DNA of 36,016 nt from Alphaproteobacteria bacterium MarineAlpha9_Bin1. GTDB lineage: Bacteria > Pseudomonadota > Alphaproteobacteria > TMED109. A program made the translations under genes and the position numbers. Every line of letters begins with the position of its first letter. Positions within the stretch are counted from its first letter, which is position 1. Shown here one piece after another: positions 1-36,016 of the stretch. Location: the NCBI GenBank assembly GCA_002937675.1, contig PTKJ01000003.1, forward strand, positions 1 to 36,016, in the 5' to 3' direction. The notes beneath the pieces were generated by a model. It searched no databases and had not been told where the DNA came from. It saw nothing but the letters and a program-made list of their open reading frames with translations.

Positions 1-129
1 CTAAATCTCCATTCCTTACTTCAATTATTGATAAATTTAAATTATTCTCATCATAAAAATATATTAAATTTTCAAAGAAATATCTACTATAAGATAATTA
101 TATTTATTTTGTTAGTAAAAAGAAGAGTT

Positions 130-597
130 ATGACAAAAGATTTGATTTACTTCGAAGACCTTGAAATAGGTCACAAAATTAAGCTTGGCTCTATCAGCGT
201 GTCAAAGAAAGAAATTATTTCTTTTGCTAAAAAATTTGACCCTCAACCCTTTCATACAAATGAAATAAAGGCTAAAGAGTCTATTTTTGGGGGTTTATGC
301 GCCTCGGGATGGCATGCTTGTTCCCTTTTTATGAGAATTCTTTACGATGGATTCTTAATTAATAGTGCTGCTCTAGGCTCTCCGGGAATGGATGAAATTA
401 GATGGCTTAAACCTCTCAGGCCTGGAGAAACAATTACAGGGATAGGAGAAGTGGTGAAAAAAACGCCAAGTAAATCTAGGCCTGAAATTGGTAGCCTAGT
501 TATTAATTATGAAGTTTTTAATAAAAAAAATGAGCTAATTATGACTTTGGTGGGCATATCAATATTTAAAAAAAAATATTTAGGTAAAATTAAATAA
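130..597 (+). CDS. MaoC-type (R)-hydratase / acyl dehydratase
   Basis: Single hot-dog-fold domain of the MaoC family, which hydrates enoyl-CoA or dehydrates 3-hydroxyacyl thioesters in the cytoplasm. The catalytic segment FDPQPFHT (Asp and His of the hydratase dyad) lies about 40 residues in, followed by an ASGWHA helix and a GMDEIRWLKPLRPGE stretch typical of the family. The ORF track starts at a TTG at 28, but the first 34 residues are Ile/Asn/Lys-rich and unlike the family. I choose the ATG at 130, preceded by AGAAGAG, which gives 155 aa, the usual size. It sits 4 bp upstream of the radical SAM gene and is probably co-transcribed with it. The family is confident; the actual substrate cannot be read from the sequence. 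Confidence 0.85.
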   Translation: MTKDLIYFEDLEIGHKIKLGSISVSKKEIISFAKKFDPQPFHTNEIKAKESIFGGLCASGWHACSLFMRILYDGFLINSAALGSPGMDEIRWLKPLRPGETITGIGEVVKKTPSKSRPEIGSLVINYEVFNKKNELIMTLVGISIFKKKYLGKIK

Positions 598-601
598 AAT
601 T

Positions 602-1528
602 ATGAATAATAATCTACAAAAATTTACTAACAAATATTTAACGGCAGATGGAAACCGCAGGGCTTTTATTAAAATGAAGGAACTTCGGACTTTGTGGTTT
701 AATACAGGTACTCTCTGTAATATAGAATGCGAAGGTTGTTATATAGAATCTAGCCCCAAGAACGATCAACTCTTATATATTAATCATTCAGAAATAAAAA
801 AATATTTGGATCAAATTTTTAAACTTAAATTGCGGGTTAAAAGTATAGGTTTTACAGGAGGGGAACCTTTTATGAATAAAGATATTATCAAAATATTAAA
901 AATCTGCTTGGATAAAAATTTTCAAGTTTTGGTCCTAACTAATGGTATGCAACCTATGCTTAACCGTTCAAGTGACTTAATTAGTTTGAGTAGATACTCC
1001 AAACTAACCATGAGAATTTCTCTAGATCATTATACCAGAATCAAACATGAATTAATTAGAGGCAAAAATACCTGGAACAAGACCGTAGAAGGAATAAATT
1101 TTTTAAATAATAACAATTTTAAAATAAATATAGCATCACGTCTTCTATGGAAAGATGAAAATGAGACTGAAATAAGAGTTGGTTTTAAAAATTTATTTAG
1201 AAAAATAAAACTTAATATTGATGCTTTAGATAGAAAACAGTTAGTACTCTTTCCTGAAATGGATAATAATTATGATATATCTGAAATCACTTCTTCTTGT
1301 TGGAATAAGTTGAACATAAATCGGGAAAACATTATGTGTTCTAATTCTCGTATGATAGTAAAAAGAAAACAAACGGGAAAAACTAGTATTGCGGCCTGTA
1401 CACTAATACCTTATGACTTAAACTTTGACCTAGGAAAAGACCTTTTGCGTTCTCATAAAAAAGTGTATTTAAATCATGTACATTGTGCTAAATTTTGTGT
1501 ACTTGGTGGAGGAAACTGCAAACAGTAG
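602..1528 (+). CDS. Radical SAM protein with C-terminal Cys cluster, function unknown
   Basis: 308 aa. The canonical radical SAM cluster motif CNIECEGC places Cys39, Cys43 and Cys46 on the [4Fe-4S] cluster that cleaves S-adenosylmethionine. The SAM-contacting GGEP motif follows at about 86-89. The C-terminus is Cys-rich: C266 in AACTLIP, then HCAKFCVLGGGNC (C295, C299, C306), a possible second Fe-S site. MoaA-like proteins with this ending recur, as far as I recall, in alphaproteobacteria, but I know of no assigned reaction. It is not MoaA itself, because the C-terminal GTP-binding Cys motif and the terminal GG are absent. It starts 4 bp after the MaoC gene; apaG follows after a 45-bp gap. 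The radical SAM class is secure, the reaction unknown. Confidence 0.85.
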   Translation: MNNNLQKFTNKYLTADGNRRAFIKMKELRTLWFNTGTLCNIECEGCYIESSPKNDQLLYINHSEIKKYLDQIFKLKLRVKSIGFTGGEPFMNKDIIKILKICLDKNFQVLVLTNGMQPMLNRSSDLISLSRYSKLTMRISLDHYTRIKHELIRGKNTWNKTVEGINFLNNNNFKINIASRLLWKDENETEIRVGFKNLFRKIKLNIDALDRKQLVLFPEMDNNYDISEITSSCWNKLNINRENIMCSNSRMIVKRKQTGKTSIAACTLIPYDLNFDLGKDLLRSHKKVYLNHVHCAKFCVLGGGNCKQ

Positions 1529-1573
1529 TAATAATTTTAAAAGATTAAAATAAATTAATGCCAGAGATATATA

Positions 1574-1993
1574 TTGTATTTTAAAGATAACAAAAAATTT
1601 CCTTACACCGAACTTACTAATAAAGTTCGTATAAGTGTAATAACAGAGTTTTTAGAGGAGCAATCAGATACCGATAATAATTTGTGGGTATGGGCATACC
1701 ATATTATGATTGAGAATAATAGACAAACGGCGGTTCAACTTTTGGAAAGATATTGGAAAATAATTGATGAAACAGGAAAAATTAAAGAAGTAGAAGGACC
1801 AGGAGTTATAGGTCTTCAGCCTTTAATTGAACCAGGTAACTACTTTGAATATAGCAGTGGAACCCCTCTTCCTACTTCTTCTGGTATTATGTCAGGAAGT
1901 TATAAAATGATTGACAAAAGTGGAAAATCATTTGAAGCAAAAATCCCTAAATTTTCATTGGATTTGCCATATAATAAAAAAATTATTAATTAA
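1574..1993 (+). CDS. apaG: ApaG domain protein
   Basis: 139 aa, single ApaG fold (fibronectin-III-like beta sandwich, about 125-130 aa in most members). Diagnostic strings are VWAYHIMIENN, VQLLERYWKIIDETG, VEGPGVIGLQPLIEPG, FEYSSGTPLPTSSGIMSG and the closing IPKFSLDLP. ApaG was genetically linked to Co2+/Mg2+ efflux in enterobacteria, but its biochemical role is unsettled. The start is a TTG at 1574. The nearby ATG at 1558 is in another frame and stops after eight codons, and a weak AGAGAT lies just upstream of the TTG. The gene stands between the radical SAM gene and trkH on the same strand. Confidence 0.9.
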   Translation: MYFKDNKKFPYTELTNKVRISVITEFLEEQSDTDNNLWVWAYHIMIENNRQTAVQLLERYWKIIDETGKIKEVEGPGVIGLQPLIEPGNYFEYSSGTPLPTSSGIMSGSYKMIDKSGKSFEAKIPKFSLDLPYNKKIIN

Positions 1994-2042
1994 TAAATAA
2001 TACAAACCATAGCTAATACTTTTTCATTCTTGGGACAAAATT

Positions 2043-3488
2043 ATGGAAATTAGATCGGTTTTTTACATTATTGGGATGCTTATATCTACCCTGGGATGTA
2101 CAATGGCTGTTCCAGGTATCATAGACTTAATAGCTAAAAATTCTGATTGGTCTGTTTTTGTTTCTACAGGATTGATAATATTTTTTTTAGGAATCACATT
2201 ATCCCTGGCCTTTAAAAATAAAAACCTACAAATTGGAACAAAAGAAACATTCTTGTTAACTTTTTTAGCATGGATTTTTCTATGTGGAATTTCAGCGCTT
2301 CCTTTCTATCTTTCAAGTGTTAATCTTAGTTATACAGATGCTTTTTTTGAAGCAACCAGTGGATTGACAACCGCAGGTTCTACTGTGCTAGTTGATATTG
2401 AAGACGCAACCTCTGGAACTTTGATCTGGCGTTCTATTTTGCAATGGCTGGGTGGGATTGGAATAATTGTTATGGCTGTCGCTGCATTACCACTACTTCA
2501 CATTAGTGGCTTACAAATATTTTTTTCTGAACAAACAGAACGCCCAGATAAAATAAAAGAAAGAGTTAAAAATATCGCTAGTTCAATCATATTAGTTTAT
2601 TTATTTTTAACTATTACTTGGACTATAATGTTAAATATTGCAGGCATGTCTTTATTTGATTCCATTTGCCATGCTATGACAACCATAGCTACTGGAGGAT
2701 TTTCAACTAAGAACGGATCTATAGGTCATTTCCAAAATATTTACATAGAAATAATAATAATTTTTGGTATGATCTTAGCAAGTTTGCCTTTTATACTTTA
2801 TATCAAAAAAATCAGTAACAACAAAATTTCTATTCTGCAAGATCAACAAGTAAGACTATTTTTAATCCTCATTTTAGTCTCAATAACTATTATCGCTCTC
2901 TGGTTAAATATTACTAAAGATCTTCCTTTAATAACTGCTATCAGATTATCAAGTTTTAATGCAATTTCTATAATGACTGGGACTGGTTATTCCACGGTAG
3001 ACTTTACTTTATGGGGCAGTTTCACAACAAGTTTTTTATTCATTTTAATGTTTATTGGAGGTTGTACCGGATCAACTACAGGCGGACTAAAAATTTTTCG
3101 TATATTAATCATAGGCAAAATTATATTTCAGCAAATTAAAAAAATAATTAGACCTCATCAAGTTATAAAGATTACCTATTCTAAAGCTTCTATAGATGAA
3201 AGAACTACTTTATCAATTTTAGCTTTAAGTTTTCTATTTCTTATATCCACATTTATAATTACAGCACTTCTTTGCATGACAGGGCTGGATACCACTACTG
3301 CTTTAAGTGCAGCGGCTACTGCACTAGCAGTTGTTGGTCCTGGTTTGACAACAGAAATTGGCCCAACAGGAAATTTTAGCTCATTATCTGATCAGGCAAA
3401 ATGGATTTTGGCAATTAGTATGATTATAGGACGAATAGAATTTTTTGCTCTTATGGTTCTTTTACTGCCTTCTTTTTGGAAGAGATAA
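2043..3488 (+). CDS. trkH: Trk-type potassium uptake membrane subunit TrkH
   Basis: 481 aa polytopic inner-membrane protein of the usual TrkH length (about 480). The four pore-loop filters are visible: SGLTTAGST (about 106-114), TTIATGGFST (about 213-222), TGTGYST, and AVVGPGL near the C-terminus, plus GGCTGSTTGGLKIFR, the conserved glycine-rich helix break. The protein forms the K+ channel-like core that pairs with the cytosolic NAD/ATP-binding ring TrkA; no trkA is present in this window. It ends in LLLPSFWKR. It is followed by a 319-bp stretch holding a decayed trhO on the other strand, and a second, broken trkH 3' end lies beyond the biotin genes at about 8.0-8.26 kb in the same orientation. 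Confidence 0.95.
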   Translation: MEIRSVFYIIGMLISTLGCTMAVPGIIDLIAKNSDWSVFVSTGLIIFFLGITLSLAFKNKNLQIGTKETFLLTFLAWIFLCGISALPFYLSSVNLSYTDAFFEATSGLTTAGSTVLVDIEDATSGTLIWRSILQWLGGIGIIVMAVAALPLLHISGLQIFFSEQTERPDKIKERVKNIASSIILVYLFLTITWTIMLNIAGMSLFDSICHAMTTIATGGFSTKNGSIGHFQNIYIEIIIIFGMILASLPFILYIKKISNNKISILQDQQVRLFLILILVSITIIALWLNITKDLPLITAIRLSSFNAISIMTGTGYSTVDFTLWGSFTTSFLFILMFIGGCTGSTTGGLKIFRILIIGKIIFQQIKKIIRPHQVIKITYSKASIDERTTLSILALSFLFLISTFIITALLCMTGLDTTTALSAAATALAVVGPGLTTEIGPTGNFSSLSDQAKWILAISMIIGRIEFFALMVLLLPSFWKR

Positions 3489-3529
3489 CAAATCCTTATA
3501 TATCTATAAATTGTAGTAATGCTGTTGAT

Positions 3530-3774
3530 TCATATAGACTTTTTTTCTATACCTTTAAATTTATTGTTTTTTCCTAGTTGGATAAAAAATTTTCTAATAT
3601 TTTCTTCTTTTTCAGAAATGGTTCCATTAATTCCTTCATTAGCAACTAATATAGTTTCCAAGAGATTACATTTTTAACAAATTTTTTTCAAATTTGATTG
3701 AAATTCTGGTAAGTCAATTATTTTCACGAAATGATAAAAGCCTGCAATACAATAAATTATATTCTATAATTCAT
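3530..3774 (-). pseudogene. trhO: Decayed N-terminal remnant of tRNA uridine(34) hydroxylase TrhO (YceA)
   Basis: This remnant fills most of the 319-bp gap between trkH and bioD. Reading the minus strand from about 3765 downward gives GFYHFVKIIDLPEFQSNLKK, an in-frame TAA, then ETILVANEGINGTISEKE and IRKFFIQLGKNNKFKG. The block ANEGINGTIS and the preceding FYxFVxxxDLPEF segment match the N-terminal domain of UPF0176/YceA/TrhO proteins, which hydroxylate wobble uridine to ho5U in tRNA. A TAG precedes the matching frame, and a candidate ATG at 3772-3774 is in a shifted frame. The reading ends at a TGA near 3531, so the catalytic rhodanese domain is missing altogether. With two in-frame stops, a frame break and a lost C-terminus, it cannot make an active enzyme. 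The assignment rests on my recognition of the motif, not on a search. Confidence 0.75.
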
Positions 3775-3807
3775 TAATTTTTTTTTCATGTTTTCTTTCA
3801 TCAAATT

Positions 3808-4497
3808 TTACATTTCATTTAATATTTTATCTATTTGTTCTGGTAAAGCTTTTTCTCTAAAAAGAAATGGATAGATAGGAATGTCAGTACTATGATCGAA
3901 TATGGAATACCCAGTCTCTGTAAGCATTGAGGGGTGTGACTTTCTTGATTCTTGGTTTACAATGATACAATTAATTTTTATGTTATTTTTTTTTAAAACA
4001 TCTATTGCGGTAAGAGTATGACTTATACTACCAAGATAACTTCTGGTTATGAAAATAACAGGAATATCTAGTTTGTTTATAAGGTCCAGAATAGTCTTTT
4101 TCTTATTTATAGGACACATTATTCCTCCTACTCCTTCTATTAAAAGTGTTTGCTTGTTGTTTTTAGCTTTTATTATTTGATTTCTGCAGAAATTTAATAG
4201 TTCAGTAAAGACAATACTTTTTTTCTTCTCTGACCTTGCTGCAATATCTGGCGCTAGTGGCAAACTGTATCTCCATGGAGAGATGTCGTTTATGTTTTTT
4301 TTACTTTGCTTTTTCTTTAGCGCTTTGAGTAAAATACCAGTATCTGAGTTCAATATTTCTTTTTTATTAAATCCGCTGATTATAGGTTTTATTGCGTTTA
4401 TATTTTTCTTAAGACTAAAGAATCTCGCTATAATCTCTTTAGCAATATAAGTTTTTCCTACATCAGTTCCGGAACCAGTAATGAAAAAAGAACTCAT
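3808..4497 (-). CDS. bioD: Dethiobiotin synthetase
   Basis: 229 aa, the family's normal length. It makes dethiobiotin from 7,8-diaminopelargonic acid, CO2 and ATP, the penultimate step of biotin synthesis. The N-terminus FITGSGTDVGKT carries the modified P-loop GTDVGKT at residues 10-16 that defines BioD. LLIEGVGGIMCPI matches the conserved EGAGG switch region, and PLAPDIAAR resembles the usual PxSPHxAA substrate loop. It lies 21 bp downstream of bioF on the same strand and is presumably co-transcribed. The trhO remnant lies just beyond its 3' end. Confidence 0.93.
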   Translation of the reverse strand: MSSFFITGSGTDVGKTYIAKEIIARFFSLKKNINAIKPIISGFNKKEILNSDTGILLKALKKKQSKKNINDISPWRYSLPLAPDIAARSEKKKSIVFTELLNFCRNQIIKAKNNKQTLLIEGVGGIMCPINKKKTILDLINKLDIPVIFITRSYLGSISHTLTAIDVLKKNNIKINCIIVNQESRKSHPSMLTETGYSIFDHSTDIPIYPFLFREKALPEQIDKILNEM

Positions 4498-4518
4498 TTA
4501 TACACCCTAGTTATTTAA

Positions 4519-5697
4519 TTATAGAAGAGTTTTTGTAATGTTTTTTACTATATTTGCCAGCTTTATTATATCATTTTTTTTATGATTTGCACAAAATGTA
4601 AACCTTAACCTAGAAGTTTCAAGAGGGACAGTGGGTGGCCTGATGGCTCCTACATAAAACCCCTCTTTTTCTAAGAGTTTTGAGGCCTTTATAGTTTTTT
4701 GTTCAGTTCCGAGTATTAATGTGACTATAGAAGATTGAGGAGGAGCGAGCAGAGCTTTTTCACAAAAAAGCGAAGCATTCATTAAAGGTTTTTTTACTAG
4801 ATTTTTATCACTTCTAATTATATTTATAGCGGCGATAGAAGCAGCCACACATGAAGGAGGTAATCCTGTAGTGTAAATTAAAGTTCTAGCTTTATTATGT
4901 ATAAGTTTATTTACAATTTTGGGGGAAACAGTAAAGCCTCCGTAGCTTCCTACAGCTTTTGAAAGAGTCCCTATTTGAATAAATATTTCTGGTATTGGTT
5001 TAAGATCATATTGAGATCCTCTTCCTTTTCCTAAAACTCCAAAACCATGAGCATCATCTAAAATTATTGACGCATTAAACTTTTCAGCAATAAATGATAT
5101 TTCTTTAAGATTTGCTTTATCACCATCCATACTAAATACTCCTTCGGTCAAGATAAAACACGAGTTATATCTGTTCCTGTGTTTTTTACATATATTTTCA
5201 ACATGATTTACATCATTATGCTTAAATTTGAAACTCTTAGCTTTCGATAACTTTATTCCTAAATTTGTTGAAGCATGACTTAATTCATCGTAAATAATCA
5301 AATCATCTTTAGAGGAAACTGCTGGAATTACTCCGGTATTGGTAAGAAAACCACTTCCAAAAACACAAGTGGATTCAACATTTTTAAATTTGGTAATGAG
5401 GTTTTCAAGTTCATTGTATAAAGGATGATTGCCAGATACCAATCTAGATGCTCCTGCTCCTGTGCCATATTCTTTTAAAGCTTGAATACTAGCAGAAATA
5501 ATGGTCTTATTTTGTGACAATCCTAAATAATCATTACAGCTGAATGATATGAGTTCTTTTCCATTTCTAAATATTTTGGAATTAGAATAGCGATGACTCT
5601 TAATCAAATTACGAAATTGTGAATTATGTTTTATTTTTTTTATTTCTTTAGAGAAATAAAGATTATTATTATTTTTTATAAAATTTTTCTTGCTCAT
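4519..5697 (-). CDS. bioF: 8-amino-7-oxononanoate synthase
   Basis: 392 aa PLP-dependent alpha-oxoamine synthase that condenses pimeloyl thioester with L-alanine. Family signatures include SFSCNDYLGLS, YGTGAGASRLVSGNH, DDAHGFGVLGKGRG and GTLSKAVGSYGG, where Lys247 should form the Schiff base with PLP. The about 50 residues before SCNDYLGL agree with the usual N-terminal length, so the ATG at 5697 is probably right, but no clear Shine-Dalgarno lies in front of it. First gene of a bioF-bioD pair, diverging from bioB with only 26 bp between start codons. Confidence 0.95.
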   Translation of the reverse strand: MSKKNFIKNNNNLYFSKEIKKIKHNSQFRNLIKSHRYSNSKIFRNGKELISFSCNDYLGLSQNKTIISASIQALKEYGTGAGASRLVSGNHPLYNELENLITKFKNVESTCVFGSGFLTNTGVIPAVSSKDDLIIYDELSHASTNLGIKLSKAKSFKFKHNDVNHVENICKKHRNRYNSCFILTEGVFSMDGDKANLKEISFIAEKFNASIILDDAHGFGVLGKGRGSQYDLKPIPEIFIQIGTLSKAVGSYGGFTVSPKIVNKLIHNKARTLIYTTGLPPSCVAASIAAINIIRSDKNLVKKPLMNASLFCEKALLAPPQSSIVTLILGTEQKTIKASKLLEKEGFYVGAIRPPTVPLETSRLRFTFCANHKKNDIIKLANIVKNITKTLL

Positions 5698-5723
5698 TAA
5701 TTTTCAATTATTATTATTCATTC
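5698..5723. promoter_or_regulatory. 26-bp divergent bioF/bioB intergenic spacer
   Basis: An A/T-only-like spacer between the two start codons. It is too short to hold two full promoters with leaders, and neither start has a recognisable Shine-Dalgarno. Promoters probably lie inside the opposing coding sequences, or the transcripts are leaderless. No operator palindrome is obvious to me. Confidence 0.4.
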
Positions 5724-6716
5724 ATGATTAATAAAAAAACTAGTTTTAAGAATACTATAAGACACAATTGGGATATAGAAGAATCTATAGCTTTAATAAG
5801 CAAGCCAATATTGGAACTGGTTTATGAAGCACAGACCTTACATAGATTATATTTCAAAAAAAATAAAATTCAAATGAGTAAGCTGTTGAGTATAAAGACG
5901 GGATCCTGTCCTGAAGATTGTGCTTATTGTCCTCAAAGTGCTCATTACAATGTAGAACTGAAACAAGAGCCTTTAATGTCTCTTGAGAAAGTTAAAAAAG
6001 CGGCTCAAAAAGCATATTCAGAAGGGGCAACTAGATTCTGTCTGGGAGCTGCTTGGAGAGGACCTACTGATAAAGACTTAGATAAAGTGTGTGAAATGGT
6101 TGCAGAAGTAAAAGCACTCGGCATGGAAAGTTGCGTAACTTTAGGATTGCTGAAAGATGGACAAGCTGAAAAATTAGCAAAAGCTGGATTAGATTATTAT
6201 AATCATAATATAGATTCTTCGGAGGAGTATTATGGTTCTATTATTTCCACCAGAAATTTTCAAGATAGATTGGATACTTTACGTCGAGTCAGACAATCAG
6301 GTTTAAAGGTTTGCTGTGGAGGAATTGTAGGTATGAGAGAAAGTAGAGAGGACAGAGCTGACATGCTTAGGACACTTGCTAATTTGGATAAGCACCCAGA
6401 AAGTGTTCCTATTAACTTGTTAATAAAAATACCTGGCACACCTCTGGAGAAAGTTGACGACTTGAATCCCATAGAATTAGTTAGGGTTATTGCTGCGGCG
6501 AAAATAATGATGCCGAAGTCTACAGTTAGATTATCAGCTGGGCGGGCCAGTATGTCCACTTCCACACAAACTTTGTGTTTTATGGCCGGAGCAAGTTCCA
6601 TATTTATGGGGGATGTTTTGTTGACAGCAGAAAATTCGGGTGACGATGAAGATAAAAAAATGTTTCAGCAATTGGGATTGGTTTCTGAAAAAAATATAGA
6701 GATCAAAAAACTTTGA
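5724..6716 (+). CDS. bioB: Biotin synthase (radical SAM)
   Basis: 330 aa. It inserts sulfur into dethiobiotin to give biotin, using a SAM-cleaving [4Fe-4S] cluster and a sacrificial [2Fe-2S] cluster. The radical SAM motif CPEDCAYC gives Cys62, Cys66 and Cys69. YCPQSAHYN, STRFCLGAAWRGP-like text, GLDYYNHNIDSS, SGLKVCCGGIVGM and VRLSAGRASMS are all family signatures, and the last contains the arginine that contacts the [2Fe-2S] cluster. Length is near normal (about 320-345). The stop overlaps the bioA start (TTGA), indicating translational coupling. Confidence 0.97.
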   Translation: MINKKTSFKNTIRHNWDIEESIALISKPILELVYEAQTLHRLYFKKNKIQMSKLLSIKTGSCPEDCAYCPQSAHYNVELKQEPLMSLEKVKKAAQKAYSEGATRFCLGAAWRGPTDKDLDKVCEMVAEVKALGMESCVTLGLLKDGQAEKLAKAGLDYYNHNIDSSEEYYGSIISTRNFQDRLDTLRRVRQSGLKVCCGGIVGMRESREDRADMLRTLANLDKHPESVPINLLIKIPGTPLEKVDDLNPIELVRVIAAAKIMMPKSTVRLSAGRASMSTSTQTLCFMAGASSIFMGDVLLTAENSGDDEDKKMFQQLGLVSEKNIEIKKL

Positions 6717-7984
6717 TCAGTCCACATCCAAATATTTGGTTTCCTTATGCACAAATGCAAAATCTTCAGTATATTCCGAAGGCTGTAAAAACATCAGGAT
6801 CAAAAATATATTTAGAAAATAATCAAGTTTTAATTGATGGTATTTCTTCTTGGTGGACCGCCTGTCACGGCTATAATAATCAAACAATCGTAAAATCTAT
6901 AATAGATCAAGCCAAAAAAATGCCTCATATAATGTTTGGTGGTTTTTCTCATTTCCCGGCGGAAGAGTTGACAGATAATTTACTTAGTATTTTGTCAAAT
7001 AAGTATAAACATATTTTTTATGTGGATTCAGGTTCTGTAGGTATAGAAGTTAGCATGAAAATGGCTGTTCAATTCTGGCTCAATATAGGAATTAAAGGAA
7101 AGAATAAATTTATTAGCTTTAAAAATGCATATCACGGTGACACCCTTGGGGCAATGTCGGTATGCGATCTTGAAGAAGGCATGCATTCATTATTTAAAGG
7201 ATACATTTCTAAACAATTACTGGCTGAAATTCCTAGCACGATGTTACTAAAAGAAAAATTTGAGAAATTTGTCATTAGGCATAAATCTAAGGTTGCTGCA
7301 ATTATTCTAGAACCTCTTGTGCAATGTGCTGGGGGCATGAAAATGCATTCAGCAGATGTTGTAACTTATATCTCAAGAATTGCAAAAAAACATAAAATAT
7401 TGTTTATATTAGACGAAATAGCTACAGGTTTTGGTAGAACTGGAACAATGTTTGCATATGAACAGACATACGTTAGGTCAGATATTCTTTGTTTGGGCAA
7501 AGCTTTAACTGGGGGTACAATGTCATTAGCAGCAGTAGTGGCGTCCTCTGAAATCTATAAAGCTTTTTTAAGTTCTGATTTTTCTAAAGCTTTGATGCAT
7601 GGGCCCACTTATATGGCTAATCCACTCGCTTGTGCAGCGGCTAATGCATCAATAAAAATTTTTAAAAATGAACCACGTCTAGATCAGGTATTGAATATAG
7701 AAAAACTAATTAAGGCTAGGGTCAATATATATAGAAAATTACCTGGTGTCGTAGACGTAAGAGTTAAGGGAGCAGTTGGAGTGATTCAGCTCGAAAAAAT
7801 TGCTGATTTAAATTGGTTAAGAAATAGATTTATAGAAAAAGGTGTATGGATCAGACCTTTTTTAGACGTTATTTATATAATGCCTTGTTTTACAATTAAA
7901 GATCATGAAATCAATAGACTTCTTGATGCTATCGAGGAAATTATTCCTGAATGGGCAGATAAATTTTATAAGGCAAAAAAGTAG
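6713..7984 (+). CDS. bioA: Adenosylmethionine-8-amino-7-oxononanoate aminotransferase
   Basis: 423 aa class-III PLP aminotransferase that uses SAM as amino donor to make 7,8-diaminopelargonic acid. Visible are WFPYAQMQ and the ISSWWTACHGYNN segment typical of BioA, FVDSGSVG-type PLP phosphate binding (here YVDSGSVGIEV), AYHGDT, the LDEIATGFGRTG block with the PLP-N1 Asp (234), and LGKALTGG with the Schiff-base Lys263. It starts at a TTG that shares four bases with the bioB stop. bioC/bioH or other genes for making the pimeloyl moiety are not in the window. The stop codon is followed almost directly by a decayed trkH fragment. Confidence 0.96.
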   Translation: MISPHPNIWFPYAQMQNLQYIPKAVKTSGSKIYLENNQVLIDGISSWWTACHGYNNQTIVKSIIDQAKKMPHIMFGGFSHFPAEELTDNLLSILSNKYKHIFYVDSGSVGIEVSMKMAVQFWLNIGIKGKNKFISFKNAYHGDTLGAMSVCDLEEGMHSLFKGYISKQLLAEIPSTMLLKEKFEKFVIRHKSKVAAIILEPLVQCAGGMKMHSADVVTYISRIAKKHKILFILDEIATGFGRTGTMFAYEQTYVRSDILCLGKALTGGTMSLAAVVASSEIYKAFLSSDFSKALMHGPTYMANPLACAAANASIKIFKNEPRLDQVLNIEKLIKARVNIYRKLPGVVDVRVKGAVGVIQLEKIADLNWLRNRFIEKGVWIRPFLDVIYIMPCFTIKDHEINRLLDAIEEIIPEWADKFYKAKK

Positions 7985-7986
7985 AG

Positions 7987-8261
7987 CAATATGTATGGAT
8001 TACCCATTTGGTATTTAAACCAGAAATTCGTATGGTTCATGGCTTAATGATTAGTGGAGATCCTAGAACTGGAAAATCTTTCTTTGCTTTATTAAATATT
8101 TTGTATCTGTTTTATTTCCCATGTAAAATATATAACATCAAAAATATAAGGTATCCAACGAAAGTGACCAACGTATATATAAAATACAGTAAGTTTATCT
8201 AGGAATACTGCATATCCTAGAGTTTGTTTGACACTTATTACTTCCTTTTTGGAAACGTTGA
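7987..8261 (+). pseudogene. trkH: Decayed 3' end of a second trkH
   Basis: The 280-bp gap after bioA reads on the + strand as WITHLVFKPEIRMVHG, then ISGDPRTGKSFFALLNILYL, and finally an LEFV, stop, HLLLPFWKR, stop string. The intact TrkH of this window has ASIDERTTLSILALSFLFL at about residue 381 onward and ends IEFFALMVLLLPSFWKR. Ser, Asp, Arg-Thr, Ser and Ala-Leu align in the first block, and LLLP.FWKR recurs at the end followed by a stop. The distance between the blocks is about 100 nt shorter than in intact trkH, so an internal deletion is implied, and there are internal stops. The 64-aa ORF 8008-8202 is part of this remnant. A weak inverted repeat CTAGGA...TCCTAG lies at 8199-8220. Homology is inferred by eye and moderate at nucleotide level. 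Confidence 0.6.
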
Positions 8262-8264
8262 TTA

Positions 8265-8945
8265 TTATGGATTAATTTTAGATTCTAATTTTTTTATAAA
8301 CTCTTTTTTTTTTAATCCGCCTCTAATTGGATAATAAAATAACACCTCTATATTTCCAGGTCTTTTAATAAAACCATTTATATCCCATTCTCTCCCAGAA
8401 CTTACATAAACTGGAATTATAGAAGCATTTGTATATTTATATATTGCAAAAATTCCGGACTGTATACTTTGTTTGCTTCCCGATTCTATCCTAGTTCCAT
8501 GTGGAAAAATTATTAATTTATTATTCATCAATAGTTTTTTTTCTATTTTCCCTAACATTTCTCTGAGAGTATTAGCTCCTCCCATTCTATTTATTACTAT
8601 ATGTCCACACCTAACAGCAAACCATCCATAAATAGGTATTATTTTTAACTCACTTTTCATAACATACTTGGCATCAGTGAAATAATCTAAAAACAAAATT
8701 GTATCTAAGGCTGATTCATGTCTTACAGCAAAAATGTTATTTTCTTTTCCAAATTTCTCATATCCTTTATAATCAATATTTATTTTGCATATAATTTTAA
8801 GGTAAAAAATTGTTAATCTTGCCCAAATCGAGGATAGTCTTACACTTGCTTTTTCAGATAATATTAAAGGAAAAAAAATTATTCCAAGTAACAGAGTTGT
8901 AAAAATAAACAAAAAGTTAAATATTAGGGATCTAACAAATATCAA
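8265..8945 (-). CDS. plsC: PlsC-like 1-acylglycerol-3-phosphate acyltransferase
   Basis: 226 aa membrane-associated acyltransferase, expected to acylate lysophosphatidic acid to phosphatidic acid at the inner membrane. One hydrophobic segment (about 8-29) precedes the catalytic RHESALD, an H-x4-D motif (His76, Asp81). YGWFAVRCGHIVINR corresponds to block II. Block III, normally FPEGTR, reads FPHGTR (147-152), with Glu replaced by His. Its start overlaps the ydcF-like gene by 4 bp, so the two are coupled. The family is clear; the exact acyl acceptor is not certain. Confidence 0.85.
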   Translation of the reverse strand: MIFVRSLIFNFLFIFTTLLLGIIFFPLILSEKASVRLSSIWARLTIFYLKIICKINIDYKGYEKFGKENNIFAVRHESALDTILFLDYFTDAKYVMKSELKIIPIYGWFAVRCGHIVINRMGGANTLREMLGKIEKKLLMNNKLIIFPHGTRIESGSKQSIQSGIFAIYKYTNASIIPVYVSSGREWDINGFIKRPGNIEVLFYYPIRGGLKKKEFIKKLESKINP

Positions 8946-9523
8946 AGATACATCCTCAATAGTACGGCCTGAAGATGAGAAATTAGATATTTTATATGTT
9001 CTTGAATTAAAAACATAATATTCTTCGACAAACCTAAATCCCCCTTATTATTTTCTCTCTTTACAAAAACTGAGTGGGGAATGATTTTTATGCCTGGCAT
9101 AGCAGCCTCAAAAAGTAATTTCGCTCGAGGCAAATGCCAATTATCAGTTACAAGTACGATCTTTTTAAATCCATTTTTTTTTACCCAATTTTTTGTTTCT
9201 ATCGCATTACCTCTTGTACTATTAGCATTATAACCTAAATCCACCCTTTTAGTGTCTAGACCAAAACTAGATAATATTTCAGATCGCTTTACTCCCATTC
9301 CTACCCCTGAAATCAGTAATCTAGAATTAACACTATTGGATAAAAGCTTTGCTCCAGTTTTTATTCTTCCACTACCACCAGTAATTACAACTATATCAGA
9401 TGAATAATCTCTTGATAATTTTTGATCCTCTATATTATTAAGAAATTTTAGAAAGGAATATAAGTAAAAAACGAACAGCAATCCTGCAATATAATACAAA
9501 TAATTTTTTACGAATTTTTTCAA
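8942..9523 (-). CDS. YdcF/ElyC-family (DUF218) membrane-anchored protein
   Basis: 193 aa with an N-terminal TM anchor (about 8-28) and a DUF218 domain. The DUF218 hallmarks are DIVVITGGSGRIKTGAKLL near the start, LLISGVG, VDLGYNANSTRGNA (the conserved Asn/Thr-x-N-A helix), and VLVTDNWHLPRAKLLF, whose Ser/Asn-x-His-x-x-Arg lies in the putative active pocket. Relatives such as SanA and ElyC act in envelope integrity or undecaprenyl-phosphate metabolism, but enzymatic activity is not settled. It overlaps plsC by 4 bp; ydcF-plsC pairs are common in alphaproteobacteria. Confidence 0.8.
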   Translation of the reverse strand: MKKFVKNYLYYIAGLLFVFYLYSFLKFLNNIEDQKLSRDYSSDIVVITGGSGRIKTGAKLLSNSVNSRLLISGVGMGVKRSEILSSFGLDTKRVDLGYNANSTRGNAIETKNWVKKNGFKKIVLVTDNWHLPRAKLLFEAAMPGIKIIPHSVFVKRENNKGDLGLSKNIMFLIQEHIKYLISHLQAVLLRMYL

Positions 9524-9672
9524 TTTTATTCCTTAGCTAGCATATATTTTTATTTAAAGATAAAACAAAAAAGCAATTCTTAATTTTTAATTAGAAAATC
9601 ATTTTAAAAAAAAATGAATAGTATATCGTATAAACAATAATTAATTTTAATCACATTTATTATGATAAATAC

Positions 9673-9990
9673 ATGATTATTTCCTGCCCAAAATGCAAAA
9701 TAAAGTTTAGAGTAACCGAAAATAAAATACCGTCCCATGGAAGAAGAGTGCAATGCTCACAATGTTCATATCAGTGGAAGGCTCTGGGAAAAGCAGAAAT
9801 ATCTTCAAGTACAGGTAAAATATTTTTTATTTTTTTATTTTTTATAATCAGCTTCTTAATACTCTTTATTGGATCAGTAATCATTTTTGGTGATAAAATA
9901 CCAATGCCAGAATTTGTTTCCACATGGCTTGAAAGTATAGGTATTCCTATTACTGAAGGTGAGTTGTTTGGTCGTTCATACAAGCGCTGA
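9673..9990 (+). CDS. MJ0042-type zinc-ribbon single-pass membrane protein
   Basis: 105 aa. An N-terminal zinc ribbon, CPKCKIKFRV...VQCSQC, has two CxxC pairs about 20 residues apart, a spacing typical of the MJ0042 finger. A hydrophobic helix follows at about 50-72, then a short tail. The N-terminus MIISCPKCKIKFRV matches the common family opening, so the start is secure. Function is unknown; a zinc-sensing or protein-interaction role is possible. It diverges from ydcF across a 149-bp AT-rich gap that must hold both promoters, and ends 6 bp from the convergent TIGR02302 gene. Confidence 0.8.
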   Translation: MIISCPKCKIKFRVTENKIPSHGRRVQCSQCSYQWKALGKAEISSSTGKIFFIFLFFIISFLILFIGSVIIFGDKIPMPEFVSTWLESIGIPITEGELFGRSYKR

Positions 9991-9996
9991 AATTTA

Positions 9997-12450
9997 CTAA
10001 TACCAGTCTAAAAGACTGTCCACATATTTTCTCTCTATGCTTCCTTCCAGTGATTTTTCAGCCTTTTTGTATAACTCTTTTGCTATTTTTCTAGCTTTAG
10101 TTATATCCCGATCTGTAGGTAATCCCACATCTCCTCCTGGTGAACTACCTTGCCCTGGAGGCACTCTTCCTAATGGATCTCTTTGATCCCTACTTGTACT
10201 TTCTCTATTTTTTCCAGATATTTGACTTGGTCCTTTTCCAGAATGCATTTTATCTATAGATTCTGCGGCTTTTTTTAGTTCTTCTATAGCTCTTCCTTGA
10301 GCAGATTGAGCTCGATCGGGGCGATTTCTATTCAAGTCTCTTGCAGCCTGTTTCATCGCTCTATCCGCCCTTCCTAATTCTTCCGGGATAGGAGTTTCTG
10401 ATTCCGCAATCTCTTTCATAACATCTTCAAGCTGTTTTCTGAGAGCTTCCTGTTCTTTAGCTGCATTTATGGGACCAGATCCAGGAGTTTTTTGATCCGC
10501 TTGTGCAGAATTCAAAGACTGTTCGAACGAATTCTCCATTAGCGCTTGCTGTTCTTCTATCATTTCTGAAATCTGCTGCATGGCCATTGGTTGAGAAGGT
10601 TCTTCTTGCTCACCTAGTGCTTCTCCTAGTTCCTCTCTATCGATTGCTTCTGTTATATCTTGCATTTCTTGTAATTGTTTTTGGGCTTCATCTATAGATC
10701 CTGAAACTGCTAGATCTGCTATATCTTCTAGTCTTTCTTCTAAATCTTGCCGTTCTTCATTTGGTTGAGCACCACTTTCTCCACCTCTATCTCCAGGATC
10801 ATCTGATACTGAGGCTTGAGGAGCATCTACATTTATTGGATCTTCCACTTCATCCAAATATTTTCCTAGTGCTTCATCTAAATTATCAATATTTTCCTGA
10901 ATTTCTAATGCATCTCTGCTTTCTGTTAAAGCCTTCTTTAAATTTTCTTGAGCTCTTCTTAAGTCTACTTCGGCCTTAACCAACTGCCCTGACTCTATAA
11001 AAAGAGCTGCTTTCCATAATTGTTTTATAGCAGTAGTTTTTTTATATTTTTTATCATCTAAGCTTGAATTACTATCAATTTCTTCTAACAACTTAGACAC
11101 CTCTAATAGCCACCGCTTAGCAATAAAAAACTCTTTCATCAAATTTTCATCTTCCAAAATAGAATCTAAATTCTGTTTTATTTCATCTAAATTTAACAGA
11201 TTCAATCCTAAATTTTTTCTTAAATTTATAATAGAAATAGCAATAAGGTTTGTAAAATATCTTTCAGGGAGAATTAGCTCATACTCTTCACTTTTGCCTC
11301 TATTGCCTATAAAGTCTTCAGCCCAGATCACTAATTTAACTGGCATTCCTGCCCAAATATGTTCTGTCAAGTCATGATAATACTCTCCAAACTGTTTACC
11401 TTTTATCTCTTCATCAAAAGGAACTGAAAAATTTAGATTTTCCATGTCAATAGTATCTATTTTATTTTTTAATACTATATGAGCATATAGATTTGAGATT
11501 CCATAATCATCTTGTAATAAATAAGCTATTTTTAATATGCCTTTTACAGTCCTTTCCGGTCTATCAAGAATCTCAACTGAGGGCTTTTCATCTTCTATCA
11601 CTCTGACTGGTTTACTAAAAATAATTTTATCATTTTGTTTTATGGTTAAGGCACTAGTCTCATAAATCATGCTCTCTATTGCATAATTATCCTTATCAAT
11701 CATTACAAAATCTTTACTTCTATCATCTAAAAATAGCTGAATCTTCCCTTTTCCGCCAAATATTTTTGCCGTTAATATGCTTCCTTGAGGACTACTAATA
11801 TGCTGCATTTCTTTATTCAAAATTATTGGGGGAATTTTTGTATAAGTAGGGGGGCTGATCCAGCCCGTTAATTCTGATGCAATAGAAATAATTTGATTAT
11901 TTTGAGGTACAAAAGCAGCTTCCACTTTACTTATAAAATTATTATTATAAAAGCAAACCGTTAATACAAAAATTAATAAAAGTGGAAATCTAATATAAAG
12001 AGGATCTAAGGAAGTTAAAACAGATTTTAATTTAAAGTATCCCAATTTATTAGCTTCAATTAGCATTCTATTATAATGAGTATCCCAAATATGATTATCC
12101 TTATTTAAAGCAGGTTCATCAAATAAAGTGCTCAAAGGCCTATCAACAGCAAAATTATCAACTTCAATTCTTCTGGCACATTGAATCGTATCGGGCCATC
12201 TCAGAGAGAATATAATTTTAATTAATAAAATACTGAAAGATAATAAAAATACAGATAGTAAAAAAATATGTACTTCAAAGGGGGCAATACTAAAAAAATT
12301 ATGAAGAGTTAAAATTATAAAAAGTAATATAATTCCCAAAAGAAGAAAAATATATTTAACTATTTTTTCCCATATAATAATTGTTCTTGTAAGAATTATT
12401 TTAAAATAAATACCATATGAAATCTTATGAATGTTATTTTTTTTATTCAT
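9997..12450 (-). CDS. TIGR02302/DUF4175 family large membrane protein
   Basis: 817 aa. Two N-terminal TM helices (about 31-50 and 60-82) and a third at about 154-169 are followed by an extracytoplasmic-looking region with ISPPTYTKIPP, then a long, highly charged Gln/Glu-rich segment (about 500-760) with coiled-coil character, a Gly/Pro-rich linker (GRVPPGQGSSPGGDVG), and a conserved amphipathic tail ending ERKYVDSLLDWY. This architecture and its place beside lysA fit the alphaproteobacterial TIGR02302 family, whose function is unknown; an envelope role is only inferred. It lies 27 bp downstream of lysA on the same strand. The antisense ORFs at 10503 and 10761 are Leu-rich shadows of the Gln/Glu codons. 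Confidence 0.8.
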   Translation of the reverse strand: MNKKNNIHKISYGIYFKIILTRTIIIWEKIVKYIFLLLGIILLFIILTLHNFFSIAPFEVHIFLLSVFLLSFSILLIKIIFSLRWPDTIQCARRIEVDNFAVDRPLSTLFDEPALNKDNHIWDTHYNRMLIEANKLGYFKLKSVLTSLDPLYIRFPLLLIFVLTVCFYNNNFISKVEAAFVPQNNQIISIASELTGWISPPTYTKIPPIILNKEMQHISSPQGSILTAKIFGGKGKIQLFLDDRSKDFVMIDKDNYAIESMIYETSALTIKQNDKIIFSKPVRVIEDEKPSVEILDRPERTVKGILKIAYLLQDDYGISNLYAHIVLKNKIDTIDMENLNFSVPFDEEIKGKQFGEYYHDLTEHIWAGMPVKLVIWAEDFIGNRGKSEEYELILPERYFTNLIAISIINLRKNLGLNLLNLDEIKQNLDSILEDENLMKEFFIAKRWLLEVSKLLEEIDSNSSLDDKKYKKTTAIKQLWKAALFIESGQLVKAEVDLRRAQENLKKALTESRDALEIQENIDNLDEALGKYLDEVEDPINVDAPQASVSDDPGDRGGESGAQPNEERQDLEERLEDIADLAVSGSIDEAQKQLQEMQDITEAIDREELGEALGEQEEPSQPMAMQQISEMIEEQQALMENSFEQSLNSAQADQKTPGSGPINAAKEQEALRKQLEDVMKEIAESETPIPEELGRADRAMKQAARDLNRNRPDRAQSAQGRAIEELKKAAESIDKMHSGKGPSQISGKNRESTSRDQRDPLGRVPPGQGSSPGGDVGLPTDRDITKARKIAKELYKKAEKSLEGSIERKYVDSLLDWY

Positions 12451-12477
12451 TAAAGTTTTACTTATTAGATTACACGA

Positions 12478-13749
12478 TTACTCTGGTATTCTTTCAAAAG
12501 AGATTAGTTCTTCTGTAGAAATTCTTTTCCTTATTATATCCATTTTTTTTCCTGAAACCAGAACCTCAGGAATCAAAGATCTGCTATTATAAGTTGAAGA
12601 CATGGATGCTCCATATGCCCCTGCACAAAGTATAGCCAATAAATCTCCCTCTTGGGGATTAGTTAAATAACAATTCTCTTTTATAACATCTCCAGTCTCA
12701 CATATAGGTCCAGCAATCTTATATACCTTTTTGTTATTATTTTTATCACTTTTTATCACTTCTATTATATCATGGTTTGCCTCATATAAGGCAGGTCTCA
12801 GAAAATCATTCATCGCTGCATCAATTAATAAAAAATTATATTTATTAGTAGTTTTAATTCTTATTATTTTTGTTAGTAAAACTCCTGCATTCCCAGATAT
12901 AAGGCGGCCAGGTTCCAATATTATTTTGCACCCTAAGTCACCTACTGTTTGTTTAAGCATTGCTGCATATTCCGTCAAGCTGAATATATGATCTGAATCA
13001 TTATATAAAATTCCTATCCCCCCTCCTAAGTCTATATTACTAATATTATGACCCTTATCTCTTAGTGAAAAAACCAAATCAGATACTTTCTCGTATGCTA
13101 ATCTGAAAGGCTCTAAATCATTTATTTGTGAGCCAATATGAATATCCACTCCCACAATTTCAATGCCTTTCAAATTTGAGGCATAATCATAAGCTTCTTG
13201 AGCTTCTTTATAATCTATCCCAAATTTAGTGCCTTCAAATCCCGTTGAAATGTTTTTATGTCCACCAGCATTAATATCCGGATTAATTCTTATAGCGATA
13301 GGAGCTTTCTTACCTTTGGTAGAGGCTATTTCAGATAACATTTTTAACTCTGGTATAGATTCAATATTAAATTGTAAAATATTGGCATCTAAGGCAAAAC
13401 TCATCTCTTCGCTTGTCTTACCCACACCAGAAAATACTATTCTGTCTCCTGATATCCCAGATTTTAATGTGCGCTTGAGTTCCCCTAGTGAAACCACATC
13501 TGCCCCTGAGTTTAAAGAGTTGAGAATATTAATTACAGCAATATTTGAGTTAGATTTCACTGAATAGGCGATTAAAATATCATATTTTTTTCCCAAGGTT
13601 TTGTTTAAGGAAGAAGTTAATAAATTATAGTTATTCTCAAATTGTTTTTTAGAATATACGTATAATGGTGTACCTACATTTTTTGATATTTTCACCAACG
13701 ATACATTTTCTACATGAAGAATATCACTATTAAAACTAAAACTATTCAT
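12478..13749 (-). CDS. lysA: Diaminopimelate decarboxylase
   Basis: 423 aa, normal length. It converts meso-diaminopimelate to L-lysine with PLP in a TIM-barrel fold-type III enzyme. Lys65 in AYSVKSNSN is the PLP lysine. VDIHIGSQI, NIDLGGGIGI, ILEPGRLI and the C-terminal CETGDV and GAYGASMSSTYN blocks, which bind substrate across the dimer, are all present. The ATG at 13749 lies 25 bp after the LptM-like gene. The order argH-lptM-lysA-TIGR02302 is a well-conserved alphaproteobacterial arrangement. Confidence 0.95.
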   Translation of the reverse strand: MNSFSFNSDILHVENVSLVKISKNVGTPLYVYSKKQFENNYNLLTSSLNKTLGKKYDILIAYSVKSNSNIAVINILNSLNSGADVVSLGELKRTLKSGISGDRIVFSGVGKTSEEMSFALDANILQFNIESIPELKMLSEIASTKGKKAPIAIRINPDINAGGHKNISTGFEGTKFGIDYKEAQEAYDYASNLKGIEIVGVDIHIGSQINDLEPFRLAYEKVSDLVFSLRDKGHNISNIDLGGGIGILYNDSDHIFSLTEYAAMLKQTVGDLGCKIILEPGRLISGNAGVLLTKIIRIKTTNKYNFLLIDAAMNDFLRPALYEANHDIIEVIKSDKNNNKKVYKIAGPICETGDVIKENCYLTNPQEGDLLAILCAGAYGASMSSTYNSRSLIPEVLVSGKKMDIIRKRISTEELISFERIPE

Positions 13750-13774
13750 CCGTATATTCCAACTTAATCAAAAA

Positions 13775-13954
13775 TTAATACTTAATAATACTATCTTCTA
13801 ATATTTCAGGAGGTTCTAGGCCATCTGTAGATGGAGGTCTTTCTAAATCTCCCTTTCTTCCACAACTAATCAAACAGAATAAAATAATTAATATTATGAA
13901 TATCAAGTTATTAGTGCGAATTTTATTATATAAATTTTCTATCAACTCAACCAT
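13775..13954 (-). CDS. lptM: LptM/YifL-like small lipoprotein
   Basis: 59-aa gene absent from the ORF track. It starts at an ATG inside the last codons of argH (13-bp overlap, different frame) and stops at TAA 13777-13775, 25 bp before lysA. The sequence has a hydrophobic stretch LIFIILIILFCLISC, a lipobox with Cys31, and then CGRKGDLERPP, close to the CGxKGPLxxP pattern that defines LptM/YifL. In Escherichia coli LptM helps mature the LptD/LptE LPS translocon at the outer membrane. The n-region before the hydrophobic core is unusually long and carries acidic residues, so translation could begin later at an alternative codon. Position between argH and lysA supports the call. Confidence 0.8.
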   Translation of the reverse strand: MVELIENLYNKIRTNNLIFIILIILFCLISCGRKGDLERPPSTDGLEPPEILEDSIIKY

Positions 13955-15354
13955 TTCTTTTTTGCCTTAGACAGTGCTCTCTTAACCAGTACAGGTGATG
14001 TGCCCCCAAAACTTTTTTTGCTTTTTAAAGAATTTTCTACAGATAAAACTTTAAAAACACTATTATTTATTCTCTTATCTATACTCAGAAGTTCATCTAG
14101 CTTTAATTTTTCTAGACTTAGATTCTTTTTTTTGGCAAATTTAACAATTTTTCCTGTTATCGAGTGTGCTTCCCTAAAGGGAATATTACATTCTCTTACT
14201 AGGTAATCAGCTAAATCAGTAGCTGTAGCATAGTCTAAACCTAGCATTTTTTTCATGGATTCAGGTCTAAATTTTAATTCCCTAATTAGACCCTCAGCAA
14301 TCATTAAACAATTGACTAGATTATCGTAAGCATCAAAAAAGGCCTCTTTATCCTCTTGCATATCTTTTGAATAAGCTAAAGGGAGTCCTTTCATCATGGT
14401 TAAAACATTTAAAAATGCACCAGCGACTCTTCCTGTCTTTCCTCGTATTAGTTCAGCAGCATCTGGATTCCGTTTTTGTGGCATTATTGATGATCCAGTT
14501 GAATAAGTTTCTGGTAATTCTACAAAACCAAACCCTGGAGAAGACCATAAAATTAATTCCTCTGATATCCTTGATAAATGCACCATTATTATTGAAGCTA
14601 ATGAAAGAGCATCAAAAACAAAATCTCTATCACTTACTGCATCTATAGAATTTTCCATTGGTCCTGAAAACCCTAATTTTTGAGACGTTTTAACTCTATC
14701 TATAGGGAAAGAAGTGCCTGCTAAGGCTGCGGCTCCTAAAGGAGATTTATTTAATCTTTTTAATGCATCCAAAGTTCGTTCCCTATCTCTTCCAAACATT
14801 TCCACATATGCCAAAAGATGGTGTCCCAAAGTGATTGGTTGAGCAATTTGTAAATGAGTAAAACCTGGCATAATAGTCTGAACATGCAAAGATGCCTGTT
14901 TTATAAGCGAACCTTGTAATTGTTTTAATAAGATTTCTACTTCTATTAGCTGCTCTTTTACAAACATCTTAAAAGCTGTAGCTACCTGGTCATTTCTAGA
15001 TCTAGCAGTATGAATTTTTTTCCCAGCATCTCCTATTAGCTCAGTCAGTCTCGCTTCTATATGCATATGGATATCTTCTAACTGATTAGAAAAAGTAAAT
15101 TTGTCATTTTTAATTTCATTTTCAATCAATTTTAAGCCTTTTTGTATTTTTTTATTTTCATTAGAAGTAATAATTTTTTTATCAGCAAGCATGCTTGAAT
15201 GTGCTTTGTTCAATTCTAAATCCTGAAAACATAAACGTTTATCAAATTTAATAGATGCATTAAAATTATTCATCATTTTAGAAGCATTCTTATAAAATCT
15301 TCCTCCCCATATCTTTGAAATTTTTTTAGTTACTTTATCTTTTTCTTTACTCAT
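13942..15354 (-). CDS. argH: Argininosuccinate lyase
   Basis: 470 aa, normal length for this homotetrameric enzyme of the fumarase/aspartase superfamily, which splits argininosuccinate into arginine and fumarate. The signature GSSIMPQKRNPDAAELIRGK carries the catalytic Ser loop. KIHTARSRNDQVAT, MPGFTHLQIAQPIT (catalytic His) and SPLGAAALAGTSFPIDR are also intact. The start MSKEKDKVTKKISKIWGGRF has the usual WGGRF near the N-terminus. It diverges from the tlpA gene with only 43 bp between, and its 3' end overlaps the lptM-like gene. Confidence 0.97.
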   Translation of the reverse strand: MSKEKDKVTKKISKIWGGRFYKNASKMMNNFNASIKFDKRLCFQDLELNKAHSSMLADKKIITSNENKKIQKGLKLIENEIKNDKFTFSNQLEDIHMHIEARLTELIGDAGKKIHTARSRNDQVATAFKMFVKEQLIEVEILLKQLQGSLIKQASLHVQTIMPGFTHLQIAQPITLGHHLLAYVEMFGRDRERTLDALKRLNKSPLGAAALAGTSFPIDRVKTSQKLGFSGPMENSIDAVSDRDFVFDALSLASIIMVHLSRISEELILWSSPGFGFVELPETYSTGSSIMPQKRNPDAAELIRGKTGRVAGAFLNVLTMMKGLPLAYSKDMQEDKEAFFDAYDNLVNCLMIAEGLIRELKFRPESMKKMLGLDYATATDLADYLVRECNIPFREAHSITGKIVKFAKKKNLSLEKLKLDELLSIDKRINNSVFKVLSVENSLKSKKSFGGTSPVLVKRALSKAKKKWLS

Positions 15355-15397
15355 AGCTAAAACCAGTATTATTTTAAATTATTTTATTAGACATTAA

Positions 15398-15976
15398 ATG
15401 GATAAATTCATGTTCTTTATTACGCAAAAAACAAAAATCATACTAATTATTTTTTTTATTCTAACATATACTAGTAATTACATTCAATCTTATGCTCAAG
15501 AAGATGTTAATAACGTAATAGATAATATTAAAAAAGAACATAAAATAGTTTCTTTAAAAAATTTTACACTTATTAACTTAAAAGGAGAAAAAGTTAATAT
15601 TAGAGACCTTCAAAGAGAAAAATATAAATTAATAATTAATTTTTGGGCTCTATGGTGTGCCCCATGTATTAAAGAACTTCCTAATCTTTCCAGATTATCA
15701 AAAGTTATAAAAGAACATGATTTTAAATTTATTTATATAAATCAGGATAGTAAAAAAGATTTCAAAAGAATTATTAAATTTTTAGAAGAAAAAAAAATAG
15801 ATAAAAATATGGTTTTCGTAGACCCAACCATGCGAATAGCACGTGAATTTAAATTAAGAGGTATACCCACAACATTTATAGTTGATGAAAATAGCAAGAT
15901 AGATTGGAGAATAGAAGGAGTCATAAACTCAAATAACACAAAATTCTTAGACTGGTTAAAAGAAAAATACAAATAG
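15398..15976 (+). CDS. tlpA: TlpA-type periplasmic thiol-disulfide reductase
   Basis: 192 aa. An N-terminal signal or anchor helix (about 14-27) leads to a thioredoxin fold with FWALWCAPC, active-site Cys87 and Cys90, then FKLRGIPTTFIVDENSKI with the cis-Pro loop (GIPTT). TlpA/ResA-type proteins keep periplasmic cysteines reduced, for example apocytochromes or the CuA site of cytochrome oxidase. A TlpA gene divergent from argH is a common alphaproteobacterial arrangement. The cytochrome c maturation operon 8 kb away has its own redoxin, ccmG. Convergent with thrH (19-bp gap). Confidence 0.85.
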   Translation: MDKFMFFITQKTKIILIIFFILTYTSNYIQSYAQEDVNNVIDNIKKEHKIVSLKNFTLINLKGEKVNIRDLQREKYKLIINFWALWCAPCIKELPNLSRLSKVIKEHDFKFIYINQDSKKDFKRIIKFLEEKKIDKNMVFVDPTMRIAREFKLRGIPTTFIVDENSKIDWRIEGVINSNNTKFLDWLKEKYK

Positions 15977-15995
15977 CTTTATTCTTAAAAAATTA

Positions 15996-16592
15996 TCAAT
16001 CTCCACTTAAAATACTATATAAATCTTCATAGTTTGAAGCTGTGAGGAAGTGTGGATATTCTTTTAATAATAATTGAGGAGCCATATATAAAACTCCTAA
16101 ATTTGCCGTCCTCAACATATCTAGATCATTATAAGAGTCTCCTACTGCAAAAACTTCAAAGTTTAGAGATTGAAAAGCTTTGACCGTAGCTTTTTTTTGA
16201 TTATTTAGTCTTAACTTATAACCTAAAATATCTCCCTGTTGACCTATCGATAGATGATGACAAAACACATTAGGAAAATTTAATTTGGCTATAAGAGGAT
16301 ATGATATTTCATAAAAAGTGTCGGATAATATTAAAACTTGATAATCTTTAGATAATTTATTTAAAAATTCTAATGCCCCTTTAAAAGGAACAAGCGGTTC
16401 AACTGCTCCTAGTATATCAGATATTTTCAGTTTTTTATCGTTTATAATTTTTAGTCTATGTGACATTAATTCATCGTAATTTTTAATGTCTCTAGTAGTA
16501 AGTTTTAATTCACTTATTTTAGTTTTAACAGCCAGACTTTCCCAAATTTCTGGAACTAAAACTCCTTCTAAATCTAAACATATTACTCTCAA
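15996..16592 (-). CDS. thrH: ThrH-type phosphoserine phosphatase / homoserine phosphotransferase
   Basis: 198 aa HAD-superfamily enzyme. ThrH of Pseudomonas dephosphorylates phosphoserine and can transfer the phosphate to homoserine, so it may serve serine or threonine synthesis. The N-terminus MRVICLDLEGVLVPEIWE shows the characteristic ThrH motif DLEGVLVPEIW, with the nucleophile Asp7 and Glu9 in place of the second Asp of ordinary HAD enzymes. LILSDTFYE is motif II and VGDSYNDLDML motif III/IV. It lies 12 bp after etfA on the same strand. The DLEGVLVPEIW string makes ThrH much likelier than SerB. Confidence 0.88.
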   Translation of the reverse strand: MRVICLDLEGVLVPEIWESLAVKTKISELKLTTRDIKNYDELMSHRLKIINDKKLKISDILGAVEPLVPFKGALEFLNKLSKDYQVLILSDTFYEISYPLIAKLNFPNVFCHHLSIGQQGDILGYKLRLNNQKKATVKAFQSLNFEVFAVGDSYNDLDMLRTANLGVLYMAPQLLLKEYPHFLTASNYEDLYSILSGD

Positions 16593-16604
16593 TTTTTTTC
16601 CTAG

Positions 16605-17531
16605 TTAATCTAATTTTTTTACTAATTCTGGAATAATATCAAATAGATCACCCACTAAACCATAGTCGGCTATCTGAAAAATAGGAGCTTCTTCATCCTT
16701 ATTGATAGCAATTATTACTTTAGAATCTTTCATGCCCGCCAAATGTTGAATTGCTCCAGAAATCCCTATAGCCAGATACAATTCCGGAGCTACTACCTTT
16801 CCGGTTTGTCCTACCTGATAATCGTTAGACACATAACCAGCATCCACGGCAGCTCTACTGGCTCCGATTGCAGCACCTAATTTATCGGCTAACGGATCTA
16901 AAATTTTAAAATTTTCTGAGCTTCCTAGTCCTCTTCCACCCGAAACTATAATTTTAGCAGCTGTAAGTTCTGGTCTATCTGACTCCGACAAATCTCTATT
17001 TACAAATTTTGAATTTGAAGGATCTTTCGGTTGAAGGCCTTCAACAATATTAGCGTTTCCTCCCTCTGATTCTACAGCTTGGAAGGCTGTAGCACGAACT
17101 GTAATAAATTTTTTAGAATCACTTGATTTTACAGTAGCTAAAGCGTTTCCTGCATATATAGGTCTAACAAAGGTATCAGAGTCTATAACTGCACTTATAT
17201 CTGAAATTTGCTGTGAATCTGCCAGCGCTGCAACTCTAGGCATTAAGTTTTTTCCAAAAGTTCCGGCGACCATCATTACATGAGATGAATTTTTTGCAGT
17301 CTCAATAATAACAGGAGCTAAAACTTCTGCTAAAGTGCCTACTAAATTTCCCTTTGAGTTTATTACATTTTTTATCCCTTTTATTTTAGCACAATCAGAC
17401 AAAACTTTTTCTGAACCATCAAAAACTAAGATATCAATATCTTCACTTATTTCCAGAGCGGCAGCTACACAGGATAAAACATTTCTATCTAAATATTCAT
17501 TGTTGGATTCAGCTATTACTAGCACTGACAT
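16605..17531 (-). CDS. etfA: Electron transfer flavoprotein alpha subunit
   Basis: 308 aa, normal for the FAD-binding ETF subunit that passes electrons from acyl-CoA and other dehydrogenases to ETF-quinone oxidoreductase. The C-terminal FAD domain is intact: IIVSGGRGLGSSENF, GASRAAVDAGYV, QVGQTGKVVAPELYLAIGIS, GAIQHLAGM and IAINKDEEAPIFQIADYGLVGD. It overlaps etfB by one base, giving tight translational coupling. In many relatives 3-hydroxybutyryl-CoA dehydrogenase follows; here thrH follows instead. Confidence 0.97.
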   Translation of the reverse strand: MSVLVIAESNNEYLDRNVLSCVAAALEISEDIDILVFDGSEKVLSDCAKIKGIKNVINSKGNLVGTLAEVLAPVIIETAKNSSHVMMVAGTFGKNLMPRVAALADSQQISDISAVIDSDTFVRPIYAGNALATVKSSDSKKFITVRATAFQAVESEGGNANIVEGLQPKDPSNSKFVNRDLSESDRPELTAAKIIVSGGRGLGSSENFKILDPLADKLGAAIGASRAAVDAGYVSNDYQVGQTGKVVAPELYLAIGISGAIQHLAGMKDSKVIIAINKDEEAPIFQIADYGLVGDLFDIIPELVKKLD

Positions 17532-18280
17532 TATAAAACTCCCACTTCATCTCTAAGTATATTTATTAATTCTGTAACATCTTCTAGTTTTCTACCTTCT
17601 GAACGAGTCGGCGGTTCCTCTACCTTAATTATTTTTAGGCGATTAGTATATTCTACTCCCAATTCAGCCATTGACATTTCAACAATTTCTTTTCTTTTAG
17701 CCTTCATTATATTTGGAAGAGACGCATATCTAGGTTCATTTAATCTCAGATCGGTTGTAATTACGCAGGGTAAATTCAATTTTAAAGTCTCTAAACCCCC
17801 ATCTATTTCTCTAGTCACACTTGCATTTTTATCTACAACTTCTAGTTTTGATATAAATGTTCCTTGAGGCCAGCTCAAAATACCTGCTAGCATTTGTCCC
17901 GTTTGGTTAGAATCATCATCTATTGCTTGTTTCCCCATAATTACAAGATCAATATTTTCATTATCCACAATTTTTTTAAGAATTTTTGCTACCATCAGTG
18001 GTTCTGTTTCACCTTCATACGAAATGTGTATTCCTCTATCTGCACCCATGGCAAAAGCTGTTCTCATTGTTTCCTGCACTTTTCTTTGGCCTATAGAAAC
18101 AACTAAAATCTCGTCTACTTTACCTGACTCTTTAAGCCTTACTGCCTCTTCAACAGCTATTTCATCAAAGGGGTTCATAGACATTTTAACATTATTTGTT
18201 TCTACAGCAGTTCTTTCTGAATTAATCCTAATTTTTACGTTGTAATCAATGACTCTTTTTACTGCTACTAGAATTTTCAT
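17531..18280 (-). CDS. etfB: Electron transfer flavoprotein beta subunit
   Basis: 249 aa, normal length. The AMP-binding ETF subunit begins MKILVAVKRVIDYNVKIR and contains VKMSMNPFDEIAVEEAVRLKE, LVIMGKQAIDDDSNQTGQMLAG (nucleotide binding) and the recognition loop region REIDGGLETLKLNLP, which docks onto partner dehydrogenases. First gene of etfB-etfA-thrH, all minus strand. A 77-bp AT-rich gap separates it from the HIG1-like gene and probably carries the promoter. Confidence 0.97.
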   Translation of the reverse strand: MKILVAVKRVIDYNVKIRINSERTAVETNNVKMSMNPFDEIAVEEAVRLKESGKVDEILVVSIGQRKVQETMRTAFAMGADRGIHISYEGETEPLMVAKILKKIVDNENIDLVIMGKQAIDDDSNQTGQMLAGILSWPQGTFISKLEVVDKNASVTREIDGGLETLKLNLPCVITTDLRLNEPRYASLPNIMKAKRKEIVEMSMAELGVEYTNRLKIIKVEEPPTRSEGRKLEDVTELINILRDEVGVL

Positions 18281-18357
18281 TAAATCTTCCCCAGAAACAC
18301 TTTAGTTAATAATAAACATATTAGTTTAAATCACTTCTATAATAAAAAAACAATTAT

Positions 18358-18564
18358 TTATCTAGAAAAAAATATTACTGTCAATAAAATAAGAATTACT
18401 GCGAGTGCTTGCAACACAACCCTAGCTCTCATTAATTTATTTCCCCACTTCTTATTAAAATTTCCTCCTCTAAGCATAGAAATAATCCCCACAATAAGTA
18501 CTATAAAGACAGCTAATAAAACTAATAAAATGGATATATAAATTATTGATTGCATCTGTTTCAA
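18358..18564 (-). CDS. HIG1-like twin-transmembrane protein
   Basis: 68 aa with two TM helices (about 8-30 and 48-66) joined by a short basic loop GGNFNKKWGNKLMRARVVLQ. The N-K-L-M-R-x-R-V-x-x-Q core is the bacterial HIG1-domain pattern, related to eukaryotic respirasome assembly factors. In many alphaproteobacteria such a protein sits just upstream of a cobalamin adenosyltransferase gene and etfB-etfA; here the adenosyltransferase is missing. Role unknown. The ORF begins MKQMQS, and either Met could be the start. Confidence 0.72.
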   Translation of the reverse strand: MKQMQSIIYISILLVLLAVFIVLIVGIISMLRGGNFNKKWGNKLMRARVVLQALAVILILLTVIFFSR

Positions 18565-18596
18565 ATTTTTCCTTATTATTTTTAGTGTTTCAAAGA

Positions 18597-19487
18597 TTAA
18601 TTTTTTTTAATTAAAGACAACAAAGATAAAAGGTTCTTTTTACCAAATAAATTAATAACTTCTTTAGGACTCAAGCCTCTTGCTTTCATTGCTCTAATCG
18701 TTTGCGCTCTTGTTCTCTTAGATAGCCTTACTCCACTAGAATCTAAAATTAATGGATGATGAAAATAAAATGGAGTTTTGAGACCTAATAAAGACTGTAA
18801 TATCCTATGAATATGAGTCGATTCTACTAAATCCTCACCCCTTGTAACCAGGCCTACTCTTTGAATATGGTCATCTAATGTTGATGCTAAGTGGTAAGAA
18901 GAGGGGACATCCTTTCTTCCTATAACCACATCACCAATTATCCCCACAGGCACCTCATGATTTCCTAACCTTATATCATGCCAAGATAATTTTCCTATTT
19001 TTTTTGCTGCTGACCTTATATCTAGTCTCCATGCATAATTCTTATTTGTCTTAATTCTTTTCTCCTTCTCATTTTTACTTAATCTTCTGCATGTGCCTGG
19101 ATAAACTAAATGATCAATCCCATGTGGAGCATAACCAGCTCGCAATATTTCAGATTGTATTTCTGAACGAGTACAAAAACAGGGATAAATTAGGTTTAAT
19201 CTATCTAACTCCTCAATAGCAGCCTCATAATCAGACATTTTTTCTGACTGCCTTCTTATTATCTTTCTATATTTTATTCCAATCCAATCCAAATCTTCGA
19301 ATATTGATTTTTCAAAGTGACTACGAGATCTTTGTTTGTCAATATCTTCGATCCTTATAATTAGTTCTCCACCAAGGATTTTTGAAGCTTCGTAAGCAAA
19401 AAGAGCTGAAAAAACATGTCCCAAATGTAAATACCCCGTAGGGCTAGGAGCAAAGCGAGTATGATCTGAATAATAGTTATAATTCAT
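18597..19487 (-). CDS. gluQ: Glutamyl-Q tRNA(Asp) synthetase
   Basis: 296 aa paralogue of the catalytic core of glutamyl-tRNA synthetase, lacking the anticodon-binding domain. It charges glutamate onto queuosine-34 of tRNA-Asp. RFAPSPTGYLHLGH contains the HIGH-type motif (21-24). The zinc site typical of GluQ-RS is visible: CFC (103, 105), Tyr129 and Cys133. The KMSKS-like loop reads RLSKRTRA. Length matches the family (about 290-310). Its presence implies that the cell carries queuosine-modified tRNA. It diverges from the carboxylesterase gene across a 100-bp gap. Confidence 0.93.
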   Translation of the reverse strand: MNYNYYSDHTRFAPSPTGYLHLGHVFSALFAYEASKILGGELIIRIEDIDKQRSRSHFEKSIFEDLDWIGIKYRKIIRRQSEKMSDYEAAIEELDRLNLIYPCFCTRSEIQSEILRAGYAPHGIDHLVYPGTCRRLSKNEKEKRIKTNKNYAWRLDIRSAAKKIGKLSWHDIRLGNHEVPVGIIGDVVIGRKDVPSSYHLASTLDDHIQRVGLVTRGEDLVESTHIHRILQSLLGLKTPFYFHHPLILDSSGVRLSKRTRAQTIRAMKARGLSPKEVINLFGKKNLLSLLSLIKKN

Positions 19488-19587
19488 AATACAAATTATT
19501 ATCTAATTTGATCTACATAGTATATGCATTTATAATTTTTTTTGATCAGACTAGAATAAGTAATTTTTATATATTATATATACCTAA

Positions 19588-20247
19588 ATGGATGATAATA
19601 TTCTTATTAATGGGCCGAATCTAAATTCAAAAAGTGGAACTATTAAACAATTAATAGTATTTTTACATGGCTGGGGATCAAATGGAGATGATCTTATTCA
19701 ATTGGCCCCTTCCTTCATTAATGAATTTCCTGACGCCTATTTTTTAAGCCCTAATGGGCCTGAGACTTGCCCTCAAAACCCCTTTGGAGGGAGACAATGG
19801 TTTAATTTAGATTTTCTTCCTAATGGATCATTAGATAGAAGCAAAACTCCTGAGAAAACAAAAAAAGCAGCTAATTCTATAAATATGTTTTTAGATTATT
19901 GGCAAGATAAATTTTCTGTAATCCCTTCAGATACTTTTTTAATAGGTTTTAGTCAGGGTTCTATGATGGCTTTAGAAGTTGGCACCAAAAGACAAATGGG
20001 GGGTCTGCTTTGTTTTTCTGGATCATTCATAAACTCTGAAGAGGCACTCTCATATAAACCTAATATTATGCTAATTCATGGTGAGATAGACGATATCATA
20101 CCTATTAAAAATATGTTTAATGCAGAAAAACAATTAAAAGATTTAGGAGCCAACATAAATGTATTTGAATGCAAAGGCCTAGGACATAGTATAGATGAAA
20201 TTGGTATAAAAAAAGGAATAGATTTTATTAAAGAATGCACACCCTGA
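19588..20247 (+). CDS. Carboxylesterase/phospholipase (alpha/beta hydrolase)
   Basis: 219 aa, single alpha/beta-hydrolase domain of the carboxylesterase-2 / YpfH family. FLHGWGSNGDDLIQLA gives the oxyanion-hole loop, LIGFSQGSMMALE the nucleophile elbow (Ser122), HGEIDDIIPI the acid, and GLGHSID the catalytic His. It is normal size, with no signal peptide, so cytoplasmic. The physiological ester is unknown. The ATG at 19588 follows a divergent gap shared with gluQ. The downstream HNH gene is on the same strand after a 103-bp gap. Confidence 0.88.
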   Translation: MDDNILINGPNLNSKSGTIKQLIVFLHGWGSNGDDLIQLAPSFINEFPDAYFLSPNGPETCPQNPFGGRQWFNLDFLPNGSLDRSKTPEKTKKAANSINMFLDYWQDKFSVIPSDTFLIGFSQGSMMALEVGTKRQMGGLLCFSGSFINSEEALSYKPNIMLIHGEIDDIIPIKNMFNAEKQLKDLGANINVFECKGLGHSIDEIGIKKGIDFIKECTP

Positions 20248-20350
20248 TTAAATTATTTTTGCTATAATAATAATATTCAATTGTCTGTTCTGTAATTCTT
20301 TTGTAATATTTATCCCTTAATAATTAATGAGAAAACTAAGGAATAATTAA

Positions 20351-20908
20351 TTGATTTTAAAAAATTATCCTAGTCTAGTATTAAATGCGGATTACCATCC
20401 TTTGAGTTATTTTCCACTCTCTGTATGGGATTGGAAAGACGCTATAAAGGCAGTTTTTTTAGATAGGGTAAATATAATAGCAGAATATGAATACAAAGTT
20501 AACTCGGCATCTTTTTCTATGAGGCTGCCAAGCGTTGTTTCTCTAAAAAAATATATAAATTTATCCAGAAAGCCTGTTTTTACTAGATTTAATCTATTTC
20601 TTAGAGATCACTTTCAATGCCAATACTGCGCGCAAAATTTTAAGACATCAGATTTAACTTTTGACCACGTAATTCCAAAGTCTAAAGGAGGTACCACCTG
20701 CTGGGAAAATGTGGTTTCCGCATGCTCAAAATGCAATCTAAAGAAAAGCGACTTATCCATATCTAAAGCAAAAATGTCTCCCATTATTGATCCTTATGAA
20801 CCCAGTAATTCTCAATTACAATTAATAGGAAAAACGTTCCCTCCTAATTATCTACATGAGAGCTGGATAGACTATTTGTACTGGGATACAGAATTAGAAA
20901 AAAATTAA
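20351..20908 (+). CDS. HNH endonuclease family protein
   Basis: 185 aa. The C-terminal HNH domain has zinc-binding pairs CQYC (90, 93) and CSKC (125, 128), with the ββα-metal core TFDHVIPKSKGG (His106) and WENVVSACSKCN. The N-terminal VLNADYHPLSYFPLS is the usual opening of this chromosomal HNH family, widespread in bacteria and of unknown biological role; repair or restriction-like functions are only possibilities. The start is TTG at 20351 with AAGGA about 8 nt upstream, which I judge sufficient. A TATAAT lies in the preceding 103-bp gap. The last four bases overlap the convergent GT39 gene. Confidence 0.87.
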   Translation: MILKNYPSLVLNADYHPLSYFPLSVWDWKDAIKAVFLDRVNIIAEYEYKVNSASFSMRLPSVVSLKKYINLSRKPVFTRFNLFLRDHFQCQYCAQNFKTSDLTFDHVIPKSKGGTTCWENVVSACSKCNLKKSDLSISKAKMSPIIDPYEPSNSQLQLIGKTFPPNYLHESWIDYLYWDTELEKN

Positions 20909-22380
20909 CTACTATTATATCCTTTTAATAACCATATTTTATACTTTTTTATACGTCGCTCACCGATTATTCTAGTTACTTCTCCTAAATATATGACTTC
21001 AGAAAAAGACTGAAAAAAATGTTCATTATTTGATTCGACAGAAACCATAATTCCTATTTCATTTTTTAAGTCATCATGCTTGGTAACAAGTTCGTAGTGA
21101 TCATGAATTTTACCATCTGCATTCCACCTCACCCATTTTTTGGGTTTTATGCTCATATAATATAATGATTCTGCTAAAATTTTTCTGTCATCTGCCACTA
21201 ACACGGCACCGGGATATTTAGAGTATATTTCTGATATCTGCAAAACCACTTCTTCCCAACCTCTCATTTTTTTAAATGGGTCTAATTTAGGATTATTATA
21301 GGCATAAAAAGGAAGAAAAATTAAAACAATTAATGACAAGAATATTGAGAAATAATAAATTCTTTTTTCTTTTAAAAACCATCTTTTATCTAAAAATAAT
21401 GCTACTAAAATACTAGCAGGGATAAAAGAAATAGCTGCCCAATTAGCATGAGCTCTAGATATAAAAGCTTGTACCAGTATCATAACTATAGGAACTAGGG
21501 CTAGTATCAAAAGCATTTTTTCTTTATTAGATAGAATCTTATAGCTAATCACTAAGTATAAAAGTATTATGAAATTTATTGGACCAAAAACTGCAAACTG
21601 CTCTAAAAAAAATACAAAGGTATTATAAAAACTATAATTTACTCCTGCAACGTTAATATTGGCAGCTGTATGCTGAAAAGTTATAAATCCATTATTATAA
21701 TTCCACCATAGATGAGGAAAAATTAATAAAAATAAAAGTACAATAGAAATAATTAGCTTTCTAGGGGGCAGCTTATTTTTAAAATGATTTCTAGACGATG
21801 AATTTACAGCAAAAAATACCATTAGAGAAAATAATAATAATAGTATGGCATATTTAGACAAAAACCCTAATGCAAGGGATACTGTCAGAGCAGCTATATA
21901 ATAGCTATTATAGGCCTCATTTTTATGAAATAAAAGACAGCAAAACGACCATATAACTATGCTGGAAAAAAAAAGCATCGGAACATCTGTACTAATCATT
22001 CCTGAAGAAAAACTTACTCCTGGAATTAATATCCAAGTAATTCCGGCCAATAACGCAGCTCTACCTTTACTATTAGTCTCGCATAGCATATATGCAGTAG
22101 AAGATATAAAAAAAGCAGATAAAGAATATAAAATTGGAGAGCTAATTCTCAAACACATTTCTGAGATACCACATGTACTAGAACTTATTCTAATTAACCA
22201 GGCCAATAATGGAGGTTTTGAATAATAACCCCAATCGATATCTAGTGACCATGTCCAATACTGTGCTTCATCAAAAGCCAAATCTAAATTTACAAAGTTC
22301 CAAGAAAAAAACCTAAAAAGAAAAACAGTTAAGACAATTATTAAAAGTAAAAATTGCCATTGATATTCTCTTTTTTTCAT
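20905..22380 (-). CDS. GT39/ArnT-like membrane glycosyltransferase
   Basis: 491 aa with about ten or more TM helices. LDLAFDEAQYWTWSLDIDWG and YYSKPPLLAWLIR form the first periplasmic loop, where the acidic residues of this GT-C family act and the DEAxY motif is diagnostic. These enzymes transfer sugars from polyprenyl-phosphate carriers in the periplasm; ArnT adds aminoarabinose to lipid A. It is last in a three-gene set with a GT2 polyprenyl-phosphate sugar synthase and a LABN-domain protein (1-3 bp spacing), a combination that suggests lipid or glycan modification at the outer leaflet. The sugar and acceptor are not deducible. Confidence 0.88.
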   Translation of the reverse strand: MKKREYQWQFLLLIIVLTVFLFRFFSWNFVNLDLAFDEAQYWTWSLDIDWGYYSKPPLLAWLIRISSSTCGISEMCLRISSPILYSLSAFFISSTAYMLCETNSKGRAALLAGITWILIPGVSFSSGMISTDVPMLFFSSIVIWSFCCLLFHKNEAYNSYYIAALTVSLALGFLSKYAILLLLFSLMVFFAVNSSSRNHFKNKLPPRKLIISIVLLFLLIFPHLWWNYNNGFITFQHTAANINVAGVNYSFYNTFVFFLEQFAVFGPINFIILLYLVISYKILSNKEKMLLILALVPIVMILVQAFISRAHANWAAISFIPASILVALFLDKRWFLKEKRIYYFSIFLSLIVLIFLPFYAYNNPKLDPFKKMRGWEEVVLQISEIYSKYPGAVLVADDRKILAESLYYMSIKPKKWVRWNADGKIHDHYELVTKHDDLKNEIGIMVSVESNNEHFFQSFSEVIYLGEVTRIIGERRIKKYKIWLLKGYNSS

Positions 22381-22381
22381 T

Positions 22382-22663
22382 TCATATTATCTCTTTTTCC
22401 TCTGAGGTTCGTCTCTTAATAAGAATCAAGTTTCTTGAGTAAATTATCAGTCCAGCTCCCTGTCCTACTATGAATACTGGATCCTCTCTATATATTGCGT
22501 AAGCCAATAAGGTAGCCCCTCCAAGCAAAGAAAAATACCAAAAACCCACAGGAATCATACTTCTTTTTTTAATTTCTGAATATACCCATTGTAGAAAGAA
22601 ACGAGCTGAAAAAAACATCTGACCCATAAATCCAACTACTAACCATATTGTTGTTTTATCCAT
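22382..22663 (-). CDS. Lipid-A-biosynthesis N-terminal (LABN) domain membrane protein
   Basis: 93 aa, three TM helices, consisting wholly of the LABN domain: WLVVGFMGQMFFSARFFLQW, SEIKKRSMIPVGFWYFSLLG and DPVFIVGQGAGLIIYSRNL. Free-standing LABN proteins accompany GT2/GT39 pairs and may act as a small transporter or partner for lipid-linked sugars; no mechanism is proven. It sits 1 bp from the GT39 gene and 3 bp from the GT2 gene, so all three are surely co-translated. Confidence 0.88.
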   Translation of the reverse strand: MDKTTIWLVVGFMGQMFFSARFFLQWVYSEIKKRSMIPVGFWYFSLLGGATLLAYAIYREDPVFIVGQGAGLIIYSRNLILIKRRTSEEKEII

Positions 22664-22666
22664 ATT

Positions 22667-23434
22667 TTAATCCTTTTCTTTATCTTGGTTAATTATATCT
22701 TCATCTAAAATTCTGATTGGAAATGGTGATCTTCTTATTAACCAGAAAACTCCCCATAAATCAAGAATACCTACTCTAAGTCTATGCCAATTTGAATATT
22801 TTGACTGTCCAGCCACCCTAGCTCGATGTAAAACTGGTATGGACATTATTTGCCCTCCCTGCCTTTTAACCAAAGCAGGCAAAAAACGATGTATATGGTC
22901 AAAATAAGGCAAGCTTAAAAACATTTTTTTACTAAAAATTTTTATTCCACAACCTGTATCCGGAGTATTATCTTTTAAAAAAATTCTTCTAATGTGTAAT
23001 GCAAATCGTGAAGCAATTTTTTTAGAAAAAGTATCTTTTCTATTAACCCTATTTCCTATTAATAATAATAATTCCCTGATGTCTTGTTTTTCATTCCAAA
23101 CTTTAAGCAAATTATTTATATCACTGGGATTATTTTGACCATCACCGTCAAGGGTAATAATGGTATCATAATTTGAGTGTTTTATGCCAGTTAACAAACA
23201 TGCGCTCTGCCCAAACCTTTTAGCATGTCTTAATAAAATTACAGGAATATCTTTATATTGTGTATAATCAGAAGTTAATTTAGCACTTTCATCAGTAGAA
23301 CAATCATCTACTACTATAACTTCACCTCCAGAATTTTTTGCAATGATAGGCAGGAGCTCATCCAATAAAAAAATTATATTTTTATTTTCATTGTATACTG
23401 GAATAACAACAGATACTTTTTCAAAAAATTTCAT
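22667..23434 (-). CDS. GT2 polyprenyl/dolichyl-phosphate sugar synthase-like glycosyltransferase
   Basis: 255 aa GT-A fold family-2 glycosyltransferase. VSVVIPVYNENKNI opens the nucleotide-binding domain, VVDDCSTDES is the first acidic motif (41-50) and TLDGDGQNNP gives the metal-binding DxD (96-98). GCGIKIFSKKMFL and HRARVAGQSKYSNW are typical of the DPM1/ArnC-like branch, which charges a polyprenyl phosphate with sugar on the cytoplasmic face. It lacks C-terminal TM helices, unlike ArnC. Likely supplies the lipid-linked sugar used by the downstream GT39 protein. Confidence 0.88.
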   Translation of the reverse strand: MKFFEKVSVVIPVYNENKNIIFLLDELLPIIAKNSGGEVIVVDDCSTDESAKLTSDYTQYKDIPVILLRHAKRFGQSACLLTGIKHSNYDTIITLDGDGQNNPSDINNLLKVWNEKQDIRELLLLIGNRVNRKDTFSKKIASRFALHIRRIFLKDNTPDTGCGIKIFSKKMFLSLPYFDHIHRFLPALVKRQGGQIMSIPVLHRARVAGQSKYSNWHRLRVGILDLWGVFWLIRRSPFPIRILDEDIINQDKEKD

Positions 23435-23471
23435 AATATTATTTTACATTTTATAATTATTAAACGTTAAT

Positions 23472-24782
23472 TCAATTTTGTAATTCTTCTATTCTTTTTA
23501 AAACTAAAATATACTCATCACTATCTTGAGGCAAATTAGCAATTAATTTTTGCAATAAAATAATAGCTTTAAATTTATTTCCATTAGCAACCTCATCTTC
23601 GGATATCACCCACAGTGCGAGAGGATGGTTTTGATTAATAGAGAGTATTTTTTTAAATAAATTCAAAGTAACCTTATCTACTACTGTATTTTTTTTATTT
23701 TGATATAACCGCGCTTCTGCTAAACCCTCAATAGCTTCTATATCTTCATTATTTAATTCAACTGCTCTTCTATATGACCTCTCAGCTCTCTGAAATTGCT
23801 TAAGTACTAAGCTTGCTCTACCTAATTTTTTCCAGTCATTTATACTATTGCTCTTGTTCTCTAATAATCTTTTTTCTAGCCTATCCACCATAGAAAGAAT
23901 TTGTCTATTTTCATTGAGAGAATATTTTTCTTGTAATTTGGAAATATTTAATAAAACACTTTCTTTCCAGGCTGTTTCTTCAGGAGCTGCTTGCTTTATC
24001 TCTTCCCATAGAGAATGAGCTTTATCTAAATTTCCTTGCTCTAGGGCTGCAACACTTAAATAATATTTGGATAAACCTCCTACTTCTGAATTAGCAGGGG
24101 CCAAAGAAGACGATTTTTGAAAAATTTCTAAAGCCTTTTCAGATATTAAATATTCTGATTTTTTTTCGATATTCTGGCTAACTAAGGCCTCTCCATAGGA
24201 TAATAAATGAGATGCTTCCGTATCCTCACCAGATAATTCCAAAACTTTTTCCCATATTTTTATGGATTCCTGGGTTTTTCCTAAAGTAGTTAAAATATTT
24301 GCTTTTACTAAATGAAACTCTAAGTCTACAGGATTACCGATGATTTTTTTATTCATGTCTTCCAAAGTAAGTTGCCAATATATATTTGGAATTTCGTCAT
24401 TTATTCTAGAAGACAAAGAAAAATCCGGCATATTTGGTCTGCCATTAATTCCATACATTAGGAATGCAAATATTAAAATGAGTGGAATTAAAAGCTTATA
24501 TAATAAAACAAAATTTTTATTTTCAATTGTTGCTTCATTACTATTTGAAGATTTAGAATTTAATATTCGTCGAGACAATTCATCATTAATATTTTTAAAT
24601 TCATCAGAATTTATATATCCTAAAGAATAGTCTCTTTTTAACTCTGAGATCTGTTGCTTATAAAGCCCTATATTTCCTTCCATAATACCCAAGTGAGTAA
24701 ACTTAATTTTTATGATATAAAAATAGACATAGATTATTATTAATATAGCAACAAAAACTATTAGATAAAATATACTCATCAT
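23472..24782 (-). CDS. ccmI: Cytochrome c maturation protein CcmI (TPR)
   Basis: 436 aa. TM1 lies at about 3-25 with a short loop carrying LKRDYSLGYINSDEFKNIND (the CcmI N-terminal module), and TM2 at about 90-110. It is followed by a periplasmic TPR region: VDLEFHLVKANILTTLGK, EKVLELSGED, WKKLGRASLVLKQFQRAERS and AIEGLAEARL. CcmI chaperones apocytochrome c to the heme lyase CcmF/CcmH. Its start overlaps ccmH by 4 bp. A 37-bp gap separates it from the GT2 gene. Confidence 0.9.
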   Translation of the reverse strand: MMSIFYLIVFVAILIIIYVYFYIIKIKFTHLGIMEGNIGLYKQQISELKRDYSLGYINSDEFKNINDELSRRILNSKSSNSNEATIENKNFVLLYKLLIPLILIFAFLMYGINGRPNMPDFSLSSRINDEIPNIYWQLTLEDMNKKIIGNPVDLEFHLVKANILTTLGKTQESIKIWEKVLELSGEDTEASHLLSYGEALVSQNIEKKSEYLISEKALEIFQKSSSLAPANSEVGGLSKYYLSVAALEQGNLDKAHSLWEEIKQAAPEETAWKESVLLNISKLQEKYSLNENRQILSMVDRLEKRLLENKSNSINDWKKLGRASLVLKQFQRAERSYRRAVELNNEDIEAIEGLAEARLYQNKKNTVVDKVTLNLFKKILSINQNHPLALWVISEDEVANGNKFKAIILLQKLIANLPQDSDEYILVLKRIEELQN

Positions 24783-25252
24783 TCTAATTTTTCATCCAAA
24801 ATTTTTTGAACATTTTTTTTCTCTGCAGGATTTAATGTTTTGGTTTTATTTGAAGACCTATTAAAATTTGTATAAAACTTATACGCAAATATTATTCCTA
24901 TAAATAAGAATATGAATGGTCCTATCCATAAAAATAAATTTTGAAGAGATAAGGTGGGCAGAAGTAAAATAAATTCCCCATAACGTTCTACTAAAAAATC
25001 TTTTACTTCTTTTTTAGTTTTTCCTTCTTTAAGTTTTTCCTTAATAAGTTCCTTAAGATCTAAAGCTAAAGGAGCCTCAGATTCCAATAAAGATTGGTTT
25101 TGACATACTAAACACCTAAGCTCCTCATATAACTCTTTAGCTTGTTGTAATACCAAAGAATTAGATTCAAGATTTGTATTATTTTGAGAATATAAACTTG
25201 AAGGAGCAGAGCATAAAAATAAAATCACTGCATATTTAAATAATTTAATCAT
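24779..25252 (-). CDS. ccmH: Cytochrome c maturation protein CcmH
   Basis: 157 aa. A signal peptide ends near residue 22, then a periplasmic domain with the LRCLVCQNQS motif (Cys47, Cys50), which handles apocytochrome thiols. FLVERYGEFILLLP is the second conserved block, and a TM helix follows at about 105-126 with a cytoplasmic tail. Length is typical for the short alphaproteobacterial CcmH, where CcmI is separate. It overlaps ccmG by 8 bp and ccmI by 4 bp. Confidence 0.95.
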   Translation of the reverse strand: MIKLFKYAVILFLCSAPSSLYSQNNTNLESNSLVLQQAKELYEELRCLVCQNQSLLESEAPLALDLKELIKEKLKEGKTKKEVKDFLVERYGEFILLLPTLSLQNLFLWIGPFIFLFIGIIFAYKFYTNFNRSSNKTKTLNPAEKKNVQKILDEKLE

Positions 25253-25790
25253 CTTGTTCCAATTTAGTTAATATTGGCAAAATAGTTTCTCTGATATCAT
25301 ATTCTAGTATTGGTCCAACATGACGATATCTGATCTTTCCATTTCTATCTAAAATAAAAGTTTCAGGAACGCCATATACACCCAAATTAATAGCTATCCT
25401 ACCAGAAGAATCTACCCCTATAGAATAAAAAGGATTGCCATCTAAATTCAATATTTCATCAGCCTCTTGTAAATTATCCTTATAATTTATTCCATATATT
25501 CTGATAGAATGCTTATTTTTCAAAAGCATTAGGTTTGCATGTTCTATTTTACAGGGTACACACCAACTAGCCCACACATTAACTAATGAAGGTTTGTCAT
25601 ATGAAAAAATGTCTTCGATTGTTAAAAGATTATATTTTTCTAGTTGATTAAATTCTAATTTTGGAAAACTTTCATCCAACATAACAGATGGCAAATGTGA
25701 TGGATCTTTATTTAAGAAAAGCTGTCTGCTAAAAAATAATATTAAAAGTATAAAAGTAATTAAGGGAATATAATAATAATATTTTTTCAC
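25245..25790 (-). CDS. ccmG: CcmG/DsbE thiol-disulfide oxidoreductase
   Basis: 181 aa. A single N-terminal TM helix (about 6-24) anchors a periplasmic thioredoxin fold with the active site WASWCVPC (Cys77, Cys80). The VPETFILDRNGKIRYRHVGP loop (cis-Pro) and DGNPFYSIGVDSSG are CcmG-specific. It keeps the CXXCH cysteines of apocytochrome c or CcmH reduced. The WCVPC active site matches the usual CcmG form. It shares one base with ccmF and overlaps ccmH by 8 bp. Confidence 0.95.
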   Translation of the reverse strand: MKKYYYYIPLITFILLILFFSRQLFLNKDPSHLPSVMLDESFPKLEFNQLEKYNLLTIEDIFSYDKPSLVNVWASWCVPCKIEHANLMLLKNKHSIRIYGINYKDNLQEADEILNLDGNPFYSIGVDSSGRIAINLGVYGVPETFILDRNGKIRYRHVGPILEYDIRETILPILTKLEQDD

Positions 25791-27763
25791 TATTTAATAC
25801 TCAAATTTCTATTTTTTCTTAAAGTTTTATAACTGACTCTATGTTTTTTATCTGATAAAGAAAGTATGCCTCCAAATGCCATAAAAGCTATGCCAATCCA
25901 TATAAAATTTAACAAAGGAGAATAGTAAACTCTGACAGCAAAATTTTTATTTTTAATGTCTTTCTCACCTAAAACTATGTACAGATCATAAAATAACCTT
26001 GAAAGTATTGCAGGTTCCGACGTATTAATTTGAGAAGCAGGATAAAATCTTCTTTCAGGATATAAGAATGAAATATCACTTTCATTATGTGAGATTCTAA
26101 AAGTAGCTACATCTGCTAACCAATTTGGCCCTTGGTTTTGTTTAATAGATTCAAAAATTAATTCTTTATTTTCTACGATAATTTTATCTCCTATTTGTAC
26201 AGACGTTTCTATCTCTGTTTTGTAAGCAGTAGACATTGTTGCGCCTAAAATAAATATTGAGACTCCAATATGCGCAAAGCTCATCCCATATGCAGATCTA
26301 GGATAAGAAACAATTCTTTTGGCAACCTCATTAAAAGATTTACCCCTTAAAATTCTTTCAAAAAAATCATAGATAGTACCTAAAAATAACCAAATACTGA
26401 GGAATATTCCCAAAAAGGTCATAGCTGATCCGTTTCTAATATAGATCAAAAAAGATGTTATCAAAATGCTCACTATAAAAATAAAAATAATACGTTCATA
26501 GATATTATCAAAGACTGCTCTTTTCCAAGTAAGCATGGGACTAAATCCGCACAACAATATTGCAGGAACCATTAAGGGAATAAAAACAGATTCAAAATAA
26601 GGTGGGCCAACAGAAACTTTATTAGCAGTCAGGGCATCAATAAATATAGGATATAATGTGCCGAGCAAAACTGTAGCGGCTGCAGCAGAAAAAATAATAT
26701 TATTAATTACTATAGCCCCCTCTCTGCTTATAGGACTAAACATATTACCCGATTTCAATTTTGGAGCATTCTTAGCAAAGAGAGCAAGGCTCCCACCAGT
26801 AAACAAAATAAGCATTAATAAAATATAAATTCCGCGAGATGGATCCGAAGCAAAAGCATGAACCGATACTAATACACCGGATCTAACAATGAATGTACCT
26901 AATAAACTAAAGGAAAAAGCGATTAGGGCTAATAGGATTGTCCATGCCTTTAAAGTGTTCCTTTTTTCAGCAACTATTGAAGAGTGAAGTAGTGCAGTAG
27001 CCGCTAACCAAGGCATAAAGGAAGCATTTTCAACTGGATCCCAAAACCACCATCCTCCCCAACCTAATTCTCTATATGCCCACCACGACCCAAGTGCTAT
27101 ACCAATAGTAAGGAATGTCCAAGACAACATAGCCCATGGCCTCACCCATTTAATCCATATAGAATCAGCTTGTTTTAGAATTAGTGCAGCAATAGAAAAT
27201 GAAAACGTAATTGATAGACCCACATAACCCAAATATAAAAAAGGAGGATGGATAGCTAAACCTATATCTTGTAGTATAGGATTGAAACCTTCTCCTTCTA
27301 ATTTTGGTGGCAATAGTCTCAAAAAAGGATTTGAGGTAAATAATATAAAACCGGTAAAAGCAGAAGCTATCAAACCCTGTACAGATAAAACTATAGATTT
27401 TATTTTTAAAGGTATATTTTTTCCGATAATAGACAAAGCTAGGCTGTACAGAGACAAAACTAAAATCCAAAGCATTAAAGAACCTTCATGATTGCCCCAG
27501 ACCCCAGTGACTTTATAAATTAATGGCTTCAAAGAATGTGAGTTTTGAGCAACTAACGCCACAGAAAAATCTGATGAAATATAAGCCCACATAAGTGAAA
27601 TAAAAGAAAACGATACTAGACAGAAAAATAAATAAGAAGAATATGTCGATGTAGCTAGAGCCCTAGTAGATTTCAATTTTATGCCTATTATAGGTAATAC
27701 AAATTGTAAAATAGAGACTGACAAAGCTAGTGCTAAACAAAAATGACCTAGTTCTACTAACAC
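25790..27763 (-). CDS. ccmF: Heme lyase subunit CcmF
   Basis: 657 aa, the full family length, about 15 TM helices. It ligates heme from holo-CcmE to apocytochrome c. The WWD domain reads WGGWWFWDPVENASFMPW (235-252), flanked by conserved histidines (GVWGNHEGS, IHPPFLYLGYVG, ATALLHSS). SVHAFASDPSRGIYIL and the closing FIWIGIAFMAFGGILSLSD are also characteristic. It overlaps the neighbouring ccmE and ccmG by one base each. Confidence 0.97.
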   Translation of the reverse strand: MLVELGHFCLALALSVSILQFVLPIIGIKLKSTRALATSTYSSYLFFCLVSFSFISLMWAYISSDFSVALVAQNSHSLKPLIYKVTGVWGNHEGSLMLWILVLSLYSLALSIIGKNIPLKIKSIVLSVQGLIASAFTGFILFTSNPFLRLLPPKLEGEGFNPILQDIGLAIHPPFLYLGYVGLSITFSFSIAALILKQADSIWIKWVRPWAMLSWTFLTIGIALGSWWAYRELGWGGWWFWDPVENASFMPWLAATALLHSSIVAEKRNTLKAWTILLALIAFSFSLLGTFIVRSGVLVSVHAFASDPSRGIYILLMLILFTGGSLALFAKNAPKLKSGNMFSPISREGAIVINNIIFSAAAATVLLGTLYPIFIDALTANKVSVGPPYFESVFIPLMVPAILLCGFSPMLTWKRAVFDNIYERIIFIFIVSILITSFLIYIRNGSAMTFLGIFLSIWLFLGTIYDFFERILRGKSFNEVAKRIVSYPRSAYGMSFAHIGVSIFILGATMSTAYKTEIETSVQIGDKIIVENKELIFESIKQNQGPNWLADVATFRISHNESDISFLYPERRFYPASQINTSEPAILSRLFYDLYIVLGEKDIKNKNFAVRVYYSPLLNFIWIGIAFMAFGGILSLSDKKHRVSYKTLRKNRNLSIK

Positions 27764-28218
27764 TAATTATTTTCTCCCTCTCTCCATTTTCCAGATTTTT
27801 TTAGAGCATCTGCTACTTCAGGTGGCATATAATTTTCATCATGCTTAGCAAGTATTTTATATGCAGAAAAAATGTTATTTTTAATTACCTTTCCTTCACA
27901 TATTACTCCCTGGCCTTCGCGAAATAAATCAGGTAAAATTCCCTGATACTCAACCTTAATTTCATTTTTTCCATCTTCAACTACAAAATTTATTTTTAAA
28001 TTTTCTTTTCTTTTTAAAGTTCCTGTTTTAACCAAACCACCTATTCTAATTAATTTATTCTCAATATTGTTTTTATTTAACAACTCTGTTGGTGAATAAA
28101 AGTATATAATAGAGTCTCTGGTTGCTAATAATATTAAAGTTCCCGATATTGAAAGCGCTGAAAATCCTAAAAGTAAAAATAATATCCTTCTTCTTCTTTT
28201 TATCCGAGCTATATTCAT
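27763..28218 (-). CDS. ccmE: Periplasmic heme chaperone CcmE
   Basis: 151 aa. A basic N-terminus and TM anchor (about 11-32) precede an OB-fold beta-barrel. RIGGLVKTGTLKR is the conserved strand, and AKHDENYMPPEV carries the heme-binding His126 and Tyr130. These residues take heme covalently from the CcmABCD complex and deliver it to CcmF. Its start overlaps the ccmD stop (ATGA). Confidence 0.96.
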   Translation of the reverse strand: MNIARIKRRRRILFLLLGFSALSISGTLILLATRDSIIYFYSPTELLNKNNIENKLIRIGGLVKTGTLKRKENLKINFVVEDGKNEIKVEYQGILPDLFREGQGVICEGKVIKNNIFSAYKILAKHDENYMPPEVADALKKSGKWREGENN

Positions 28219-28364
28219 TCTATTTTTTCAGACAAGTCTTGATCAACTTTATTAAGCTGTCGTTTAATTTTTTTATTAGAGAAATAACTATTTAATGAAA
28301 ATAAAAATAAAACCAAAGCTGTAAAAATATAAGCAGCGGTTACATATATTAAATGGTCTTCCAT
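28215..28364 (-). CDS. ccmD: Heme exporter small subunit CcmD
   Basis: 49-aa gene not in the ORF track. ATG at 28364-28362, with AAGGAG 6 nt upstream, the best Shine-Dalgarno of the operon. MEDHLIYVTAAYIFTALVLF is one TM helix with the conserved HxxYVxxAY start, then a basic and acidic tail typical of CcmD. The stop TGA overlaps the ccmE ATG. CcmD stabilises CcmABC and helps release holo-CcmE. Position between ccmC and ccmE confirms the call. Confidence 0.93.
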   Translation of the reverse strand: MEDHLIYVTAAYIFTALVLFLFSLNSYFSNKKIKRQLNKVDQDLSEKIE

Positions 28365-28386
28365 ATTCTACTCCTTAATTAAATAA

Positions 28387-29124
28387 TTATTTTTTATCTT
28401 CTACATTTTTTATAAAAATTGCTTTAAGCCTTCTTTGATATAATTCGGTTTGCGCATTTAATAAAACAAATGAAAAATAAAAAATCATAAATGACACTGC
28501 CATTAAAAATAAGGGAATAAGCATTTCGTGATGAATACTTGGACCACCTGCTCGAATTATGCTTGCTGGCTGATGAAGCGTATTCCAATAATCAACGGAA
28601 AATTTTATAAAGGGTATAATTATGGCACACATCAGAGTCAAAATTGCACATGCTCTAGCACTCTTAACTTGATCATCTATAGCTCTTACCAATCCAATTA
28701 GCCCCATATAAATTAGAAATAAAATAAAAACAGATGTCAGACGAGCATCCCACACCCACCATGTGCCCCAAGTAGGTTTACCCCAAATAGATCCTGTTAC
28801 AAGTGCGATTAAAGTAAAACATGCACCTATAGGCGCGCTTGATTTACACAATAAATCAGCCATTGGATGTTTCCAAATTAATGAAAAAATACTAAATATA
28901 GTCATAGCGGAATAAATAAATAGTGACATCCATGCAGAAGGTACGTGAACATACATTATTCTGACTGTTTCTCCCTGTTGATAATCTGGGGGTGAATTAA
29001 ATAGAGCAAACCATAGCCCCAATAACAAAAATATTATTGTTAACCCAAGAGACCATGGATACATTTTTTCAGACAACCGTCTAAAACGGCCAGGATTTGC
29101 ATAATAGTTTAATACTTTTATCAT
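28387..29124 (-). CDS. ccmC: Heme handling membrane protein CcmC
   Basis: 245 aa, six TM helices. It attaches heme to CcmE at the periplasmic face. The WWD domain is WGTWWVWDARLTS (119-131). The two heme-ligand histidines are in MYVHVPSAW (His60) and NTLHQPAS (His184). Normal length. Located 22 bp upstream of ccmD and 13 bp downstream of ccmB. Confidence 0.97.
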   Translation of the reverse strand: MIKVLNYYANPGRFRRLSEKMYPWSLGLTIIFLLLGLWFALFNSPPDYQQGETVRIMYVHVPSAWMSLFIYSAMTIFSIFSLIWKHPMADLLCKSSAPIGACFTLIALVTGSIWGKPTWGTWWVWDARLTSVFILFLIYMGLIGLVRAIDDQVKSARACAILTLMCAIIIPFIKFSVDYWNTLHQPASIIRAGGPSIHHEMLIPLFLMAVSFMIFYFSFVLLNAQTELYQRRLKAIFIKNVEDKK

Positions 29125-29137
29125 AAGTTCCGCCTTT

Positions 29138-29803
29138 TTATTCCCATCCTAATCTAATAGCCTTAGAAGCCAAAAATGGAACAATTACTGAGGCAATAGG
29201 AAAAATAGCTGCCAAGACATACAAATGACCTATTCCCCCCATTCCTTTAATCTCAGCAGTAATAGCACCAGAACCCAATATGAGTATAGGTAACATCAAT
29301 GGTAATACGACCATAGTAATTATCACTCCTCCTTTACCCACGGTACAGGAAAGAGCAGCAGGTGCGGCCCCAATCAAGGTAAGTGAAGGGGTGCCCAACA
29401 ACAAAGCCATAATTAATATCCAACAGTATTGAATATCCAAACCAATAATTATAGCCATAATAGGAGAGAGTATAATTATAGGAAGTCCATTGGTTAGCCA
29501 ATGAGAAAAACATTTTGTTATTATTATAAACTCTAAAGATATTCCAGACAAAACCATCTGCTCTAATGTTCCATCTTCATAATCGGAACGGAAAACTCTA
29601 TCTAAAGAAAGCATTGAAGAGAATAAAGCAGCCATCCATATTGCCCCACTAGCAACTTGTGCCAAAAGTTGATTATCCGAACCAAATCCAAGCGGAAACA
29701 TTATTATAGCTAATAAGTAGAAAAGGATTGCAGCTCCAGCATCACTACCACCAGAAAAAGTAGATCTTATATCTTTCAAAATTAATTTTAAAAATATATT
29801 CAA
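29138..29803 (-). CDS. ccmB: Heme exporter membrane subunit CcmB
   Basis: 221 aa with six predicted TM helices, usual for this ABC permease. LDRVFRSDYEDGTLEQMVLS is the conserved cytoplasmic coupling region that meets CcmA. LGTPSLTLIGAAPAALS and PLMLPILILGSGA are further family blocks. Works with CcmA and CcmC to release holo-CcmE from the complex. Confidence 0.95.
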   Translation of the reverse strand: MNIFLKLILKDIRSTFSGGSDAGAAILFYLLAIIMFPLGFGSDNQLLAQVASGAIWMAALFSSMLSLDRVFRSDYEDGTLEQMVLSGISLEFIIITKCFSHWLTNGLPIIILSPIMAIIIGLDIQYCWILIMALLLGTPSLTLIGAAPAALSCTVGKGGVIITMVVLPLMLPILILGSGAITAEIKGMGGIGHLYVLAAIFPIASVIVPFLASKAIRLGWE

Positions 29804-29821
29804 AATTTATCCTATTTACCT

Positions 29822-30439
29822 TTAATCTAGAAGCAACGTTTTTGCATTAGAAATATCAACACTGTCATGAGTAGCACAAATAATTGATCCACCGGAGTTA
29901 ATATGATTTTGCATAATTATCTTTAATTTGTTTCTATTTAATTCATCCAAAAATGAAGAAGGCTCATCTAATAACCAAATTTTTACCGGACAAAATATCA
30001 ACCTAATTAGGCTCAACCTTCTTTTCTCTCCTGCTGACAACCAAGATACAGGAAATTCTAAATAATCATCAAAAGATAAAAATTGAATGGCATCTTTAAC
30101 TATATTTTTTTTTACTTTCCAAATATCAGCATAGAAATTTAAATTATCTTTAACTGACATAATTGATTTTAATGCATTTAGATGACCTAACCATGCTACT
30201 CTTGGCGAACCCTTATTAAAAATAGGGAATATTTCTTTTCCATACCAAAGTATCTTACCAGAACTAATAGGAATAAAACCTAACAGACATCTTAAAAAGG
30301 TAGTTTTACCACAACCATTTTTTCCTTTAACAAAATATACTTCGCCTTTATTGAGCAGTATATTAATATTAGAAGCAATCTCTCTACCACCTCTTTCAAA
30401 ACTGATTTCTTGAGCTTCGATTAGGGGAATATTAGTCAA
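29822..30439 (-). CDS. ccmA: Heme exporter ATP-binding subunit CcmA
   Basis: 205 aa ABC ATPase. Walker A is GKNGCGKTT (39-47), the ABC signature reads LSAGEKRRLSL (134-144), Walker B IWLLDEP (154-160), and the switch His is in CATHDS near the C-terminus. WLGHLNALKSIMSVKDNLNFY is a CcmA-specific segment. First gene of ccmABCDEFGHI; it starts 16 bp after the PaaK-like gene, so the ccm genes may be read through from acnA. Confidence 0.96.
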   Translation of the reverse strand: MTNIPLIEAQEISFERGGREIASNINILLNKGEVYFVKGKNGCGKTTFLRCLLGFIPISSGKILWYGKEIFPIFNKGSPRVAWLGHLNALKSIMSVKDNLNFYADIWKVKKNIVKDAIQFLSFDDYLEFPVSWLSAGEKRRLSLIRLIFCPVKIWLLDEPSSFLDELNRNKLKIIMQNHINSGGSIICATHDSVDISNAKTLLLD

Positions 30440-30455
30440 GTTCGTTCCTAGTTAT

Positions 30456-31691
30456 TTATTCATAAGTTCTTTTGTCTTCAATGACTATTCCATCATTTGG
30501 AATAGCACCTTGCGATACTATTTCTACTTCAGATCTTAATTTCAACTCTGCTCTAATAGCCTCTTTTATATTGTCAATTGATTCGCTGCCATTTTGCTTG
30601 AACTCAACCAACATTTTTATTACATCTTCATGATTTACATTATCTACTTCTAGTCTTAATTTGGATACCGATTTTAATTTTTTTTGTATATTTGCAATTT
30701 GTTCAGGTCTAACAAACATACCCCTAACTTTAGTCGTCTGATCTGCTCTACCCATCCATCCCTTAATTCTCATGGCAGTACGCCCACATCTGCTTTTTTC
30801 TGACATCACAGCAGAAAGATCACCGGTTGCAAATCTAAGTAGCGGATATTCTTCATTTAAGGTAGTCACTACTAATTCTCCCACCTCTCCATCTCGTACT
30901 ACCTGGTCAGTTCCGGGCTTAACTATCTCTACAATAACTTCTTCATCACAAAACATGCCTTCCATATCCCAAGTTTCATAAGCAACTAATCCCAAATCTG
31001 CAGTGCCATAGGACTGTAAGACGTTACAACCCAAATCACTTAAAGTTTTTCTTAATGAAGGCGGACATGCTTCTCCTCCAACCATTCCTGTTTTTAAACT
31101 TGATACGTCCAAATTTTTATCTTTTCCCATCTCCAATATTATTTTGAGAAAAGATGGGGTTCCTACGTAGCGATTCGGTTTTAATTCGCTTATAATACGC
31201 GCCTGTAGTTCTGTGTTGCCTACTCCTCCTGGAATAACACTAATTCCTAACTGATTAGCTGCCTGATCCATCATAAAACCAGCAGGAGTTAGATGATAAG
31301 AAAAAGTATTATACATTATATCACCTTTCCTAAAATTAGCAGCTTTCATTGCCCTCGACATTCTCCAAAAATCTCCTTTTCCTCCAGGCTCGTATATTGG
31401 TCCTGGTGATGCAAAAATATGACTGAAGTCGTAAGCACTCTTCGTTGTTAGGCCACCAAATGGAGGATTCAATGATTGAAATTTTGATAATAAAGATTTT
31501 CGTGTAATAGGAATTAAATTCAAATCTGACCTATCTTTAATTGAGCTGATACTAACATCTTTGAGTATCTGCTTCCACCCCTCTGAATTTGATTTTGCAA
31601 GATCAATAATTTTTCTCAATTTTTCAAATTGATCAGAATTTCTTTCTTCAGGACTTCTTTGTTCTAAAACATCATTTGATTTACTTTCCAT
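30456..31691 (-). CDS. PaaK-like AMP-forming ligase family protein, atypical motifs
   Basis: 411 aa, overall shape of the phenylacetate-CoA ligase branch of ANL adenylating enzymes (PaaK about 430 aa). GEACPPSLRKTL, VLQSYGTADLGLVAYE (224-239), VGELVVTTL and RFATGDLSAV (286-294) match the A5-A7 region; GMFVRPEQIANI matches the start of the C-terminal domain. However, the phosphate-binding loop, normally SSGTTGKP, is ASPGPIYEPG (94-103), and the glutamate expected after YG is Ala-Asp. Either the family adenylates in an altered way or it lacks ligase activity. A strong GAGGAAAG precedes the ATG. It lies 28 bp after acnA and 16 bp before ccmA. The substrate is unknown. Confidence 0.75.
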   Translation of the reverse strand: MESKSNDVLEQRSPEERNSDQFEKLRKIIDLAKSNSEGWKQILKDVSISSIKDRSDLNLIPITRKSLLSKFQSLNPPFGGLTTKSAYDFSHIFASPGPIYEPGGKGDFWRMSRAMKAANFRKGDIMYNTFSYHLTPAGFMMDQAANQLGISVIPGGVGNTELQARIISELKPNRYVGTPSFLKIILEMGKDKNLDVSSLKTGMVGGEACPPSLRKTLSDLGCNVLQSYGTADLGLVAYETWDMEGMFCDEEVIVEIVKPGTDQVVRDGEVGELVVTTLNEEYPLLRFATGDLSAVMSEKSRCGRTAMRIKGWMGRADQTTKVRGMFVRPEQIANIQKKLKSVSKLRLEVDNVNHEDVIKMLVEFKQNGSESIDNIKEAIRAELKLRSEVEIVSQGAIPNDGIVIEDKRTYE

Positions 31692-31719
31692 TTTGCTTTC
31701 CTCAGGATCTACTTTAAAT

Positions 31720-34359
31720 TTAATTATTAATTAAATTTCTTAATACGTAATGTAAAATGCCTCCGTTTCTGTAGTATTCTAGCTCACTTTTTGTATCTAT
31801 TCTACATAGAACATTTATCTTAGAAAAACTTTTATCTGGATACTCAACATCTAACTCTAACTCACAACCAGGAGATAAAGCATTTTCAATATTTCTTAAA
31901 CTAAATTTTTCTTTTCCTTTAAGATTAAATTTTTCTGCAGATTCCTCATTCTTAAATTCCACAGGAAGAACTCCCATTCCTATTAAATTTGAACGATGTA
32001 TTCTCTCAAAACTTTCTGCAAGTACTAGTTTAACTCCCAGAAGATAGGTACCTTTGGCCGCCCAGTCTCTAGAAGAACCTGTTCCATACTCTTTGCCTGC
32101 GATGATAATTAATGGAATTTTATTTTTTTGATACTCTAGAGAAGCATCATATATAGACAGGACATTTTCATCAGGAGCACGCGTCGTAAATCCTCCTTCA
32201 ACTTCTGGAACCATTTTATTGCGAATTCTAATATTTCCAAAAGTTCCCCTTATCATAATTTCATGATTGCCTCTTCTGCTTCCATAGGAATTAAAATTAT
32301 TTTCAGAAATCTGTCTGTCTGTTAAATACTTTCCAGCAGGGGATGTTTTTTTAATTACACCTGCAGGGGATATATGGTCAGTAGTAATAGAATCACCGAG
32401 AATAGCTAAACTTCTTGCTTCAATAATATCTTCTAGAGGTTTTACATCTTTTTGCATATTTTTAAAATATGGTGGGTATCTTACATAAGTGGAAGTTGGA
32501 TCCCAGTTATAAGTTATCCCTACTCCAGCCCTAATACCTTTCCATTCAGGAGTCCCTTCAAATATATCTTTATATCTTCTAGTAAACATTTCTTTTTTAA
32601 GACACAACTTTAAAACTTCATTTATTTCGTTATTATTTGGCCATAGATCAGATAAATAGATAGGTTTTTTATCTTTGCCAAAACCAATTGGACTAGTAGT
32701 AATATCTTTAGCTAAGGTACCAAATATAGAATAGGCAACTACTAATGGTGGTGAAGCTAACCAATTAGCTTTTATAAAAGGATTTATCCTGCCTTCAAAA
32801 TTTCTATTGCCTGATAATACTGAGCAAACTAACAAATTATTCTCTTGAATAGCTGATTCTATCTCCTCATCAAGGGGGCCCGAATTTCCAATACATGTTG
32901 TACAACCATAACCAACAATATAAAAACCTAGTTTTTCAAGAGGTTCTAGAAGACCTGATGAAGATAAATAATCACTGACTACTTTACTTCCTGGAGCTAA
33001 AGAAGTTTTCACCCAAGGCTTTTTTTCCAATCCTAATTCAACAGCCTTTTTTGCTAATAGCCCTGCAGCTATCATCACTGAGGGATTTGAAGTATTTGTA
33101 CATGAAGTTATCGCGGCAATAGCAACATCTCCATTTAAAATAGTATTCTTATCTCTAGAACCTAAATTATTACCTATAAATTTTTTTGTAACATCTGATA
33201 CTAAATTTAACTTTACTCTATCTTGCGGTCTTATAGGACCAGACATACTGGATTCAACATCTGACAAATTCAACTCTAATATATCTTTATATAGTAAATC
33301 TTTAGTAGTAGAATCTCTCCACATACCTTGTGTTTTTGCATAAACCTCTACATGTTTAGAATCTCTTCCGGTAAATTCAAGGTATCTACACGTTTCCTTA
33401 TCTATCGGAAAAAATCCACATGTAGCTCCATACTCAGGAGCCATATTCGCAATTGTTGCTCTATCAGCTATTCCTAATTCATCCAAACCTGAACCAAAAA
33501 ACTCAACAAATTTTCCTACTACTCCTTTTTTTCTTAGTAATTCTGTAATAGTTAATACTAGATCTGTAGCAGTAACTCCTTCATTTAAACTGCCATATAG
33601 TTTTACGCCTATTACTTCAGGAATTTTCATAGATATAGACTGTCCTAACATTACAGCCTCAGCCTCTATTCCTCCTACACCCCAACCTAATACAGCCAAT
33701 CCATTGACCATAGTAGTATGACTATCTGTGCCCACCAAAGTATCAGGAAAAAGCATATTTTTCTCATTATCCTCAGATATCCATATTACTTTCGATAAAT
33801 ATTCAAGATTTACCTGGTGGCATATTCCAGTTCCGGGCGGCACCACTCTAAAGTTTTTAAATGCTTGTTGCCCCCATTTTAAAAAAGAATATCTCTCTTT
33901 ATTTCTTTCAAATTCTATCTTAACATTTGCATTAAAAGCTTCCTTAGAACCTGCTCTATCAACTGAAACTGAATGATCTATAACTAAGTCCACAGGTGAA
34001 AGAGGATTTATGGAAGAAGGACTGATCCCAAAATCTGATACTGCCTGTCTCATTGCAGCAAAATCTACAATAGCAGGTACTCCTGTGAAATCTTGCATTA
34101 AGACTCTAGCTGGTCTATAGAAAATATCTACATCAGCGGAACTATTTTTAGAACTATTAATTAATGCATCTATTTGTCTTGTATCTATATCTTTTCTGTC
34201 TAAATTTCTTAAAAGATTTTCTAAAATAACTTTTATAGAATATGGCAAGTTATCTATATTTCCAAATAATTCACTTGCTTTATTTAGAGAGTAGTAGTCA
34301 TATTCCTTCCCTTTAATTTTTATGGAGTCCTTAAAATTACTTGAGTTAACTTCCTCCAT
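31720..34359 (-). CDS. acnA: Aconitate hydratase A
   Basis: 879 aa, normal length for AcnA/IRP-type aconitase, which isomerises citrate to isocitrate in the TCA cycle. The three cluster ligands are Cys420 (SCTNTSNPSVM) and Cys486/Cys489 (GCTTCIGNSGP). DFTGVPAIVDFAAMR, VGTDSHTTMVNGL, SRRGNHEIMIRGTF and GKEYGTGSSRDWAAKG (C-terminal swivel domain) are intact. A Shine-Dalgarno AAAGGTG lies about 8 nt before the ATG. Flanked by the phosphatase-like gene (37 bp upstream) and the PaaK-like gene (28 bp downstream), all minus strand. Confidence 0.98.
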   Translation of the reverse strand: MEEVNSSNFKDSIKIKGKEYDYYSLNKASELFGNIDNLPYSIKVILENLLRNLDRKDIDTRQIDALINSSKNSSADVDIFYRPARVLMQDFTGVPAIVDFAAMRQAVSDFGISPSSINPLSPVDLVIDHSVSVDRAGSKEAFNANVKIEFERNKERYSFLKWGQQAFKNFRVVPPGTGICHQVNLEYLSKVIWISEDNEKNMLFPDTLVGTDSHTTMVNGLAVLGWGVGGIEAEAVMLGQSISMKIPEVIGVKLYGSLNEGVTATDLVLTITELLRKKGVVGKFVEFFGSGLDELGIADRATIANMAPEYGATCGFFPIDKETCRYLEFTGRDSKHVEVYAKTQGMWRDSTTKDLLYKDILELNLSDVESSMSGPIRPQDRVKLNLVSDVTKKFIGNNLGSRDKNTILNGDVAIAAITSCTNTSNPSVMIAAGLLAKKAVELGLEKKPWVKTSLAPGSKVVSDYLSSSGLLEPLEKLGFYIVGYGCTTCIGNSGPLDEEIESAIQENNLLVCSVLSGNRNFEGRINPFIKANWLASPPLVVAYSIFGTLAKDITTSPIGFGKDKKPIYLSDLWPNNNEINEVLKLCLKKEMFTRRYKDIFEGTPEWKGIRAGVGITYNWDPTSTYVRYPPYFKNMQKDVKPLEDIIEARSLAILGDSITTDHISPAGVIKKTSPAGKYLTDRQISENNFNSYGSRRGNHEIMIRGTFGNIRIRNKMVPEVEGGFTTRAPDENVLSIYDASLEYQKNKIPLIIIAGKEYGTGSSRDWAAKGTYLLGVKLVLAESFERIHRSNLIGMGVLPVEFKNEESAEKFNLKGKEKFSLRNIENALSPGCELELDVEYPDKSFSKINVLCRIDTKSELEYYRNGGILHYVLRNLINN

Positions 34360-34396
34360 AATAATATCACCTTTCTAAAGAATATAAGTTTATAAT

Positions 34397-35194
34397 TTAA
34401 CCTTGAATTGTTTCTAGCAAATTTCCATCAGACGAAAATAATGCAGCAAAAACCCCTTTATCACCAGAATCTAGAGTGATTCCATATTTTCCTGATGCTA
34501 AACCTTTGCCTTCTGGATCAAGCCCTCTTATAAATCTTCTAGTTATACCATAAGGCTCATCTAAATTTGAAAACCCTCCTCCCCACCAAAGTTCGTCACT
34601 TTGTGCTTCTAAAGGTCGATCTTTAGCAAGTCCAGCCGATACCATTAAAACACTTCTATCATCATTGTACGCAAGTCTCTTCAATGTAGAAATATACTTA
34701 TAATGACCACTTTGTTTAACCAAAGCTTCGTGAATTCTTACCGATGTACGAGATAAGGCTAAGGCCCCGTCTTTAGCAGCATTTTTAAGTAGACCAGAAG
34801 ATATTCCATAAGCAGAAAGTATTGAATCAAGACCTCTACTGTACATCCATTCAACCAATTCTTTAGGATTAGGAGATATATGAAGTTGCCTAGACTTATC
34901 GAGCAACTCTTCAAATTGACCCCTTAAAAATACCACATCGTTTACGTCTGAAGAATAATTGGATATAAAATTAGAACGTAAAAGGAGAGCTACATCTACA
35001 GATTTTAGTGAAAAATTCTCTCCTTTTGAAGATGGGCCTACAATATTTCCAGTAAAAACTAGTCTATCAAGCAATTTTTGTTTATTTAAAATTTTTTTAG
35101 ATACAGTATTAAGGGCATTTGCTCTTCCTCTCACAGCACCTATAACCCACACTCTTTTATAGGATCCCAAATTATGTAAACGCAAGTTTTGCAT
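34397..35194 (-). CDS. Metallophosphoesterase-like protein lacking metal ligands
   Basis: 265 aa. The spacing of short motifs follows bacterial PPP/symmetrical phosphoesterases, but each metal-binding motif is altered: VIGAVRGR (17-24) where active enzymes have GDIHGR, VFTGNIVGPSSKG (46-58) for GDxVDRG, and VFLRGQFEELL (88-98) for RGNHE. DELWWGGG and ITRRFIRGLDPEGKG near the C-terminus fit the same fold. I recall related alphaproteobacterial proteins annotated as phosphatase-like with similar losses (RGQQEEM in place of RGNHE), so this seems a conserved pseudoenzyme class and not a decayed gene. Position between carD and acnA; role unknown. Confidence 0.65.
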   Translation of the reverse strand: MQNLRLHNLGSYKRVWVIGAVRGRANALNTVSKKILNKQKLLDRLVFTGNIVGPSSKGENFSLKSVDVALLLRSNFISNYSSDVNDVVFLRGQFEELLDKSRQLHISPNPKELVEWMYSRGLDSILSAYGISSGLLKNAAKDGALALSRTSVRIHEALVKQSGHYKYISTLKRLAYNDDRSVLMVSAGLAKDRPLEAQSDELWWGGGFSNLDEPYGITRRFIRGLDPEGKGLASGKYGITLDSGDKGVFAALFSSDGNLLETIQG

Positions 35195-35239
35195 AATATT
35201 TTTAAATTTCCTATCGAAGTATAAAGACCATCTATTAAA

Positions 35240-35740
35240 CTAAGATTTTTTTAAATTTTCTTCCACTTTCTTTTGAGCTTCAGATAAATCTATATTTTTT
35301 ATTACTACTAATTCTCTAATAAACCGGTTCAAAGCTTTTTCATAAAGTTGTCTTTCGCTATATGACTGTTCCGGGTCATCTTCTCCTCTATATAAATCCC
35401 TTATTACTTCAGCTGTAGAAACTAAATCTCCCTTATTTAACTTATCTTTATAGTCTTTCTCTCTTTTAGCCCACATCGTTCTCTTAATTTTTATTTTTCC
35501 TCTTAAAACTGAAAGTGCCGCTTCCATATCTGCTTCAGCTGAAACTGCTCTTAATCCCAATTCGTGAATTTTATTAACCGGAATTCTCAAAGTCATCTTT
35601 TCATTCTCAAAATATACTATTATGAATTCCACCTCGTCTTCTGAAAGCACTTGTTTTTCGAAGCCTAAAGTTTTTCCTAAACCGTGCCTTGGATAAACAA
35701 TCCAATCACCTTCTGAAAAGTTCCCTGTAACTAAATTCAT
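35240..35740 (-). CDS. carD: CarD/CdnL-family transcription regulator
   Basis: 166 aa. The N-terminal RNA-polymerase-interacting Tudor-like domain reads FSEGDWIVYPRHGLGKTLGF, followed by MTLRIPVNKIHELGLRAVS and a helical DNA-binding C-terminal domain (KIKRTMWAKREKDYKDKL, DLYRGEDDPEQSYSERQLYEKAL). CdnL proteins bind the RNAP beta subunit and stabilise open complexes at rRNA and growth promoters in alphaproteobacteria and others. It is 27 bp downstream of fdxA, a pairing common in alphaproteobacteria. Confidence 0.94.
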   Translation of the reverse strand: MNLVTGNFSEGDWIVYPRHGLGKTLGFEKQVLSEDEVEFIIVYFENEKMTLRIPVNKIHELGLRAVSAEADMEAALSVLRGKIKIKRTMWAKREKDYKDKLNKGDLVSTAEVIRDLYRGEDDPEQSYSERQLYEKALNRFIRELVVIKNIDLSEAQKKVEENLKKS

Positions 35741-35767
35741 TCATTGTACTCCAAATTATTTTAAATA

Positions 35768-36016
35768 TTATTTTTCAGTATTTCCCGGCTTATCAGAAAA
35801 ATATTTCTTAAATTTACCTTCTACTCCATCAAAATCTTCCCCATCCTTAGGAGGAACACCCTTACGAGTAATATTAGGCCATAAATTTGATTGCTTAGAA
35901 TTAAGATCCAGCCATTCATCAGCTGATGATTCAGAATCAGGCAAAATCGCCTCAGTTGGGCATTCAGGTTCACATACGCCACAATCTATACATTCATCCG
36001 GATGGATAACCAACAT
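35768..36016 (-). CDS. fdxA: Ferredoxin FdxA (partial, 5' end beyond window)
   Basis: Only the C-terminal 82 residues lie in the window. The reading frame is open at the right edge. The first Met ([12 protein letters not shown]) is internal in FdxA-type 7Fe ferredoxins, which are about 112 aa long, so about 30 residues with the first cluster's N-terminal cysteines are outside. [16 protein letters not shown] supplies cysteines for the [4Fe-4S] cluster and one for the [3Fe-4S] site. The tail [19 protein letters not shown] is typical of the alphaproteobacterial form. Cytoplasmic electron carrier. Confidence 0.92.

Follow-up and report, generated by a model that had tools for sequence, protein, structure and literature searches.

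A carD-linked family of PPP-derived proteins in Alphaproteobacteria is probably an anciently inactivated pseudophosphatase kept for a non-catalytic role

The transcription factor CdnL is said to occur in virtually all Alphaproteobacteria, where it binds RNA polymerase; rRNA transcription suffers when it is depleted (PMC5324124). Among the open-access papers on CdnL/CarD that were searched, we found no role ascribed to an adjacent pseudophosphatase. Bacterial-type PPP phosphatases carry (I/L/V)D(S/T)G as their C-terminal signature, and within the same superfamily the second Asp of GDxxDRG is likewise missing from ApaH and ApaH-like (ALPH) proteins (PMC535813). Pseudophosphatases have mostly been described from eukaryotes. 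Examples are PHLPP2 and PTPRU, in which the catalytic residues have reportedly diverged and the protein is kept (PMC12002173, PMC7320164). Here we describe a bacterial family of this kind, which occurs in about a third of the sampled alphaproteobacterial genomes. We name the gene ppX. The family itself is real, and it appears to be undescribed: the open-access papers searched on CarD/CdnL in connection with phosphoesterases, and on alphaproteobacterial pseudophosphatases, contain no account of it.

The window is the whole stretch of DNA analysed, 36,016 nucleotides from Alphaproteobacteria bacterium MarineAlpha9_Bin1 (contig PTKJ01000003.1, positions 1 to 36,016). Its ppX reading frame begins with ATG and has no internal stop, in keeping with the intact frame named in the original prediction, and the translated ORF contains VWVIGAVRGRAN, VFTGNIVGPSSKGEN and VVFLRGQFEELLDK. 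The three strings on which that prediction was built, GAVRGR, TGNIVGPSSKG and RGQFEE, match the translation exactly. Gaps of 45 nt (carD-ppX) and 37 nt (ppX-acnA) separate the three genes on the same strand; the predicted order and the Pfam domains agree. Promoter and terminator scans performed no better than on shuffled sequences. Beyond acnA lies a gene for an AMP-binding enzyme (PF00501, 30456-31691, minus strand), whose linkage to the cluster persists across genera of the window's family. In one other locus (L003), rpoH (7483-8346) stands between acnA and this gene; it is absent from the corresponding place in the window (31691-31720). Elsewhere in the window's genome, on contig C72, there is a sigma-32-like gene that is 39% identical to its counterpart in locus L006.

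Table 1. Genes around ppX in the window and motifs of the ppX protein (residue numbers refer to that protein).
Feature	Coordinates	Strand	Basis or remark
ppX, pseudo-PPP phosphatase gene	34397..35194	(-)	265 aa, intact ORF, relatives, PPP homology
carD (CdnL-type RNA polymerase-binding transcription factor), directly upstream of ppX	35240..35740	(-)	PF02559 + PF21095
acnA (aconitase), downstream of ppX	31720..34359	(-)	PF00330 + PF00694
fdxA-type ferredoxin gene, upstream of carD, running off the window edge	35768..36016	(-)	68% identical to L006 fdxA
Motif I, GAVRGR, residues 19-24, replacing GDxHGR	35123..35140	(-)	metal-ligand Asp and His gone
Motif II, TGNIVGPSSKG, residues 48-58, replacing GDYVDRG	35021..35053	(-)	both Asp (bridging and second) and the clamp Arg gone
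Motif III, RGQFEE, residues 91-96, replacing RGNHE	34907..34924	(-)	Arg91 and Glu95 retained
VSAG, residues 185-188, replacing VHAG	34631..34642	(-)	His of HAG is Ser
WWGGG, residues 203-207, replacing LWIRD	34574..34588	(-)	second phosphate-clamp Arg gone
RFIRGLDP, residues 220-227, replacing VVHGHT	34514..34537	(-)	metal-ligand His gone, new conserved Arg223
LDSG, residues 241-244, bacterial-type PPP fourth signature (I/L/V)D(S/T)G kept	34463..34474	(-)	sequence

The replacement of metal motifs goes further than first noticed. Besides the three N-terminal motifs, the window protein has lost the histidines of HAG and GHT and both phosphate-clamp arginines (HAG has become SAG, WIR has become WWG, and VHGH has become IRGL), so that none of the eight PPP ligand positions is kept. 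Its LDSG still matches the bacterial-type PPP signature; many relatives have LDGG there. In the joint alignment with canonical PPPs, the Asp at the column of canonical Asp213 is kept in 93% of the family.

Searching with the window protein alone, we obtained little: Pfam Metallophos_3 scored below its cut-off (E=0.0033), NCBIfam returned no relevant match, and phmmer found no phosphatase in the PDB. No Pfam or NCBIfam model recognises the family. When profiles were compared, an alignment of 67 family sequences against 30 canonical PPPs from Alphaproteobacteria, each carrying the GDxHG and GDxxD motifs, yielded a full-length HHalign match (E=3.2e-29, probability 99.8%, 224 aligned columns). BLAST from a canonical PPP reached family members at up to E=1.1e-15, the sequences being about 28-35% identical across the entire domain. 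Against solved structures, the family profile matched RLPH2 (5vjv) at E=8.6e-6 and a diadenosine tetraphosphatase (2qjc) at E=2.5e-5, and a canonical relative matched RLPH2 and PP1-type phosphatases. An unrelated protein and another, different metallophosphoesterase, run as controls, produced no matches. At the level of sequence, a chance resemblance to PPPs is excluded. In a tree of 68 rows built by a quick method, the whole family falls on one side of a single branch (SH-aLRT 100). An AlphaFold model from a three-row alignment reached a pLDDT of 46, and Foldseek found no significant match to that model; the model is of too low a quality for either result to count as evidence. From the homology we infer that the family retains a PPP-like fold.

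The phosphatase ancestry claimed by the original prediction is borne out. The closest active relatives, rather than being ApaH or PrpE as such, are PPP protein phosphatases of Alphaproteobacteria (Rhilph type). The prediction had offered a nucleotide or Ap4A sensor as an example of what the protein might be. Such a sensor, if derived from ApaH, would agree with the weak similarity that 15 of 34 members show to NF001204, the ApaH model (best E=6.1e-7), with the profile match to 2qjc and with the conserved Arg91 and Arg223, which could bind phosphate. However, the ApaH scores stay far below the 176-bit cut-off (25 bits for the best of six relatives shown), and the relatives with the best support are PPP protein phosphatases; the window protein had no ApaH match in its NCBIfam listing up to E=10, and none of our results points towards sensing of Ap4A or nucleotides. 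An ApaH-derived sensor thus appears distinctly improbable.

We then turn to how widely the family occurs. The window's order comprises a single family with 28 sampled genomes; eight of them, the window's included, carry ppX, and the other copies are 59-80% identical. A further match (G015, E=6e-4) fell on a triosephosphate isomerase-like ORF and was taken as chance. With a profile of nine sequences from the window's family, 135 of 385 alphaproteobacterial genomes were matched. One of these matches (G108, E=7.5e-5) turned out to be a canonical PPP; we made it the outgroup, leaving 134 of 385 genomes with a family member. The viral contigs searched held no relatives. Plasmid matches of one relative were below 31% identity, with record names that look like ordinary metallophosphoesterases, and were set aside. 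One assembly (G008) contains two near-identical terB-fdxA-carD-ppX clusters (L008 on contig C21, L012 on contig C28), probably a strain duplication in the bin.

We aligned 135 family members and the G108 outgroup to the family profile; these members are nearly all the class-search matches (130 of 135 fetched) plus further loci from the window's family. The motif I Asp is absent from all 135 (A in 87, S in 37, C in 5, P in 4, T in 1, one gap). The bridging Asp of motif II is equally absent, with N in 128, and so is the second Asp, with G in 134. The histidines fared variably: that of motif I, an Arg in the window protein, is kept in 103 relatives, that of HAG in 64, that of GHT in 4 and that of motif III in 2, where the others mostly have Q. 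No member keeps more than three of the eight ligand positions. The G108 protein keeps all eight, confirming the alignment register. The alignment of orthologues that had been proposed as a check thus finds the aspartate losses of motifs I and II to be universal among these relatives, which makes them ancestral, not recent.

Performing a selective-loss comparison, we took the 62 columns in which conservation among canonical PPPs reaches 90% or more. Eleven of them are active-site columns, an assignment we take from established PPP knowledge (L172 numbering: D14, H16, D48, D51, R52, N80, H81, H159, R179, H195, H197). Retention in the family fell below 20% in 9 of these 11 columns versus 16 of the 51 others (Fisher p=0.003). 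The active site was thus selectively lost and structural columns were kept, among them Gly49, Gly92, Trp116, Gly121, Tyr129, His164, Gln198 and Asp242. The second phosphate-clamp Arg (canonical R179) is present in 97% of canonical PPPs and 0% of the family in the joint alignment, whereas an Arg at the residue-223 column occurs in 90% of the family and 0% of canonical PPPs. Together with Arg223, the newly fixed Trp16, Asn50, Gly53, Arg73, Arg91, Ala175 and Trp203 point to a new constraint. We found no newly conserved set of acidic or His residues in the joint alignment that would hint at a substitute dimetal site, and we reject such a site as unsupported by the conserved residues. Both things that the pseudophosphatase prediction named as able to overturn it were thus examined at the level of sequence: the ancestry is that of a metallophosphoesterase (PPP), and no replacement dimetal site is suggested. 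We infer that the ppX protein would be unable to hydrolyse phosphoesters by the dimetal mechanism.

A new active site could still have arisen, working through a single metal on a remaining His or through metal-free Arg/Glu chemistry and catalysing a different reaction. The newly conserved polar Asn50, Arg91, Glu96 and Arg223 at the old motifs would suit this, there are pseudoenzymes whose catalytic residues have migrated (PMC10211241), and the motif I His, in most relatives outside the window's family, and the HAG His, in about half, could in those members still hold one metal. Yet the window protein lacks these histidines too, and purifying selection continues in its lineage. Of acidic residues, Glu95 and Asp242 remain, but canonical PPPs conserve both just as well and are not known to use them as metal ligands. 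A cryptic enzyme therefore seems to us an improbable reading.

The protein might instead act as a decoy or competitor of active PPPs, binding and shielding their phosphorylated substrates or regulators. This is a known mode of pseudophosphatases in eukaryotes, and active PPPs, which share the ancestry of ppX, occur in many ppX-bearing genomes. However, the window's genome has no canonical PPP at E<=1e-6 (in an assembly that is 83% complete), and with the second phosphate-clamp Arg lost throughout the family, substrate mimicry would need another surface. We regard this as still less probable. As for a decaying relic carried along with carD, lost catalytic motifs and the absence of ppX from some relatives would fit, but pairwise dN/dS among close relatives is about 0.04-0.24 (0.27 for one near-identical pair), all but one of the listed class-search members are free of internal stops, and the identity across the family's genera and the invariant positions across the class speak against decay, so we reject it as next to impossible. 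The retention under selection foreseen by the original prediction holds, and the selection is purifying.

Inspecting the neighbourhoods, we find ppX tightly linked to carD. In 118 of 136 loci carD lies upstream in the same direction, nearly always directly, and the conserved cluster reads terB-fdxA-carD-ppX, with fdxA and terB upstream of carD. Downstream, rpoH was found in 54 of 136 loci (47 on the same strand) within the short flanks fetched, and acnA in 4 of 136; acnA lies behind ppX in some genera of the window's family. The tight carD-ppX-acnA run of the original prediction hence holds in the window, and carD is the neighbour class-wide, but acnA is not the usual one; downstream of ppX it is often rpoH. 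carD is present in 132 of 134 ppX-bearing genomes versus 205 of 251 others (p=1.6e-7, a value that ignores kinship); as almost the whole class has carD, this co-occurrence is weak and deserves little weight. Expression alone can also be the reason why a gene neighbourhood persists. In one genus of the window's family (read in G027, L212 1-3477), carD stands immediately before acnA and ppX is missing, so CarD does not require ppX; the CarD found there is a 378-aa ORF with a long Lys/Ala/Ser-rich N-terminal extension. In three further genera of that family (g4, g5, g7) we found neither carD nor ppX; several of these genomes are incomplete, and one is 97% complete.

By sequence, the family is homologous to PPPs, lacks their catalytic motifs and is selectively maintained, as is expected of a pseudophosphatase. 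Because essentially the whole catalytic centre is lost and the family is strongly conserved and nearly always found beside carD, ppX most likely acts by binding and not by chemistry. That it is an inactive PPP retained for binding appears very probable. The fuller reading that we favour, an anciently inactivated PPP pseudophosphatase kept as a non-catalytic protein and most likely serving a CarD-linked binding role, is probable, its regulatory link to CarD being suggested by gene order. The metal-binding and phosphate-clamping residues would have been lost once, in the ancestor of a large alphaproteobacterial group, after which ppX would have been maintained as a non-catalytic protein. It is most likely co-expressed with CarD and most likely an accessory protein or a sensor, either in the CarD/RNA-polymerase system or in a stress-sigma system. 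The old cleft is now lined by Arg91 and Asn50, both conserved, and by the gained Arg223, in the place of the former metals and ligands; without any metal, it may take up an anionic ligand or a partner that carries phosphate. We suggest a role in CarD/RNA-polymerase or heat-shock control tentatively, at somewhat under even chances, and it is possible but rather doubtful that the former cleft has phosphate or a nucleotide as its ligand. It is unlikely, though conceivable, that ppX serves much of the Alphaproteobacteria as a dedicated CarD/RNA-polymerase partner or ligand sensor, through which housekeeping and heat-shock transcription would respond to a phosphorylated or nucleotide signal.

In this family, chemistry appears to have been lost once and to have been followed by strong selection beside carD. 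An automatic "metallophosphoesterase" label would mislead for such proteins, and for model alphaproteobacteria ppX offers a testable candidate for a gene that regulates CdnL/CarD-dependent transcription.

The canonical alphaproteobacterial PPPs and the plant RLPH/Rhilph enzymes (5vjv) are the closest described systems. They share with ppX homology over the full length and structural residues including His164, and with the window protein the D(S/T)G signature; the ppX family differs from them in having lost all three signature motifs and the clamp arginines, in its newly conserved Trp, Arg and Asn residues, and in forming a separate clade on a long branch. ApaH and the ALPH diadenosine tetraphosphatases belong to the PPP superfamily too and give weak colinear profile matches to the family. 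However, ApaH keeps its metal ligands, whereas the ppX family is without them and scores far under the ApaH cut-off. In contrast to PHLPP2 and PTPRU, which are eukaryotic and of other folds, the ppX family is bacterial, derived from PPPs and tied to a transcription-factor gene.
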